Assembly: GCF_000429925.1 (NCBI RefSeq)
Contig: NZ_KE386987.1
Coordinates: 109,976-173,975, forward strand
Length of the DNA stretch: 64,000 nucleotides
DNA from: Desulfatirhabdium butyrativorans DSM 18734
GTDB taxonomy: Bacteria; Desulfobacterota; Desulfobacteria; Desulfobacterales; Desulfatirhabdiaceae
Reading direction: 5' to 3'
Both the position numbers and the translations under genes were made by a program. The notes below the pieces were generated by a model that worked only from the letters and a program-made list of their open reading frames with translations, was not told where the DNA came from and searched no databases. This document shows, one piece after another, positions 1 to 64,000 of this stretch. Within the stretch, counting starts at the first letter, position 1; each line of letters starts with the position of its first letter.

Positions 1-1539
1 AAATACGCGAAAACCGTCGATGGTGCCAATGACGCGCTGTTCGTTGCGGATCAGGTAGTTCTTTCCGGTTCCCCGCAGATCCACATCCCGCTGCGGATTG
101 CGCTGGCCGGTGGTCCAGCTATTTCCATCCGAGCTTTTCAACAGCCTGCCATCGGCCTCCAATGCAAGCAGGCTCTGGGAGATTTGAGGCGTCTGGCAAA
201 GGGGTTCCTGGGTCCGAATGTCGAGTTCCGCCGCGGCGCACAGCAGATGCTTTTCGAGGATGACCGGATTGAGCGGATTGACGACAGCCGTTTCGGGTCT
301 TCTATCCAGAAGATCCCGCGGATTTCGCAGAAAATACTGATCGAGCGCGTTGTCCCCGCCGATCAGAATCAGCGCGCTGTCCTGGCCGGAGCGTCCTACC
401 CTGCCCGCGCGCTGCCACATGGACACTACGGTTCCGGGATAGCCGACCAGGATGCACAGATCGAGGTATCCGATATCGATGCCCAATTCGAGGGCGCTGG
501 TGGAAACGACGGCCAGAAGCTCACCGGAGCAGAGTTTCGCCTCGATTTCCCTGCGCTCTTCCGGAAGAAAGCCTGCCCTGTAGGCGCTGATGCGGTTGCG
601 AAAGCTGCCGGATCGCTGCGATGCCCACATGGCGATGCGTTCGGTCATCTCCCGGGATTGGGCATAAACGATGGTGCGCAACCCGCGGTGCAGGGCGGCC
701 TTCATCAGGAGGATGGCCGTCTGGGACATGCCTGCGACAGGATCCAGAAAGATGAGATGGCGATTTCCCTGCCCGGCGCCCGAGTCGGTGATGGCGACCA
801 TGTCCTGAGCGGTCAGCCGGCTGCAGAAGGCTGCCGGGTTGTCCACCGTTGCCGAACAGCAGACAATTGTCGGGGATACGGCGTAGTGCCCGGCGACCCG
901 GAGCAATCTGCGGATGACCCATGCCATGTGGCTTCCGAGGATGCCGCGGTAGGTATGTACTTCATCGATGACGATCAGCCTGAGTCGGGAAAAAAAGGTT
1001 TTCCACAGATGATGATAGGGCAGAAGCGACAGATGGATCATTTCCGGGTTGGTGAGCAGAATGTTGGGCGGGTTGTCCCGGATCATCTTCCGCTTCGGGG
1101 ATGTCGTGTCGCCGTCGTATGTTTCCACGGTAGGCCGAAGAACGCTGCCTGCAGGAGACAATTCGGATATGACGCGCATCTGGTCGTGGGCCAGCGCCTT
1201 GAGCGGAAAAACATACAGCGATGTCGCTTCCGGTTCCTCGGCCATCCGCTGCAGGAAAGGGATGTGGTAGGTCAGCGTTTTACCGCTTGCCGTCGGTGTC
1301 GCCACCACCACATGACGGCCATCCAGAACGGCATCGATCGCTTCGGCCTGATGGGCGTACAGCGCAGGTATTTTGGCTGCAACGAGCAGCTGCCGTACGG
1401 GCGCAGCCAACCGGTGCCTCAATTTCTGGGTTTTGGGGGAACTGGCGGGAAGGATCTGGTTGTAAATGACCTGATCGCCGAGAGCATCGGAGCGTTTCAG
1501 CGCCTGGATATATTCGGTAATGCCGGATTCATGCTTCAT
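1..1539 (-). CDS. DEAD/DEAH-box helicase of the MrfA/YprA (DUF1998-type) family, 3' part outside window
   Basis: Superfamily 2 helicase, 513 residues visible, C-terminus cut by the left window edge. Visible motifs are a Q-motif-like YAHQAEAID near residue 61, Walker A ATPTASGKT (80-88), the motif II box DEVHTYRG (192-199), the SAT motif, and QRAGRVGRSG (motif VI) further on. DEVHTYRG followed by GSH, and the RNPQRDVDLRG stretch near the edge, are typical of the Bacillus MrfA/YprA and Hrq1 group, which acts in DNA repair and usually ends in a four-cysteine zinc domain that cannot be seen here. The start ATG lies 15 bp after the stop of the sensor kinase gene, so the two are probably co-transcribed. 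A very long plus-strand open frame over this region is its shadow. The family is secure; the in vivo role is inferred. Confidence 0.88.
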   Translation of the reverse strand, partial: MKHESGITEYIQALKRSDALGDQVIYNQILPASSPKTQKLRHRLAAPVRQLLVAAKIPALYAHQAEAIDAVLDGRHVVVATPTASGKTLTYHIPFLQRMAEEPEATSLYVFPLKALAHDQMRVISELSPAGSVLRPTVETYDGDTTSPKRKMIRDNPPNILLTNPEMIHLSLLPYHHLWKTFFSRLRLIVIDEVHTYRGILGSHMAWVIRRLLRVAGHYAVSPTIVCCSATVDNPAAFCSRLTAQDMVAITDSGAGQGNRHLIFLDPVAGMSQTAILLMKAALHRGLRTIVYAQSREMTERIAMWASQRSGSFRNRISAYRAGFLPEERREIEAKLCSGELLAVVSTSALELGIDIGYLDLCILVGYPGTVVSMWQRAGRVGRSGQDSALILIGGDNALDQYFLRNPRDLLDRRPETAVVNPLNPVILEKHLLCAAAELDIRTQEPLCQTPQISQSLLALEADGRLLKSSDGNSWTTGQRNPQRDVDLRGTGKNYLIRNEQRVIGTIDGFRVF

Positions 1540-1554
1540 GAAGGTTTTTCGATC

Positions 1555-4086
1555 TCAAAGAGGCGGCGGCTGTTCGACGGGTTGTTTCGAGCGAAGCCAT
1601 TGATCCAGGACCCGCAACAGCGCCTCCCGATTGATGGGTTTGCTCAGATAATCATCCATGCCGGCGTCGAGGCATTTTTCCCGGTCACCGGCCATGGCAT
1701 GGGCCGTCATGGCGACAACCGGTGTGTGACACAGCTCGCCTTCGAGCTGGCGGATCCTGCGAACCGCATCGAGTCCGTCCATTTCCGGCATCTGGATATC
1801 CATGAAGACGATATCGTACAGATTTTCCATCACCTTGGCGACCGCCTGCCTGCCATTTTCGGCAAGATCCACGTCATAACCGAGTTTTTTCAGCGTGATA
1901 TACGCCGCCTTCTGGTTGACGGGGTTGTCTTCCACCAGCAGAACCCGGTACCTGGGCAAGGACGGGTCGGGGAGGCCGGAGGCTTCTCTTTTCGGTATCT
2001 GCTTGTGCTGAACGAGATAGGAATCCAGCGTTGCGGATACCTTGGAGGTGTTTCCCCGAAGCACGGTCATCATGGTGTCGAACAGTTTGGACTGCCGGAC
2101 AGGCTTTGTCAGGAACCCGTCCAAGCCTGCATCCCGCAAGGCATGTGGATCGACGTGGCCGCCCAGGGAACTCAGCAGAATCATCTTGGGTCTTCCAAAC
2201 GGATTGTTTCGCTGAATGCGCTCCGCAAGCATCAGGCCATCTGTTTGTGGCATTGCCAAATCGAGCAGAACCAGATTGAAAGGGTTTCCGGAAAGGGCCG
2301 CTGCCCGCAGCATGTCGAGCGCGCTGGCGGAATCGGCGGCTGCCTGATGGGGGATATTCCAGTTTGTCAGATAATGATCGAGAATTTTCCGGCTGGTCGC
2401 ATTGGCATCGACAATCAGGCACCTGCTTGAATGAACGAGGTTTTCTTCTCCGTGCTCGTCTGTCTGCCAATCGAAGGGTTCGGATCGTTTCTGAAGCGGG
2501 ATGCGGAACCAGAATGTCGAGCCGATACCCGGGGTGCTCTCCACACCGATTTCCCCACCCATCATTTCGACCAGTTTTTGGGAGATGGCCAGGCCAAGGC
2601 CGGTTCCGCCGTATTTCCGGTTGGTCGCGCCATCGATCTGGGTGAAGGATTGAAAGAGCAGCCGCTGATGTTCCGGCGCGATTCCGACACCCGTATCGGA
2701 TATGGAAAAGCGCAGCTGCTGGGTTTCCGCTGTCTCGGCCTCGATCATGACCCGGACCAGGACATCCCCCTTCTCGGTGAATTTGACGGCATTGCCGACC
2801 AGGTTCGTCAATACCTGCCGCAGGCGTACCGGGTCTCCTTCCACCAGAAGGGTGATGTGGCTGTCCATCAACAGACCGATTTCAATCTTGCGGGTTCTGG
2901 CCATATCCGAAAAGAGTTCGACAACATCTTCCAGCACTGTCATGAGGTTGAACTGAACCCGATCGAGATGCAGTTTTCCAGCTTCGATCTTGGAAAAGTC
3001 GAGGATGTCGTTGATGATGGTCAGCAGCGAGGCCGCACTTTGCTGGATGGTCCTGGCATAGTCGCTCTGGATTTCGTTCAAACCGGAGTCCAGCAAAATT
3101 TCGGTCATCCCGATGACGCCGCTCATCGGCGTGCGGATTTCATGACTCATGTTGGCCAGGAATTCCGATTTGAGCCTGCTCGACTGGAGCGCTTCGTCTC
3201 GCGCCTCCCGCAGTTGGCGCTCGACCTGTTTCCTTTCGGTCAGGTCCTGAACCATGGCCGTATAGAAGGACTTTCCCTGAATGCGGGTTTCGGAGATACG
3301 AAGATAGATGGGAAAAGACGTGCCATCGTTGCCTCTAACCCCCTGCAGCTCGGTTCCATCGCCAATCGGATGGCAGCCGCCCGTTTTCAGGTGGGTCTGG
3401 ATGAAATCCAGGTACAGGCTTCTATCCGATCCTTCCAACAACCGCGAAAAAGGATGACCGACGACATCGTCCGGATCGAGGCCAAACATCCGGCACAGGG
3501 CCTTGTTGGCCGAAAGGACGGTTCCGCCTGCATCGATGTCGGCGATGCCGTCTGTAACGGTATCGAGGACAGCGGCCAGACGGAGGTGATCCCTGAGCAG
3601 GGCTTGTCTTTCGCGAATGGAACAGATGATGGTTCCGACGGTTTGGAGTAGTTCCGAGAAAAAACCGAGGGCTTCGGGATTTTCGAAGTCGTATGGTTCC
3701 CGCAGCCCTAAAGCGATGACGCCTTGAGCTCCTTCTTCAGTCTGGATGGGCAAAGCCAGAACAACGGAGGATTTGGCACCCAGGCAGCCGGTACATCCAG
3801 TCTTGTCGAAAAATCCGGTTTGGATCGATCCCCGCAGAAAAGCCTTCCAGCAAGTACAGGAATGTGATTCCCGCAGAACGGCGAACGGCTGACCCTGCCC
3901 CCGGAACGCGTGCAGAAGGGCATCCGTTCCTTCCCTGATCCAGATCGCCCGTTCACCGGAAAAAGGTATCCAGGAAAGATTCGAAAATAAATCGATGACT
4001 TGTGTTGCAAGTCGATTCAAATCGATAGCCCCGATTCCCAGTTTCATCAAACTGAACAAGACTTGTTTCTCGATTGAGTGCTGCAT
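1555..4086 (-). CDS. Hybrid sensor histidine kinase: GAF-like, PAS, HisKA, HATPase, two receiver domains
   Basis: 843-residue cytoplasmic hybrid kinase with no membrane segment or signal peptide. Residues 1-160 form a GAF-like sensor region with cysteine clusters CTC and CTGC (about 77-101) that might bind a metal or sense redox. A PAS domain follows (about 168-285, ending in DLTERKQ). The HisKA H-box SHEIRTP places the phospho-accepting His at 315. The HATPase has an N-box [16 protein letters not shown] and GGTGLGL. Two C-terminal receiver domains follow: the first has [11 protein letters not shown] and the second EDN and [10 protein letters not shown], so both keep the acceptor Asp. There is no Hpt domain, so phosphotransfer probably needs a separate protein. 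AGGATG precedes the ATG. The stimulus is unknown. Confidence 0.93.
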
Positions 4087-4389
4087 CGTTTCATCCTAAA
4101 GGGGGGCATCCCGGTACGGTAACTGGCGATCGTGAAAATGGTTCATCCTTTTGATACCATAAGCCATCTTTCCGCATTGATCAAAAGCTTTTTCCGCCTC
4201 TATCCGGAACGATCATTCGCCAGACGAGAGCCTCGTGCTGACAATTTCTTGAATTTTCGATTTTTCTGTGCAATAGAACGGGCTGCGAACCATTGAACCC
4301 TGAAAGATGCTTTCGGGTGTATTCAGGTTGCGGCTCCTTCAATTGCTGTTGACGTAAGCTATTTGTGTGAATCGGGACAGGCAAAAGGC
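4087..4389. other. Intergenic region between divergent kinase and leuS genes
   Basis: 303 bp that must carry the start signals of both flanking genes. I see no convincing -35/-10 pair; a TTGACG at 4349-4354 lacks a matching -10. No repeat or RNA gene was recognised. Confidence 0.5.
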
Positions 4390-6978
4390 ATGAAAGAAAA
4401 ATTCGATCCAAAATCCATTGAATGCAAATGGCAGCAGAGCTGGGAAGCTTCCGGGCTGTTCGCCGTTCAGGAAAATCCCGCCAAACCCAAGTATTATCTG
4501 CTCGAAATGTTCCCCTACCCATCCGGAAAAATCCACATGGGTCATGTGCGCAATTATACGATCGGGGATGTCGTCGCCCGGTACAAGCGGATGAAGGGGT
4601 TCAATGTATTGCATCCCATGGGCTGGGACGCATTCGGGATGCCCGCCGAAAACGCCGCCATTTCGAACAACACCCATCCGGCCCGCTGGACCTACGAAAA
4701 CATCGATTACATGAAGCGCCAGTTGAAGCGAATGGGCTTTTCCTACGACTGGGATCGGGAAGTGGCCACGTGCAGACCCGAATATTATCGCTGGGAGCAG
4801 TGGCTCTTCTTGAAAATGTATGAGAAAGGCATGGCTTATCGAAAGGAAAGCTATGTCAATTGGTGCGAAACCTGCCAGACGGTTCTGGCAAACGAGCAGG
4901 TAGAAGCCGGCGCCTGCTGGCGCTGCGGCCAGGCAGTCCGCCAGAAGAAATTGTCGCAGTGGTTTTTCCGGATTACGGACTATGCCGAGGATTTGCTGGT
5001 TCATTGCGACCGGTTGCCCGGATGGCCGGAAAAAGTCGTGACCATGCAGAAAAACTGGATCGGCCAGAGCCATGGCGCAGAGATTCATTTTCAGATCGAA
5101 CAATCCGGGGAGGATATCGTTGTCTTTACCACCCGGCCCGATACCATTTTCGGGGCAACCTTCATGTGCCTGGCGCCCGAGCATCCCCTGGTGCAGCGGC
5201 TTGCGCGGGGAACCGGCCAGGAAGCAGCAGTGGCGGACTTTGTCGAGCGGATCGCCCTGCAGGAACGAAGCGCCCGGGGGCTGGAACGGTACGAAAAGGA
5301 AGGGGTCTTTATCGGCGCCTTCTGCATCAATCCCATGAGCGGGCGAAAAATGCCCATTTATACGGCGAATTTCGCCCTGATGGAATATGGAACCGGTGCT
5401 GTCATGTCGGTGCCTGCCCATGACCAGCGGGATTTTGATTTTGCCAGAAAATATGGGCTGGAAATCGTTGTGGTCGTGCAGCCGCAGGGCGCGATGTTCG
5501 ACCCGGCCACCATGGCCGAGGCGTATGCCGGAGAAGGGACGATGGTGAATTCCGGGGAATTCAACGGGATGGCCAACACCGAGGCCATAAAGGCCATCAC
5601 GGATCGACTCGAATCCAGAAAACTCGGCAAGCGCACCATATCCTACCGTTTACGGGACTGGGGCATTTCCCGGCAGCGCTATTGGGGTGCGCCGATCCCC
5701 ATGATTCATTGCCCCCAATGCGGCATCGTGCCGGCTCCCGAATCCGATCTACCGATTCTTTTGCCCGAAGACGCCGATCTGCTCGAAGGCGGCCGCTCCC
5801 CCTTGCCCCAGCACCCCTACTTTGCCCGGGTTACCTGCCCGGCCTGCGGCAGAGCCGATGCCCGGCGTGAAACCGACACGATGGATACGTTCGTGGAATC
5901 CTCCTGGTATTTCGAGCGCTATTGCAGTCCCCATTACGAGAAGGGCATGTTCGATCAGAGGGCGGTTGCCTACTGGATGCCTGTGGATCAGTACATCGGG
6001 GGTGTGGAGCACGCCATTTTGCATCTTCTCTATTCCCGCTACTATACCCGCGTGCTCAACGACATCGGCCTTGTTCCCTACCGGGAGCCATTTACGAGAC
6101 TGCTCACCCAGGGCATGGTCTGCAAGGAAACCCTGCAATGTGCCGAGCACGGCTTTCTCTATCCCGAAGAGGTGACGGAAACCCAGCCCCGCAAATGCAA
6201 ACGATGCGGCCGGGAAGTCGAAGTGGGCCGCGTGGAGAAGATGTCCAAGTCCAAGAAGAACGTGGTCGATCCCAATGCGCTTCTGGATGCCTACGGCGCG
6301 GATACCACCCGGTTGTTCTGCCTGTTCGCTTCTCCTCCTGAAAAAAGCCTCGAATGGAGCGAACAGGGGGTGGACGGCGCATTCCGATTCCTGTCCCGCG
6401 TATGGCGGCTCTGCTGGTTATGGATGGATGCGATTCGGGATGTGCCTGCATCCAGCGGTCCGATGGATCGCTTGTCTTTGGAAATCAAGCCGGTGTACCA
6501 GAAAATTCATTTCACCATCCAGAAGGTGACCAATGACATTGAAGACCGGTTTCACTTCAATACGGCCATCAGCGCCGTGATGGAGTTGGTGAATCAGCTC
6601 TATGGGGTTGCACCCGAGCCGATCACGCCCGAAAAGGCTTCCGTGATGCGCCTGGCCATCGAAACGGTCGTTCTGCTGCTTTCTCCCATCGTTCCCCATC
6701 TTTGTGAAGAAATCTGGCATGATCTCGGGAATTCCGAAAGCGTGCTGCTTGCGGCCTGGCCTGGCTTCGATGAGGCCGCTCTCAAAAAGGATCAGCATCT
6801 GATCGTCCTGCAGGTCAACGGAAAACTCAGAAGCCGCATGACGGTTGATGACGATACCGATGAGACAGCCATCAAGCGGATGGCCCTTGGAGATGAAAAA
6901 GTTCAGAAATTCATCGAAGGCAAAGCAGTTCGCCAGATCGTTGTGGTGAAAAACAAACTGGTCAATATCGTGGTTTGA
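4390..6978 (+). CDS. leuS: Leucyl-tRNA synthetase
   Basis: Class I aminoacyl-tRNA synthetase that charges tRNA-Leu, with an editing domain. The HIGH signature appears as HMGH inside [19 protein letters not shown] near the N-terminus, and the KMSKS loop as [13 protein letters not shown] near residue 625. A CP1 editing region with [12 protein letters not shown] is present, as are zinc-type CxxC pairs (CETC/CWRCG, CPQCG/CPACG, CKRCG). The C-terminus ends in [11 protein letters not shown], as in full-length bacterial LeuS, and the size (862 aa) is usual. The frame is open from a TTG at 4363, but the ATG at 4390 fits the family N-terminus (MKEKFDP). lptE follows about 70 bp downstream, a common proteobacterial leuS-lptE order. 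Confidence 0.98.
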
Positions 6979-7048
6979 ATTTGCAGAAGCGTTGAAGCGG
7001 TCGATGAAAGCGATAGTAGGGATCAATCCGACATACAAGGAGGAAACG

Positions 7049-7561
7049 GTGATCAGGCGGACATACCGGTTGGGGTTGCTGCTTTCGGTGGCGTTGATGC
7101 TGAGCTCTTGTCTCTATCAATTTTCCGGCGAAGGGCCTCTGCCTGCCGGCGTTACGAAGGTTTATATCGATGTTTTTGACAATCATTCGGGAGAGACGGG
7201 GATCGAGAGCGTTTTTACCGATGATCTGATCAAGGAATTCATCCTCAAGCGCAAGAGCGCCTTAAGCTCGTCTGCCGAGTCCGGTGCTGCGCTGAAGGGG
7301 AGCATTGATTACATCCGGGATTTGACCATTGCCTACAAAACCCAGAGAGCCTCCACCCAGCGCCGGGTGATTGCATCGGTTTCCATCAAGCTGGTGGACG
7401 GCGGCAAGGTGGTCTGGGCGGTAAACGGCATCAGTGCAAACCAGGCGTATTCCGTAGCGGACGACAAGATGGCTACGGAACAAAACAAGCGCGACGCGCT
7501 CAAGATACTTTCCAAACGATTGGCGGAGAACATTTTCAACCGCCTGACCGATAATTTTTAG
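7049..7561 (+). CDS. lptE: LPS-assembly lipoprotein LptE-like
   Basis: 170-residue lipoprotein predicted to plug the LptD barrel that delivers lipopolysaccharide to the outer membrane. Start choice is clear: GTG at 7049 lies six bases after a perfect AAGGAGG (7037-7043), whereas longer starts give a non-signal-like leader. From that start the protein has basic residues, a hydrophobic stretch, and the lipobox LMLSSC, so Cys21 is the lipidated residue. The mature part has the LptE pattern, beginning YQFSGEGPLPAGVTKVYI and ending in a helix KILSKRLAENIFNRL. Sequence conservation in this family is low, so the symbol rests on lipobox, size, pattern and the leuS neighbour. Confidence 0.85.
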   Translation: MIRRTYRLGLLLSVALMLSSCLYQFSGEGPLPAGVTKVYIDVFDNHSGETGIESVFTDDLIKEFILKRKSALSSSAESGAALKGSIDYIRDLTIAYKTQRASTQRRVIASVSIKLVDGGKVVWAVNGISANQAYSVADDKMATEQNKRDALKILSKRLAENIFNRLTDNF

Positions 7562-7590
7562 CAGCGCCGCTTCCTCCAGTACCGGATCGG

Positions 7591-7631
7591 AGCTCCGGCA
7601 AAGCAATTTTCCCACCATTGCCGGAGCTTTT
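7591..7631 (+). terminator. Probable terminator after lptE
   Basis: Perfect 11-bp arms AGCTCCGGCAA (7591-7601) and TTGCCGGAGCT (7618-7628) enclose a 16-nt loop, and the second arm runs into TTTT. The loop is large and the T-run short, so strength is uncertain; position 30 bp after the lptE stop supports the call. Confidence 0.55.
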
Positions 7632-7752
7632 CCCCGCAGCAAACAAAACCCGCCCGTAAACGCCCAATCATCAAAAGCAGCCAGGAGTTCCAAAAGCGCT
7701 TGCTTGTGTTCCGGTTCGCCTCACCGTTCTGTTCTGGATCCTTCAGTTATCC

Positions 7753-8054
7753 TATCGCCGGAACGGAAATCCCCTATTTGGGGTGGCACGACGCCTGCGG
7801 GCTGGCAATTTTGCGATACAGTTTGAAGACTCAGCCGCCCGATAGCGTAAGACATGGCGGATCCGGATCCATCCAGAAAAGCCGAATCCAATGAATCCAT
7901 GGGCTTTATATTGTGCTTTCTTTTTGAGAACGCCCGACCCAATCACGCCTTTGGCGTGATCTCCGGCGGCTTCAGACAAGTTCCCGCTGCATCGCAAAAA
8001 AGCGTCCCCTCCGGCTCATGTTGTACCCAGAACGGGGTTTGCGTTCAGGCGCTA
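7753..8054. repeat. MITE-like dispersed element, copy 1 (302 bp)
   Basis: This segment matches copy 3 (28405-28705) along nearly its whole length, with shared blocks such as GGCAATTTTGCGATACAG, CATCCAGAAAAGCCGAATCC and CCGGCGGCTTCAGACAAG. The ends are imperfect inverted repeats: read inward from the right end, AGCGCCTGAACGCAAACCCC; from the left end, TATCGCCGGAACGGAAATCCCC. Relative to copy 3 it carries an extra small hairpin (TCACGCC-TTT-GGCGTGA) and lacks others. Short open frames inside are not conserved between copies, so no protein is called. The right end abuts the stop codon of the ferredoxin gene. Confidence 0.85.
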
Positions 8055-9116
8055 TCAAATGAGGCCCCGTTCCTTGGCCATGTTCACGTAAGTTTCCACG
8101 ATATTGGCCGGAGGGGTCCATTGGGCTTCGGGTTCTTTTTCCTGCAGGGTGATGGCGTCCACCGGGCAGGTGCTCACGCACAGGCCGCAGCCAATGCATC
8201 GCTCGGGCTGGATTTCGGCCGTGTCTTCCAGCCGGATCGCATCCATTTGACATCGTTCGACACACGTGCCGCAACCCGTGCAATCCTCCTGGCGGACGTG
8301 CGCCCGGAAATTGCTGTGTACCCATCTGGCCGGTTCATCCATGGCCTTGAGGTTTTTCAGGATCTGGCAGCAACAGCCGCAGCACAGACAGATGTTGGTG
8401 GGCTTTTGTGAATTTCCGGGTTGGAGGACAAGGCCGGCTTCCTGACCCAATTCCAGAATGCGGATGGCTTCATCCTGGGTGATGCTGCGGCCGAGACCGT
8501 TTTCTTCGTAGTAAAACGCTCCGCTTCCGAAGGACAGGCAAACCTCGATCGGTTTGTCGCAGCCTTTTCCGACCATTTTGTGCTCGGTTCGGCAGATGCA
8601 TGGTGAAACGACGATTTTGGATTGTTTGCGAACGATGGCCTCGGCCGCATCGTAGGGCATGATCTGCATTTCGGCGGAGACGCTTTTCGCGATGGGGATG
8701 ACCCGGAGCTGCTTGGTCGGCACCTTCATCCATGTCTGTTTCATCAGATGCGGACTGTATTCGTTGAACAGGCGGATCAGTTCTTCATCGAGATCCTTGA
8801 CATGATACTCCCAGATGCCGATGACGAATTGGGCGGCCATGTACTGGTGTGCACCGCCCTTGCTGGATCGGTAGATCAGGCCTTTCCTGGACATTTCGAA
8901 GAGTTTGTCGGAAAGCGCCGCTTCTTCCATGCCGAGTCGGGCTGAGATGGCCCCCACCGGCTCCGGCATCATGGTCAGCGCCGTTGCGATATGGGCTTCT
9001 TCGGGGGTGAAGAGCTTTTTCAGAATCTTGATTTCGACGCCTGACTCGGTTTTGGGATAACCGGCCGGGAGGCGATCGAGATGTTCGGCCAATTGGGTAT
9101 AAACGGTTTCGGACAT
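8055..9116 (-). CDS. 4Fe-4S ferredoxin-domain protein with winged-helix-like N-terminus
   Basis: 353-residue iron-sulfur protein. Two classical clusters lie near the C-terminus: CTGCGTCVERCQMDAI and CIGCGLCVSTCPVDAI. Upstream is an unusual Cys-rich middle region (SPCICRTEHKMVGKGCDKP, then NICLCCGCCCQILKN), which could hold another cluster. The first 110 residues resemble a winged-helix domain (FTPEEAHIATAL, ARLGMEEAAL, GLIYRSSKGG). The family is common in anaerobes and is usually annotated only as a 4Fe-4S protein. It lies downstream of an acyl-CoA dehydrogenase on the same strand, which suggests a link to electron transfer, but that is inference. AAAGGAA precedes the ATG. The stop codon sits exactly at the edge of MITE-like copy 1. 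Confidence 0.82.
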   Translation of the reverse strand: MSETVYTQLAEHLDRLPAGYPKTESGVEIKILKKLFTPEEAHIATALTMMPEPVGAISARLGMEEAALSDKLFEMSRKGLIYRSSKGGAHQYMAAQFVIGIWEYHVKDLDEELIRLFNEYSPHLMKQTWMKVPTKQLRVIPIAKSVSAEMQIMPYDAAEAIVRKQSKIVVSPCICRTEHKMVGKGCDKPIEVCLSFGSGAFYYEENGLGRSITQDEAIRILELGQEAGLVLQPGNSQKPTNICLCCGCCCQILKNLKAMDEPARWVHSNFRAHVRQEDCTGCGTCVERCQMDAIRLEDTAEIQPERCIGCGLCVSTCPVDAITLQEKEPEAQWTPPANIVETYVNMAKERGLI

Positions 9117-9371
<255 letters not shown>

Positions 9372-11069
9372 TTACGGATTCATCTCGTAAGCGTCCTTGA
9401 GCGCCAGGACATGACCGTTCCAGACGCGATCGAAGCGCGCCGGATCGGTGAGCGGCTTTTGAATCATCTCGAGGCAGAGTTTCATCTGGGTTTCCGTGCT
9501 GCTCGGCTTGGAGTAGATCTGCAGGGCGAACTTGGAAAAATCCCGCACCATGAAGTCGAAGATCTGGTCGATGATATCAATGGATGTTCCGTGAATTCGG
9601 GTGCTTTCGAGAATGAGCTGGCCATAGGCCACCAGGGTGAAGAGCTCGCCGAGGCTGAGCAGAAAGTCGATGTCCTTGGCCTGATCGGCATCGGGAGTCG
9701 CCTGCATCAGGAATGAGCGGAGCGTTTCGATCTGCTTCTTGAAAATGGCCAGGTTCGGTGAATCATAGCGTTCGTAGGCCAGATGGAAATCGTGAAACCG
9801 GATTTTACCCAACCCCCGGGTCGGCCCCTGACGGAACAGGAAATCATCGTTTTTCGGATCGTCGCGTCTCGGAATTTCCGGTAACGTATCCGGATTGAAG
9901 AAGTAATTGGCCATGAACTTGATGATGAGCGCCATGTTGACATGGACCGTGCCTTCGAGCTTGGGAAGGGCGCGGATGTCCCGGGCCGCCATTTCGAAAT
10001 ACGTGTCCTTTTCAAAGCCTTTGGCTGCGATCACGTCCCAGATGAGGTTGATGACTTCCTCGCCCTGGGTGGTGACCTTCATCTTGACCATCGGGTTGTA
10101 GAGCAGATACCGCCGATCGGATTCCGATGCGCTTCGCATGTAATCGGAGGCTCGTGTGGCGAAGAGCTTCATGGCGAGAAGCCTTGTATAGGCATCGACC
10201 AGAAGCATGCGAACATGCGGAAAATCCGTGACATATCGGTTGTAGAGCCTTCGCCGGGATGCATGCCGGATGCCTTCGTAAAAGGCATGGGTGCAGATGC
10301 CGATCGATGCCCAGCCCAGGTTGAACTTGCCGACATTGATCGTATTCAGTGCGCTGTCCCAGGCATCCTGTCCCCTGGAGAGGATATCTCCTTCTCGGAT
10401 CGGGTAGCTGTGCAGGGCGTATTCCGCTACATAATTCTGGGAATTGACGACGTTTTTCACGCATTCGTAGTTCGGATGGTCGGTCCGGACCGCAAAAAAG
10501 ACATACTCATCCGAATCGGCCATCTTGCCGAAGGTCGATACAAGTGCTGCCTTGTTGGCGTTTCCGATGTAATATTTTCCACCATCCGCCCGGAAATCGC
10601 CATCTGCGATTTCCGTCAGGGTCATCTCGCTCGAATAAAGGTCCGCGCCATGCTCCTTTTCGGAAAGGCCGAAGGCAAAGATGCCGCCATCCTGGAGCAA
10701 CCGGCCGGTCTGCCGTTTGATCGCTTCGTTTGTGCTCATCCAGATGGGGCCAAGCCCGAGGATGGTCACCTGCCAGGTGTACCAGTAGGGCAGGCCGTAA
10801 AACCCGAGGATTTCGTTGAAATCGCAATTGCGGCAGGTATCCCAGCGGGTTTGGCCGTCGCCGTATGCCGAAGGCGTCAGCAATTGGGCGAACACCCGGT
10901 TGTTCTTGACGAATTCGAGAAAATCGGCGTACCAGATCCTTTCCTGATCGTCGTGCTTGACGGCCGCCTTGCCTTTCTGTTCGAAGAAGGCGATGGTGTT
11001 TTTCATGATGTCTCTGGATGCGGCATCCAGATGGGCAAACGCTTCTGTCTTGGGATTGAGCAGGTTCAT
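9372..11069 (-). CDS. Acyl-CoA dehydrogenase family protein
   Basis: 565-residue flavoprotein predicted to oxidise an acyl-CoA with FAD; the substrate cannot be told from sequence. The middle-domain FAD/substrate region reads FAFGLSEKEHGADLYSSEM near residue 133, and later blocks (ASIGICTHAFYEGIRHASRRR, and the helical C-terminal domain) fit the fold. It is longer than the usual 380-400 residue enzymes, with an extended C-terminal helical region. GAGGACG precedes the ATG. tex ends 24 bp upstream and the ferredoxin protein follows after a repeat-containing gap. In sulfate reducers such genes usually serve fatty-acid or aromatic-acid degradation. Confidence 0.85.
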   Translation of the reverse strand: MNLLNPKTEAFAHLDAASRDIMKNTIAFFEQKGKAAVKHDDQERIWYADFLEFVKNNRVFAQLLTPSAYGDGQTRWDTCRNCDFNEILGFYGLPYWYTWQVTILGLGPIWMSTNEAIKRQTGRLLQDGGIFAFGLSEKEHGADLYSSEMTLTEIADGDFRADGGKYYIGNANKAALVSTFGKMADSDEYVFFAVRTDHPNYECVKNVVNSQNYVAEYALHSYPIREGDILSRGQDAWDSALNTINVGKFNLGWASIGICTHAFYEGIRHASRRRLYNRYVTDFPHVRMLLVDAYTRLLAMKLFATRASDYMRSASESDRRYLLYNPMVKMKVTTQGEEVINLIWDVIAAKGFEKDTYFEMAARDIRALPKLEGTVHVNMALIIKFMANYFFNPDTLPEIPRRDDPKNDDFLFRQGPTRGLGKIRFHDFHLAYERYDSPNLAIFKKQIETLRSFLMQATPDADQAKDIDFLLSLGELFTLVAYGQLILESTRIHGTSIDIIDQIFDFMVRDFSKFALQIYSKPSSTETQMKLCLEMIQKPLTDPARFDRVWNGHVLALKDAYEMNP

Positions 11070-11093
11070 AAACGTCCTCTGGTGAATGGGGTT

Positions 11094-13403
11094 TCAAGAA
11101 GATTTCAGGGTATTCCTGAATGCCTCGGCAAAGGGATTGTTGAACGGAACCGGTTTCGAAGCAAGCGGTTTTTGGGGTTTCCCGGCCTTCTTGCGATCCG
11201 GATATTTTTCCTCCCGTCGTTGTTCCATGGGTTGTTTTTCCGCCGGTGGGCCTTCCGGTGTAGGAGCAGCCAGTGTCTTCATGCTGAGCGAAATGCGCCT
11301 TCGCTCGGTGTCTACGGCAAGCACGGTGACCTTGACCGGCTGCTGCACATGAACGACTTCGGATGGGTGGCGAATGAACCGGTCGGCCAGTTCGCTGATA
11401 TGGACGAGCCCGTCCTGGTGAACGCCAATATCGACGAAGGCTCCGAAGGCCGTGACGTTGGTGACAACGCCGTTCAATCGCATGCCGGGAAGCAGATCCC
11501 CAATCGAATCGATACCCGCAGCAAATTCGACAGCCTCGAACCGGTCTCGTGGATCCCGTCCCGGTTTTGCCAGTTCTTCCAGAATATCGTTCAGGGTGGG
11601 CAGCCCGACACTTTCGGAGACGAATTCCGATATGCGGATGCGGCTCCGGTGCTCCGGATGTTTCATCAATTCCGGCAGTGTCGCGCCGACTTTCCGGGCC
11701 ATGGCCTCGACGATGGCATACCGCTCGGGATGAACGGCGCTGGCGTCGAGGGGATGAGCGCTGTCCGGGATGCGCAGGAAGCCAGCCGCTTGCTCGAAGG
11801 CCTTTTCCCCGAGTCTCGGCACCTTCTTTAGAGCCTCCCGGCTGGAAAAGGGACCGTTTTCATTGCGATAGGCCACCATGTTGCGCGCAAGCCTTGGCCC
11901 GATGCCGGAGACCATCGTCAACAATTGAACGCTTGCCCGGTTGACATCCACCCCGACCCGGTTGACGCATCGAATGACGACATCGTCAAGGGCCTGCTTC
12001 ATCCGGTCCGGATCGACATCGTGCTGGTACTGGCCGACGCCGATGGATTTCGGGTCGATCTTGACGAGCTCCGCCAACGGGTCCATCAGCCTCCTGCCAA
12101 TGGATATGGAGCCTCGCACCGTCAGATCGAGATCGGGAAATTCCTCCCGTGCCACTTCACTTGCCGAATAGATCGAAGCCCCGCTCTCGTTGACGAGAAC
12201 AGCTGGGATCTCCTTTCCCAGATCGAGGCTTCGGACAAATGCCAGGGTTTCCTTTCCGGCGGTGCCGTTGCCGATGGCAATGGCTTCGATCCCGAAGTCC
12301 TGAACCATCCGCCTGATTCGGGCGCCGGCATCTTCCGCCTGTTTGGCGGATCCCGTGGGAAAAACCGTTTCATGGTGCAAGGGTTTTCCCTGGCGATCCA
12401 GGCAGGCCACCTTGCACCCGGTTCGGAACCCGGGATCGATAGCAAGCACCCGTTTTGCGCCAAGCGGCGGAGACATGAGCAGGTGTTGCAGATTTTCGGA
12501 AAACACGCGGATCGCTTCGGTGTCTGCCCGATCCTTTGCCCAGAGCCGGATTTCGGTTTCGATGGATCGGGAGAGAAGCCGCTTGTAGCCGTCCTTGATG
12601 GCCTGGCGGAGCTGATCCGCCGAAAGCCCGTCGGTGCGGACAAAGAGCGATTCGAGGATGGAAATGGCCTCGCTTTCGTCCGGCCGAATCGATACGGAAA
12701 GGATGTCTTCCTTCTCGCCTCGGCGGATGGCAAGCATCCGGTGGGAGGCAATGGTCGCCACCGGCTCTTTCCAGTCGAAATAATCGCGGTAGGTCGCACC
12801 TTCTGTTTCCTTTTCCTTGATCACGGTGCTTTCTACAATGGCCTTTTCCTGGAAGAGGCGGCGTATCCGGCTTCTGGCTTCGGCGTCTTCACTGATGGTT
12901 TCCGCCAAAATGTCCCTTGCTCCGGCCAGGGCCTCATCGGCATCATTCACGCCCGCTTCCGGATGGATGAAAGCCTGGGCTGCAGCCAGCGGATCCAGCC
13001 CTTTTTCCTGCGCCATCAGCATTTGAGCAAGCGGATCGAGTCCTTTTTCACGGGCAATAGTTGCCCGTGTCCTGCGTTTGGGCCGATAGGGCAGATAGAT
13101 GTCTTCGATTTCGACCAGGCTGCTGGCGGATTCGAGCCTTTCCCGGATGGCATCCGTAAGATGTCCGCTGTCCCCGAGGGATTTGAGAACCGCTTCACGG
13201 CGTTTGTCGATGGCGGCAAGGGTTTCGAGCCGATCCCGGATGTCTGCGATCACCACTTCGTCGAGGGAGCCGGTGGCTTCCTTTCGGTATCGGGCGATGA
13301 AGGGAACGGTGGCTTCTTCCGCCAGCAGTTGGGCCGTGTTGCGCACCTGAGATGGCTGCAGGCCGAGGGCGGATGCGATTGTTGAGATGTGGGTTTCGTT
13401 CAT
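11094..13403 (-). CDS. tex: Tex family RNA-binding transcription accessory protein
   Basis: 769-residue cytoplasmic nucleic-acid-binding protein. Diagnostic stretches in order are VPFIARYRKEATGSLDE near residue 33, a YqgF/RNase H-like fold starting RVLAIDPGFRTGCKVACLD near 325, helix-hairpin-helix segments (MVSGIGPRLARNMVAYR), and a C-terminal S1 domain (LNGVVTNVTAFGAFVDIGV, about 650-720). The length matches the family, which is involved in transcription and RNA decay with a general RNA-binding role. The first four bases overlap the end of aroQ (13400-13403), indicating translational coupling. After the S1 domain there is a basic, Lys/Pro-rich tail. Confidence 0.96.
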   Translation of the reverse strand: MNETHISTIASALGLQPSQVRNTAQLLAEEATVPFIARYRKEATGSLDEVVIADIRDRLETLAAIDKRREAVLKSLGDSGHLTDAIRERLESASSLVEIEDIYLPYRPKRRTRATIAREKGLDPLAQMLMAQEKGLDPLAAAQAFIHPEAGVNDADEALAGARDILAETISEDAEARSRIRRLFQEKAIVESTVIKEKETEGATYRDYFDWKEPVATIASHRMLAIRRGEKEDILSVSIRPDESEAISILESLFVRTDGLSADQLRQAIKDGYKRLLSRSIETEIRLWAKDRADTEAIRVFSENLQHLLMSPPLGAKRVLAIDPGFRTGCKVACLDRQGKPLHHETVFPTGSAKQAEDAGARIRRMVQDFGIEAIAIGNGTAGKETLAFVRSLDLGKEIPAVLVNESGASIYSASEVAREEFPDLDLTVRGSISIGRRLMDPLAELVKIDPKSIGVGQYQHDVDPDRMKQALDDVVIRCVNRVGVDVNRASVQLLTMVSGIGPRLARNMVAYRNENGPFSSREALKKVPRLGEKAFEQAAGFLRIPDSAHPLDASAVHPERYAIVEAMARKVGATLPELMKHPEHRSRIRISEFVSESVGLPTLNDILEELAKPGRDPRDRFEAVEFAAGIDSIGDLLPGMRLNGVVTNVTAFGAFVDIGVHQDGLVHISELADRFIRHPSEVVHVQQPVKVTVLAVDTERRRISLSMKTLAAPTPEGPPAEKQPMEQRREEKYPDRKKAGKPQKPLASKPVPFNNPFAEAFRNTLKSS

Positions 13404-13870
13404 GCGCTTTCGGATTGCTTTCGAATGGTCTTGACGATGAATTCGAGGGCCAGCAGATACCCCATCGATCCCAGCCCGACGATCTGACCGGTACAGACAT
13501 CCGAGATCAGGGATTTGTGGCGGAAAGGCTCTCTCTTGTGTACGTTCGACAGATGCACCTCGACGATGGGCATCTTCAGCAGGAGCAGGGCGTCCCGGAT
13601 GGCCACGCTCGTGTGCGTATAGGCGGCCGGGTTGATGATGAGACCCTGATGCGATGCGGCGATGGCCTGAATTGCCTCGACAATCATGCCTTCGTGGTTG
13701 GATTGGAAGGTGTCGATATCGACCCCCCAGGTGTCTCCGGTTCGCTGCAGGGTTTCGTTGATATCGGCAAGGGTTGTGGCGCCGTATGTTTCGGGTTCAC
13801 GAGTGCCGAGAAAATTCAGGTTCGGCCCGTGAATCACCAGGATGCGTGGGCGGTCGGTGATGTCGGACAT
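13400..13870 (-). CDS. aroQ: Type II 3-dehydroquinate dehydratase
   Basis: 156-residue shikimate-pathway enzyme that converts 3-dehydroquinate to 3-dehydroshikimate. Family landmarks are ILVIHGPNLNFLGTREPETYG with the catalytic Tyr region at the start, the NPAAYTHTSVAIRDAL block that carries the active-site His, and EVHLSNVHKREPFRHKS. The size is typical for the dodecameric type II enzyme. GGAGCC lies upstream of the ATG. The gene overlaps tex by four bases and follows rpe by 38 bp on the same strand. Confidence 0.97.
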   Translation of the reverse strand: MSDITDRPRILVIHGPNLNFLGTREPETYGATTLADINETLQRTGDTWGVDIDTFQSNHEGMIVEAIQAIAASHQGLIINPAAYTHTSVAIRDALLLLKMPIVEVHLSNVHKREPFRHKSLISDVCTGQIVGLGSMGYLLALEFIVKTIRKQSESA

Positions 13871-13908
13871 GGGGGCTCCGGATATGGGTTATGGGTTGGA
13901 TGATGGCT

Positions 13909-14601
13909 TCAAAGCAAAGCTTCTTCGATTTTCCGGCGGAGTCGGGCGATCGTTTCCTGATAAGGCGGACGGCCGAAAATGGCCGATCCGGCGACGAAGA
14001 CGTCGCATCCGGCCCTGGCCACTTCAGCGATCGTCGTTTCATTGACCCCGCCGTCCACCTGGATTCGTCTGTCGAGACCCCGGGCCGTGAGCATTTTTCG
14101 GACAACACGGATTTTTTCGAGGGATGAAGGAATGAATGCCTGACCGCCGAATCCCGGGTTGACACTCATCACCAGCACGAAATCCAGCTCGTTCAACACG
14201 TAGGAAAGCCCTTCGGGCGGTGTGGCCGGGTTCAAAGCGACACCTGCCTGACATCGAACGTGATGGATTTGCTGCAGGCAGCGGTGCAGATGCGTACAGG
14301 CTTCCAATTGGACCGAGATGCAGGTTGCACCGGCCTTTGCAAAGTCTTCGATGTAGCGTTCCGGGTTTTCGATCATCAGATGGACATCGATGACGATATC
14401 CGGTGCAACTTTTCGGACGGCTTCGACGACGAGGGGCCCCATCGTGATGTTGGGAACGAAATGACCGTCCATGACATCGACATGGATCCAGTCGGCTCCG
14501 GCCCGGATCACCTCCTGGATTTCCGCTCCCAGCCTCGAAAAATCGGCGGAGAGAATGGAGGGGGCGATCAGGTGCGGCTTGGGATCAGGATGCGGGTTCA
14601 T
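13909..14601 (-). CDS. rpe: Ribulose-phosphate 3-epimerase
   Basis: 230-residue TIM-barrel enzyme that interconverts ribulose-5-phosphate and xylulose-5-phosphate. Clear motifs are [32 protein letters not shown] with metal and catalytic residues, [14 protein letters not shown], and [10 protein letters not shown]. The frame stays open upstream to 15072, but that part is a shadow of the neighbouring methyltransferase gene; the ATG at 14601 gives the normal family N-terminus and has AAAGGAA upstream. A transketolase is encoded elsewhere in the window (50632-52521), consistent with a non-oxidative pentose phosphate pathway. Confidence 0.97.
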
Positions 14602-14674
14602 GATGATTGTGGATTCCTTTCGCATTCGAAGCAGGGCAGGGGGAACATTCATTGTTTTGAAGGGTTGTTGTCGA

Positions 14675-15814
14675 TCAGAACAGCTCGTATTTCGCCAGAC
14701 GTCCGTCGAGGCCGCCGGTTTCGATGATTTTTTTCCATGCGGATCTGAGGCCGATTGAGCCGAGCAGCCTTCTGTCTCCTGCGAAAATATAGGCCGTCGA
14801 TCCCTGGCAGCGCTGTTTGAGTATGTCGCCGATTTGCTTGTACAAAGCCGCAAGATCGGTGTCCTGACCCATGCGGATCCCGTATGGTGGATTGATGACG
14901 ATGACACTGGGAGCAATTTCGGGCATGTCCGCAATGTCGCGGCAGACGATGTCCACCTGTTTTCCGTAAGGCAGCCTGTTGACATTGGTTCGTGTCGCCA
15001 GAACGGCCTGTTTGGCAATGTCCGAACCGGAGATGAGCCCTTCTGGCAGCTCCCGGATGGCGGCATCCGCATTCTGGCGTACCCGTTGCCAGGTCCTTTT
15101 GGAAAAATCCGGCAAAAATTCGAAACCGAACCGCTTTCGGAAGAAACCCGCGGGGATCCGGCAGTATCGCATGAGTGCCTCTGCCAGAAATGTGCCGGAT
15201 CCGCACATGGGATCGATCAGTGGCACTCGGCCATCCCATCCCGTGAATGCCAAAATGCCGGCTGCCAGTGTTTCCTGTAACGGAGCAGAAACTTTCTGCA
15301 TCCTGTAGCCGCGCTTGTGGAGCGATTCTCCGGCCAGATCCAGGCTGATGGTTGCCACATCCTTTTCGATGTGAAGATTGATCCAGACATCCGGAGTTTC
15401 CGGATCGACATTCGGTCTTTTCTGACATTGTTTTCTGAAGGCATCCGCGACGGCATCCTTCAACCGGAGGGCGGCAAACTGGGAATGGCCGATCCGGCTC
15501 TGGTTGACATTGGCGAAGACGGCGAAGGTGTGATCCGTCGAGAAGAAATCCCGCCATTCGATTTTGGAGGCAATGTTGTACAGGGTATTCGTATCCGTGC
15601 ACCGAAAACGGATCAGCGGAGCCAGCACCCGGGTAATGAGCCGGGAATTGTATACGATGGCGTAGAGGACATCCTCTTCGGCCTGGAAACGGATTCCCCG
15701 GTGATCGGGATGGATGTCTGTTGCACCGAGGCTTTCCAGTTCGGCCACGCCGATTTCGATGAGGTCCCTGGCGATCTGGGCGAAAAAATGACGGTCTTGC
15801 TGATACAGATACAT
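14675..15814 (-). CDS. THUMP-domain class I RNA methyltransferase (RlmL/YcbY N-terminal type)
   Basis: 379-residue SAM-dependent methyltransferase related to the half of RlmKL that makes m2G in 23S rRNA. The N-terminal 160 residues form the ferredoxin-like plus THUMP RNA-binding region ([14 protein letters not shown], then the [20 protein letters not shown] stretch). The catalytic domain shows [12 protein letters not shown] for SAM binding, [17 protein letters not shown], and [11 protein letters not shown], the NPPY motif of N-methylating enzymes. AGGAAA precedes the ATG. It starts 18 bp after the prfC stop. The exact target base is inferred from the family only. Confidence 0.9.
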
Positions 15815-15832
15815 GGATTTCCTGTCTGCTAC

Positions 15833-17419
15833 TCAACTGTATTCCCGGGTTTTCAGGAATTCGATATCCGGCCAATGTTCCATGTCGTACTGAAGGCTCC
15901 ATTCGCTTCGGGCAAGATAGGCCAGATGGCCTTCGGCATCGATGGCAAGCGAGGCCGAATTTTCCTTTTCGAAGAGCCCAAGCTTTGCTCTGTCTGCGCA
16001 ACGGATCCAGCGGGCCGTCCGGATTTCGACAGGTTCCGTGATGGCATCCACCCCGTACTCATCCCGGAGCCTTGCCATCGTGACATCGAACTGCAGCACG
16101 CCGACCGCTCCCAGAAGATAGCTGTTATCGCTTTTGGGTCTGAATACCTGAACAGCCCCTTCTTCGGCCAGTTGCATGAGACCTTTGCTCAACTGTTTGG
16201 TTTTGAGCGGATTTTTCAGGCGCACTCTTCGGAAATGCTCGGGCGCGAAATTGGGAATGCCGGTGAATTTGAGCGGTTCCCTTTCGCTGAAGCTGTCTCC
16301 GACCTTGATAGTGCCGTGGTTATGCAGTCCGATGATGTCTCCCGGATAAGCCTCTTCCACATGCGAGCGATCCTGGGCCATGAAGATGGTCGCATTGGAG
16401 AGCGCAATTTCTTTTCCGATGCGGTGATGCACCACCTTCATGCCCCGGGTGAATTTTCCGGAACAGATCCGGAAGAAAGCGATCCTGTCCCGATGTGCCG
16501 GGTCCATGTTCGCCTGAATCTTGAACACGAAACCCGTCAATTGGGGCTCTTCCGGATGGACAAGCCGCGTCTCGGTTGGTCTGGGAAGGGGGGCAGGGGC
16601 CATTTCCACGAAGGCATCGAGCAACTCCTGAACCCCGAAATTGTTGATGGCACTCCCGAAGAACACCGGGGTCTGATTGCCCTTGAGAAAATGGTCCCGG
16701 TCGAACGGGTTGGCCGCTCCGTCGAGCAGGGCAATGTCCTCCCGAAGCTCGTCGGCCTGAGCCCCCAACAGCTCGTCCACGATGGGATCCGTCAAATCCT
16801 GGATCAGTACGGCATCCGTATTGCGGGTTTCGCTTCCCGGGGTGAATAGCAGCAGGGATTTTCGATAGAGGTTGTAGACACCCTTGAAGCGTTTTCCGGC
16901 CCCGATGGGCCAGCTCATGGGGCTGCATTCGATCTGAAGACGGTCCTCGATATCGGAAAGAAGATCGAGAGGGGCGAGCCCTTCCCGGTCCATCTTGTTG
17001 ATGAAGGTGAGAATGGGGGTGTTTCGTAGCCTGCAGACGCCCATGAGTTTTTCCGTCTGGGGCTCGACTCCCTTGGCGCTGTCGATGACCATGAGTGCGC
17101 TGTCGACGGCGGTCAGCACCCGATAGGTGTCTTCCGAAAAATCCTGGTGGCCAGGCGTGTCGAGTAAATTGATCTCATAGCCGTTGTAGACGAATTTCAT
17201 GACCGATGTGGTGACGGAAATACCGCGTTCTTTTTCAACGCCCATCCAGTCGCTTGTGGCATGCCGGCTTGCTTTTCTGGCCTTGACGGCTCCTGCCAAC
17301 TGGATGGCCCCGCCAAAGAGCAGCAACTTTTCGGTGAGCGTCGTTTTACCGGCATCCGGATGTGAAATGATGCCGAAGGTTCTGCGCTTGAGGATTTCAC
17401 TTTGTATCGATTCGGTCAT
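15833..17419 (-). CDS. prfC: Peptide chain release factor 3
   Basis: 528-residue translational GTPase that recycles RF1/RF2 from the ribosome. GTPase motifs are [12 protein letters not shown] (G1), [14 protein letters not shown] (G3) and INKMDREG (G4). The start region [18 protein letters not shown] and the insert [13 protein letters not shown] are typical of RF3 rather than EF-G, and the size agrees. A minus-strand sigma-70 promoter lies about 330 nt upstream with an intrinsic terminator between, so the gene may be controlled by premature termination. It appears to head a minus-strand run that continues through the methyltransferase, rpe, aroQ and tex. Confidence 0.97.
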
Positions 17420-17549
17420 ACTTCCAATTTCCTTGAATTCACCGGGCTTGACACCCGATGGTCCATTCTCTTATAGAAGGCTATCCGTGTTCATGCGGCA
17501 GAACGTGGCGCTCGAGCATGAACACCCGCGTCCCGGGTTTGCATGCCCT

Positions 17550-17585
17550 GGAAATGAAAAAAGAAACGCCAGGCTCCAGCCTGGC
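17550..17585 (-). terminator. Intrinsic terminator in the prfC leader
   Basis: On the minus strand a 7-bp stem GCCAGGC/GCCTGGC with a 4-nt loop (17568-17585) is followed by GTTTCTTTTTTC. It lies between the predicted promoter and prfC, about 130 nt before the prfC start, so it is either an attenuator or the end of a small RNA of about 200 nt. Confidence 0.65.
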
Positions 17586-17756
17586 AAAAACGCCACCACC
17601 CGCCTTTCATGCCGATCTGGCAGGGCAACTGCATCGTGGCAGGGTGAGCTTACGACGGAGTTCCTCCAAAGAAGCGGAATATCGCATTTTCCTGATGATA
17701 CAGGCATCGCTGAACGGCTTTTGGGAATGCTGATGCCGGACCGGGTTAAACTCGTT

Positions 17757-17784
17757 ATTATACGATCACCTGGAATTTTTTCAA
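17757..17784 (-). promoter_or_regulatory. Sigma-70-type promoter toward prfC
   Basis: Minus-strand TTGAAA (17784-17779), 16-nt spacer, then a consensus TATAAT (17762-17757). Transcription would begin near 17750 and read toward prfC. Confidence 0.6.
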
Positions 17785-17828
17785 TAACCGATTTTGTCTT
17801 TGGCGAGCGCACGGAAGAGAGAAACATC

Positions 17829-18542
17829 ATGGAACGGGTTGACATTACCACATACGATAAATACATCAAAGGACTGATGGACATCAGCCGGGCCATCACC
17901 TCCGACCTGTACATCGAGGATATTCTCAAGCTGATCGTTCTGGTGACAGCCCGGGTGACCGGGGTGGAAATCTGTTCCTTGTGGCTTCTGGACGAGGAAG
18001 CCAATCCACCCGTTCTGAAATTGAAAGCGTCTCAGACGATCGAACCCGAATATTTGAAGGATCGTATACTGGGTATGAATGAAGGGATCGTTGGCTATGT
18101 GGCGACGACCAGACGTCCGATGATCATTGCGGATGTTCTGCAGGAGCCGCTGTTCAAGGAAAAGAAGATGGCGGAAAAGCTCGGGCTCGTCTCCATGCTG
18201 AGTGTACCCATGCAGGTTCGCGGCGAAAAGCTTATCGGCGTGTTCAACTGTTTTACTGCGGACTCCCACCCCTTTTCGGAAACGGAAGTCTATCTGATCC
18301 AGACCATTGCCAACCAGGCGGCTGTTGCCATTCTGAATACCGAATTGCTGGTGCAGACCCGGGTCATACAGGAAGAGCTCGAAACGCGAAAACTGGTTGA
18401 GCGGGCCAAGGAGATTTTGATGAAGCGCCGCAACAAAACAGGGGAGGAAGCCTATCGCTGGATACAGAAGCGCAGTATGAGCACACGGGTTTCCATGCGG
18501 CAGATCGCAGAGGCGATCCTCATTTCGGAGGAACTGGAATGA
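17829..18542 (+). CDS. GAF-ANTAR domain protein, putative RNA-binding antiterminator
   Basis: 237 residues. Residues about 15-160 form a GAF sensor domain (ILKLIVLVTARVTGVEICSL, NEGIVGYVATTRRPMIIADV, FNCFTADSHPFSE). Residues about 175-235 match an ANTAR domain: an initial coiled helix LETRKLVERAKEILMKR, then EEAYRWIQKRSMSTRVSMRQIAEAI. ANTAR proteins bind paired hexaloop hairpins in leader RNAs and prevent termination. The frame is open further upstream, but ATG 17829 with GAGAG just before it begins the domain. It is divergent from prfC, whose leader carries an intrinsic terminator; a regulatory link is possible but unproven. Confidence 0.88.
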   Translation: MERVDITTYDKYIKGLMDISRAITSDLYIEDILKLIVLVTARVTGVEICSLWLLDEEANPPVLKLKASQTIEPEYLKDRILGMNEGIVGYVATTRRPMIIADVLQEPLFKEKKMAEKLGLVSMLSVPMQVRGEKLIGVFNCFTADSHPFSETEVYLIQTIANQAAVAILNTELLVQTRVIQEELETRKLVERAKEILMKRRNKTGEEAYRWIQKRSMSTRVSMRQIAEAILISEELE

Positions 18543-18550
18543 CGATTTCG

Positions 18551-18659
18551 TGCCAGAACGGAAACCCTGATTGGGATGAGCGCGTCAGCTGCGGATATCG
18601 GAAAACAGCCTGCCCTCCGGCTCGGGTCGGGCAAAAACCGCAGTTCCGTTCAGCCACTA
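18551..18659. repeat. MITE-like dispersed element, internally deleted copy 2 (109 bp)
   Basis: The left end GTGCCAGAACGGAAACCCTG and right end (reverse TAGTGGCTGAACGG) match the termini of copies 1 and 3. The first 45 bp (GGATGAGCGCGTCAGCTGCGG) match the left part of copy 3, and the part from GAAAACAGCCTGCCCTCCGG matches the right part. About 190 internal bases are missing. The right terminus supplies the TAG stop of mlaD. Confidence 0.75.
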
Positions 18660-19109
18660 TTTCACCCCGCCAAACACGTATTTGCTGACCAGCGCTTCGA
18701 TATCGATGGCGGACTCGGTTTCCGTGATGGTGTCTCCGGATTTCAGAATTTTGTCGCTGCCACCTGGCGACAACTTGATGAAACGGTCTCCGATCAATCC
18801 GGATGTCTTGACCGAGGCGATGACATCATCGGTTACCTGAATTCCCTTCTGGATTTTCATTTTGATGAGGGCCATCTGCTTCTGGCGATCCAGCGTGATG
18901 CTGTCAACCTGACCGACCGGAACACCGGCAATCTCGACCTGGGCGCCTTTTTTCACACCGGTGGCGTTTTGAAACCGCGCCTGGAGATAATAGAAATTGT
19001 CTCCAAGCAGTTCCATCTTGCCCAGCTTGATCGTGAGGTAGCCCACACAAAGCAGTCCAATCAATACAAAGACGCCCACAGCACTTTCGATCGCTGTTCT
19101 ATTTCCCAT
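18657..19109 (-). CDS. mlaD: MlaD-like MCE-domain protein
   Basis: 150-residue inner-membrane-anchored MCE protein of the phospholipid (Mla) transport system between outer and inner membrane. It has a short N-terminus, one membrane helix (AVGVFVLIGLLCVGYLTIKL), then the MCE domain with VEIAGVPVGQVDSITLD and SGLIGDRFIKLSPGG. GAAGGAAGG precedes ATG 19109. It starts 17 bp after mlaF, so they are an operon. No mlaE permease is adjacent, which is unusual because MlaE is normally in the same operon. The stop codon TAG is formed by the terminal repeat of a MITE-like element, so the C-terminus may have been altered by that insertion. Confidence 0.92.
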   Translation of the reverse strand: MGNRTAIESAVGVFVLIGLLCVGYLTIKLGKMELLGDNFYYLQARFQNATGVKKGAQVEIAGVPVGQVDSITLDRQKQMALIKMKIQKGIQVTDDVIASVKTSGLIGDRFIKLSPGGSDKILKSGDTITETESAIDIEALVSKYVFGGVK

Positions 19110-19126
19110 GGTATTCCTTCCTTCGA

Positions 19127-20341
19127 TCAGCAGATCTTGAATTCCAGCAAGGTATTCATGCCCGACTCGGCTTCCTGAATCAATTGCTCCATGTTCACCC
19201 CTGAGAAAGCCTGTGCAAAACCGACTTGAATCGAAAGGCAGAAGCCGGGATACGGTTGGATGCTGAGCAGGTTTTCTCCTTTGATTTCGTGGGAAAGCCG
19301 TTCGCAAAACATTCTGGCGCGATTCCGGTCCGTATTGGTCAGGATGACGATGATTCGATTCAGCCCCAGTCTGGATGATGTATCGCCGATACCCATTTGC
19401 TGGCGGAGAAAGCCCGCGAAATTCACCAGAACCGTCTGTCCGGCCAGAAAGCCGACATGGCGATGGATTTCAGCGAGGTTTTCGAATGTGAATGAAACGA
19501 TGGAAAAATCGATATGGTGGCTGACCAGCCGGGCCATTTCCTGCTCGAAACGCTTTTCGACCAGGCTCTGGGTTTCCATTCCCGTCATTTCGTCCGCTCT
19601 TCCCTCAATTCCCTGAATGAAATTGCGAATTTCCTGGGATTCGACATTGCGGATTTCAGTCGGTGTTCCCTGGAAAACGATTTTTCCATGATCGAGCATG
19701 GCGATGCGTTGCGAAATGAAAAACACATCGGGAATTTCATGGCTGACCAATACGGCGGTGAAACCGTATTTCTTCTGATAACCGGCAATCATGCTGTGCA
19801 CCGTGTTTTTCCGTACCGGATCGAGTCCGGTTGTCGGCTCGTCAAACAAAATGACTTGCGGCTCCGTCACCATTGCTCTGGCGAGTGCAACGCGCTTTTT
19901 CATGCCTCCGGATATCTGGGAAGGATACTTGTTGGCCGACTCGCCCAGATCGAACTGTTCCATCTGGATCCCGACCCGTTTCCGGATTTCGGCACCCGCC
20001 ATCTTGGTGGTTTCGACCAGCGGCAGGGCGATGTTTTCATAGACCGTCATGGAGTCGAAGAGCGCAGTTCCCTGAAACATGTAGCTGAAATTACGCTTGA
20101 TCCGTTTTCGCTCGGCGGATTTGAGGGTGTGAATGGCCCTTCCTTCAAACAATACGGCGCCGGAATCGGGTTCCAGAAGGCCGACGATATGTTTGAGCAG
20201 AACGCTCTTTCCCTCACCGCTTTTGCCAATGATGGTGGTAATCTCGCCCTTGTTGATGGTGAGATCGACGCCTTCCAGCACACGGGTTTTGCCGAAGGAT
20301 TTGACGACTCGTTCAAACTGGATGATGGGTGATGCGTTCAT
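19127..20341 (-). CDS. mlaF: MlaF-type ABC ATPase fused to a degenerate GGDEF-like domain
   Basis: 404 residues, against about 270 for ordinary MlaF. Residues 1-245 are an ABC ATPase: Walker A GKSGEGKS (39-46), signature SGGMKKR (144-150), Walker B VILFDEP (163-169), H-loop His201; the RNFSYMFQGTALFDSMTV block is typical of MlaF. Residues 250-404 resemble a GGDEF domain: EMTGMETQSLVEKRFEQE at its start, GDTSSRLGLNRIIVILTNTD in the active-site region, and a final LSIQVGFAQAF...LIQEAESGM. The signature loop is GLNRI instead of GGDEF, so cyclase activity is not expected. The ATG at 20341 is chosen because GGGAGG lies nine bases upstream; the GTG at 20350 is too close. It follows the MoaD-like gene directly. 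Confidence 0.9.
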   Translation of the reverse strand: MNASPIIQFERVVKSFGKTRVLEGVDLTINKGEITTIIGKSGEGKSVLLKHIVGLLEPDSGAVLFEGRAIHTLKSAERKRIKRNFSYMFQGTALFDSMTVYENIALPLVETTKMAGAEIRKRVGIQMEQFDLGESANKYPSQISGGMKKRVALARAMVTEPQVILFDEPTTGLDPVRKNTVHSMIAGYQKKYGFTAVLVSHEIPDVFFISQRIAMLDHGKIVFQGTPTEIRNVESQEIRNFIQGIEGRADEMTGMETQSLVEKRFEQEMARLVSHHIDFSIVSFTFENLAEIHRHVGFLAGQTVLVNFAGFLRQQMGIGDTSSRLGLNRIIVILTNTDRNRARMFCERLSHEIKGENLLSIQPYPGFCLSIQVGFAQAFSGVNMEQLIQEAESGMNTLLEFKIC

Positions 20342-20346
20342 TTCGG

Positions 20347-20568
20347 TCACCCTCCCGTCATCGGTGGAAAAACGGCGATTCGATCCCCTTCCGATAGAAG
20401 GGTTTCGGGGGCGGTATTCCTTCCATTGACCAGAACGACGGTTTCCATCCCATCCGGAATGGGAAGATTCGACAACACATCGGCAAGACTCGGGGAACGA
20501 TCGAAGACCATTCGAAGGGGTTGTGGAATGTCGGTTTCAAATGCAAACAAACGCACCTCGATTCGCAT
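20347..20568 (-). CDS. MoaD/ThiS-family small sulfur-carrier-like protein
   Basis: 73 residues with a beta-grasp pattern: MRIEVRLFAF at the start, VVLVNGRNTAPETLLSEGD in the middle, and IAVFPPMTGG at the end. The terminal Gly-Gly is the thiocarboxylation site of MoaD/ThiS proteins, which carry sulfur for molybdopterin, thiamine or other cofactors. Which acceptor it serves is unclear because no moaE, thiG or activating E1-like gene is nearby. The window does contain a molybdopterin oxidoreductase at 46923-49028. The stop is two bases past the usual coupling distance to mlaF. Confidence 0.8.
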   Translation of the reverse strand: MRIEVRLFAFETDIPQPLRMVFDRSPSLADVLSNLPIPDGMETVVLVNGRNTAPETLLSEGDRIAVFPPMTGG

Positions 20569-20716
20569 GGGCAATGCCTGTATCCTGCCCGGGCTGTTCG
20601 ATTCCCTCGGGAAATCCAACCGATGGATTCCTCCCGTCTGCCAGGCAGCGATCCGTGGTTCCGGGTGCAAGGTCTCATCATGGCCTTCCCGGAATCGGCC
20701 GGATCGTCTGCTGGAA

Positions 20717-21295
20717 TCAGAGCCGGACATTCATCTGTGTTTCCAGTTCGCTCCGTGTCACAATCACATGGATATCGGATACTTGCTTCCGGATCGTTTC
20801 CAGTCCGCCTTCCTGCCGATCGACCAGGACCACGACCTTGACGACATCCAGCCCGGATTCCCGGGCCCGTTCGATGGCCTTGATGGTGGAACCGCCGGTG
20901 GTGATGACATCTTCGAGGATGGCGACGCGATCCCCAGGCCGGATGTCTCCTTCGACCCAACGGATCATGCCGTGGTCCTTCTGGGTTTTGCGGATGGAGA
21001 AAGCCTGGATGGGGTGGTGAAACAGCTCGGAGACGAAGGCTGTCGCCATTGCGAGCGGATCGGCTCCAAAGGTCAGACCGCCTGCGGCTGCTACGCGGTC
21101 GTTGCGGATCGCATCGAAGATCAGGTGCCCGGCGAGAAACATTCCTCTCGGGTTGAGTGTGGTCGGCTTGCAATTGACGTAATAGCGGCTCATGCGTCCG
21201 GAAACGAGCTTGAAAACGGGTTCTTCGCTGACCTTGAATGATTTGCTGCAGAGCAGCTCGATCAATTCGGCTTTCATATCCATTGGTTGATTCAT
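20717..21295 (-). CDS. pyrE: Orotate phosphoribosyltransferase
   Basis: About 192 residues. Pyrimidine biosynthesis enzyme that joins orotate and PRPP. The PRPP-binding loop is clear as [19 protein letters not shown], and the preceding [19 protein letters not shown] and [11 protein letters not shown] blocks fit PyrE. Start ATG 21295 (MNQPMDMK) is preferred with GGAGAG upstream; ATGs at 21283 and 21277 are alternatives. About 150 bp separate it from the MoaD-like gene. Confidence 0.95.
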
Positions 21296-21520
21296 ATCAA
21301 CTGCGCATCTCTCCATGATCGGTATTGATTTCCAGGCTTCTTTTCTGTAAAGAGAAAGCCTCCACCGATTGGAAGAAGCCAGGCTTGGGGGTTCAGTGGA
21401 GGCCCTGAGCTGAAAAAACCGTTGACGGCCTTCCCGAGACTCGGCCCTTCTATATCAATTCGTTCAGGCGGGGTCAAACGAAAACCCGATTTCCGGAATC
21501 GGAGAACCTGACGCTGCGCC

Positions 21521-22288
21521 ATGCAGGATATTGCATCTTCGTCCAAAACCATTGTCCGGATGTTCCATGTTTCCAAAAAATTCGGCTCCCAGGTTGTCCT
21601 GAGCGATGTGTCGATGGATATTGCCGAGAATTGCTTTGTCGTCGTGAGTGGGCCAAGCGGCGCCGGAAAATCCACGCTTCTCAGGCTTCTGGACCTGGAA
21701 GAAGAGGCATCGGGCGGGCAGATCATCGTCAATGGCATGAACCTGTCCCGAATGAGCAGACGCAGGATGTGCCTGTTTCGAAGGGGACTCGGCATCGTTT
21801 TTCAGGATTATCGCCTGATTCAGACCCGAACGGTTTTCGACAACGTGGCGCTTCCCCTGATCATTCGGGGAGATTTGGCGGAAAGCGTTTCCAAAAAGAC
21901 CCGCCGGATGCTGCAATCCGTCGGCTTGTCGCATCGAGCCTCGCAGTATCCGCCCGCCCTTTCGGGAGGCGAACAACAGCGGGCCGCGGTTGCCAGGGCC
22001 ATGATCGCCGATCCGGCGCTCATTCTGGCCGATGAACCGACAGCAGGGCTCGATGAGGAATCCGCCGGGAAAGTGATGGATTTGTTGTCGCTGGCATACC
22101 ATCGCGGCGCAACGGTCATCCTGGCTACGCACGATGAACATCCTGCGGGTTGCAGGCCGGATATACTGGTGAAACTCGCCGATGGGCAAGCGCGTCTGCG
22201 TATGCTGCCATCTGGATCGCAGTACGCGGGGCCCCGACCGCCTCAATCTGACGGCACGCTTCCGGCCGAAGCATCCACGGAACGGTAG
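21521..22288 (+). CDS. ftsE: Cell-division ABC ATPase FtsE
   Basis: 255-residue ATPase partner of FtsX at the septum. Walker A GPSGAGKST, signature LSGGEQQRAAVARA, Walker B LILADEPTAGLD and switch ATHDEHP are all present, and the FQDYRLIQTRTVFDNVALPL block is characteristic of FtsE. The C-terminus has a 30-residue tail beyond the usual end. The next ATG in frame (21560, MFHVSKKFG) is closer to the family start; no strong ribosome-binding site distinguishes the two. ftsX starts 7 bp downstream. Confidence 0.94.
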   Translation: MQDIASSSKTIVRMFHVSKKFGSQVVLSDVSMDIAENCFVVVSGPSGAGKSTLLRLLDLEEEASGGQIIVNGMNLSRMSRRRMCLFRRGLGIVFQDYRLIQTRTVFDNVALPLIIRGDLAESVSKKTRRMLQSVGLSHRASQYPPALSGGEQQRAAVARAMIADPALILADEPTAGLDEESAGKVMDLLSLAYHRGATVILATHDEHPAGCRPDILVKLADGQARLRMLPSGSQYAGPRPPQSDGTLPAEASTER

Positions 22289-22295
22289 AGCCCGA

Positions 22296-23180
22296 ATGCC
22301 ACGCGCCCTGAAACAGGCTATTGCGGAGATGAAAGGCAATGGAATCGTTCACGCCATTGCCGTTTTGACGATCGGCCTGACGGTGTTTCTGTTTTCCAGC
22401 CTGTTCTGGTGCTGGAATACGGTTCAACAGTGGTTTTCGGATACGAGGGGCAGCATGCCCATCATGATCTATCTGAAGGATGGACATCCGGCCATGGATG
22501 AGATGGCAAACCGGATTGCCGGGCTTCTTCCGGGAAGTCGCCTGAAGTTGATCCCGAAGGATGAGGCATTGTCGCGTCTTCGGGAAAGCCTCGAACGGGA
22601 TGCAGCGGGAGCAGGCGGTTTTCTGGACGGATTCGAAACCAACCCGCTGCCGGATACGATCCAAATCCTGCCCGCCTCCGACCGGCTACCAGCGGATGCC
22701 ATCGCCGGCATCGCGACCAGGCTCGGTTCACTGGAGGGTGTTGAGCGTGTGGCTTATCCGACGGCATGGATTGAACAATTGCATCAGGCTTTTCAGGCGG
22801 TTCGGCTTGTGGCGTTGAGTCTCTGCGGCGTCATGGCGGCTGCCTCCGTGATGATCGTATCCATTACCGCGCGATTGACCCTCGGCGCCCGAAAAGCGGA
22901 AATCGCCATTCTCAGGCTGCTGGGCGCAAGCGACTCGTTTATCGTCACCCCGATCTATCTTCAAGGGGTGCTGCAGGGAATACTGGGAGGCGGCATCGGT
23001 CTGACGGCCCTGTGGGTCGGATACCGCTACCTGCTCATACCGGTGCCTGGCCATTGGGATATCGGGATGTTTTCCCCGCATTTTCTTTCCTGGACCTATG
23101 CCGCATCCATTTGGGCAGGCGCCATTTTTGCGGGAACGCTCGGATGCATTGTCGCAGCGTATTCTTTTCTGCGTGTCTGA
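22296..23180 (+). CDS. ftsX: Cell-division permease FtsX
   Basis: 294-residue membrane protein with the FtsX layout: a first helix AVLTIGLTVFLFSSLFWCW near residue 25, a periplasmic domain (SMPIMIYLKDGHPAMDEMA to about 165), then three C-terminal helices around VALSLCGVMAAASVMIVSI, YLQGVLQGILGGGIGLTAL and AASIWAGAIFAGTLGCIVA. The cytoplasmic stretch TLGARKAEIAILRLLGAS is conserved in the family. With FtsE it transmits ATP-driven conformational change to the periplasmic activator encoded immediately downstream, whose start overlaps it by 37 bp. Confidence 0.94.
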   Translation: MPRALKQAIAEMKGNGIVHAIAVLTIGLTVFLFSSLFWCWNTVQQWFSDTRGSMPIMIYLKDGHPAMDEMANRIAGLLPGSRLKLIPKDEALSRLRESLERDAAGAGGFLDGFETNPLPDTIQILPASDRLPADAIAGIATRLGSLEGVERVAYPTAWIEQLHQAFQAVRLVALSLCGVMAAASVMIVSITARLTLGARKAEIAILRLLGASDSFIVTPIYLQGVLQGILGGGIGLTALWVGYRYLLIPVPGHWDIGMFSPHFLSWTYAASIWAGAIFAGTLGCIVAAYSFLRV

Positions 23181-24547
23181 TCTCCTGGGTACTCTGGTGT
23201 ATGCCCGGCACTGTTGCCGCCCAAACCGTTCCCAGGACGCTGGGCGGTATCGTTGTCGCCGATATGCTGCGGGTGCGCGAACTGCCTGCATCCGATGCGC
23301 CTGTTTTGAAACGCCTGCCAGCCGGAAGCCGGATCAGCATTCACAACCATCTGGCGGGCTGGTACGAGATTTTACTGGAAGACGGCACCAGGGGATTTGT
23401 CAGCGACAAGCCCAAGCACGTCGAGCTTCGCGAAACACTGCACAGCGATGCTGAAGCCAGACAGTTGCAGACGGAAATGTCTTCGCATGAAAAGCGGTTT
23501 TCCGGCATGGTTCAGCAGGAACTTTCGGTGATCGAACAATTGCACCGGATCGATATCGACATTACCCGGGCTTCCCAGGAGCTGGATCGGCTCCAACGAC
23601 AGAGACAGGAGGCCGAGCAGACGGTCTCGAAGCTGGCCATCCGGCAAAAACAAGCCCTCGAGGCTTCCCGCGATGCGCAACGATTGGCCCGGGAAAGGCT
23701 TCGAGCCCGGTACCGCATGATGCAAACCGGAGCGGCCTCGATGTTTGTGGCATCGGCATCAACGGCAGCGGATTGGGTTTTTCAAAAGGATATGCTTGGA
23801 TTCGTCCTTCAGGCCGATGATCGGATTCGCAAACGCCTTGTTCAGGAAAAGGAGGACTACGAGCGTCTTTCCGCGGAAATTGCGGATCAACAACGATCCC
23901 GGCAGGAGATCGGGCGCATGATCCAGATGCAGATAGCAACCCTCTCGGAGGAAAAAAATCGCAGAAAGCAGGTACTCCAAGGGGTTCGATCCAAGAAAGT
24001 GCTTGAAATGCAGGCGATTGAGGGACTAAAAGAAGCAATGCACCATCTCGAGAGATGGTTCGATCAGTGGAAAGACGAAGAGCGAATCGAAACGCCGGAG
24101 CAGGGGGGGCGTCTCGGCTCGGCCAATGCCGGATCGTTTGACCGGATGAAAGGCAAGCTGAGTCATCCGGTTCCCGGCAGGATGCATGCGACCGCCGAGT
24201 GCTCCGGCCTGCTGTTTCGCACACAGGCCGGTGAACCGGTTCATGCCGTATTTTCCGGAAAAGTCGCGTATTCGGACTGGTTCAAGGGCTACGGCAACCT
24301 GATCATTGTCGATCATGGCAAACACTATTTTACCATTTATGCGCATTTGACGGATCGTTTCAAATCGGTCGGTCAACCGGTACAGACAGATGAAGTGATC
24401 GGTACGGCCGGAACAACGGATATGGATGGTCGTCCCGGCATCTATTTCGAGATGCGGAATCGCTCCAGACCGATCGATTGCAAACCCTGGTTTCGGGGCG
24501 CGGCACAGGGCCCCATCTCCTCATCCCAAGGAAAGGAAGGTTCATGA
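23144..24547 (+). CDS. EnvC-like murein hydrolase activator (SH3b, coiled coil, LytM/M23)
   Basis: 467 residues, secreted. ATG 23144 gives a signal peptide MHCRSVFFSACLISWVLW...AAQ. An SH3b-like domain follows (about 35-85, LRVRELPASDAPVLKRLPAG), then a coiled coil (about 95-330, SVIEQLHRIDIDITRASQEL), then a LytM/M23 domain (about 345-455) with YGNLIIVDHGKHYFTIYAHL. The first zinc-ligand pair (HxxxD) of active M23 enzymes is absent; the matching site reads SGLLFRTQAGEPV. That resembles EnvC, which activates amidases instead of cutting peptidoglycan. Its place after ftsEX supports this. The SH3b domain is an addition relative to E. coli EnvC. Confidence 0.88.
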   Translation: MHCRSVFFSACLISWVLWCMPGTVAAQTVPRTLGGIVVADMLRVRELPASDAPVLKRLPAGSRISIHNHLAGWYEILLEDGTRGFVSDKPKHVELRETLHSDAEARQLQTEMSSHEKRFSGMVQQELSVIEQLHRIDIDITRASQELDRLQRQRQEAEQTVSKLAIRQKQALEASRDAQRLARERLRARYRMMQTGAASMFVASASTAADWVFQKDMLGFVLQADDRIRKRLVQEKEDYERLSAEIADQQRSRQEIGRMIQMQIATLSEEKNRRKQVLQGVRSKKVLEMQAIEGLKEAMHHLERWFDQWKDEERIETPEQGGRLGSANAGSFDRMKGKLSHPVPGRMHATAECSGLLFRTQAGEPVHAVFSGKVAYSDWFKGYGNLIIVDHGKHYFTIYAHLTDRFKSVGQPVQTDEVIGTAGTTDMDGRPGIYFEMRNRSRPIDCKPWFRGAAQGPISSSQGKEGS

Positions 24548-25911
24548 ACGCTGATAGATGGAGAAAATTCCGGTTTTGGGCTGCATTGGCTCTCATGGCC
24601 ATATTCTTTGGCGTGGGAGACGGGTTTACCCGAAACCTGTCCGCCGGAAACGACGAGATGTACAAGGGGTTGAAGTTGTTTTCGGAGGTCATCGAGCTGA
24701 TCGAAAAGAATTATGTCGATCCGGTCGATACGAAAAAGCTGATCGAAGATGCGATTCAGGGTATGGTCCATGGGCTCGATCCGCATTCTTCGCTGCTTTC
24801 TCCGGATGATTACAAAGAACTTCAGATGGATACGCAGGGCGAGTTTACAGGGATCGGCGTCAGCATCACCCTGAAGGACGGGGCCGTGACAGTTGTTTCG
24901 CCCATCGAAGGCACTCCGGCATACAAGGCCGGGATCAAGGCGGGCGATGTCCTGATCCGGGTGGGCAAGGAACCTGTAAAGGCGCTTCGGGATGCCGTCA
25001 ACCGGATCCGGGGTCCCAAGGGAACCAAGGTCAAAATCACCATCGTCCGGGAAGGTGTTGCCGAGCCGATGGAATTCGAGATCATGCGCGACATCATCCC
25101 CATCGAAAGTGTGCGCTCACTGGAATTGAAACCCGGCTACGGGTATGTCTGGGTAACCAATTTCCGGGAGAATACCACGCAGGATCTGGTCAATGCGCTG
25201 GAAAAAATGGAAAAGGCCAAAACCCCGCTCAAAGGCCTCATTCTCGATTTGAGAAACAATCCCGGCGGATTGCTGAACCAGGCCGTGGATGTATCGGATC
25301 TGTTTCTCGAAAAAGGCGTGATCCTGTCGATCAAGGGCAGACAGGACAAGCATGCCAAGGTCTTCACGGCCAAACCCAGCGACGTCAAGCGGAATTATCC
25401 CATTGTCGTTCTGATCAACGGCGGCAGCGCCAGCGCTTCGGAAATCGTCGCAGGAGCGCTTCAGGATCATAAACGGGCGCTGATACTCGGAACCACCTCC
25501 TTTGGGAAGGGCTCTGTCCAAAATGTGGAGCCGCTCCGGGACGGCTATGGACTGAAGCTCACCATCGCCCGGTATTATACGCCCAGCGGTCGATCCATCC
25601 AGGCCAAGGGTATCGAGCCGGATATCGTTGTCAAATACATCCCGCCGAGCAAGGAACCGGCAGCAGCAAAGGAGCGTATGCCCAAGGAAAAGGACCTCGA
25701 GAACCATCTCAAGGCCGACCCGGCGCAATCGGAGAAGAATTCCGAGAAGCCGATCGATCCGGGGGAAGAAGGTGGCACATCAGGGCCGGAGGCGGAATTG
25801 AAAACGCAGGATGGGCCCATCAAGCTGGAAAAATTGCTGAACGACAACCAGGTCATGCGGGCCCTCGATATCCTCATCGGATACGATATTTTCCGGGGAG
25901 CCCAGAAATGA
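24544..25911 (+). CDS. ctpA: S41 family C-terminal processing peptidase
   Basis: 455-residue periplasmic serine protease. N-terminal hydrophobic segment WAALALMAIFFGVGDGF, DGMVHGLDPHSSLLSPDDY-like block (written VHGLDPHSSLLSPDDYKEL), a PDZ domain (about 85-165), then the catalytic domain with Ser in NGGSASASEIVAG and Lys in GTTSFGKGSVQN, the Ser/Lys dyad of the family. A charged linker follows. The ATG overlaps the EnvC-like stop as ATGA, with AAAGGAAGG upstream. The order EnvC-like, ctpA, YibQ-type is widely conserved next to envelope genes. Confidence 0.95.
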   Translation: MNADRWRKFRFWAALALMAIFFGVGDGFTRNLSAGNDEMYKGLKLFSEVIELIEKNYVDPVDTKKLIEDAIQGMVHGLDPHSSLLSPDDYKELQMDTQGEFTGIGVSITLKDGAVTVVSPIEGTPAYKAGIKAGDVLIRVGKEPVKALRDAVNRIRGPKGTKVKITIVREGVAEPMEFEIMRDIIPIESVRSLELKPGYGYVWVTNFRENTTQDLVNALEKMEKAKTPLKGLILDLRNNPGGLLNQAVDVSDLFLEKGVILSIKGRQDKHAKVFTAKPSDVKRNYPIVVLINGGSASASEIVAGALQDHKRALILGTTSFGKGSVQNVEPLRDGYGLKLTIARYYTPSGRSIQAKGIEPDIVVKYIPPSKEPAAAKERMPKEKDLENHLKADPAQSEKNSEKPIDPGEEGGTSGPEAELKTQDGPIKLEKLLNDNQVMRALDILIGYDIFRGAQK

Positions 25912-25947
25912 AACCGGTCTGCTGCCGGAGGAGCTGACGGATCCTTC

Positions 25948-26910
25948 ATGGCGACTCCGGCAAAACGAAAAATCCCCTCGAAACCGGGGCTTCCGGTCAA
26001 GCGAAAGCCCCGCCCCGCCTCGAAACCGCTCAAGAATCTGTTTGGATGGATCACGGTTTTTGCCGCCATGCTGATCATTGTCGGCATGGCCCTGGTGAAG
26101 TGGTTCCCGCCCGAAAAGCTGAAGCCATCGGTTGGGAAAATCGATCACGCCAAACCGGGGCTCTACGAGATCTATCCGCCCGAGCCACAGACGCCTCCGG
26201 CGGAGACCATCAAACCGCCCATTATTCATCCGCCTCCCGGGCTTCCGAGAGCGGCCATCATTTTCGACGATATGGGGGCCGATATCCGCGCAGCCGAGCG
26301 GCTCAGCAACCTGGGTTGCCCGCTGACCTTCTCCATCCTTCCCTACAGCAGCCACAGGATGGATGTCATCCATCTGGCGAAGGCGAGCGGGATCGGCCTG
26401 ATGGCGCATATTCCGATGGAACCCATCGAATATCCGAGGATCAAACCGGGAACGGGTGCGCTGTTCGTGCGCATGGAGCCTGAAGAACTGGTCGCACGAC
26501 TGTCAAACGATATCCGTGACGTACCCGATATTCAGGGCATCAACAACCACATGGGCAGCCGCCTGACGTCAAATCCCGTCCAGATGGAACGCGTGCTGGC
26601 CATCATCCATTCGAAACACCTGTTTTTCGTGGACAGTCGTACCACGCCGAATTCCGTGGCCAGGGCTGCCGCAAAACTCCTGCAGGTCCCCTTCGCCCAG
26701 CGGGACGTGTTTCTGGATCATCTGGTTGAAAAAGGGGCCATCCGGGCGCAGATCGTCCGTTTCATCGAAACGGCCCAGCGGAACGGATCTGCCATCGCCA
26801 TCGGGCATCCCCATGAAGAGACCATTGCCGTTTTGGAGGAGCAGATGGCGGCCATCCGGAAATCGGTCGTCCTGGTTCCGGTTTCCGAACTGGTCGCCGT
26901 TCCCCGCTGA
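25948..26910 (+). CDS. Divergent polysaccharide deacetylase (YibQ type)
   Basis: 320 residues. A basic N-terminus and a membrane helix (LFGWITVFAAMLIIVGMAL) are followed by a Pro-rich linker and a deacetylase-like barrel beginning RAAIIFDDMGADIRAAERL, with AHIPMEP, INNHMGSRLTSNP, FVDSRTTPNSVA and AIGHPHEETI. These match the family of predicted polysaccharide deacetylases found next to envC and ctpA. The Asp/His metal site seems present (IFDDMG, NNHMGS), but the substrate is not known. It probably acts in the periplasm. It is the last gene of the ftsE-containing operon. Confidence 0.88.
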   Translation: MATPAKRKIPSKPGLPVKRKPRPASKPLKNLFGWITVFAAMLIIVGMALVKWFPPEKLKPSVGKIDHAKPGLYEIYPPEPQTPPAETIKPPIIHPPPGLPRAAIIFDDMGADIRAAERLSNLGCPLTFSILPYSSHRMDVIHLAKASGIGLMAHIPMEPIEYPRIKPGTGALFVRMEPEELVARLSNDIRDVPDIQGINNHMGSRLTSNPVQMERVLAIIHSKHLFFVDSRTTPNSVARAAAKLLQVPFAQRDVFLDHLVEKGAIRAQIVRFIETAQRNGSAIAIGHPHEETIAVLEEQMAAIRKSVVLVPVSELVAVPR

Positions 26911-27039
26911 GCGCCATCTTGTGCAGTGGGCAGTAGGGGCGGCCCTATGTGGCCGCCCAGTCGGCAGTGGGCAGTATGATTTGTCACCCCGGCGAAGATC
27001 TGGGCCCAGAACCAGTCCCACCCTCCCGCTCTTACGCGC
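26911..27039. repeat. Intergenic dispersed-repeat cluster
   Basis: Two GCAGTGGGCAGTA units flank the GC palindrome GGGCGGCCCTATGTGGCCGCCC near 26936-26958. A further block CCCACCCTCCCGCTCTTACG near 27018 reappears inverted at about 58105-58135. No gene was seen. Confidence 0.7.
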
Positions 27040-28119
27040 TCACGCCTTTCCGCTTACCTGAGCCTGTGCAAAGGTCATGACCTGGCGGAACATTTTTGCC
27101 GAGGCATCCAGAATGCACATGGCAAGGGCCGCCCCCGTGCCTTCGCCGAGACGCATGCCCAAATCGAGGATGGGTCTGAGTTGGAGATGGTCGAGCATGA
27201 AACGGTGGCCCGGCTCTTCGGAACAATGGCCGGAAAACAGGTAGTCGGTTGCTGCCGGGCAGAGGCTGTGGGCGATCAGCGCACCTGCCGTCGAAATGAA
27301 GCCATCGATGACGATGGGCTTCTGGTGGAAGGCTGCGGCAAGAATCAGCCCGGCAATGCCGCCGATCTCGAACCCGCCGACCTTGGCCAGAACGTCGATG
27401 CCATCGGCGGGATCGGGTCGGTTCCATGCGATGGCCTTGGCCAGTACGGCCCGTTTGGCGGCCAGCCCCTGGGCATTCAATCCCGTCCCCGGGCCCGTCA
27501 TCACATCGACGCCGCAGCCGCTCAGCACCGCCCCGATGGCGGCAGAGGGAGATGTGTTGCCGATCCCCATGTCGCCGGTGCCCAGAATGTCATACCCGTT
27601 CGCATAAAGACTGCTTGCCACCTCAAATCCGGCCAGGATCGACTGCTCGGCCTCCTGCCGGCTCATGGCGGGACCTTTCAAGAAATTGTCGGTGCCTTTT
27701 CGGATTTTGCGAACGATCAGGGCTTCTCCTCCGGGGATGGTCGCGGGATCGATTTCCGGAATGATGCCCATGTCAATGACCCGGACATCTGCGCCGACAT
27801 GGCCAGCCAACGCATTGATCCCTGCGCCGCCTGCCAGGAAGGTTTTGACCATGGCGCCTGTCACTTCCTGCGGGAAGGCGCTCACGGATTCGGATGCGAT
27901 ACCGTGGTCCCCGGCCATGACGGCAATGGCTTTTTTCGAAACAGTTGGTTCCAGGGTCTTCTGGATGGCGCAGAGACGTTCCGAAAAATCGTGGAGCCTG
28001 CCCAGCGCCCTGGGCGGCATCACCAGTTGCGCGGTGCGCTCTTTCGCTTTCTCGATCCATGCAGGGTCTACCGGTTGAATGCTGGCCAGAATGTCCTTGA
28101 GTGACGACGGGTTGTTCAT
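27040..28119 (-). CDS. cobT: Nicotinate-nucleotide--dimethylbenzimidazole phosphoribosyltransferase
   Basis: 359-residue cobalamin lower-ligand enzyme that activates the base (DMB or another) as the alpha-ribotide. Family motifs are VMAGDHGIASESVSAFPQEV, GDMGIGNTSPSAAIGAVL, and MRLGEGTGAALAM, which carries the catalytic Glu. ATG 28119 is chosen because AAGGAGGAG precedes it; an earlier ATG at 28164 lies within the terminator. The gene is preceded by a cobalamin riboswitch, so it is probably repressed by adenosylcobalamin. Corrinoid supply fits the methyl-transfer Wood-Ljungdahl metabolism suggested by the adjacent metF locus. Confidence 0.97.
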   Translation of the reverse strand: MNNPSSLKDILASIQPVDPAWIEKAKERTAQLVMPPRALGRLHDFSERLCAIQKTLEPTVSKKAIAVMAGDHGIASESVSAFPQEVTGAMVKTFLAGGAGINALAGHVGADVRVIDMGIIPEIDPATIPGGEALIVRKIRKGTDNFLKGPAMSRQEAEQSILAGFEVASSLYANGYDILGTGDMGIGNTSPSAAIGAVLSGCGVDVMTGPGTGLNAQGLAAKRAVLAKAIAWNRPDPADGIDVLAKVGGFEIGGIAGLILAAAFHQKPIVIDGFISTAGALIAHSLCPAATDYLFSGHCSEEPGHRFMLDHLQLRPILDLGMRLGEGTGAALAMCILDASAKMFRQVMTFAQAQVSGKA

Positions 28120-28162
28120 GATCTCCTCCTTGAATGGAATGGATTCTTCGAGCGATTTTTGC

Positions 28163-28200
28163 AAAAAAAATCCCCGAGGCTTGAAATAAGCCCGGGGATT
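28163..28200 (-). terminator. Rho-independent terminator of the cobalamin riboswitch
   Basis: On the minus strand the stem AATCCCCGGGCTT/AAGCCTCGGGGATT (one bulged base, 5-nt loop) is followed by eight T residues. It lies between the riboswitch and the cobT ribosome-binding site, which implies ligand-dependent termination. Confidence 0.9.
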
Positions 28201-28220
28201 TGCCTTCTCCTCGATTGGGC

Positions 28221-28391
28221 ATTCCGATGGCAGGTCTTCTGGCTTCCGGATCGACCCTGAAAGTCACGCCTTCCCGTCACGCTGGTTTCGTGACAGTGGC
28301 ATCATGTGGCCCAGGTACCCGGTTACAGCGGCGGGTCCGCGCCGGATTTTCACCGGCTTCCCGATTGAGCCCGTGAGGGCGCCATTGGAAT
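28221..28391 (-). promoter_or_regulatory. Cobalamin riboswitch upstream of cobT
   Basis: On the minus strand the conserved core reads GGGAAGCCGGTGAAAATCCG, then CCGCTGTAACCGG, then the B12 box GCCACTG, ending with GGAAGCCAGAAGACCTGCC. The outer P1 stem is visible as ATTCCAATGG (28391-28382) pairing with CCATCGGAAT (28230-28221). These are the hallmarks of AdoCbl-binding leaders; a terminator and cobT follow. Confidence 0.96.
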
Positions 28392-28404
28392 ACGGAGATA
28401 TATG

Positions 28405-28705
28405 TAGTGCCTGAACGGAAAACCCCTGTTTGGATCAGCGCGCCGCCTGCGGGCAGGCAATTTTGCGATACAGCGTGAAATCCTGCGGAACGCAGGACAG
28501 CCGCCCGATCTCGTACGGGTCGGGCGGATCCGGGTCCATCCAGAAAAGCCGAATCCAATGAATGAGGGGTTTATAGCGTGCTTTCTCCTTGAGAACGCCC
28601 GACCCAACGATCTCCGGCGGCTTCAGACAAGTTCCTGCTGCATCGCAAAACAGCCCGCCCTCCGGCTCAGGTTGTACCCAAAACTGGGTTTTCGTTCAGG
28701 CACTA
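28405..28705. repeat. MITE-like dispersed element, copy 3 (301 bp)
   Basis: The best-preserved copy. The left end TAGTGCCTGAACGGAAAACC and the right end read inward TAGTGCCTGAACGAAAACCC are near-perfect terminal inverted repeats. The internal sequence matches copy 1 and contains several small hairpins, for example CCGCCCGA...TCGGGCGG. It abuts the 5' end of the cobalamin riboswitch, so it occupies the region where the cobT promoter should be. No transposase is encoded. Confidence 0.88.
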
Positions 28706-28948
28706 TGTAGAGTAAAATGGGCGGAAAGTCAATGAAGGACAGGCGGTCCATGCACAACAAGGTATCCGGTAGAGATGGCAGTGCACTGTTGCGGGATGCG
28801 AATCAGAAAGCCTTGCGGATAACGGCAGTGATGTTGCTCGGCGAATTTTGACGAAACGGCGGTTCTACAGGTTTCCGACCGCCGTTTCGTCGGTATAGAA
28901 TCACGCGTCATGCGCCGGATGACCCGTGATCTTTTGGAGGCTCGATGG
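28706..28948. other. Intergenic region downstream of metF
   Basis: Holds one strong hairpin, at 28850-28891, with perfect 14-bp arms GACGAAACGGCGGT and ACCGCCGTTTCGTC and a 14-nt loop. No T-run follows on either strand, so it is not a standard intrinsic terminator; it could protect the 3' end of the metF mRNA. Nothing else was recognised. Confidence 0.7.
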
Positions 28949-29875
28949 TCAATCCACTTTCGGTCTGGGCAGCATGCCTGCCTGCTTGGCGATTTCAGGC
29001 ACCTTGTGCTCCCATTCGATGGCCATCAGATGAACACCCGCCACGCCTTTCATGGTCTTGAATTCTTCGATCTGTTCACAGGCGATCTTGATGCCTTCCT
29101 CCGCCACCTTGCCTTTTTCAGCCCCCTTGAGCCGCTTGATGATCTCGTCGGGCACATCCATTCCCGGCACCTTGTTCTTCATGTAGTTGGCCATACCCAC
29201 GCTTTTCATCGGGGTCACGCCCGCCAGGATGTAGACTTTCTCGGTCAGGCCCATGTCGTTGGCCATTGCGATGAAGTTGCGGAATTTTTCCATGTTGTAG
29301 ATGCACTGGGTCTGGATGAAATCCACGCCTGCCGCGATTTTCTTCGCCAGGCGGTGAACCCGCCATTCGAAGGGATCGGCAAAGGGATTGGAGGCCGCGC
29401 CGATGAAGATCTTTGGCGGATGTTCGATTTCGGCGCCGCTCAGGAACTTGCCTTCATCCCGCATGCGCTTTACGGTCTGGATGAGCTGCATGGAATCGAT
29501 GTCGAAAACCCCCTTGGCGTTCGGATGGTCTCCGAACTTCATGTGATCGCCAGAAAGGCAGAGCATGTTCCGGATACCCAGCGCATAGGCACCCAGGATA
29601 TCGGCCTGCATGGCCAGTCGGTTCCGGTCTCTGCAGACCATCTGGTAATTGGGTTCGAGCCCTTCCTGAATGGCGATCAGGGATGCGGCCCAGCTTGCCA
29701 TCCGGACGACTGCCGTCTGGTTGTCGGTGATGTTGACGGCATCCACGTTCCCCTTGAGGAATCCGGCTTTCTTGCGGACTTCCTCGGCATCTGTTCCGCG
29801 GGGCGGCCCCAGCTCCCCGGTAAATGCGAAATGACCTGCCTGCAGTATTTTTTCGAGATTGCTTCCTGATTTCAT
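28949..29875 (-). CDS. metF: 5,10-methylenetetrahydrofolate reductase
   Basis: 308-residue TIM-barrel flavoprotein that reduces methylene-THF to methyl-THF. Recognisable blocks are FTGELGPPRGTDAEE, DAVNITDNQTAVVRMA, MVCRDRNRLAMQADILGAY, LCLSGDHMKFGDHP, GVDFIQTQCIYNME and VYILAGVTPMKSVGMANYM. It is the short MetF type of acetogens and sulfate reducers that lacks a NADH-binding domain and works with MetV. It is the last gene of the Hdr-MvhD-MetV-MetF series, so electrons probably arrive through iron-sulfur partners. GAGGAT precedes the ATG. Confidence 0.95.
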   Translation of the reverse strand: MKSGSNLEKILQAGHFAFTGELGPPRGTDAEEVRKKAGFLKGNVDAVNITDNQTAVVRMASWAASLIAIQEGLEPNYQMVCRDRNRLAMQADILGAYALGIRNMLCLSGDHMKFGDHPNAKGVFDIDSMQLIQTVKRMRDEGKFLSGAEIEHPPKIFIGAASNPFADPFEWRVHRLAKKIAAGVDFIQTQCIYNMEKFRNFIAMANDMGLTEKVYILAGVTPMKSVGMANYMKNKVPGMDVPDEIIKRLKGAEKGKVAEEGIKIACEQIEEFKTMKGVAGVHLMAIEWEHKVPEIAKQAGMLPRPKVD

Positions 29876-29912
29876 GGTATCCTCGTTGGTCTAAGCAACT
29901 TCCCGCTCGGTT

Positions 29913-30587
29913 TTATGCCTTCTTCTCCGGTTTCTTGTATCCTGGCTGGATCAGGGTTCTCGGCACCTGATTGGCCCATTCTGAAGGCGGCGCCAGTTTC
30001 ATGATGCACTCGAGGCGGTTCTGTTTCTTGAGCCGCTCATAGATCATGTACCAGGCGCAGGGCTGCTCCGGGTCAATTTCGCAACTGCCCCGGTTGGTGC
30101 CGCCGCAGGGCCCGTTGTACAACCCCTTGGCGCACATGGTTACCGGGCAGATGCCGCCTGTCCAGCCCAGCACGCAACTGCTGCAGGAGCGGCAGCGCTC
30201 CTCGTACCAGCCCACGTCCTGGTTGACGCCGATAAACGTGGTATCCACCGCAGGCAGCACCGGAATATGGGGATATCGCTCCGCCAGAAACTGGATCCCG
30301 GCGCCGCAGGCCATGGACAGCAGGGCTTCGTATTCGTCGACCTTCGAATCGAGGGCGGCCAGGTATTCCCGATCGCATTGGCGCTCAATGGTAAAGCCGT
30401 CGATTTCGATGGGATCGTTGTCGAGCTTTCGGGCCATGTCGATTTCGGCATTCAGGACGGAAACTTCCTTCTCTCCGCCGGTGAGGCAAACCGCAACGCA
30501 GGTTCCGCAACCCACGTTGAGAATTTTCTTGTAACCCTGGATGAGGCTCTTGATCTCATCGAAGGGTTTTCGTTTGGCAACGATCAT
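29913..30587 (-). CDS. metV: MetV-like methylenetetrahydrofolate reductase C-terminal/Fe-S subunit
   Basis: 224-residue Cys-rich protein. N-terminal NVGCGTCVAVCLTGGEKE and, in the second half, the clusters CRSCSSCVLGWTGGICPVTMC and GPCGGTNRG, followed by CEIDPEQPCAW, match the MetV family, the partner of short MetF in acetogens such as Moorella. It probably holds Fe-S or zinc and passes electrons to MetF. GGAGGAAGC lies before the ATG. A strong hairpin (30605-30650) occupies the 66-bp gap after the Hdr gene, about 15 nt before the metV ribosome-binding site. metF follows after 37 bp. Confidence 0.92.
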   Translation of the reverse strand: MIVAKRKPFDEIKSLIQGYKKILNVGCGTCVAVCLTGGEKEVSVLNAEIDMARKLDNDPIEIDGFTIERQCDREYLAALDSKVDEYEALLSMACGAGIQFLAERYPHIPVLPAVDTTFIGVNQDVGWYEERCRSCSSCVLGWTGGICPVTMCAKGLYNGPCGGTNRGSCEIDPEQPCAWYMIYERLKKQNRLECIMKLAPPSEWANQVPRTLIQPGYKKPEKKA

Positions 30588-30604
30588 GCTTCCTCCGCAA
30601 CCAT

Positions 30605-30650
30605 TTGCCTGGGATCGCCGGCAGAACGATCCGGGCGATCCCAGGCAAAC
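30605..30650 (-). promoter_or_regulatory. Intercistronic stem-loop before metV
   Basis: Perfect 16-bp arms TTTGCCTGGGATCGCC (30605-30620) and GGCGATCCCAGGCAAA (30635-30650) with a 14-nt loop. No T-run follows. It fills the gap between the Hdr-like gene and metV and might adjust mRNA stability or subunit ratio. Confidence 0.75.
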
Positions 30651-30653
30651 CGT

Positions 30654-31955
30654 TTATAGGCCGAGTTCGGCCAGGTCCGGGCCCAGATAGGTCCGCTCGT
30701 TTTCGCCCAGAATCCCCATCGCCAGACAGATGATCGTCCACAGATGGACCGTATGCCATCCGCCTTCGTAATGTTCGCTCAGATCATGGACCTGGGCATG
30801 GCAGTTGTGGCACGGGGTGATGCAGTAGGCAGCCCCGGTTTTCTTGATCTGTTCGGTTTTCAGGCGGCCATAATGCCTTCTGGCTTCCGGATAACCGGAC
30901 TGGAGAAACCCGCCGCCGCCGCCGCAGCAGTAATTGTTCGATTTGTTGGGGGTCATGTCGATGAAGTTTTCTTCGCCGACAACCGTTTTCACCACAAAGC
31001 GCAGATCGTCGGCAACGGGATCGCCGAAGCTTTTTCGAACGAGCTGGCAGGGATCTTGAACCGTGAACTTGACCTTGAGGTCCTTGTTCCAGTCGGCGTT
31101 GACCTGCAGCTTGCCTTCCCGGATCCACTGCGCATAGTACTGGATGATGCTCTTGATTTCGAAATTGTAGGGAATTTTGAATTTTTTCAGTCCGGCCCGG
31201 ACTGCGAATAGTTCGTGCCCTCACTCCGTATTGAGCCAGACCTTGCAGCCCAGCTCCTCCACGGCCTTCACCTTCGTTCGGACGATATGCTCCCAGGCAT
31301 CGTCATCCGCCAGAAACATGCAGTAGTTTTCCGCAGCCCACCCCTTGGTGCCATAGGTCCAATCGGCGCCCGCCTTGTGCAGGATTTTCCACAGGGGCAC
31401 CATTTCATCGGGTTCGGTGACCGGTTCCCGCGAATTCTGGTTGAGGAAGAATTCCGCCCCATGTTTGTTGACCGGCGCTTCGAGCGCTTCCCATCCGGGC
31501 TGATTTTCCCGGACTTCGTTCAGCACGTCCTCCACCACGAACTGGAAATCCTCTTCCGAGGCGCCCATCGCGCTGCAGGTGTCGTGCTTGAGGGCCATAT
31601 CGCAGGAGCCCAGAATTCCCTTGGGCTTCTTGTCTCTCGGCCTGCCGAATTTCCGGACATTGAACACGAGCTGCGGGATATCGATCTTCATCGGGCATAC
31701 ATAGATGCAACGCTGGCACATCGTGCACATCCAGGCCCAATCCGAGCTCAGCAACTCCTCGTCCAGCCCCAACGCGGCCATGCGCAGGAATTTCCGGGGG
31801 TCCATGTTTTCCAGTCCCGATGCCGGACATCCCGATGAGCACGCGCCGCAGGTCAAGCATAGATTGAGATTCCCACCCTCGGGGAGGATCTCCTTGACCT
31901 TGTCCATAAAAATGCTTTTCCGCTTGCCTTTTAGTTGAATCACTTCCTCTGCCAT
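30654..31955 (-). CDS. HdrC-HdrB/D-like iron-sulfur selenoprotein (Sec245)
   Basis: 433 residues, read through TGA at 31223-31221 as selenocysteine. The N-terminal HdrC-like part has CLTCGACSSGCP (about 33-44) and CTMCQRCIYVCP (about 77-88). The C-terminal part has CCG-domain blocks: LGCKVWLNTE-U-GHE around residue 245, VQDPCQLVRKSFGDP, NYCCGGGGGF and ITPCHNCHAQ. Conventional reading splits it into two frames, 31221-31955 and 30654-30995, but no stop occurs between them apart from this TGA. A 6-bp hairpin lies 16 nt after the TGA. AGGAG precedes ATG 31955. Expected role: relay of electrons between MvhD/HdrA and MetV-MetF. A nonsense mutation is the alternative, but four other genes show the same pattern. 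Confidence 0.93.
31188..31204 (-). promoter_or_regulatory. Candidate bacterial SECIS hairpin, HdrC-HdrB/D-like gene
   Basis: Sixteen nt after TGA 31223-31221, CAGTCCGGGCCGGACTG forms a 6-bp stem with loop GGGCC. Distance and G-rich apical loop fit bSECIS elements read by SelB. Confidence 0.75.
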
Positions 31956-31969
31956 CATCTTCTCCTTTT

Positions 31970-32392
31970 TCAGGAATTTGCCCATTTCTTCAAGGGATTG
32001 GGTCCAAGGGACCGGATATGCTCCGTCATCTCCCGGGCGTAGGCCGCGAATGTCGGGCCCTCACCCGAAGACAGGTTGTACATCCGGACGCGGTCTCCTT
32101 CGAGCCCGACCTCTTCCAAAAGCTGCCGAACATGGTTCACCCTTTCCTTCGCACGGAAATTGCCTTGCTTGTAATGGCACGTCCCTTCCAGACATCCCAC
32201 GACATAGACGCCGTCGGCGCCTTTCTGGATGGCGCGCAACAGATGTAGCACATCTACCTTGCCGGAACAAGGCACACGAATGATCTTGATATTTGCCGGG
32301 TAATCGAGCCGCATCGAACCTGCCAGGTCCGCAGCCGAATACCCTCAATAATCACAACAGAACGTGATGATCGTCGGTTCGAAATCCGCCAT
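31970..32392 (-). CDS. MvhD-like electron-transfer selenoprotein (Sec16)
   Basis: 140 residues, the delta-subunit family of F420-non-reducing hydrogenase/heterodisulfide reductase, carrying a [2Fe-2S] cluster. ATG 32392 shares an A with the HdrA1 stop (TAATG). The N-terminus is ITFCCDY-U-GYSAADLAG; MvhD relatives have a Cys at this point, as does copy 2 in this window ([15 protein letters not shown]). Later motifs are RVPCSGKVDVLHLLRA and VVGCLEGTCHYKQGN, where the remaining cysteines are kept. TGA 32347-32345 is followed by a 6-bp hairpin after 14 nt. Ordinary gene calling would start at the internal ATG 32314 and lose the first cluster motif. It probably links HdrA1 to the HdrC-HdrB/D-like subunit. 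Confidence 0.93.
32316..32330 (-). promoter_or_regulatory. Candidate bacterial SECIS hairpin, MvhD1
   Basis: Fourteen nt after TGA 32347-32345, GGACCTGGCAGGTTC folds as a 6-bp stem (one G-U) with loop GGC. Confidence 0.7.
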
Positions 32393-35300
32393 TACATCCC
32401 TCCCGCCAGCAAGGCATCAATTTTGCAGTTGAGTTGGTCGTCCTCGTAGAAACTGAGCTGAATCGTGCGTCTGGGGCAGATCGCTGCGCAGACGCCGCAA
32501 CCGTGGCACAGTGCCTCGTCGATCTCGATGATCTGTTTTTCCGTGTTGAACACCGGCACCCCGAAGGGGCAGGATCGCACGCACGTGAGGCATTTGACAC
32601 AGTGATCGGTATCGACCTTGGCGGTGATGGCCGAGAGTTTGATGTGGCTTTTGGACAGGAAAGTCGTCGCCCGGGAGGCTGCCGCCTGGGCCTGGGCGAT
32701 GGTCTCGGTGATGAGTTTGGGGCCGTGGGCCGTTCCGCACAGGAAAATGCCTTCTCCGGGCATATCCACTGGGCGTAGTTTCACATGCGCCTCGATGAAG
32801 AAACCCTGCGGATTTCGGTTCAGTTTCATGATCCCGCAGAGCTCACCCGTTTCGGCAGCCGTTACACCGGCGCTCAATGTGACCAGATCGGCCTGAATCT
32901 CGAGAGGCCGGTTCAGAATATGGTCTTTGGTCAGGACAACGAGCTGATCCCCGCGCTTTTCCACCTGCGGCTGGCTGGTTTCATCGAAACGGATGAAGAT
33001 GACCCCCTTGTTCCGGGCTTCGGTGTAGTAGTCTTCCATCAGCCCGTACGTCCGGATGTCCCGGTACAGCACATAGACCTGCACTTCGGGATCGAGCTTC
33101 TTGATGAGCAGGGCGTTCTTGATGGCGTTCTGACAGCAGATGCGGCTGCAGTTGGGGTTTTCATCGTTTCGGGAGCCTACGCACTGGATCATGACCACCG
33201 TGGACAGACCTGCCGTTCCCTTTTCGGCCAGCCTGTCGGCCAGGCCAAGCTGGGTGGTGATGCGATCGTCCTCGCCGTAGCCGTATTCCTTCGGCTGATA
33301 CTCGTTGGCCCCGGTTGCGACGATGATGATGCCATGATCGATGGTACGGCTTTCCCGGTCGATGCCGGTTTCCACCCGCGTGGTGAAATTGCCCTTGTAT
33401 CCCGCAAAATCGACGACCCGGGCTTCGGTCAGCACCGTTATCCGGTCATTGGATCGGACTTCTGCAACCAGCGATTCGAGATAGGCCTGAACATCTCCGC
33501 CCTCGATCGTGTGATGCAGCCTCCTCGAAAGGCCCCCGAGCTCTTTCTCCTTCTCGATCAGAAACACCTGGAAGCCCTGATTGGCCACACCCAGCGCCGC
33601 ATTCATCCCCGCCACGCCGCCGCCGATCACCAGAGCCTGTTTGTTGACGGCGATCACTTTTTCCCGAAGCGGCTTCAGCGTGCCTGCCCGCGCGACAGCC
33701 ATCCGGACGAGATCCTTGGCTTTTTGGGTCGCGATCTCGGGCGTTTTGGAATGAATCCAGGAATCCTGATTGCGGATGTTGGCCATCTCGAACAGATACC
33801 GGTTCAACCCGCAGGCTTCGAGGGTTTCCATGAACATGGCTTCGTGTGTCTTCGGGCTGCAGGATGCAACCACCACCCGGTTCAGCCGGTGCTCCTTGAT
33901 CTTTTCCTTGATCTTGTCCTGGGTGTCCTGGGAGCAGGTGAAGAGGTTCTGATCGCTGAATACGACATGGGGCAGGCTGGCCGCATAGGCCTGAACGCCT
34001 GGCACATCGACCACCCCGCCGATATTGATGCCGCAGTTGCAGACAAAGACGCCGATGCGCGGTTCTTCTCCTGCGACATCCACTTCGGTGGGCACCTCAA
34101 CCGTTGGCGTGTCCGTTCCGCGCGCAGCCGAAAGGGATGCCCCGGCAAGACATGCAGCGGCGCTGGCCTCGGTGACCGATGAGGGGATGTCCTTTGGTCC
34201 CTGAAACACACCGCAGGTATAGATTCCCGGCCGCGATGTTTCCACGGGCTTGAATGGATCGGTTTCGGCAAACCGGTAGCGGTTCACTGCAACGTCGAGC
34301 CGTTTGGCCAGATCGGATACGCTCTCGGGTATCTGCAAACCGACCGAGAGCACGATCATGCTGAAGATTTCTTCCTGGATCGCGCCGGTATCGTCGACGT
34401 ACCACACCCGCAGATCGCCCGTATCGGGCACTTCCGTGATGGTGTGGATCCGGGCTTTGACGAAACGGACCCCATCCTTGTCCTTGGCCCGGAGGTAGTA
34501 CTGCTCATAGTCCTTGCCAAAGGAGCGGATATCCATGTTGAAAACGGCGCAATCCAGCTCGCCGTGCGCATGTTCCTTGGCGATCATCGCCTCCTTGATC
34601 GCATACATGCAGCATACGGAAGAGCAGTAGCCGTTACCGCACCGGTTCGTATCCCGGGAGCCCACGCACTGGATCCAGGCGATTTTCTGCGGTTCTTCCC
34701 GGTCGAGCGGGCGGCACAGATGCCCCCGGTACGGGCCCGAAGCGCTCAGGATGCGCTCGAATTCCTCGCTCGTGACGACATTGGCGTATTTGCCGTATCC
34801 CCAGAAATCCAGTTTCGATGGATCATAGCCCATGCTGCCGGGTGCAAGAATCACCGAGCCCACGTTCAGCTCCGATGTGCGCTCCCGGTCGTCGTACTGA
34901 ATGGCCTTTGCGATACAGACGTTTTCGCACAATCCGCAGCCGATACAGGTGTCCGTGTCGATGCCGAAGGCAAGCGGTACGGCCTGCGGGTATTCGATGA
35001 AGGTCGCCCTTCGATCGTCGAGGTTTTTGTTGTAGCGGTTGACCGCCGTGACGGGGCAGTGCCTGGCGCACTCACCGCAACCCGTACACTTGACGGGATC
35101 GATGTATCGCGGGTGGTTGACGAGGGTGACGGAGAAATTGCCCGGATCACCCGATACGGATTGCACTTCGCTGTTGGTGACGATCTGGATGTTGATGTGC
35201 CGGCCGACCTCGACCAGTTTGGGCGAGATCACTCACATCGCACAGTCGTTTGTGGGGAATGTCTTGTCGAGCCTCGCCATCATGCCGCCGACTGTCGGCA

Positions 35301-35421
35301 GCTTGTCGACGAGGTACACGAAATAATCGGAATTCGCCAGATCGAGCGCCGCCTGCATGCCGGCGATACCTGCACCGACCACCATCACGGAGCCGCTGAT
35401 CTTTCCGGTTTCTGGTTTCAT
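32392..35421 (-). CDS. HdrA-like FAD/iron-sulfur selenoprotein, duplicated type (Sec63)
   Basis: 1009 residues, about 350 longer than ordinary HdrA, read through TGA 35235-35233. Residues 1-62 start a Rossmann FAD domain (VVGAGIAGMQAALDLANS) and end [21 protein letters not shown]; HdrA homologues carry Cys at the U position. Ferredoxin clusters follow at about 112-123 (CTGCGECARHCP) and 159-170 (CIGCGLCENVCI). A second FAD module starts at about 597 ([16 protein letters not shown]) after [17 protein letters not shown]. Two more clusters close the protein (CVKCLTCVRSCP, CHGCGVCAAICP). AAGGAG precedes ATG 35421. Known HdrA is the flavin-bifurcating subunit; bifurcation here is inferred. Confidence 0.94.
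35200..35217 (-). promoter_or_regulatory. Candidate bacterial SECIS hairpin, HdrA1
   Basis: Fifteen nt after TGA 35235-35233, CTGGTCGAGGTCGGCCGG can form a 6-bp stem (two G-U pairs) with loop GAGGTC. The identical 18 bases occur at the same distance in HdrA2. Confidence 0.7.
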
Positions 35422-35532
35422 TGGATCTCCTTGAGGAATTGAATCGTTCGATGGGCGGTCACTGGTGACCGCCCCTACGATGCCCAAACCTGCATCGGGC
35501 GGCCACAGTGGGCCGCCCCTGCGATACGGGCA
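35422..35532. repeat. Gap between mvhD2 and hdrA1 with two GC-rich palindromes
   Basis: GGGCGGTCACTGGTGACCGCCC (35453-35474; ten-base arms, two-base centre) and a second inverted pair GGGCGGCC/GGCCGCCC at about 35497-35518, both followed by CCCCT(A/G). They belong to the dispersed GGGCGGCC...CCCCTAC family and could act as mRNA hairpins within the operon. Confidence 0.75.
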
Positions 35533-36282
35533 TTACAGCGCCGCAAACACGGGTGCATGGTGCTCATGCCCCTTGAATTCGACCATGTTCGTTTTTTCCA
35601 TATCGGCCAGCAGATAGGAAATCCGTCGCAACGGTAGACCGATCACCCGGGATATGGCCCGAACGGAAGTATGTCCTGCCAGGATGGCCTGACGGATCAG
35701 GTGCTTCTGGTATTCCCGTTCGAGGGCTGTGTCGAGAACGGCTTCGAATTGCGCCTTTTCCATTTTCCGGCCGTAGACATCGCCCCGCTGGAGCAGTTTC
35801 AGTTCCTTTCCCACCAGCCAGCGGATCTGCTCGGTATTGAGGGTGGCCTCGACGGCCTTGAGCTGCAGATCGAAGCCTGCAGCATCGAACGGCCCCTGTT
35901 CCTGAATGGATGCGATGACTGCCGTGGTGAGATCGACAAAGCGCTGGGCTTCCGCGGAGGACACCCAGGCAATGTGGAGGCGATCGCGGCCGATACCGGC
36001 CAGATCCAGCAGTTTCTGGGTCATGATCATCTTTTTTTCGGCTTGAAGATTACCTTCCAGGTAATGACAGTCGCCGAAATGTCACCCGGCCACCATGACG
36101 CCGTCGCATCCGGCGCTCAGCGCCTTGACGACGAACAGGGGGTCGATCCGGCCCGAGCACATCACCCGGACACTGCGGATGTAGGGCGGATACTGCAGAC
36201 GGGAGACACCGGCCAGATCCGCTCCGGCATAGGCGCACCAGTTGCAGAGAAAAGCGACGATGTTCGGTTTGAATGGTTCCAT
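35533..36282 (-). CDS. MvhD-like selenoprotein (Sec67) with C-terminal winged-helix-like extension
   Basis: 249 residues, read through TGA 36084-36082. Residues 1-90 are Mvh[29 protein letters not shown], then [20 protein letters not shown], where U replaces the Cys of the usual GC(H)xGDCHY motif. Thus this copy has Sec in the second motif and Cys in the first, the reverse of MvhD1. Residues about 95-249 are an extension absent from simple MvhD; its last part ([39 protein letters not shown]) looks like a winged helix. A perfect 7-bp hairpin begins 16 nt after the TGA. GGAAAGGGAAC precedes the ATG. Confidence 0.93.
36049..36065 (-). promoter_or_regulatory. Candidate bacterial SECIS hairpin, MvhD2
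   Basis: Sixteen nt after TGA 36084-36082, ATTACCTGGAAGGTAAT forms a perfect 7-bp stem with loop GGA. The clearest of the five hairpins. Confidence 0.8.
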
Positions 36283-36479
36283 CTAAGTTCCCTTTCCAGT
36301 TGGTTGGGATTCCGTATCGGAAAACCCGGAGTCAGGAGCCAGGAGTCAGGCGTCAGAAGTCGGAAGGACAAAGGCGGACTTCTTTTTCCAAGGTCTTGTG
36401 TTCCCGTATTCCAATCCCGGGTGATATTTCTACAGGCCCATTACCTATAGCCCATTGCCCATTGCCTATAGCCTATAGC
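36283..36479. repeat. Repeat-containing gap between hdrA2 and mvhD2
   Basis: Contains GGAGTCAGGAGCCAGGAGTC-type heptamers (36328-36360) and a run of CCTATAGCC/CCCATTGCC nonamers (36426-36484) reaching the hdrA2 stop codon. No gene seen. Confidence 0.7.
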
Positions 36480-39400
36480 CTATCCGGCCACCGAACACAC
36501 CGCAGCCAGAATCTGTTCATCCTTGAAATGGAGCATTTCGATGGCCTTCTGCGGGCAGGAGGCGGCGCAGAGCCCGCATCCCTTGCAGGAAGCCGAAATG
36601 TTCTTCGCCCGATAGCCTTTCCCGTCCTGATCCTCGAGAATGATGGCGCCGAAGGGACAGACTTCCGTGCACAGGCCGCAACCGATGCACAATTCCGTAT
36701 GGACCTTCGAGACCAGCGGGGAGACGGTGATGGCCTCCCTTGCCAGAACGGTTACAGCCCTTGCCGCTGCTGCCATGGCCTGGGCGATGCTTTCATCGAG
36801 GCTTTTGGGGTAGTGGGCAAGGCCGCAGACAAAGAGCCCATCGGAAGCGAAATCGACAGGCCGGAGTTTGGCGTGGGCCTCCATGAAAAAGTTCTCGGCA
36901 TTGAGCGGCACTTTGTAAAAACCGGCAATGTCCTGATTGGGCGATGGCTCGATGGCCGTTGCCAGGTTCACGAGATCGGCTTCGATTTCGAGGTGTTTCT
37001 GCAGAATCGGATCGAAGACCCGGACCAGGAGGCCATTGGCCGTTTCGGTGACGACAGGCTTGCGATCGAGGCTGTATCGAATGAAAATGACGCCGAGCTC
37101 CCGCGCCTTTTTGTAGAGCAATTCCCGGTCTCCAAAGGTCCGGATGTCCCGATAGACGATGTAGACCGATGTATCCGGCGATTTTTCCTTGATGGCGATG
37201 GCCTGGGAAACGGAGGCCGTGCAGCAGATGCGCGAGCAGTAAGGCCGCTTTTCGTCCCGGGAGCCCACGCATTGGATGAAGACGACGCTCTGTACGCCTT
37301 CCAGCAGCTCGGGACGGTTTTCGATGTCGTGCCAGCGCGTCACCCTCGGCGATTTCCCATAGAGGTATTCGTCGACATCCGCAGCCCTGCCGCCGGTGGC
37401 GATGATTACCGCGCCATGCTGAATGCTCTGGAGACCCTGGGCCGTCTGGACTTTCGTTTCGAAATTGCCGACGAATCCGGATGCATCCACGATCTGTGCG
37501 CCACACAACACGGTGATGGCCGGATGGGCCTCGACGTCTGCGATCAGTTTGGCCAGATATGCCTGTACGTCTTCACCATGCGTCGTATGCCGGACATCCC
37601 GGGCCGATCCGCCAAGCGCGGCCTCTTTTTCGACGATGACAGCCGAAAATCCCTGGCGTGCCAGACTCATGGCTGCCGTCATGCCGGCAACCCCGCCGCC
37701 GATGACGAGGGCGCTCTTGGATACCGGGACCGACAAATCGGCAATGGGCTCCAGAAGCGACGCCCGGGAGACGGCCATTCGGACCAGGTCCTTGGCCTTT
37801 TGGGTCGCTTCGTCCTTTTGCGTCGAATGCACCCAGGTGCACTGGTTGCGGATGTTGGCCATCTCGAAGAGGTAGGCATTGAGCCCTGCATTCCGCAAAG
37901 TTTCCTGGAACAGGGGCTCGTGGGTCCGGGGGGTGCAGGCAGCGACGACGAAACGATTCAATTTCTCGTTGCGGATCACCTCCACCATCTTGTCCTGCGT
38001 GTCCTGGCTGCAGGCAAAGAGCGTGTCTTCCACATAGACCACGTTGGGAAGGGTTTTGGCGTAGGCTGCCACTGCCGGAACATCCGCAATCCCGCCAATG
38101 TTGATGCCGCAGTTGCATACAAAGACCCCGATGCGGGGAGCGTCGTCTGAAACAGGCGTCTCTTCGGGAAAGACTTTCTGCTTGACCAGGGTTCCGCGGG
38201 CCGATGCGAGGGCAAAGGATGCCGAGCATGCCGCAGCGCTGGCTTCGACGACGGACTGGGGAATGTCCTTGCAGCCCTGAAGGCTTCCGGCCACGTAAAT
38301 GCCGGGCCTGGAAGTGGTCACCGGCTGCGTGTCCGAAGTCTTGACGAAACGGAAGGGGTTGAGTTCGATTCCGAGAACGCCTGCCGTTTCGATGGCCGAT
38401 TGGGCTGGTTCCATCCCGACCGAAAGCACCACCATGTCGAAATTCTCTTCGATCCGTTCACCGGTTTCGGTGACGTAAACCAGATTCAATGTCCCGCTCT
38501 TGTCGATTTCGGTGATGGTATGCACCCGGGAGCGGATGAAGCGTACCCCTTCGGCCTTGGCGCGGTCATAATATTTTTCGAAATCCTTTCCATGCGTTCT
38601 CATGTCCATGAAAAAGATGGTCGGCTGAAAGCCGGGCCCCAGGTGTTCCTTCGCGATCACCGATTCCTTGATGGCATACATGCAGCAGACGGCCGAGCAA
38701 TAGGGGTTGTCGCAGCGGTTGAGATCGCGGGAACCCACGCATTGCAGCCAGGCGATTTTTTTCGGCTCGACACCGTCGGATAGCCGTTTGACATGCCCTA
38801 CGAAAGGACCGCCTGCCGAGAGCATCCGTTCGAATTCCATGCTGGTGAGTACGTTGGCGAAACGGGCGTGCTGGTAGTTGTCGAATTTGTCCGGGTTGAA
38901 GGGCTTGAATCCTGCCGTGAGAATGACCGAGCCGACATTCAGGGTGATTTCCGTTTCCTGTTCGTCAAACCGGATGGCATGGGTGGGGCAGAATTTTTCA
39001 CATGCCTTGCAGCGACCCTTCTGAAAATAGATGCAATGGTCCCTGTCGATGGCATATTTCAGCGGAACAGCCTGCGCATAAGGAACATAAATGGCTTTTC
39101 GCTTGGCCAGTCCCTCGTTGAAGGCGTCGGTGACTTTGGCGGGGCATTTTTCTGCGCAGGTGCCGCAGGCGATACACTTGTCGACATCGACGTAACGGGG
39201 GGATTTTCGAATGGTGACAGTGAAATTGCCCTCGTCACCGGAAATGGCAGTGACTTTGGAGAGGGTGAGCAGTTCGATGTTGAGATGCCGGCCGACCTCG
39301 ACCAGTTTCGGGGAAATGATTCACATGGAGCAGTCGTTTGTGGGGAAAGTCTTGTCGAGCTGCGCCATCGCCCCACCGATGGCCGGCGTTTCTTCGACAA

Positions 39401-39497
39401 GATAGACGAAATACCCGGAGTCCGCCAGATCGAGAGCGGACTGCATGCCGGTGATGCCGCCGCCCACCACGAGAACCGAACCGATTGTGTTGTTCAT
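36480..39497 (-). CDS. HdrA-like FAD/iron-sulfur selenoprotein, duplicated type, copy 2 (Sec59)
   Basis: 1005 residues, a full-length paralogue of HdrA1. The N-terminal FAD motif is [18 protein letters not shown], then [21 protein letters not shown] with U from TGA 39323-39321. I translated the region between the two conventional frames (39320-38841) and found no further stop; it holds [12 protein letters not shown] and [17 protein letters not shown], the latter a variant second cluster with inserted residues. A second FAD module starts near residue 600 ([17 protein letters not shown]). The C-terminal clusters are [12 protein letters not shown] and [15 protein letters not shown] 39497 starts the family N-terminus. 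It is the first gene of the locus, about 210 nt after a promoter. Confidence 0.94.
39288..39305 (-). promoter_or_regulatory. Candidate bacterial SECIS hairpin, HdrA2
   Basis: Fifteen nt after TGA 39323-39321; identical in sequence and distance to the HdrA1 hairpin, including all six third-codon bases. Confidence 0.7.
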
Positions 39498-39718
39498 CTG
39501 TATTACCCCTGTGTAGTGGTTGATTGCATGGCGGGATCGAAATCGAAGTGTTTTTCGGATCGACCGCCGATCAGCCTTTGGTGCACAACCTACGCTCAAG
39601 GCCGATGTTGCATGGTAACAACTTCCTGAGCCCATGTCCTTGGTTTCGCATCAGAACCCTGCTGGAACGGGTTGCCGCGGGAACAGTGAAAGGGCATCGA
39701 CTGTCTAAAAAGAAATAT

Positions 39719-39748
39719 CTTATTGCCAAAGATCGATACGGGTGTCAA
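39719..39748 (-). promoter_or_regulatory. Probable sigma-70 promoter of the Hdr-MvhD-MetVF locus
   Basis: Minus-strand TTGACA (39748-39743), 18-nt spacer, AATAAG (39724-39719). The -35 is a full match and the -10 matches four of six. The predicted leader to the hdrA2 ATG is about 210 nt. The rest of the 39498-40020 gap holds a heptamer repeat (39965-39995) and no recognised gene. Confidence 0.5.
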
Positions 39749-40020
39749 GGCATTTAAACAGGTGTAAGGGGTGCGGCGGCAATTTATGCGGATCGGCAGG
39801 AAGCGAACTTTCGATTTCCAATGTAAAAAGGTTGATTCCCAAAGCCTTTTTGGATAGCATGCCTGCCCGATGGCACATACCGGAACAAGCCGGATACCGC
39901 CCAGGATCGCTCATGGCGAGGGTATCGATCCCGGGCACGAATTCAGCAGCCAGGCGCTTTTCTTCTGACTCCTGACTCCTGACTTCTGACTTCTGTTTTC
40001 ACGACGAAGGGTACATCCTC

Positions 40021-40281
40021 ATGAACCAGCATTCCCATCAGTTTGTCGAAACCTATACGGGCCTTGTCGGTTTCGGAATGGATCGGGATACCGATCAGAA
40101 CACCATCATTTATTATTTACAGAAATTTTCGGATGATGCCTTGATGCAACACCTTATCCGGAAAATGACGCAGGAAGAGCTCGATGAAATCTTTGAGCTC
40201 ATCAACCGGATACTGAAGGCCCACCTGAGTGAAGACGAGTACCACCGCCTCTTTCTGAAGGACGAGCATCATCACCACTGA
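40021..40281 (+). CDS. Small conserved-looking hypothetical protein with natural His tail
   Basis: 86 residues, soluble, acidic, mostly helical (FSDDALMQHLIRKMTQEELD, EIFELINRILKAHLSEDEYH). It ends in KDEHHHH, which with HSHQ near the N-terminus could bind a metal. I recognise no domain. It is divergent from the Hdr locus and precedes the M29 peptidase by about 150 bp. Codon use and open frame look genuine, but no good ribosome-binding site was found. Confidence 0.7.
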   Translation: MNQHSHQFVETYTGLVGFGMDRDTDQNTIIYYLQKFSDDALMQHLIRKMTQEELDEIFELINRILKAHLSEDEYHRLFLKDEHHHH

Positions 40282-40429
40282 TGGAATCGCAAACCATGCA
40301 TCAATGAATGCCTCATGCTTCGCGGCATTGCATCGCCTGACGCCGCAAAACGGCCAATGACCGCCGATTCCACCGCCAGAAGACAGCTTTCATGATCCAA
40401 ATTCTCACCTGCATAGCTGCGAGGAACCC

Positions 40430-41632
40430 ATGCTGACCGACGAACAGATTCAGCGTTATGCAAAGACCCTGCTTTGGGGGCTAAAAACCGCAAGGACCGC
40501 TCCATTTCGAAAAAACGATATCGTGCTCATCCGATACGACAGGCCTGCCATCGGATTGATGGAAATCCTCTACGACAGTCTGTTGGCCCAGGGATTCAAC
40601 CCCGTTACCCGAATGCTTTCCACCCCGAAGATGGAAACCGCCTTTTATACCCGATCCGGAGTGAAACAGCTTCGTTTCATCGCTCCGGGTGACAAAGAAC
40701 TCTATCAGCATCTGAACGGCTCGATCGCAATTCTCGGCCCGGAATCGATCACCCATCTTCAGGGTATCGATCCTTTTCGTATCGGGAAAAGCATTCTTGC
40801 CCGCAAACCCCTCCGGGACATCAGTGTCGAGAGGGAACAGCAAGGGCTTTTCGGATGGACCCTGTGCGCCTATCCGACGGAAGAGCAGGCCCACCATGCA
40901 GGCATCGATCTGCAGACGTATTCGGATCAGATCGTCAAGGCCTGTTTTCTGGATCAGGTGGACCCGGTAGCCGAATGGAAAACCGTTTTCCGAAGGGCAT
41001 CCGCCATCAAGGAGTGGCTCAATTCGATGGATATCCGGTCGTATCGCATCGAATCGGAAAACATGGACCTGGTGATCGATCCGGGGAAAGATCGACGATG
41101 GATCGGGGTGACCGGGCACAACATTCCAAGTTTCGAATTGTTTCTTTCACCCGATTGGCGGGGAACCGAAGGGGTGTATTTCGCCGATCAGCCATCTTAT
41201 CGAAGCGGCAACCTGGTCGAATCGGTCCGCCTGGAATTCCGGAAGGGTAATGTCGTCGGTGCAACAGCCGCCGCAGGAGAGGCTTTTTTGAAAAAGCAGA
41301 TCGAAATGGATCCCGGTGCATGCCGGATCGGTGAATTTTCCCTGACCGACAAACGCTTTTCGCGGATCGATCGGTTCATGGCCAATACCTTGTTCGATGA
41401 AAATTTCGGGGGTCAATACGGAAATTGTCATATCGCGCTGGGCGCATCCTATGCCGACACCTACAGCGGAGATCCGGCCGGGCTTACCCGGCAGGCCAAG
41501 GTGCGGTTGGGCTTCAACGATTCGGCGCTCCACTGGGACCTGGTCAATACGGAGCCCAAGCGGGTAACGGCGGTGCTGAAGGGCAACAAGCGGATGGTGA
41601 TCTACGAAGATGGCATGTTCAAGGGAAAATGA
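40430..41632 (+). CDS. M29 family aminopeptidase-like protein
   Basis: 400 residues resembling thermophilic metallo-aminopeptidases of family M29 (AmpS/AmpT). Characteristic C-terminal blocks are CRIGEFSLTDKRF, TLFDENFGGQYGNCHIALGA and SALHWDLVNTEPKRV, which in M29 enzymes include the Glu/His/Asp metal ligands; an intact set seems present. N-terminal VLIRYDRPAIGLMEILYDSL matches the domain that begins these proteins. A cytoplasmic peptidase role is expected. Followed after 44 bp by the epimerase gene on the same strand. Confidence 0.82.
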   Translation: MLTDEQIQRYAKTLLWGLKTARTAPFRKNDIVLIRYDRPAIGLMEILYDSLLAQGFNPVTRMLSTPKMETAFYTRSGVKQLRFIAPGDKELYQHLNGSIAILGPESITHLQGIDPFRIGKSILARKPLRDISVEREQQGLFGWTLCAYPTEEQAHHAGIDLQTYSDQIVKACFLDQVDPVAEWKTVFRRASAIKEWLNSMDIRSYRIESENMDLVIDPGKDRRWIGVTGHNIPSFELFLSPDWRGTEGVYFADQPSYRSGNLVESVRLEFRKGNVVGATAAAGEAFLKKQIEMDPGACRIGEFSLTDKRFSRIDRFMANTLFDENFGGQYGNCHIALGASYADTYSGDPAGLTRQAKVRLGFNDSALHWDLVNTEPKRVTAVLKGNKRMVIYEDGMFKGK

Positions 41633-41676
41633 CGAATGAGGATGGTTTTTTCAGCAGGTATCCATAAAGGAGCATC

Positions 41677-42654
41677 ATGAAAATCCTGATTACCGGCGGC
41701 GCCGGTTTCATCGGTTCGCATCTGGCGCAGCTTTGCCTCGAACGGGGCGATGAAGTTTATATCATTGACGATCTTTCGACAGGTTCCATGGACAACATTC
41801 GCTTTCTGATGGAAGACGATCGTTACCGGAACCGGCTTTTCGTGACCATCGACACGATTCTCAACCACGAGGTCATGCTCGAGCTTACCGGTACCTGCGA
41901 TTGGGTCTTTCATCTGGCTGCGGCGGTCGGGGTGCGGCTCATTCTGGAAAAACCGCTCGAATCCATCCGCATCAACATACAGGGAACCGAAAAAGTTCTC
42001 GAACTGTGCAACAAATTCAAAAAGAAGGTGCTCATCGCATCCACATCGGAAGTCTACGGCAAACATCTGCATGCGCCGCTTGTCGAAACAGACAACATCA
42101 TCTACGGTCCTTCGAGCAAATTCCGGTGGAGCTATGCGGCATCCAAACTCATGGACGAATTCACGGCGCTGGCCTACTACCGGACCCATGATCTGAAAGT
42201 CATCATCACGAGGCTTTTCAATACGGTCGGCCCCCGGCAGACCGGGGCCTATGGCATGGTCATTCCCCGTTTCGTGACGCAGGCCCTCCGCAACGAACCG
42301 ATCACCGTGTATGGTGATGGCTCCCAGACCCGAACCTTCACCTATGTCAAGGATGTTGTGAGTGCGCTGGTGGGATTGATGGAGGCGGAGAATGCCGCAG
42401 GGGAAGTTTTCAATGTCGGCGGAATCGAGGAAATCGCCATTGCCGAGCTGGCCCGCCGCATCGTCGCGATGACCGGTTCCACCTCCGTGATCACCCTCAT
42501 CCCCTATGAAAAGGCTTTCGGTAAGGATTTTGAAGACATGCTGCGCCGTGTGCCGAGCATCGAAAAGATTCACCGATTGATCGGTTACGAGCCCAAAACG
42601 GATCTGGACGAGATCCTGCGTCAGGTCATTCAGTCCATCCGGGAAAAAGCATAA
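41677..42654 (+). CDS. NAD-dependent epimerase/dehydratase (extended SDR, nucleotide-sugar type)
   Basis: 325 residues. The NAD-binding motif GGAGFIGSHL opens the protein and the catalytic YxxxK is SYAASKLMDE near residue 155, with STSEVYG supplying the Ser/Thr. FNTVGPRQTGAYGMVIPRFV is typical of nucleotide-sugar epimerases, dehydratases and UDP-glucuronate decarboxylases. The substrate cannot be settled from sequence. AAAGGAG precedes the ATG. Probably used for surface polysaccharide precursors. Confidence 0.9.
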   Translation: MKILITGGAGFIGSHLAQLCLERGDEVYIIDDLSTGSMDNIRFLMEDDRYRNRLFVTIDTILNHEVMLELTGTCDWVFHLAAAVGVRLILEKPLESIRINIQGTEKVLELCNKFKKKVLIASTSEVYGKHLHAPLVETDNIIYGPSSKFRWSYAASKLMDEFTALAYYRTHDLKVIITRLFNTVGPRQTGAYGMVIPRFVTQALRNEPITVYGDGSQTRTFTYVKDVVSALVGLMEAENAAGEVFNVGGIEEIAIAELARRIVAMTGSTSVITLIPYEKAFGKDFEDMLRRVPSIEKIHRLIGYEPKTDLDEILRQVIQSIREKA

Positions 42655-42674
42655 GTTTCCTTGTCATTCAGGCA

Positions 42675-42733
42675 TATCCGCTTTTATCGCGACAAAATGC
42701 ATCCTGGTTGTCTTTTTCCGATGAAAGCGGATA
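42675..42733. terminator. Possible bidirectional stem-loop between convergent genes
   Basis: Ten-base perfect arms TATCCGCTTT (42675-42684) and AAAGCGGATA (42724-42733) with a long loop. Location between two convergent stops suggests transcription termination, but the loop is long and T-runs are weak. Confidence 0.35.
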
Positions 42734-42753
42734 CCTTCGCCTTCCCCCATTCG

Positions 42754-43719
42754 TCACTCACCCCGCATCATTTCCAACGCTTCCTGCGCCGCCTCGATCA
42801 CTTCCGGGTTCTTTTCGTTGCGCAGCGCCGCCATCACCCGATCCCGATGGGAAACGGCCCCGATTTCACCCATGACATACAGAATATCTCCCTTGATCCG
42901 ATCATCCGAGCCGGCGAAGCGGGGCCAGAGCATATCGGCAATGCTTCTGGCAAGTGCGGGTGCTTCAATAACCAGCGTTTCTACAGCCACCATTGCGCCC
43001 AACCGGATTTGCCATTGGGGGTGCACCAGAAGATCGATAAAGGCGGGCAGAATACAACGGTGCATGAGCATAATTTCGGCGAGCCTGGCTGCCTGACCGT
43101 CTGAAACGAGGCTTTCGAGGCTGGCCGCTCCGATGCGCAGGGGATCCCGATTGATCGCGGCATCGATCACTTCCTGCAGATCAAGCTGGCCGCCCCATCG
43201 AAAACCGCCTTCCAGAACAAGCGTCGGGACCGACTGGATGCCATCGGTCTCGGTGGCAAAGCGGAAAGCATCCACGATATCCAGTCGAATCCACTCACTG
43301 TTCAGGCAAAGGGCGTTCATCTGCCGTACAGCCTTCGGGCAATGCGGACAAGATGCGGCAACAAACAGGGTGAACACTGCCGGTACATTCAGGGACCGGA
43401 GCCTGCCGCTCATTGCCGCATCGAAGGCGGGAACATCCCCTTCGGCAATCCATTCGAGAGCCTCCAGAAAAGGGGTAAGCTCATGTCCTTCCGGAACGAT
43501 GCTGTACCGAATCCGTGGATGGATCCGGAGAAAAGGCGTCTGGTTTCCTTCTTCAGTCTCGCCCACCACGGCTACATTCGGAAACAGACCGGAAAGCGCG
43601 TGGGCGAAGCCTTCAAAATCGGGCGTTGCCGGATGAGCGCTCCGATGCAGGCCGATTTGGACAGGATTCTTCAGTCGGCCCTGCCATTGCCGGATTACGG
43701 CTTGATCTTCCGGTCTCAT
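42754..43719 (-). CDS. AhpF-N-like thioredoxin-fold protein with HEAT-like repeats
   Basis: 321 residues. Residues about 1-190 resemble the tandem thioredoxin-fold N-terminal domain of AhpF: TLFVAASCPHCPKAVRQMNA has the CxxC redox pair, followed by LDIVDAFRFATETDGIQSVP with the cis-Pro and TLVLEGGFRWGG. Residues about 200-321 look like HEAT repeats (HPQWQIRLGAMVAVETL, DRIKGDILYVMGEIG, EKNPEVIEAAQEAL). The ATG overlaps the stop of the upstream flavoprotein gene as ATGA, so the two are coupled. AhpF fuses this kind of domain to a flavin reductase; here the two parts are separate proteins. Confidence 0.85.
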   Translation of the reverse strand: MRPEDQAVIRQWQGRLKNPVQIGLHRSAHPATPDFEGFAHALSGLFPNVAVVGETEEGNQTPFLRIHPRIRYSIVPEGHELTPFLEALEWIAEGDVPAFDAAMSGRLRSLNVPAVFTLFVAASCPHCPKAVRQMNALCLNSEWIRLDIVDAFRFATETDGIQSVPTLVLEGGFRWGGQLDLQEVIDAAINRDPLRIGAASLESLVSDGQAARLAEIMLMHRCILPAFIDLLVHPQWQIRLGAMVAVETLVIEAPALARSIADMLWPRFAGSDDRIKGDILYVMGEIGAVSHRDRVMAALRNEKNPEVIEAAQEALEMMRGE

Positions 43720-45071
43720 GCTGCGCCTCCCGCCAGAGCTTTCATCAACTGATTGGCTGCGGTCAGCATCGGATCCCACACCGGAGAAAACGGCGGCGCA
43801 TAGGCCAGATCAGTCTGATAGAATTGAAACACCGTCATCCCGACATGAAGGGCAACGGCAATGGCATTGATGCGATGTGCAGCTCCCTCCTTGCCGACGA
43901 TCTGCCCGCCGAGAATCATTGCGCTTTCCCGATCCGCAAGCAGGTTCACCCAGATGGGGCATCCCCCCGGATAGGCGTGTGCCCGGGAGCGGCTTTCAAT
44001 CACGATCTCCACGGGATCGAATCCGGCCTGTTCTGCCTCCTTCCGGCTCAAACCGGTTTTGGCCACCTCCAGATCGAACACCTTGAACACGGCAGTACCG
44101 GCTATTCCGTCCACTGCCTTGGGATTGCCGCACATGGCGTCCGCAGCGGCCCATCCGGCGCGGTTCGCCCGCAGCGCCAGCGGGATCCACACCTTTTTCC
44201 GGGATACGATGTGCAGCGCATCGGCGCAGTCTCCTGCGGCATAGATGAACGGGTCCGATGTGCGAAGCAAGGCATCGGTTTCAATGGCATTCTGAACGCC
44301 CAGACGGATGCCGGCCGTGGCAGCCAACGCGCTGTTGGGTATTACCCCGGTGGCACACAAGAGACCGTCTGCGGAAAGACGGAAGCCCTCTTGTCCCATC
44401 ACCTGGATGCCGTCCGCCGAATGCTCGATGGCTTCTATGGGGACACCCGGATGGAGTGCCACCCCCTTTGATTCAAGCTCGCTCTGGATGACCTGCGCCA
44501 GTTGCCTGGCCATATCCGGCAGCAACAGCGGCCCCGGTTTGATCATGCTGACCCGGATGCCCCTGGATACCAATGCCTCCGCCATTTCGAGCGCGATGTA
44601 TCCCATGCCGAGAATGGCGACATGCCCCGGATTTCGGGAAGCCAGCCAGGATTTGATCCCTCTGCCGTCCTCCAGATGACGCAGTACGAGAACACCCGGG
44701 GCATCGATCCCCGGAATCCGCGGTTTTTTGGCCGATGCGCCTGTGGCGATGAGCAATCGGTCGTAGGGAAACGAAACGATTTTTCCGTCGACGGTTTTCC
44801 CTTCCACCTTGCGCCGGGCGCGATCGATGGAAAGCGCTTCGTGGCCTAGATACAGATGAATCCCCTGTTTCTGGAAGGCCGCAGCGGATCGGACGATCAG
44901 ATCATCCATGGAGCGCGAAGGGTCGGCGATGTTGTATGGCATGTTGCAGGCGCTGAAAGAAACATCGGTTGTCCTTTCCAGGACATGGACTTCGAAATCC
45001 GGGCGGTTTCGCCGAATGCGGCTTGCTGCGCTCATACCAGCGGCATCGGCCCCAATGATGACGATCTTCAT
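43716..45071 (-). CDS. CoA-disulfide reductase/NADH oxidase-like flavoprotein
   Basis: 451-residue pyridine-nucleotide disulfide oxidoreductase. FAD motif MKIVIIGADAAGMSAASRIR; the active-site region VSFSACNMPYNIAD has the single Cys of CoA-disulfide and persulfide reductases (SxxxCxxPY). The NAD motif is AILGMGYIALEMAEAL, the second FAD motif PFIYAAGDCADA, and a C-terminal dimerisation domain follows. Its translation is coupled to the thioredoxin-fold/HEAT protein. A likely role is NAD(P)H-driven reduction of a disulfide or persulfide, possibly on that partner. Confidence 0.92.
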   Translation of the reverse strand: MKIVIIGADAAGMSAASRIRRNRPDFEVHVLERTTDVSFSACNMPYNIADPSRSMDDLIVRSAAAFQKQGIHLYLGHEALSIDRARRKVEGKTVDGKIVSFPYDRLLIATGASAKKPRIPGIDAPGVLVLRHLEDGRGIKSWLASRNPGHVAILGMGYIALEMAEALVSRGIRVSMIKPGPLLLPDMARQLAQVIQSELESKGVALHPGVPIEAIEHSADGIQVMGQEGFRLSADGLLCATGVIPNSALAATAGIRLGVQNAIETDALLRTSDPFIYAAGDCADALHIVSRKKVWIPLALRANRAGWAAADAMCGNPKAVDGIAGTAVFKVFDLEVAKTGLSRKEAEQAGFDPVEIVIESRSRAHAYPGGCPIWVNLLADRESAMILGGQIVGKEGAAHRINAIAVALHVGMTVFQFYQTDLAYAPPFSPVWDPMLTAANQLMKALAGGAA

Positions 45072-45293
45072 GGATACCCTCCTTCAATGTTCATGGCAGC
45101 AAGCGCCATTGTCGGGAATCAAAATTGCGGTTTCCTGCATGCGGATTTGGCGATTGGATGGCGATGATGAGGACTCTCTCTCCCCACGATGCGTCCAGCT
45201 GCATTTTCACGATGGATCAAATCGATCACCACAAGGGATAAGGGCAGGACTTAACCACCGCCCACTGCCGATCGCCCACTGCCGACTGCCCAC
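45072..45293. repeat. Intergenic region with GCCCACTGCC-type tandem units
   Basis: Three copies of CCGCCCACTGCCGATCG-like units at about 45257-45297, just past the kinase stop. The same GTGGGCAGT motif appears near 26922, 58170, 58661 and 63045. No gene seen. Confidence 0.6.
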
Positions 45294-46856
45294 TTATTTC
45301 ATGGCTTTCTGGATGGCACGGTTGAGGTCCTCCATCCGGTAGGGTTTGGCGATATAGCCTCTGGCCCCGGCTTCAATGGCCCGATCCGAATGGCCGATCG
45401 GGCCGTACCCGCTTGCGATGAGCACCTTGACTGCCGGATCGATCTGGAGCAATTGTTTGAGGCATTTGTAACCACCCATGCCCGGCATCCCCAGATCGAG
45501 AATGACCAGATCGATGGGATCGCTTTTGTTCTGGTACTTCAGCAACGCCTCTTCGCCGCTCTCGGAAAGGATGACCCGATAGCCCAGCCGATCCAGAACT
45601 TCCTGACAGAATTCCCGGATGAAAGGGTCGTCATCCACAACGAGAATGGTCCGATGATCGCTTTCGTTCAATGTAATCGGTTCGACGACGATATCGCAAA
45701 CCTCCTCCCGGCCGGATTGTGCAGGGAAAAAGATTTCGAATACCGTCCCCTCTCCGGGGTGGCTCATGCACTGGATATATCCGGAATGACTCTTGACGAT
45801 CCCGAACACGGTGGCAAGACCCAGCCCCGTGCCTTTGCCGATTCCCTTGGTCGTAAAGAAAGGATCGAAGATGTGCCGGACCGTTTTCTCATCCATCCCG
45901 CAGCCTGTATCCGTCACCCGAAGCAGCACATACAGGCCCGGGTTCATCTGCAGACCGTTGGCGTTCTTGTTTTCTGCTATCCGGGCCATCCGTGTTTCAA
46001 TGTGCAGCACCCCGCCGTTTGGCATGGCGTCTGCGGCATTGGTGGCCAGATTCAGCATGATCTGGTCAAGCTGGGTCGGATCGGCATGGATCAGCCCCAG
46101 ATCAGGCTGAAGCCTTTTTTCGATGGCCACCATTTTGGGCAGGGTCCGCTCGAGCAGAATCAGACTTTGTCGAATCACATCATTCAGTTGCAGCAGCCGC
46201 AGCTCCGGGCTGACTTTTCTGCTGAACATCAGAATCTGTCTGACGAGCTGTTTGGCCCTTTCGGCGGATTTCAGAATCTGGGTGATATCGTGCGGCTTGC
46301 AAATGCCCTTTTGGGCGTCCATCAGGGCCATCTGCCCGAATCCCATGATTGCACCAAGAATGTTGTTGAAATCATGCGCGATTCCTCCAGCGAGCACTCC
46401 GAGCGCCTCCATCTTCTGCGCCTGGATGAGCTGGATTTCAAGCCGGGCTTTCTCCATTTCGGCTTCCTTCCGGCTCGAAATATCCATATATACGGCCTGG
46501 ATGCCCACCTGGCGGTCTCCGGATAAAAGGGGGGAACCGGTCACGGCCACATCGATGATCCGGCCGTATTTCGATTTTCTTCGGGTTTCGACCTGGATTC
46601 GCTGGCCTTCCGCAATGCGGCTGCGCAGGGCGTGGGCTTCTTCCTTCAGATCATCCGGCGCCAGCAGGGAGCTGATGTTTTTTCCACGAACCTCTTCGAG
46701 ACCATAACCGAAGAGCCGGGTGAATTCCTGGTTGATCCGAACGATATTGCCTTCAAGACCCGAAATGACGATTGCCACAGGAGAGTTTTCAATGAGTTGA
46801 TCATAAAAGGCGAGCTGTTCCCGCAGTTTTTGCTCCGTTATGGAATCCATACTCAT
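45294..46856 (-). CDS. PAS-domain sensor histidine kinase with C-terminal receiver
   Basis: 520 residues. A PAS domain lies near the N-terminus ([36 protein letters not shown]), followed by a short coil, HisKA with the H-box [20 protein letters not shown], HATPase ([33 protein letters not shown]) and a C-terminal receiver ([32 protein letters not shown]). The HDFNN H-box puts it in the group of kinases with built-in receiver. ATG 46856 with GGAG upstream is preferred to starts at 46916 or 46877. It follows the molybdopterin enzyme gene on the same strand. Confidence 0.93.
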
Positions 46857-46922
46857 GTCAGCTCCACCGGCCTCCATATCCCTGTCGAAAATGAAATCAA
46901 GACATCCTTGTCTCAAAAGAGC

Positions 46923-49028
46923 TTACAGCTTTTCGATCCGGCATGGTACAGCCTTGAGTTTCGGTGTCCCGAAGGCTTTGCCTGACGGGAAGGCGGCAGT
47001 CGCCTGGTTGTAATTGGCCGAAACATCATCGCCTTGATCTTCAAGCTCCCACCATCCCGATGCGGCCAAAACGACATCGGGCCGGATACGATCCGAAATC
47101 TCGGCCCACTGCACGAGGCTTCCTGCCGAAGTGACAATCCGTACCCGCTCTCCCTGGGCGATTCGGGCGCTCGCAGCCGTTTCTGGATGAATCCGGCAGT
47201 ACGGCAGCGGCTCCCGTTTTCGGAGTCCTTCGATCCATCGATAGGAACTGTGCAGATAATGGGGGCTTTTCGCGCTGGTCAGCAGCAGGTTGAAAGGCTC
47301 GTTTGCGGATGTCTGCCCTGCTTTACGCGCCAACTCGGCTGCAGGCAGGGGATCGAGTCCCCACTGAGTGGCGCTGTCGAGCCGCAACTCGACCTTTTTC
47401 GAACGGGTTTTAAAGCCCGATCTCCGATATTTGCGCTCGATTTTCTTCCCTTCCAGAAAACCGGCTTCTGAAAACTGGGCATAATTCAGCCCGGAAGGTT
47501 TTAAAACGGCATCCAGTATTTCTTTCGGATCATCGAACCACAATTCGGCGGGGCTTATGCGCTTACCGATTTCGTTGAGGATCCACATATCGGATTTGCA
47601 TTCGGCAGGCGGATCGACGATCCTTGGCCGAGCGAGAATGATGCCATGCCCCAGGCCGTAATGACCGATGTCGTCAAACTCGAATTGGGTGGCGGCAGGC
47701 AACACGATGTCTGCCAGTGCGGCGGTTGGTGTCATGAATACATCGGAGACGGCCAGGAAATCAAGCGCCATCAGCGCCTGCCGGGTCATGGATGTCTGCG
47801 GATAACCGATGAGTGGATTGGCGCACTGGACATATGCCCCACGGACGGGGTAGGGGATGCTTTCGAGAACGGCCTTTCGGAAATAGCTTCCGGGAACCGT
47901 CATCATCCGCGGGACGACGCCGTAATGGGCATGGATCATCTGCCGGATTTTATCCGGCACGAGATCGGACCGGACGAATTCCCCAAGCCCTGTGATCGCA
48001 GGATCGAGGGCGTGCACATTGCCGCCGGAGACATCGAGGTTCCCGCAGATGGCCATCAGGCAGATCAGCGCCCGGATCGTATTCCAGGATTCCGGATGGT
48101 GTTCGATGGCGTTTCCCCAGAAAAGGGCCGATGGTTTCAGGGTGGCATACATTCGGGCGCAGGATTGAATGCGGCTGGCCGTTAAGCCGCAGTATTCGGC
48201 AACGGCCTCCGGCGCATATTCATCGCATCGTCTGGCCAGCTCATCAAAACCGACGGTCCAATCCCGGACAAAGTCTTCATCGTAGCGCTTTTCCGAGATT
48301 ACGACTTGCAGCATCGCCATTGCCAGCGCCGCATCGGTTCCCGGACGAATCTGCAGGAAAACGTCGGCCTTGTCCGCCAATTCCGTCCGGAATGGGTCGA
48401 TCACGGCATATCGGCATCCGTTTCGGAGCTGGTTCCGCAACAGGCTGAAGATTGCGCCTTCTTCGTTTGTCGCCGCCGGGTTGGCGCCCCAGATCAGGAT
48501 AAACCGGCTGGGTTGGCGAAGATCGACGACAGGGAAAAAACCGCAGGTATGCAGGCCGCACACCTCTCGGGGAGCATGGCAAACGTCCTGCACCGCGGCG
48601 ATATTGGGGCAACCAAAGGCGTGGGCCAATCGAATCAGCACGAAATGTTCGAGTCCCTTGGGCATGCCCTGACAAAAAACGACGGATCTGGCGCCATGTC
48701 GATGCCGGATCCGTTTGAACTCGAATGCAATCTGATCGAGGGCCTCAGGCCAGGAAATTTCTTTCCATCGCCCGGAACCCCGTTTCCCGGTGCGCTTCAG
48801 CGGTTTTTTCAGGCGATCCGGGTGATCGAGTTTTTCGGGAGAAGCCAGCCCCTTGCTGCATACATAGCCCCGGTTGAGCACGCCTTCCGCATCGGGTCGG
48901 ATTTCCACGATACATCCGTCTTTTACGCCGACCCGAAGGGCGCATCCCCCGTGGTCCATACGCGAGCAATGGGTCTTGAACCAAACGACGTCATCCGCTG
49001 AATCCGCTGCCTGCCCCGTCAAATTCAT
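46923..49028 (-). CDS. Molybdopterin-dependent oxidoreductase, DMSO-reductase superfamily
   Basis: 701-residue Mo/W-bisMGD enzyme without a Tat-type signal, so probably cytoplasmic. The N-terminal cluster region is KTHCSRMDHGGCALRV...RGYVCSKG: the usual CxxC start is replaced by C-x3-D-x3-C, so one ligand is changed. The probable metal ligand Cys is in VQDVCHAPREVCG near residue 150. Further blocks are FILIWGANPAATNEE, YAVIDPFRTELADKAD, ALFWGNAIEHH, VQCANPLIGYPQ and a C-terminal molydopterin-binding domain (CRIHPETAASARIAQGERV). The substrate is unknown; relatives include acetylene hydratase, polysulfide and formate enzymes. Confidence 0.9.
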   Translation of the reverse strand: MNLTGQAADSADDVVWFKTHCSRMDHGGCALRVGVKDGCIVEIRPDAEGVLNRGYVCSKGLASPEKLDHPDRLKKPLKRTGKRGSGRWKEISWPEALDQIAFEFKRIRHRHGARSVVFCQGMPKGLEHFVLIRLAHAFGCPNIAAVQDVCHAPREVCGLHTCGFFPVVDLRQPSRFILIWGANPAATNEEGAIFSLLRNQLRNGCRYAVIDPFRTELADKADVFLQIRPGTDAALAMAMLQVVISEKRYDEDFVRDWTVGFDELARRCDEYAPEAVAEYCGLTASRIQSCARMYATLKPSALFWGNAIEHHPESWNTIRALICLMAICGNLDVSGGNVHALDPAITGLGEFVRSDLVPDKIRQMIHAHYGVVPRMMTVPGSYFRKAVLESIPYPVRGAYVQCANPLIGYPQTSMTRQALMALDFLAVSDVFMTPTAALADIVLPAATQFEFDDIGHYGLGHGIILARPRIVDPPAECKSDMWILNEIGKRISPAELWFDDPKEILDAVLKPSGLNYAQFSEAGFLEGKKIERKYRRSGFKTRSKKVELRLDSATQWGLDPLPAAELARKAGQTSANEPFNLLLTSAKSPHYLHSSYRWIEGLRKREPLPYCRIHPETAASARIAQGERVRIVTSAGSLVQWAEISDRIRPDVVLAASGWWELEDQGDDVSANYNQATAAFPSGKAFGTPKLKAVPCRIEKL

Positions 49029-49188
49029 GATCGCTCCTGGTTCGTGCCCAATCTTTGCGGGATTTCAAGGGTTAGGGCTGATGGTGATACGAACGTTCGA
49101 ATGCCGTTCATCGATTCTATAGCGAAACCCGAATGCTTTTGCAATCGGATTCACCAGAGGATATACAGGATACAAGCCTCCTTTTCCC

Positions 49189-49218
49189 TTGACAGCCAAA
49201 GCGTCCATTCCCTATAGT
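49189..49218 (+). promoter_or_regulatory. Sigma-70-type promoter for the ABM-Nudix operon
   Basis: TTGACA (49189-49194), 18-nt spacer, TATAGT (49213-49218). Transcription would start near 49225, about 65 nt before the monooxygenase-like gene. Confidence 0.65.
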
Positions 49219-49288
49219 AAACAACGACATGTGATAAATGTCCGGTACGTTCGATCTTTGAGTCACCATTTATACGGGGAGGGTCGTC

Positions 49289-49576
49289 ATGGCTATCAAA
49301 ATATTGATCCGGCGTTCGGTATCATCCGAGAAAGCTCAGATATTGGCCCCCTTGATGAAGAAGCTCCGGGCTCTCGCGCTCGAGCAGCCGGGATACATCT
49401 CCGGTGAAACACTTCGAAGCATCGATCAACCCGGAACCTATGTGGTGTTGAGCACGTGGAAGGACCTCCTCTGCTGGAACGCCTGGCTGAAAACTCCGGA
49501 GCGCGTCGAGATTCAGGCACAAATCGATGCGTTGACCGGAAACGCCACGCAATACGAGGTGTTCTCGAATTCCTGA
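49289..49576 (+). CDS. Antibiotic-biosynthesis-monooxygenase (ABM) fold protein
   Basis: 95 residues. MAIKILIRRSVSSEKAQILA, then QPGYISGETLRSIDQPGTYV and VLSTWKDLLCWNAWLKTPER give the ferredoxin-like ABM pattern. Such small dimers are heme-degrading enzymes, quinol monooxygenases or sensors; residues that would settle this are not recognised. GGGGAGG lies before the ATG. The Nudix gene starts inside its stop codon (TGATG). Confidence 0.85.
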   Translation: MAIKILIRRSVSSEKAQILAPLMKKLRALALEQPGYISGETLRSIDQPGTYVVLSTWKDLLCWNAWLKTPERVEIQAQIDALTGNATQYEVFSNS

Positions 49577-50094
49577 TGAAAGACAAATGCTATTGCCCTT
49601 TTTGCGCCGGCCGCCTGGTTCGGATCATGGCGGAAAACCGCTCGAGGCTGCGCTGCTCGGAGTGCCAGACGATTCTCTATGAAAATCCGACGCCTGCAAC
49701 GTGCCTTGTCGTCCTCGATTCGGATCGCCGGATACTCCTGGTCCGACGCAGCGTCGAACCACACATCGGCGAGTGGTGTCTGCCGGGCGGATTCATGGAG
49801 CTGGCGGAACAACCCGAAGAAGCCGCACTGCGCGAGCTTTTCGAAGAAACGGGCCTTCACGGAAGCATCGATCGGCTCATCGGCGTGCGCGCCAATCCGA
49901 GCAAACTCTATGATACGGTTCTTCTGGTCGGATATCTGGTAACCCATTACGAGGGAACTCCAGCAGCCGGTGACGATGCTTCCGATATCGGCTTCTTTCC
50001 CTATGACAGGCTTCCTGCAATCGCTTTCGACAACCATGCGCGTTTCATCGAAGATGTTCACATCCATTGGAAAGGAAACGGCTGCCGGTCATGA
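49576..50094 (+). CDS. Nudix hydrolase with N-terminal zinc ribbon
   Basis: 172 residues. CPFCAGRL and CSECQT near the start form a zinc ribbon as in NADH pyrophosphatase-like Nudix proteins. The Nudix box reads GGFMELAEQPEEAALRELFEETGL in outline, with G, the RE and EExG positions all correct (about residues 73-95). It probably hydrolyses a nucleoside-diphosphate derivative, perhaps a dinucleotide. Overlap with genes on both sides shows translational coupling. Confidence 0.93.
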   Translation: MKDKCYCPFCAGRLVRIMAENRSRLRCSECQTILYENPTPATCLVVLDSDRRILLVRRSVEPHIGEWCLPGGFMELAEQPEEAALRELFEETGLHGSIDRLIGVRANPSKLYDTVLLVGYLVTHYEGTPAAGDDASDIGFFPYDRLPAIAFDNHARFIEDVHIHWKGNGCRS

Positions 50095-50450
50095 GAATAC
50101 CTGTCTACCGGATCCAGAACGTGCTGGATGCGTTCGGAAAGCACATCGTGCGAGCCGTCGAAAAACAGACGACGGATCCCGATCATGACGATACGACGTG
50201 CAGCCCTGTCATTCATGCCCAGGCCGCTCTCCGGCAGACGATCATCGACCACTTCGAAAATGGTGTCGTCGAGCGGGTGTATTCCCTGACGAAGACCGTA
50301 TCCGGTGTTTCTGCAATCCATGAATCGGAATCAATCGATCCCCTTTTCCGGGGCAATGCCGAAGAAGAAATGCAGGTGTTGCGTTATTGCCGTATCGATT
50401 CGGAAGGTTGCAAGAACTATTGCCAGATCGATCTGAGCCAATTCCATTGA
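50091..50450 (+). CDS. Conserved-looking hypothetical protein
   Basis: 119 residues from ATG 50091, which overlaps the Nudix stop as ATGA. It begins MRIPVYRIQNVLDAFGKHI and contains HAQAALRQTIIDHFENGVVERV and a C-terminal CKNYC. The N-terminus resembles the small DVU0524-like proteins of sulfate reducers, but I hold this only weakly. No membrane segment or known catalytic motif. It closes the ABM-Nudix operon. Confidence 0.7.
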   Translation: MRIPVYRIQNVLDAFGKHIVRAVEKQTTDPDHDDTTCSPVIHAQAALRQTIIDHFENGVVERVYSLTKTVSGVSAIHESESIDPLFRGNAEEEMQVLRYCRIDSEGCKNYCQIDLSQFH

Positions 50451-50631
50451 TATGCGGTCATGATCCGATTCAGAAGGACTTCCGCGAATCCACCAGCGCA
50501 TGCACAGGATATCTTGCCATTCGTCCCTCCCGGACAATGAACGAAAAATCTTTTCCCGGATCCTTTCGCTCTCAGACCGATTGACATGCTGACGACAAAC
50601 CCCTGAACCACAAACCCAGCAAAGGCGTATC
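50451..50631. other. Intergenic region before transketolase
   Basis: 181 bp with no recognised promoter, hairpin or repeat. Confidence 0.4.
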
Positions 50632-52521
50632 ATGGAATTTCCCATCGATCTATCGACTTACAGACCCATTTCCTGCACCCTGACCGGAGCTCTCCACCCC
50701 GGAGAAGCCGCCCATCTGAAGCGGAACATCGAGCTGGTGCGGGACAGCATCATATTTTTCACCGCCTATGCCAATCGCAAAGGCCTTGGCGGGCATACGG
50801 GCGGCGCGTACGACATCGTTCCGGAGCTGATGATTCTGGACGGACTCGTTCAAAGCGGCGCAGCCATCTATCCGGTGTTCTTCGACGAGGCGGGGCACCG
50901 GGTGGCCGCCCAATACATCATGGCCGCGCTGAGTGGTCATCTGGCCATCGACGATCTGCTGCATTACCGGGAGTTCGGTTTCGGTCTCTACGGTCATCCG
51001 GAACGGGATGACGAGCGGGGAATCCGGTTCAGCTCCGGAAGGCTCGGTCATCTGTGGAGTTACGTCAACGGTATAGCCGAGGCGAACCCCGGGCAATCCC
51101 TGATTCTGCTGGGCAGCGACGGGTCCCAGCAGGAAGGAGACGATGCCGAGGCCGCCCGGTACGCCGTTTCGCGCAACTTGCCGGTCAAGCTGCTGATCGA
51201 TGACAATGACGTCACCATTGCCGGGCATCCCAGCCAGTACATGAAAGGCTTTGCAGTCGCCCGCACCCTCGAAGGACACGGGCTGAAGGTGGATATCGGA
51301 GAAGGCGAGTCGGTGGAGGCGCTGTTCGACCGGATCTGCCGGGCGATCCGGCACGATGGCCCATACGCTGTTGTGAACCGACGGAAAATGGCCCCAGGAG
51401 TCGAAGGCATCGAAGGCTCTCCCAAGGGCCACGATGTCATTTCCGTGGATTACGCGATCCAGTATCTTTCCCGAAAAGGGCATACGCGCGCCGTGGCCAT
51501 GCTCCAGGCCGACATGCCGAAGCAGGCGCCAATGGCTTTCCGGGGAAGCTCCGAAAAACAGGCGAAAAATCGGGACGATTTCGGAAAATACGTTTGCGAC
51601 ATCCTTGCCGGAATGCCGGATCGAAAGCGGCGCGTGCTGGTGGTGGATTCCGATCTCGAAGGCTCCTGCGGCCTGCATCACATCCGCAAGCGTTTTCCGG
51701 AAGTCTATGTGAATGCCGGCATCATGGAGCGCAACAATTTCTCCGTTGCCGCCGGATTCGGGGCCGATGCCGGAAGGCAGGGCGTTTTCGGGACGTTTTC
51801 GGCATTTCTGGAAATGGTCATCTCCGAAATCACCATGGCACGGCTCAACCAGGCCAATGTGCTCGCCCATTTCTCGCATGCGGGCGTAGATGACATGGCC
51901 GACAACACCTGCCATTTCGGGATCAACGCCTTTTTCGCAGACAACGCCATTGCCGAAGGCGACAATACCAGACTCTATTTTCCGGCTGACACGCATCAGA
52001 TGAAGGCCGTGCTGCAGGCCGTCTTTTTCGATCCAGGGCTTCGGTTCGTCTTTTCCACCCGATCGGCCACTCCGATCATCCTCGATGAGGCGGGCAACCC
52101 GTATTTTGGTTCGGACTACCGTTTCGAGCCCGGAAAAGACGATCTGGTGCGCGATGGCGAAGACGCCCTGATCGTCAGCTATGGGGAAATGCTCTACCGC
52201 TGTCTGGACGCCGTCGAGCGGCTCCGGGAAAAAGGGCTGCAGATAGCGCTCGTGAACAAGGCTACGCTCAATGTGGCGGATGAGAACATGCTGCAGCGCA
52301 TCGGCCGGAGCAGGGCCGTTCTGGTTGTCGAATCCCAGAACGTGAAAACCGGGCTGGGTTCCAAAATGGGCTCATGGCTTCTGGAAAGGGGATTTTTCCC
52401 GAAATACCGAACGCTCGGTGTCAGCAAGCCCGGCAAGGGTGGGCTTGGCGAGCAAATCCACCATCAGGGGCTCGATCCGGAGGGGATCATGGGCGCCATG
52501 ACGGAACTGGTTTCGGGATGA
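50632..52521 (+). CDS. Transketolase-family protein
   Basis: 629 residues of thiamine-diphosphate enzyme. The first domain has RDSIIFFTAYANRKGLGGH with GGHTGGAYD, then the cofactor motif GSDGSQQEGDDAEAARYAV...DDNDVTIAGHP. The central pyrimidine domain has AGIMERNNFSVAAGFGADA and the catalytic-Glu region, and the C-terminal domain VVESQNVKTGLGSKM. It is similar in length to transketolase, but the N-terminal GHTGGAYDIVPEL pattern differs from standard GHPG, so the substrate pair may not be the classical one. coaE overlaps its end by four bases. Confidence 0.88.
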   Translation: MEFPIDLSTYRPISCTLTGALHPGEAAHLKRNIELVRDSIIFFTAYANRKGLGGHTGGAYDIVPELMILDGLVQSGAAIYPVFFDEAGHRVAAQYIMAALSGHLAIDDLLHYREFGFGLYGHPERDDERGIRFSSGRLGHLWSYVNGIAEANPGQSLILLGSDGSQQEGDDAEAARYAVSRNLPVKLLIDDNDVTIAGHPSQYMKGFAVARTLEGHGLKVDIGEGESVEALFDRICRAIRHDGPYAVVNRRKMAPGVEGIEGSPKGHDVISVDYAIQYLSRKGHTRAVAMLQADMPKQAPMAFRGSSEKQAKNRDDFGKYVCDILAGMPDRKRRVLVVDSDLEGSCGLHHIRKRFPEVYVNAGIMERNNFSVAAGFGADAGRQGVFGTFSAFLEMVISEITMARLNQANVLAHFSHAGVDDMADNTCHFGINAFFADNAIAEGDNTRLYFPADTHQMKAVLQAVFFDPGLRFVFSTRSATPIILDEAGNPYFGSDYRFEPGKDDLVRDGEDALIVSYGEMLYRCLDAVERLREKGLQIALVNKATLNVADENMLQRIGRSRAVLVVESQNVKTGLGSKMGSWLLERGFFPKYRTLGVSKPGKGGLGEQIHHQGLDPEGIMGAMTELVSG

Positions 52522-53165
52522 GCCCTGGGTCGGTCATGCTCGTTGTCGGTCTCACCGGAGGTATCGCAACCGGCAAATCCACGGTTTCCGCCATGCTGCA
52601 GGAACGCGGCGCTCACATCGTGGATGCGGACCGGATCGCCAGGCAGGTGGTCGAGCCCGGCCTTCCGGCTTGGAAGGGCGTAATCGAGGCTTTCGGCAGG
52701 GAGATTCTGCTGGCTGACGGTTCGATTGACCGGGTGAGCCTGGGCCAAATCGTGTTCAACGATTCTCTGGCCAGAAAACGCCTCGATGAGATCGTTCATC
52801 CCTTCGTTTTCGAAGCGATGGCTCACGAGCTGGTCCGGATTGAAGCATCCAATCCGGAGGCGATCGCCGTTCTCGATGTGCCGCTGCTGATCGAAAGCGG
52901 CATGCACCGGAACCTGGCGGATGTCCTTCTGGTGTATGCGCCGGAGCCCATCCAGATGCGCCGGCTGATGGCTCGCGATCGGTTGAGCGAAGAAGAAGCC
53001 TTGTGCCGCGTCCGATCCCAGATGCCCATTGAAGAAAAGCGCCTTCTTGCAACCATCGTGATCGACAACAGCGGCGACAGGGCATCCACTGCCGGGCAGG
53101 TCGATGCGGTATTTGCCTATCTGGTTCGAAAATCCAAGGATCCGGCATTGCAATGGAACAATTGA
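52518..53165 (+). CDS. coaE: Dephospho-CoA kinase
   Basis: 215 residues, last step of coenzyme A synthesis. P-loop GLTGGIATGKSTVSAML, then HIVDADRIARQVVEPGLPAW, DEIVHPFVFEAM, VLDVPLLIESGMHRNLADVL and RSQMPIEEKRLLATIVIDNSG are all family signatures. ATG 52518 overlaps the transketolase stop as ATGA; ATG 52536 is an alternative start (MLVVGLTGG). Confidence 0.97.
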   Translation: MSPGSVMLVVGLTGGIATGKSTVSAMLQERGAHIVDADRIARQVVEPGLPAWKGVIEAFGREILLADGSIDRVSLGQIVFNDSLARKRLDEIVHPFVFEAMAHELVRIEASNPEAIAVLDVPLLIESGMHRNLADVLLVYAPEPIQMRRLMARDRLSEEEALCRVRSQMPIEEKRLLATIVIDNSGDRASTAGQVDAVFAYLVRKSKDPALQWNN

Positions 53166-53530
53166 TCATCGCCGCTGCCATCAGTTTTGGCGCGGGCGCT
53201 TTCGGATATGTATTGTACCGATTTTTTTTCGTGCCGATTCTGCACTACCGGAATATCCGAAAACGGATTGCAACCGCCATTGCCGTCTATTCCGGCAAGA
53301 CGGAGCAGCAAGCGGAGCTTCGAAAGCTGGCTGCCGAGCTGAGCGATTGCCACGACATGGAAGTGCCTGTCTGGTACAGGCTGTCCTTGCAGAAACAGGG
53401 CATTCATCCGCTGGATGCAGCAGCGGATCTGCAGACGCTGGCCAACACGAAGCAGGCCGGGCATGTCGAGCGACGAGTGGCTGCCATCCGCAAGGCATTG
53501 GGCATCGCAACAAATGCTTCATCAACATAA
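53153..53530 (+). CDS. Small single-pass membrane protein, hypothetical
   Basis: 125 residues beginning MEQLIIAAAISFGAGAFGYV, one N-terminal membrane helix, then a soluble helical domain (ATAIAVYSGKTEQQAELRKL, GIHPLDAAADLQTLANTKQA). It starts inside the end of coaE (13-bp overlap), so it is probably translated with it. No domain recognised. Confidence 0.75.
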   Translation: MEQLIIAAAISFGAGAFGYVLYRFFFVPILHYRNIRKRIATAIAVYSGKTEQQAELRKLAAELSDCHDMEVPVWYRLSLQKQGIHPLDAAADLQTLANTKQAGHVERRVAAIRKALGIATNASST

Positions 53531-54024
<494 letters not shown>

Positions 54025-54441
54025 ATGCAACAAACCCTGTCCATCATCAAGCCCGACGGCGTCAAGCGGGGCATCATCGGTGAAGTCATTAAACGGCTCG
54101 AAGCAAGCGGCATCCGGATCGTGGCCATGAAGATGCTGCATCTCAGCAAGGCCCAGGCCGAAGGATTCTATTCCGTTCATCGGGAACGGCCGTTTTTCCA
54201 GAGCCTGACCGATTTCATGTCTTCCGGCCCGGTTGTCGTCATGGTTCTGGAAGGAGAAGATGTCATTCAGAAATACCGTACCCTGATGGGTGCAACCGAT
54301 TATCGCAAGGCCGATGAAGGCACCATCCGCAAGGATTTTGCCACGGATATCGAGAAAAACGTCGTGCACGGCTCCGATGCGCCGGAGACGGCGGCATTCG
54401 AGATTGGCTATTTCTTCAACCGGCTCGAAATCGTTCACTGA
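54025..54441 (+). CDS. ndk: Nucleoside diphosphate kinase
   Basis: 138 residues. [20 protein letters not shown] opens the protein and [20 protein letters not shown] contains the phosphorylated His. Size and motifs are canonical; the enzyme balances NTP pools. The trmJ-type gene starts within its stop codon (TGATG). Confidence 0.98.
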
Positions 54442-55190
54442 TGCCTTCCGAATCCCACGGCATCGATCTGAAAAACCTTGCGATCGTGCTGGTTCGACCC
54501 CGGTTTTCGGAAAACATCGGCGCAGCGGCACGCGCCATGAAAAACATGGGGATCGATTCGCTCCTGGTGGTCGAACCCGAAAATTTCGACAGGGAGCGCA
54601 TCGATCGCATGGCCACCCACGTGGCCCGGGACATTGTCGAGCATGCCGCCGTTCATTCCCGACTGTCCGATGCGCTCGCTTCCTTCTCCTATGTGATCGG
54701 CACAACGGCCCGGCTGGGTGGGGAGCGAAGCGCCGTCATGACCCCGAAACATCTTGCCCGGAAGCTGGCGCCCATTTCCCGCAAGAACCGCATCGCCCTG
54801 CTCTTCGGATCGGAGGACCGGGGTCTGCTCAACCAGGATATCCGGCTGTGCCACGATCTGGTCAGCATTCCAACGGCCGATTTCTCTTCGCTCAATCTGG
54901 CCCAGGCCGTGATGGTGCTGTGTTACGAGTTGCACGAAGCCTGCAGAACGGAAAAGGCGCCGCCCGTTCCGAGGCTTGCCACGCGCCGCGAACTGGACGG
55001 CATGTATGCCCAGCTCCGGGATGTCCTGGTCCGGATCAATTACATCAACCCCGAAAACCCTGATTACTGGATGAACAAGCTCAGGAGGTTCTTCAACCGC
55101 TACCAGTTGCGTGCGGGAGAAGTGAGCGTCATCCGCGGAATCTGCCGCCAGATCGACTGGTATGGCGGAAAAGTGAAGCGCAAAGACTGA
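54441..55190 (+). CDS. trmJ: TrmJ-like SPOUT tRNA/rRNA 2'-O-methyltransferase
   Basis: 249 residues. The SPOUT N-terminal block AIVLVRPRFSENIGAAARAM and knot motifs LFGSEDRGLLNQDIRLC and IPTADFSSLNLAQAVMVLCY are diagnostic of the TrmJ/LasT group, which methylates position 32 of tRNA. The C-terminal extension LDGMYAQLRDVLVRINYI matches TrmJ. It is coupled to ndk. Confidence 0.93.
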   Translation: MPSESHGIDLKNLAIVLVRPRFSENIGAAARAMKNMGIDSLLVVEPENFDRERIDRMATHVARDIVEHAAVHSRLSDALASFSYVIGTTARLGGERSAVMTPKHLARKLAPISRKNRIALLFGSEDRGLLNQDIRLCHDLVSIPTADFSSLNLAQAVMVLCYELHEACRTEKAPPVPRLATRRELDGMYAQLRDVLVRINYINPENPDYWMNKLRRFFNRYQLRAGEVSVIRGICRQIDWYGGKVKRKD

Positions 55191-55215
55191 CACCGACAGG
55201 GGGGCTTGCCGGGTT

Positions 55216-56766
55216 ATGCAACCATTCGACTGGCGCAGTTTCCTGACCCGATACCGCACGTCCATTTTGGATCAGTGGGTTCTGCGGCTTTCCAGCGAGG
55301 TCAGCGAGCACTATCAAAAACGCCCTGTCGATGAGTTGCGATATACCATCGGCAAGGCTTTCGAAGCCAATTTCCAAGCTCTGTGCTTCGATCGCTGGGA
55401 AGCGCTGGACCGATTCATCGACGAAATCTGCCGCTTGCGGCTCGAGGGCGGTTTCCCGCTCGTCGATGTGCAGAAGGCTTTCGATTTGTTCCGGCTGATC
55501 GCTGTTCCGATGATCGGCAGGGAATGCGAAGACGCGATACCCAGCCGCGCCATCGATGAGCTCAACCGATGCCTCGCCTATACCATCTATTTTTTCAGCG
55601 ATCATTTTCAAAAACTGCACAGAAGGCATCTTCTCGACTACGCCGACAGGCTCCGGGAGGAAGTCGAGCGGAAAACCGCCCAGTTGAGCGAATCCGAGCG
55701 AAAATACAAAATCCTGGTTGAAGAGATCACCGACGGCTATGTCGTCTTGCAGGATGGCCGAATCGTTTTTCACAATCCTGCCTTTGCCGCCTTGCATGAC
55801 GATCCGGATAACGCATTGAACGGAAAACTGTTTATCGAATTCGTAGCCCCGGAGGATCAGGATGCCCTTCAGAGCAGACTTGCGCATGCGGCGGAACATT
55901 CCCAAAATGCACCGGCGTTCGAATACCTGCGGTTGGCCCGATCCGGGAAACGGTTTCCAACGGAAATCCAGCTCAAAAGCACGCGATACGAGAACCATTG
56001 GTGCCAGATCGGTCTGTGCCGGGATATCACCGAACGGGTGGAGTTGGAAAACCGGATGCGCGAGGCCGAACGCCTGGCGCACATCGCCCATGTGGCCACT
56101 TCCCTTTCGCACGAAATTCGGAACCCCCTCTCCGCCATCAAGATGAACCTGCAGATTTTGCAGCGCCATCCGGATATCGTCGGGAACGACAAGAGACGCA
56201 TCGATATTGCCGTCCAGGAAATGCACCGTTTGGAACAAATTCTGATGGAAGTGCTCGATTTCGCCAAGCCGGTCGTTCTGCAGAAACGCCCTGGAAACCT
56301 GAACCATGTGCTGATGCAGACCATCGATTTGCTGGAGCCGAAATTTGCGGAAAAATCGCTTGCGATTCACGTCTGTTTCGATGAAAAGATCCCTCGGATA
56401 TCGATCGATCCGGAAAAAATCGAACAGGTCGCCATCAACCTGTTGTTGAACGCTATCGATGCCGCGCCTCAGGAATCGGCCCTGGTGATCGGAACTCGGC
56501 GGCATTCCGATACCCACAACCCTCAACTCTGCTTCTGGATCGAGAATGCCGGAAATGACATCCCCCCGGATATCCGGGAAAAACTCTTCCAACCTTTTTT
56601 CACCACCAAGAGCAAGGGGGGCGGTCTCGGGTTGAGTGTCGTTCGAAGACTAGTGGAAGCCCACGATGGTCGGATCGAGATCGAAAACCGGAAGGAAGGC
56701 GGGACGATTTTCACCGTTATTTTGCCTGCAGGTGCGGAACATGGCTGCGATACTGGTTGTCGATGA
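55216..56766 (+). CDS. Sensor histidine kinase with RsbRD-N-like and PAS domains
   Basis: 516 residues, cytoplasmic. Residues about 1-145 resemble RsbRD_N (WVLRLSSEVSEHYQKRPVDE, the sensor of stressosome-type proteins). After a coil comes a PAS domain (about 165-280, VEEITDGYVVLQDGRIVFHN), then HisKA with LSHEIRNPLSAIKMN (His near 300) and HATPase (INLLLNAIDAAPQES, GGGLGLSVVRRLV). Its last 26 bases overlap the regulator gene downstream, so they form a two-component pair. Confidence 0.92.
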   Translation: MQPFDWRSFLTRYRTSILDQWVLRLSSEVSEHYQKRPVDELRYTIGKAFEANFQALCFDRWEALDRFIDEICRLRLEGGFPLVDVQKAFDLFRLIAVPMIGRECEDAIPSRAIDELNRCLAYTIYFFSDHFQKLHRRHLLDYADRLREEVERKTAQLSESERKYKILVEEITDGYVVLQDGRIVFHNPAFAALHDDPDNALNGKLFIEFVAPEDQDALQSRLAHAAEHSQNAPAFEYLRLARSGKRFPTEIQLKSTRYENHWCQIGLCRDITERVELENRMREAERLAHIAHVATSLSHEIRNPLSAIKMNLQILQRHPDIVGNDKRRIDIAVQEMHRLEQILMEVLDFAKPVVLQKRPGNLNHVLMQTIDLLEPKFAEKSLAIHVCFDEKIPRISIDPEKIEQVAINLLLNAIDAAPQESALVIGTRRHSDTHNPQLCFWIENAGNDIPPDIREKLFQPFFTTKSKGGGLGLSVVRRLVEAHDGRIEIENRKEGGTIFTVILPAGAEHGCDTGCR

Positions 56767-58111
56767 CGAGTACCTGATTCTCGAGTCGCTCGAAATGTTT
56801 CTTTCGGAGAAAGGCCATTCCGTCGTGACGGCTGAAACAGGGGCGGATGGATTGAGACAATATTTTCGATACCATCCGCATGTCGTTTTGCTCGACATCC
56901 GTCTGCCGGATCGCAACGGACTCGAAATTCTGAAGACCATCCTCGCTGCACCGCACCCGGCCAAGGTCATCATGATGACGGCATTCCAGGATATGGAAAC
57001 CACCATCGAGGCGATGAAATCCGGCGCATACGATTACCTGAGCAAACCCCTCGACATCGATGAAGTGGAACGGGCGCTGGAGCGGGCGATTCGCCTGGCG
57101 CTGGCAGAGAGAAACGACCAGAAGCCTTCGGTGGAAGTTTTGACCACATCCCGCGATGTGATGATCGGGAAAAGCCCGGCGATACGGGAGATTTTCAAAA
57201 CCATCGGCATGTTGTGCCGAAACCAGGCCACCGTGCTGATTCAGGGAGAAACCGGCACCGGCAAGGAGCTGATTGCCCGGATCATCCATCAGAACAGCCC
57301 GTTCAGCGAACAGCCCATGATTACCCTCGATTGCTCGGCCATCGTGGAGACCCTTCTCGAAAACGAACTCTTTGGCCACAGCAAGGGTGCATTCACCGGC
57401 GCCGTCGAGAACAGACCCGGGAAAATCGAACTTGCCGGAAAAGGAACGCTCTTTCTGGACGAGGTAACGGAAATGCCGCTATCCGTTCAGGGAAAGTTTC
57501 TGGGTGTTCTTGAGCGCAGAGAATTCATGCGGGTTGGCGGAGCCAATATCCACAAATCCCTTTGCCGGATCATCTCGGCCACCAATCGCAATATCGAAGG
57601 CTGTGTCCGCCAGGGAAAATTTCGTGAAGACTTGTATTACAGGCTGAAAGTCGTAACGATCCATGTCCCGCCGCTTCGGGAAAGACGCTGTGACATACCG
57701 GAACTGGCCGAATATTTTCTGAAAAAGGCCGCTGCAACACTCGGTGTCGAAGCAAGACAATTCGAAGCGGGGGTCATGGAAAGACTTTGCGAGCACCCGT
57801 GGAGCGGAAACGTGCGGGAGCTCAAGCATGTCATCATGGCTGCAACGCTCCGATCCAGGGGAAGTATCGTTCTGGGGGAAGATATCGAACAAGAGCTTGA
57901 CACTTCCATCCATGATACGGCGACTGTTTCTTCCAATTTCCGGCTCGATTCGGGAGAGCGGGAGCAAATTCGAAATGCGCTGAGCCATACGGGATGGAAC
58001 CGTTCCCGGGCAGCCCGTCTTCTGGGGATCAGCCTGCCGACCCTGAGGGCCAAGATCGCACGCTATGGACTTTCGCCCGACCTGAGCCAGCAGGAGGGCG
58101 CGAAGGCGTGA
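56741..58111 (+). CDS. NtrC-family sigma-54-dependent response regulator
   Basis: 456 residues. The receiver domain begins AAILVVDDEYLILESLEMF and keeps the acceptor Asp in LLDIRLPDRNGLEIL. The AAA+ domain has GETGTGKELIARIIH (Walker A), the sigma-54 contact loop GAFTGA in HSKGAFTGAVENR, and LFLDEVTEMPL (Walker B). The C-terminal HTH is Fis-like (LSHTGWNRSRAARLLGISLP). It is translated with the kinase just upstream. Its targets are not visible; no clear sigma-54 promoter was found in the window. Confidence 0.96.
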   Translation: MAAILVVDDEYLILESLEMFLSEKGHSVVTAETGADGLRQYFRYHPHVVLLDIRLPDRNGLEILKTILAAPHPAKVIMMTAFQDMETTIEAMKSGAYDYLSKPLDIDEVERALERAIRLALAERNDQKPSVEVLTTSRDVMIGKSPAIREIFKTIGMLCRNQATVLIQGETGTGKELIARIIHQNSPFSEQPMITLDCSAIVETLLENELFGHSKGAFTGAVENRPGKIELAGKGTLFLDEVTEMPLSVQGKFLGVLERREFMRVGGANIHKSLCRIISATNRNIEGCVRQGKFREDLYYRLKVVTIHVPPLRERRCDIPELAEYFLKKAAATLGVEARQFEAGVMERLCEHPWSGNVRELKHVIMAATLRSRGSIVLGEDIEQELDTSIHDTATVSSNFRLDSGEREQIRNALSHTGWNRSRAARLLGISLPTLRAKIARYGLSPDLSQQEGAKA

Positions 58112-58712
58112 GGGCGTGAGAGCGGGAGGGTGGGGCGGCTGTTATGGCGCCATATTCCTACGAAAGTCGGCAGTCGGCAGTGGGCAGTATGGCTGCTGTC
58201 ATACCGCCATATTCCTTCGAAAGTCGCGCTGGCGGCTTTCATCCAACGGGGTGTGGCCCCGGCTGCATGGAAGATTCCTTCGAAAATCGAATATCAGGAG
58301 TCAGGAGTCAGAAGAAAGCGGATGGCTCCCATTTTTTGTAGCTTGTTCCTGCGACTTTCATTCGACTTTCATTAACCGGGGTGCAGCCCCGGCTGCATGG
58401 GCGATTCCTGCGAAAGTCGAAATACGATGCTTCGATTGCGGGACTTTGGCAGGTTCTGGGGCCCGGCTTTCGCCGGGGTGACGGGGCCCGGGGAATTACG
58501 ATTACGATTACGACAACGACAACGACAACGACAACGATAACGACAACGATCGCGATTACGACAACGACAACGATCCGGCATGCAACCGGGATTTCACTCC
58601 GGTTAATGAAAGTCGATGGAGCAACTTCCTCAGGAGTGTGGCGATATGACAGCCGCCCTACGGTACTGCCCACTGCCCACTGCTGTAGGAATCCTGCTGT
58701 TGCGAAAACGGC
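58112..58712. repeat. Repeat-rich intergenic region
   Basis: Contains the GCGTGAGAGCGGGAGGGTGG block (inverse of one near 27018), ATTCCT(A/T)CGAAAGTCG units at 58147, 58211 and 58405, GCAGTGGGCAGT repeats, heptamers (58292-58312), a GGGGTGCAGCCCCGGCTGCATGG repeat (58247, 58378), and a second hexamer array (58494-58573) preceded by CGGCTTTCGCCGGGGTGACG. No gene was recognised. Confidence 0.8.
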
Positions 58713-60674
58713 TCAATACGCCAGCCGCTGCAGGGATTTCAGGATCAGGGTGCATCCCATCGCAAACATGCCTGTCAAACCCATGCCGCAGGAAAATCCG
58801 GCCAGCAGTACCGGCGCATACTGCCGCCACATCGCGCCGTATCGTCTGAGGAAGAAGTAGCGACCCAGCAGCGCGCCAACGATCTCCAGAATGAGGCCAT
58901 GAGGCGCACTCTGTCCCAACCCTCGCACGACACCATAGACCAGGAGGACCGGAAGACCCAGGAAGGCGAGAATCGCGTAGCTGATGAGCCCCAGCCCGAG
59001 CCCGGAAAGCACGTAAACGCCGTTTAACGCCTGATAGAAAAGGGAGTTTCCCTCGAGGGTGGATGTCTGCATCAGCAGGGTGTTCAGCGCCTGAAGGTGC
59101 CACATCTGTTGCGCATAGGGATACTGGCTCGAAGGGATGGGCGCAAGCCTCCAGATAAACTGGGAAAACAGCAGGCTTGCGATCATGACCACCGGAAAAA
59201 CGACGATTTCGGATTTGATGATGCCGCGGATGCTCGTACCGGTCAGTTCGATTTCGCGGAAATCCACGGTTGCCTTGCCATAATTGTGAATGGGGATGGG
59301 CGCATACCAGATTTCGATGCCCTGGTATCCGAAAAATTTGGCTCCGGCAATGAAACTGGCTTCGCGCACCAGCGGCAGGCTGACAAACTGACCGGCGATC
59401 CCTTCCATTCGGGCGGTGATGTAGGAGATGATGGGCGTATAGACAAAGCCGTAGCATAAAAAGAAAATCCAGGGAAAGGCGGGGACGAGCCAAAGGCAAA
59501 AGCCGATGTAAGAAAGCGTGGAAAAGACATAAATGCCGATGGCGATCCAGAAATTGAAATCCCCCCTGCCTGCGGGCGGGGAAAACAGCACGGAAAAACT
59601 GCCCTTCTGCACACCTTCGGTTTGCCGGAAGGATTTGAGAACCTGGTAAATGCCGATCACGCCGATGGCAAGCCCAAGGCCGATGCCAAAACTCATGTAA
59701 AAATCGAAATTGTTGGCAAAGAGGGTGTCGACGGTTTCCATCCCGGGGTGCCATCGTTTAAGGATTCCCCTCGCATACAGGATGGGGTTGGCCACGATGG
59801 TGATCAGCAGCCCGATAAAGCCACCGATGACCGCCCAGAAGGGCAGGACCATGCCGATGAAGACGAGCCCCAGATCGAGCTGGATACCGGTTGCGACGGC
59901 AGGCAGAAAATCCTCGGTCTTCCGGGTCAGCTCCACCCAAGGAATGGGAAAAATCGTGATCGATTCGGTGAAAAACAGGCCGGATATCGTCGGCAGCAAC
60001 ACATACACCGCGCCGAACAGCAGGCCGATGATGCCGCCGATGGAAAACACCCGCCATTTCCACCCTTTTTGCCGCTCATCGGCGGATTCGGCCAGGGCCA
60101 TGGTACCCAGTGCGCCGACCGGCGCCATGGGAAAGGGGAGTTTTTCCACATCACTGGTGATCCGGTACAGGGCATAACCCAGACCGAACTGGTCAATCCG
60201 CTGGATGATCTGGGAGCCGATCAGCAAAAGGATGGGAACGAGCCAGTCCCGGTGGAAAAATGTCCGCTCTGCAAGGGATGCCGATTCGGGCTGCGGTGCC
60301 ACCCAGCCCGGAATGTATTCTGTCAGACCCAGCATCTTGGCGGCGTCGGACTGCACCAGATATTGATGCCACAACAGTCCCTGAAACGGGGATGACATGG
60401 CGGCGCCTGCCATGTAATAGAGCAGGAATATCTCCTGCTGCTTGAGATCGGTATAGGCACGCTTGGCGATTTCCGCAAACAGGATGATGGTCACCCAGCG
60501 GGCTGCCGGCCCGATGCCGGTCCCAATGACCAATTGCAGGTACATGCTGCCCGGCATCATCAGAAATCCGATGAATATGGCGCCGACAATGGTTTTCCAG
60601 TCGAAGCCTTCTTCGAAGTGCTCCGGCGTTTGAAGCAAATTGCGATATTCCTTCAGTTCCTTGTCGTCGATCAT
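58713..60674 (-). CDS. Multi-spanning membrane protein, OPT-like transporter candidate
   Basis: 653 residues with about 14 hydrophobic segments, for example TIVGAIFIGFLMMPGSMYL, FIGMVLPFWAVIGGFIGLL and WIFFLCYGFVYTPIISYIT. The FPMAPVGALGTMALAES and ILKRWHPGMETVDTLFANN loops resemble oligopeptide-transporter (OPT) type proteins. The gene lies 13 bp after a second membrane protein of similar size with which it probably forms a complex. The substrate is unknown. It might equally be a metal-chelate or peptide importer. Confidence 0.72.
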   Translation of the reverse strand: MIDDKELKEYRNLLQTPEHFEEGFDWKTIVGAIFIGFLMMPGSMYLQLVIGTGIGPAARWVTIILFAEIAKRAYTDLKQQEIFLLYYMAGAAMSSPFQGLLWHQYLVQSDAAKMLGLTEYIPGWVAPQPESASLAERTFFHRDWLVPILLLIGSQIIQRIDQFGLGYALYRITSDVEKLPFPMAPVGALGTMALAESADERQKGWKWRVFSIGGIIGLLFGAVYVLLPTISGLFFTESITIFPIPWVELTRKTEDFLPAVATGIQLDLGLVFIGMVLPFWAVIGGFIGLLITIVANPILYARGILKRWHPGMETVDTLFANNFDFYMSFGIGLGLAIGVIGIYQVLKSFRQTEGVQKGSFSVLFSPPAGRGDFNFWIAIGIYVFSTLSYIGFCLWLVPAFPWIFFLCYGFVYTPIISYITARMEGIAGQFVSLPLVREASFIAGAKFFGYQGIEIWYAPIPIHNYGKATVDFREIELTGTSIRGIIKSEIVVFPVVMIASLLFSQFIWRLAPIPSSQYPYAQQMWHLQALNTLLMQTSTLEGNSLFYQALNGVYVLSGLGLGLISYAILAFLGLPVLLVYGVVRGLGQSAPHGLILEIVGALLGRYFFLRRYGAMWRQYAPVLLAGFSCGMGLTGMFAMGCTLILKSLQRLAY

Positions 60675-60687
60675 AACCGTCTCTCTC

Positions 60688-62679
60688 TCAATCCGGAAGC
60701 ACCCGATAGCTGGTATCCGAAACCAGGCCGGCCGCGGCCCAAAGCCCTCCCATCAGAAAATCGCCGATAATCAAACCGATAAAGAACATCCGCAGTTTCC
60801 GAAATACATGGATACCTCCGTAGCGCATGCATATCGAATTGAAGAGCCACCCGCAGAAAAAACTGAACCACAGGATCCGCATGGCCGAACTGTACGCTGT
60901 CAGGTATCCGATGGGATGGATGGGCCACCAGTAAAACCGATGATAGCACACCACCAAGACAAGCATCACGATGGCGCCTGCAACCGAGAATACCTTTACC
61001 CATGATGTATGGGGCTGGATGGATGGTTGAATCAACCGCTGGACATCTTCATACAGGTTGACCGATGTGCGTGTGGCCCATTCGAGATCGAGGCTTTGGG
61101 CGCCGTACCGGTAGCACAGGGCAAGCATGGCTGCCAGCGATACGGCAACGGCGCAGACAATCGTCATGAACATTGCCGCTGTCCACAGGCGCTGGGAGGA
61201 GCGGAAGCCGCTGACCCTACGGGCATGCACCAGGGAGGGCATGAGGGATTCGCGAAGGTCGAGAAAGAGGACCTTCTGGCTGATGGCTGCGATCAGCCCG
61301 TCGACACCCCCCAGAAAACGTGTTCCCGTAAAGGCGATCAGTCCATCCACAGGTGCGGCGGTCAGCGTGAAGTAGGCGATGCCGCCCTGGCAAATCACCC
61401 GGGTTGCCACCATCATCACCATGAAGGACACCGACAGGAATACGAAGGCAGAAATATAGGACATGCCGGCATAGATGCAGGATCCATACAGAAACATGCA
61501 ACTGACTACCAGACCTCGGAAGGCGGTTCGGGATGAAATCCATTCCCGGATTTCCGGATCCGGCGTTTTCAAGCCGAGCCCTTCCAGAATGACCGTACGC
61601 AAATGATCCCGCGCCAGCCACAACAGGAACAGGAAGAAAACACCATAGGCACCGATCATCTGGGTTTCCTCGGGCCTTGCGAGTGTCGGGCCGAAGGTGA
61701 TGCCGAGAGCGGTTTCGGGGATTCGGTAGCCGAAGAGTTCCAAACCACCGACAAGCAGGCCGCCGGCCAGAAAAAAGAACCAGAAAGAAAGCGAAATCTG
61801 TCTGGCGGTCAGGAATGCGAACCCGATGAAGGCGGGATAAATGGCGATCTTGAGCTTGGTGAATGCGGCGAAAAGGCCGTTCGGACTGAAATAAGGACCC
61901 GCCAGAATGAGTGTGGGAATGGCCGGAACGCTCGGGAAAATGGTCGAAAGACCATTGAGCGCATGCAGCAGAACGGGGATGAGAACGCCGACGACCAGAT
62001 ACGGATCGCTTGAAAAAGTTTTCAGGCGTTTTTCGCGATAGGCTTCCTCGATGGCCAGAGGGGCTTGGAGCAGCGGCAGGTTCATGCGCTCGTACACAAG
62101 CCATTGCCTGCTGGTCAGGCTGATCAGAAAGATCATGACGGCATAGGCGGATAGCACGAAGACGCCCCAGAATGCCAGCGGCAAGGCCCAGGCGCCCCAC
62201 GGAATCCGCATCAGGATTTCCAGCCATCCCATCTGCCTGCCCTGTTCCATTCCATCGTATAATTGGCGGACGGCTTCCGGGTCATGCGGAACGATCATGC
62301 TCGGCAGAAGCGGCTGAAGCGTTTCCTGCCAGCGATTCTCGATCGTGGCGAAGTGAACCGGGGCGCTCAGGTTGATGAAAAACGTTCTGGCAAGGCCCGT
62401 ATAGGCGATTCCGGATGCCAAAGTCATCAGCGCCCAGATGATCAGGAGTTCATGGCCGGTGAACAGTTCGTACCCTCTGGCATATCGACGGATGGCGGCG
62501 CTTGCGATTCCCAGGAGAATGAGCGCGACGAATGGGGCGAGGGGAAAGTGTCCCCCCGCCAGCGGTGTGCCATGATGATACATGTTGTTGATCGGTGTCC
62601 ATGCGCAGACAACAAGCGCAAGAACGAATCCGGCCGCCACCGAGCGAAACCGGATGCGTTGATCGGTTGAGACAGTCAT
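60688..62679 (-). CDS. Multi-spanning membrane protein of the DUF6784/DUF6785 type
   Basis: 663 residues with about 14 membrane segments. The start MTVSTDQRIRFRSVAAGFVL is followed by ELFTGHELLIIWALMTLASG, and the end by IHPIGYLTAYSSAMRILWFS and CGWLFNSICMRYGGIHVFRK. The layout matches large uncharacterised membrane proteins often found beside OPT-like ones. It is transcribed just before the OPT-like gene. Family naming is from memory of the pattern and is moderately sure; no function is assigned. Confidence 0.7.
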   Translation of the reverse strand: MTVSTDQRIRFRSVAAGFVLALVVCAWTPINNMYHHGTPLAGGHFPLAPFVALILLGIASAAIRRYARGYELFTGHELLIIWALMTLASGIAYTGLARTFFINLSAPVHFATIENRWQETLQPLLPSMIVPHDPEAVRQLYDGMEQGRQMGWLEILMRIPWGAWALPLAFWGVFVLSAYAVMIFLISLTSRQWLVYERMNLPLLQAPLAIEEAYREKRLKTFSSDPYLVVGVLIPVLLHALNGLSTIFPSVPAIPTLILAGPYFSPNGLFAAFTKLKIAIYPAFIGFAFLTARQISLSFWFFFLAGGLLVGGLELFGYRIPETALGITFGPTLARPEETQMIGAYGVFFLFLLWLARDHLRTVILEGLGLKTPDPEIREWISSRTAFRGLVVSCMFLYGSCIYAGMSYISAFVFLSVSFMVMMVATRVICQGGIAYFTLTAAPVDGLIAFTGTRFLGGVDGLIAAISQKVLFLDLRESLMPSLVHARRVSGFRSSQRLWTAAMFMTIVCAVAVSLAAMLALCYRYGAQSLDLEWATRTSVNLYEDVQRLIQPSIQPHTSWVKVFSVAGAIVMLVLVVCYHRFYWWPIHPIGYLTAYSSAMRILWFSFFCGWLFNSICMRYGGIHVFRKLRMFFIGLIIGDFLMGGLWAAAGLVSDTSYRVLPD

Positions 62680-63502
62680 GGGCTGCGTGTCCTTCAGTAG
62701 CAGGAGCTTTCGAAGGTGTTACCGGAGAAGAACCGGATCGGAATTGATTGTTCTCTTACCATTTCGGCCGTCAATGATAAAGTTTGAATTTTGCGATGGC
62801 GGCCTTGGAAACGATAGGCGAAAATCAGAAGTCAGAAGTCAGGAGTCAGAAGACAGGAGTCAGAAGAAAAGCGGATAACGCCTATTTCTTTGGAGAGTCG
62901 CCCCGGCGAATTTCATTCCGTCATTCCGGCGAAATCCCGCCCGTGGTGGGAGGAATCCAGAACATTGGCCTGCGCTGGGCATGCCGGGGCGACCGGCCGC
63001 TCGCCCCGGCATGCCACTTTTCACGGTAAGTGTTCATATACCTACTGCCCACTCCTTTTTCCATAAATTCTGATAGCGAGAGTCGCCGTCCCAAGAATGA
63101 AAATGTAGCCCGGGTTTCCAAACCCTGGACGAGGTGCAATCCGTATTTTCCGGTTTAGAAGCAGAAACTGACCGAACCCGGGATTGGCGGCTTTTCAAGG
63201 CGATAGCCGCAATCCCGGGCTACTGTATTTCCATGATAAAAGCACATGACGAGGGGGTACCCCCGGAGATAAAAATACGACCCTTGTTTCCGAGAGGGCG
63301 GCCACATAGGGCCGCCCCTACAAAATCAAAACGCTCCCATCCCCCCTTAACCCTTAAAACTTAACCCTTAAAACTTAAAACTTAACCCTTTTCCCTGAAC
63401 TCGGATTTTCACGACAAATTAAAGTGACAAATTGAAGCTGACGTGCGCCGATTTTTTCGGTAAAGTGCCGTTTATCTGCGGTTGAAAATGGGTAGATGTC
63501 AG
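62680..63502. repeat. Repeat-rich intergenic region
   Basis: Holds heptamers (62824-62872), GTCATTCCGGCGAAATCCCG palindrome halves (62925), a GGGGCGACCGGCC block (62989), a 119-bp element bounded by GTAGCCCGGG (63105-63114) and CCCGGGCTAC (63214-63223) with an inner 15-bp hairpin, a GGGCGGCCACATAGGGCCGCCC palindrome (63297), and a TTAACCCTTAAAAC tandem run (63346-63391). No gene recognised. Confidence 0.8.
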
Positions 63503-63565
63503 ATGCCGGGAGGTTTGACCCGGAAAGCCGAAAGGCCGCGTATACGATCTGGAAAGGGCGATGAC

Positions 63566-64000
63566 TTGGAAACGACAACGGACGTCGAACGAATCGAGAT
63601 ACAGCTTCTTCTCGAAGCCGTGTACCGGAGATACGGATATGATTTTCGAAGTTACGCTGAAGCCTCCATCACCCGACGCATCCATCGTCACCGGAATTTG
63701 AACGGATATCGCAGCATTTCGGATATCCAGCATGTCATCCTCCACGATCGGGAGGCATTTCTGCGACTGCTGCACGATCTTTCGATCAGTGTCACGGAAA
63801 TGTTCCGGGATCCGCCATTTTACTGCAGCCTGCGGAAATGCGTTTTGCCGAAGCTGAAGGAGTTGCCTTTCATTCGAATCTGGCTGGCCGGATGCGCAAC
63901 GGGTGAAGAAGTCTATTCGGTCGCCATTCTGTTTCAGGAGGAAGGGTTGCTGGATCGGGTCCAAATCTATGCCACGGACATCAACGAATCGGCCATCGAC
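63566..64000 (+). CDS. CheR-type chemoreceptor methyltransferase, 3' part outside window
   Basis: 145 residues visible. EIQLLLEAVYRRYGYDFRSY and SITRRIHRHRN form the CheR N-terminal helical domain, ISVTEMFRDPPFY follows, and the SAM-binding block is IRIWLAGCATGEEVYSVAIL. It methylates glutamates of chemoreceptors, probably with SAM. The likely start is TTG 63566, eight bases after GGAAAGGG; an in-frame ATG at 63503 would add 21 residues. The gene continues past the right edge, so C-terminal domains such as PAS or receiver cannot be seen. Confidence 0.9.
   Translation, partial: METTTDVERIEIQLLLEAVYRRYGYDFRSYAEASITRRIHRHRNLNGYRSISDIQHVILHDREAFLRLLHDLSISVTEMFRDPPFYCSLRKCVLPKLKELPFIRIWLAGCATGEEVYSVAILFQEEGLLDRVQIYATDINESAID

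Follow-up and report, generated by a model that had tools for sequence, protein, structure and literature searches.

A run of seven genes, all on the minus strand, lies at 28949-39497 of the window, the 64,000-nucleotide stretch of Desulfatirhabdium butyrativorans DSM 18734 DNA that was analyzed. The genes are, in order:

36480..39497, minus strand: HdrA2, a double-HdrA fusion flavoprotein of 1005 aa, predicted selenoprotein with Sec at codon 59
35533..36282, minus strand: MvhD2, 249 aa, an MvhD/FlpD domain with a C-terminal extension of about 115 aa; predicted Sec67, at the second MvhD site
32392..35421, minus strand: HdrA1, a double-HdrA fusion flavoprotein of 1009 aa; predicted Sec at codon 63 (residue 64 of P0003)
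31970..32392, minus strand: MvhD1, a predicted MvhD/FlpD selenoprotein of 140 aa, with Sec16 in a CxxU motif
30654..31985, minus strand: HdrC/CCG-domain fusion (HdrCB), 443 aa, HdrD/TmcB/HmcF/EtfD-like, predicted selenoprotein with Sec255
29913..30587, minus strand: MetV, 224 aa (PF12225), the partner of MetF, with no internal UGA
28949..29875, minus strand: MetF, 308 aa (PF02219), methylene-THF reductase, with no internal UGA

Each of the first five genes contains one in-frame TGA, and reading this codon as a residue gives full-length products; MvhD1 is terminated by a second TGA, at codon 141. Translations of each gene were checked, and no further frame break was found across the seven. Neighboring genes range from slightly overlapping to 197 bp apart, which is consistent with a single transcription unit. 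A first-pass annotation had described seven co-directional genes, five of them with an in-frame TGA, and all five codons were found on the minus strand where it had placed them. Its assignments (HdrA2, MvhD2, HdrA1, MvhD1, HdrC-HdrB/D-like, MetV and MetF) were likewise upheld by family and profile matches. The five codons predicted to encode Sec are placed as follows:

39321..39323, minus strand: UGA of HdrA2, at the HdrA Cys197 position through its alignment with HdrA1
36082..36084, minus strand: UGA of MvhD2, placed by aligned codons in relatives
35233..35235, minus strand: UGA of HdrA1, at the HdrA Cys197 position
32345..32347, minus strand: UGA of MvhD1, placed by aligned codons in relatives
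31221..31223, minus strand: UGA of the HdrC/CCG gene, placed by aligned codons in relatives

Among tblastn rows with identity of 50% or higher, TGA occupies the HdrCB site in 75 of 75 and the MvhD2 site in 28 of 28. The MvhD1 site has TGA in 51/57 and a Cys codon in 6/57, the HdrA1 site TGA in 57/59 and Cys in 2/59, and the HdrA2 site TGA in 65/70, Cys in 4/70 and a gap in 1/70; these counts include four duplicate loci, and both HdrA queries also match each other's genes. The earlier claim of an apparent Sec at a cysteine position in every Hdr and MvhD product is thus borne out at this cut, with one gap as the only other state. With a looser threshold (at least 55 bits), 33 of 120 HdrA places show something other than TGA or Cys there and are taken to be alignments of second halves or distant paralogues, and Ser is found at MvhD site 1 in 12 of 96 places. 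A genome search for selA, selB, selC and selD, proposed with the first-pass annotation, recovered all four: a tRNA-Sec with anticodon TCA (UCA) and profile matches to SelA (608 bits), SelB (356 bits) and SelD (375 bits, in a gene with a TGA of its own), each over its curated cut-off. The genome also holds dsrA and cdhC, and the host is probably a sulfate-reducing bacterium.

Genome-wide reassignment of UGA to an amino acid is refuted and vanishingly improbable: TGA terminates 17 of 21 other long ORFs hand-picked from the window's ORF list (ten window ORFs were checked by Pfam, nine of them among those 21 or adjoining), tRNA-Sec, SelA, SelB and SelD are present, and recoding goes together with a local hairpin. 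Pseudogene decay or assembly error, suggested by the broken frames that conventional ORF calling gives, is refuted to the same degree: these TGAs reappear at identical codons in other genomes, and the reading frames of all seven genes are otherwise intact. On this comparative evidence, recoding of the five UGAs as Sec is close to certain, and the five seemingly broken genes are almost certainly intact selenoprotein genes, from which full-length products would be made.

Bacterial SECIS elements have been delimited by a loop of 3-9 nt with G in the first two positions, a stem of 4-16 bp, a distance of 16-37 nt after the UGA and an MFE of -7.5 kcal/mol or lower (PMC13188914, excerpt). Downstream of each UGA, a bSECIS-like hairpin was located:

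39288..39305, minus strand: HdrA2 hairpin, 7 bp, loop AGGU
36049..36065, minus strand: MvhD2 hairpin, 7 bp, loop GGA
35200..35217, minus strand: HdrA1 hairpin, 7 bp, loop AGGU
32316..32330, minus strand: MvhD1 hairpin, 6 bp, loop GGC
31188..31204, minus strand: HdrC/CCG gene hairpin, 7 bp, loop GGC

All five fall within the published limits, with stems of 6-7 bp and spacings of 20-23 nt, and the 36-nt folds after the UGAs have MFEs of -8.6 to -16.0. For HdrA1, a 48-nt fold has another minimum-energy structure (-13.5), the hairpin appearing in the 36-nt fold. In all five genes the six-codon window under the strongest synonymous constraint starts 5-7 codons past the UGA, with a majority-codon fraction of 0.92-1.00 compared with 0.55-0.59 gene-wide; 76, 133, 316, 121 and 314 windows were scored in the five genes, the 76 being those of HdrA2, where many matches are split. 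Every hairpin pair is kept in the Sec genes of HdrA (61/61) and MvhD site 1 (48/48), and in most of those of MvhD site 2 (30/32) and HdrCB (64/72), the remaining 2/32 and 8/72 having at least one broken pair. Among Cys-form genes, which include distant paralogues and no HdrCB member, all pairs are kept in 0/26 for HdrA, 1/36 for MvhD site 1 and 0/64 for MvhD site 2. Compensatory changes were seen from A-U to U-A in 6/32 MvhD site-2 Sec genes and from G-C to U-A in 16/72 HdrCB Sec genes. In a shuffle control, the observed pairing was attained by 0/500 shuffles for both MvhD site 2 and HdrCB, and by 500/500 for HdrA and MvhD site 1, where the Sec hairpins are near-invariant and the control is therefore uninformative. 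Each UGA would accordingly be directed by its own bSECIS hairpin, with the apical loop 20-23 nt downstream, and be read as Sec by the ordinary SelA/B/C/D machinery, steps that the sequences support well.

The UGAs could also have a dual use, being read as Sec when selenium is available and otherwise serving as sites of regulated termination that yield functional short products. The codons of MvhD1 (16) and of the two HdrAs (59 and 63) are so near the start that little would be lost by truncation. However, an unsystematic look gave no sign of a functional short product, and the genome has TGA-free matches to HdrA (18 of 25 match places) and MvhD (11 of 17) that could serve under low selenium. 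Dual use is thus considered very unlikely.

In HdrA1 (P0003), residues 19-373 and 452-1006 both match HdrA, giving two thioredoxin-reductase domains. Residue 64, the predicted Sec, aligns to C197 of 5odc, and the C-terminal half lacks this position; Cys197 and the N-terminal domain are thus complementary between the halves, as in fused (type II) HdrA. C197, E356 and K409 are counted here along the 5odc alignment, and the 'M. wolfeii' numbering of PMC9012536 is assumed to be the same. In rows of at least 58% identity, the N-halves of the two HdrAs keep E356 (47/47 and 23/23) and K409 (48/48 and 23/23). The C-half of HdrA2 keeps E356 (22/22) and has S, L, Q, Y or M in the K409 column, with K in 1/22; that of HdrA1 keeps K409 (48/48) and has D in 38/48 and E in 1 at the E356 column, which would read G/S/A/T if the alignment shifted by one. 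Only the N-half of each protein therefore keeps both residues. Pfam detected no Fer4_20/GltD NAD(P)H insertion in either HdrA (P0001 or P0003), a module that is present in the HdrAs P0008 and P0009 of relatives. Each HdrA may thus be viewed as two HdrA units in one chain, in which the N-half would hold the flavin site, both bifurcation residues and Sec, and the C-half would supply the N-terminal Fe-S domain. The role of Cys197 as a ligand in trans to the Fe-S cluster of the partner is known from the 'M. wolfeii' structure (PMC9012536, excerpt), and Sec probably replaces this residue in each fused HdrA. Because the C-half lacks the Cys197 position, the predicted role of the selenol is coordination of the ferredoxin-branch cluster across the pseudo-dimer.

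The two MvhDs carry their predicted Sec at complementary cysteines, as is the case in 22 of 22 tandem loci. Among the 95 MvhD places of the loci, the two sites read U,C in 47, C,U in 31, S,C in 12 and C,C in 5, and no chain has Sec at both. Chain K of PDB 9sfi has X at both aligned sites. Each HdrA would pair with its own MvhD.

The HdrC/CCG protein combines HdrC-like clusters with one PF02754 (CCG) match in its 443 aa. Among NCBIfam models, HmcF, TmcB and DsrK rank higher than GlpC, and all four stay below their cut-offs. An AlphaFold model (mean pLDDT 85.4, pTM 0.85) has EtfD and HdrB as Foldseek neighbors and places Sec255 at the N-terminal end of a helix that follows a strand, where it would correspond to C392 of the second CCG half in secondary-structure order. 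This protein would exchange electrons with MetVF or with a thiol/disulfide partner.

The five-Sec, MetFV-linked arrangement recurs in related genomes and is not unique to this one: tandem loci elsewhere share about 57-88% protein identity and the same TGAs at the same codons. A double HdrA/MvhD set was found in 22 of 78 MetV-bearing loci, after four had been dropped as duplicates (L094, L097, L124, L140) and with further near-duplicates possibly remaining. At one MetV relative (L104), a TGA occurs at Cys147. A sixth Sec, in MetV, was considered and rejected, as a Cys codon occupies that position in 77 of 78 aligned rows and the fold downstream in L104 is unconvincing as a bSECIS.

It is very probable that the seven genes form an operon-like unit in which MetVF is wired to Hdr/MvhD, with five Sec products, in a sulfate reducer using the acetyl-CoA pathway. 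Methyl-/methylene-THF interconversion would likely be coupled to ferredoxin and, via MvhD, to a second carrier, with no bound NAD(P)H site; a physical MetFV-Hdr complex and electron bifurcation are putative parts of this scheme. Alternatively, the five UGAs may encode Sec in Hdr/MvhD proteins whose genes only share a transcript with metVF and which work with a different acceptor, such as DsrC or a quinone-linked CCG partner, with no MetFV-Hdr complex being formed. Such a view fits the HdrC/CCG gene, which lies away from metV in many of the stretches extracted and has a match, frequently more than one, in 242 of 291 class genomes. It accompanies 17 of the 22 tandem loci, being missing from the chain in the other 5, and in 20 of 78 MetV loci the chain consists of MetV/MetF alone, without relatives of these Hdr/MvhD proteins, some of these loci being at contig ends. 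In Sporomusa ovata, MetVF was purified without Hdr/MvhD; pulldowns in the same species nevertheless tied MetF to HdrA and HdrB (PMC9430772, excerpt). Moreover, in 55 of 78 MetV loci the chain that holds MetV also includes an MvhD and a piece of HdrA from these families. Co-transcription without a complex is possible, though on balance not probable, and a wired MetVF-Hdr/MvhD unit is preferred.

The first-pass annotation had likened the locus to MetFV-HdrABC-MvhD, the methylene-THF reductase of Moorella thermoacetica (Mock et al. 2014, via excerpts of PMC9430772, PMC9012536 and PMC5736913), and this likeness holds in part. As far as those excerpts go, metV, metF, hdrA, mvhD and HdrC/B-type genes share one cluster in both, metV/metF adjoining hdrA/mvhD, and the Moorella HdrA is also a double fusion with complementary loss of Cys197 and the N-domain. 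In contrast, the present locus lacks an NAD(P)H module, has two HdrA/MvhD pairs and a fused HdrC/CCG instead of separate HdrB and HdrC, and has predicted Sec in all five Hdr/MvhD products. For M. thermoacetica as an organism, one HdrA and one FrhD selenoprotein are listed (PMC1794560). The Moorella-type HdrA is large (162.8 kDa) and NADH-oxidizing (PMC9430772, excerpt), which a GltD-type NAD(P)H module may account for. In marine Chloroflexi DscP3, hdrABC-mvhD-metVF similarly joins metVF to hdrA, mvhD and a fused hdrC-hdrB, but with one HdrA/MvhD set and with Sec reported for formate dehydrogenases (PMC5736913, excerpt). Operon-clustered Sec in HdrA, MvhD and a 'GlpC' Fe-S oxidoreductase was published in 2006 (PMC1794560). 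The glpC-hdrA-frhD-frhG-frhA operons of Syntrophobacter and Desulfotalea carry Sec HdrA, FrhD (= MvhD) and Fe-S oxidoreductase with tandem or split hdrA, together with the hydrogenase genes frhG and frhA (PMC1794560), whereas metV, metF and two HdrA/MvhD pairs occur here, and no frhG/frhA was detected among the seven genes or the Pfam-sampled neighbors. Methanococcales share CxxU in HdrA and MvhD/VhuD (PMC13188914, excerpt; PDB 9sfi/9t1s) but have two Secs in one VhuD chain and hydrogenase neighbors, compared with one per MvhD and MetVF neighbors here. Type II fused archaeal HdrA (PMC12054007, excerpt) and ANME HdrA3/HdrA4 (PMC9012536, excerpt) are also of about 1000 aa, with two thioredoxin-reductase domains and complementary Cys197/N-domain; here the order is reversed relative to HdrA3/HdrA4, with the Cys197 half first, and restriction of the E356-K409 pair to one half sets the proteins apart from type II HdrA. 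In Desulfobacterium autotrophicum HRM2, Sec is found in HdrA, HdrL, HdrD4 (HdrD being described as a homologue of HdrCB) and four MvhDs, and MetF1 lies in an acetyl-CoA-pathway locus, but the excerpt of PMC2702500 describes no MetFV-linked Sec Hdr cluster. No published description of the MetFV-linked five-Sec form was found.

The methyl-THF step lies at about -200 mV. The locus bears on how acetyl-CoA-pathway sulfate reducers link this step to their carriers, and on why selenium is used in Hdr and MvhD. Relatives carry natural Cys forms of HdrA and MvhD, which permits a direct Sec/Cys comparison within one enzyme system, for example in Desulfonema magnum (L100), where HdrA and MvhD have Cys and the HdrC/CCG gene keeps its UGA. 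Sec-bearing Hdr genes are easily miscalled, and archaeal HdrA has been missed where its Sec codons were read as terminators (PMC12054007, excerpt). A more tentative and rather unlikely proposal is that all five Secs are Fe-S ligands or cluster-site residues of one enzyme that contains two bifurcating flavins but lacks an NAD(P)H site. The HdrA Sec would be a ligand to the ferredoxin-branch cluster of the opposite half, the two MvhDs would have Sec at [2Fe-2S] ligand positions that complement each other, and the CCG-protein Sec would stand in place of a non-cubane-cluster cysteine. If this selenolate wiring is true, a sulfate reducer would link ferredoxin to the oxidation of methyl-THF or the reduction of methylene-THF in a way unseen in acetogens.

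Seven co-directional genes (hdrA2, mvhD2, hdrA1, mvhD1, a fused hdrC/CCG gene, metV and metF) run on the minus strand from 39497 to 28949, with intergenic spacing from slight overlaps to at most 197 bp. Pfam and NCBIfam assign their products to HdrA, MvhD/FlpD, HdrC-plus-CCG, DUF5981 (MetV) and MTHFR, the NCBIfam matches falling below curated cut-offs, as expected of diverged and fused forms. The first-pass annotation had described such a run with five genes interrupted by TGA alone, and exactly one internal TGA was indeed located in each of the first five genes:

39323-39321, minus strand, internal TGA of HdrA2
36084-36082, minus strand, internal TGA of MvhD2
35235-35233, minus strand, internal TGA of HdrA1
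32347-32345, minus strand, internal TGA of MvhD1
31223-31221, minus strand, internal TGA of the HdrC/CCG protein

At its C-terminus, MvhD2 is extended by about 115 aa (35533-35880, minus strand), a segment that has no Pfam match and is kept among relatives (matches span residues 1-249). Elsewhere in the window, a PAS/histidine-kinase/receiver protein adjoins a molybdopterin oxidoreductase (45294-49028, minus strand).

By every test that sequence allows, the five gene products are selenoproteins and their internal UGAs selenocysteine (Sec) codons. The search for selA, selB, selC and selD proposed in the first-pass annotation found all four in the source genome (4.48 Mb in 73 contigs, completeness 97.3%), each over its family cut-off: SelA and SelB genes, a tRNA-Sec with anticodon TCA, and a SelD gene containing its own in-frame TGA. 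The alignment of homologues, likewise proposed, gave TGA or Cys at the five sites in all tblastn rows with 50% identity or more, one gap excepted. In these rows, TGA was found in 75/75 for the HdrC/CCG protein (HdrCB), 28/28 for MvhD2, 51/57 for MvhD1 (Cys in 6), 57/59 for HdrA1 (Cys in 2) and 65/70 for HdrA2 (Cys in 4, gap in 1); these counts include four duplicate loci, and the HdrA1 and HdrA2 queries overlap in what they match. Of 291 genomes searched across the class, 242 have a match to the HdrC/CCG protein, with at least one internal TGA in every match among the stronger ones listed. Of the source genome's 25 HdrA match places, 7 have an internal TGA, as do 6 of its 17 FlpD/MvhD matches, so Sec use in Hdr and MvhD proteins is widespread there, with non-TGA paralogues alongside. 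One relative's MetV (locus L104) has a lone TGA at codon 147, which is Cys in 77 of the 78 aligned MetV rows and may be either a sixth Sec or the product of error or decay.

Additional evidence comes from synonymous constraint, scored at each codon with a conserved amino acid as the share of relatives with the commonest codon, in six-codon windows (76 to 316 per gene). In all five genes, the best window begins 5 to 7 codons 3' of the UGA (0.92-1.00 vs gene-wide means of 0.55-0.59), and the constrained stretch folds into a hairpin of 6-7 bp with a 3-4 nt loop, a G within the first two loop positions, and the loop 20-23 nt 3' of the UGA. Every pair is intact in 61/61 Sec genes vs 0/26 Cys genes for HdrA, 48/48 vs 1/36 for MvhD site 1 and 30/32 vs 0/64 for MvhD site 2 (sites 1 and 2 being two conserved Cys positions), the Cys sets including more distant paralogues; for HdrCB, every pair is intact in 64/72 Sec genes. 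Compensatory changes were found at MvhD site 2 (A-U to U-A, 6/32 genes) and in HdrCB (G-C to U-A, 16/72), and for these two the observed pairing was reached in 0/500 shuffles. For HdrA and MvhD site 1, the hairpins hardly vary and 500/500 shuffles reach the observed pairing, so the control is uninformative and the argument rests on the contrast between Sec and Cys genes. A cleaner contrast is internal to the MvhD pair: at site 1, the codon choice for ADLAG is fixed in MvhD1 (Sec) and varied in MvhD2 (Cys), and at site 2 the hairpin codons are fixed in MvhD2 and varied in the MvhD1 codons shown. All five window hairpins satisfy the bSECIS limits of a published model (PMC13188914), HdrA1 doing so in a 36-nt fold and adopting a different structure in a 48-nt fold.

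The two HdrAs, about 1000 aa each, are 52% identical (513/979). In the HdrA1 read-through product, residues 19-373 match the thioredoxin-reductase part of a solved methanogen HdrA (5odc), residues 452-626 its N-terminal domain and flavin start, and residues 828-1006 its C-terminal part. The HdrA1 Sec aligns with Cys197, a residue that serves in the complex of methanogens as a ligand to the second HdrA copy's N-terminal Fe-S cluster (PMC9012536). In the window HdrAs, the N-terminal domain is missing from the half with Sec197, and position 197 from the half with the N-terminal domain, so a pseudo-dimer is expected within each single chain; ANME HdrA fusions are described with the same complementarity but in opposite order (PMC9012536). 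The bifurcation residues E356 and K409 are kept in the N-halves of all relatives counted, and are not both kept in the C-halves. MvhD1 and MvhD2 carry Sec at different conserved Cys, complementary in 22/22 tandem loci (those with both HdrA/MvhD pairs). The predicted fold of the HdrC/CCG protein (pLDDT 85.4) resembles EtfD and HdrB; of its two CCG halves, the first is incomplete and contains Sec255, positioned where the second has its CxxC, and this Sec may be a cluster residue.

A MetV search of the contig collection found 65 loci, one titled Candidatus Brocadiaceae and most of them Desulfobacteraceae, Desulfobacterales or Deltaproteobacteria; adding 40 stretches around HdrCB matches and removing four duplicates left 78 loci with MetV. 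At least one UGA site is present in the MetV-linked chain of 57 and none in 21. An HdrA piece and MvhD of these families lie within the chain in 55, and MetV/MetF stand alone there in 20, some of these lying at contig ends and some having distant HdrA/MvhD paralogues of Cys/Ser type downstream. Both pairs occur in 22 loci, of which 17 include the HdrC/CCG gene (16 of them in the same gene order as the window) and five lack it. Eight loci have the complete set with an unbroken HdrA2 and a UGA at each of the five sites, one of them without metF (contig end); among them are Desulfobacteraceae bacterium RAAP-1 and an Olavius algarvensis Delta 3 symbiont. The Desulfonema magnum locus has Cys at the HdrA1 and MvhD1 sites and keeps the UGA of the HdrC/CCG gene; its MvhD1 hairpin codons are still present, a fossil SECIS of the kind that a recent change from Sec to Cys would leave.

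Clustered Sec-containing HdrA, FrhD/MvhD and Fe-S oxidoreductase were reported from Deltaproteobacteria in 2006 (PMC1794560), a 2026 review names an operon of four selenoprotein genes (PMC13188914), and HdrA, HdrL, HdrD4 and MvhD are among the 17 selenoproteins of energy metabolism in D. autotrophicum (PMC2702500). Moorella, Sporomusa and marine Chloroflexi have metVF-hdr-mvhD clusters (PMC9430772, PMC5736913), and HdrABC adjoins metF in Seep-SRB1g (PMC10553843); no description of a Sec-containing MetFV-linked Hdr cluster was found in the portions of open-access literature searched. The proposed match to the Moorella MetFV-HdrABC-MvhD complex holds for gene content, but the window cluster has neither separate HdrB/C nor the NAD(P)H module. 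Of the 13 loci with HdrA matches listed, 9 have one HdrA whose N-terminal part is set apart from the remainder by a gap of roughly 1.3-1.5 kb. The two gapped HdrAs that were translated each contain an insertion, about 460 aa long, made up of Fer4_20 and a pyridine-nucleotide (GltD-type) part, which Pfam did not detect in either window HdrA. A second metVF locus of the source genome (L158, G000:C12:20000-31500) has HdrA-MvhD with one TGA each, its single, longer HdrA match split by a gap of the insertion's size; the window locus is thus read, from sequence, as a form that would have no bound NAD(P)H site.

A cobT-like phosphoribosyltransferase gene (PF02277) lies just downstream of metF, preceded by a cobalamin riboswitch (28212-28401, minus strand, 117.9 bits; together 27040-28401, minus strand), and may be connected with providing corrinoid to the acetyl-CoA pathway. 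The source genome holds dsrA as well as cdhC, which encodes a subunit of acetyl-CoA synthase; both fit a sulfate reducer with that pathway. Because the methyl/methylene-THF couple is placed near -200 mV (PMC6895022, PMC9430772), ferredoxin coupling needs bifurcation or confurcation; we infer such a reaction, a complex of the seven products and the MvhD partner.
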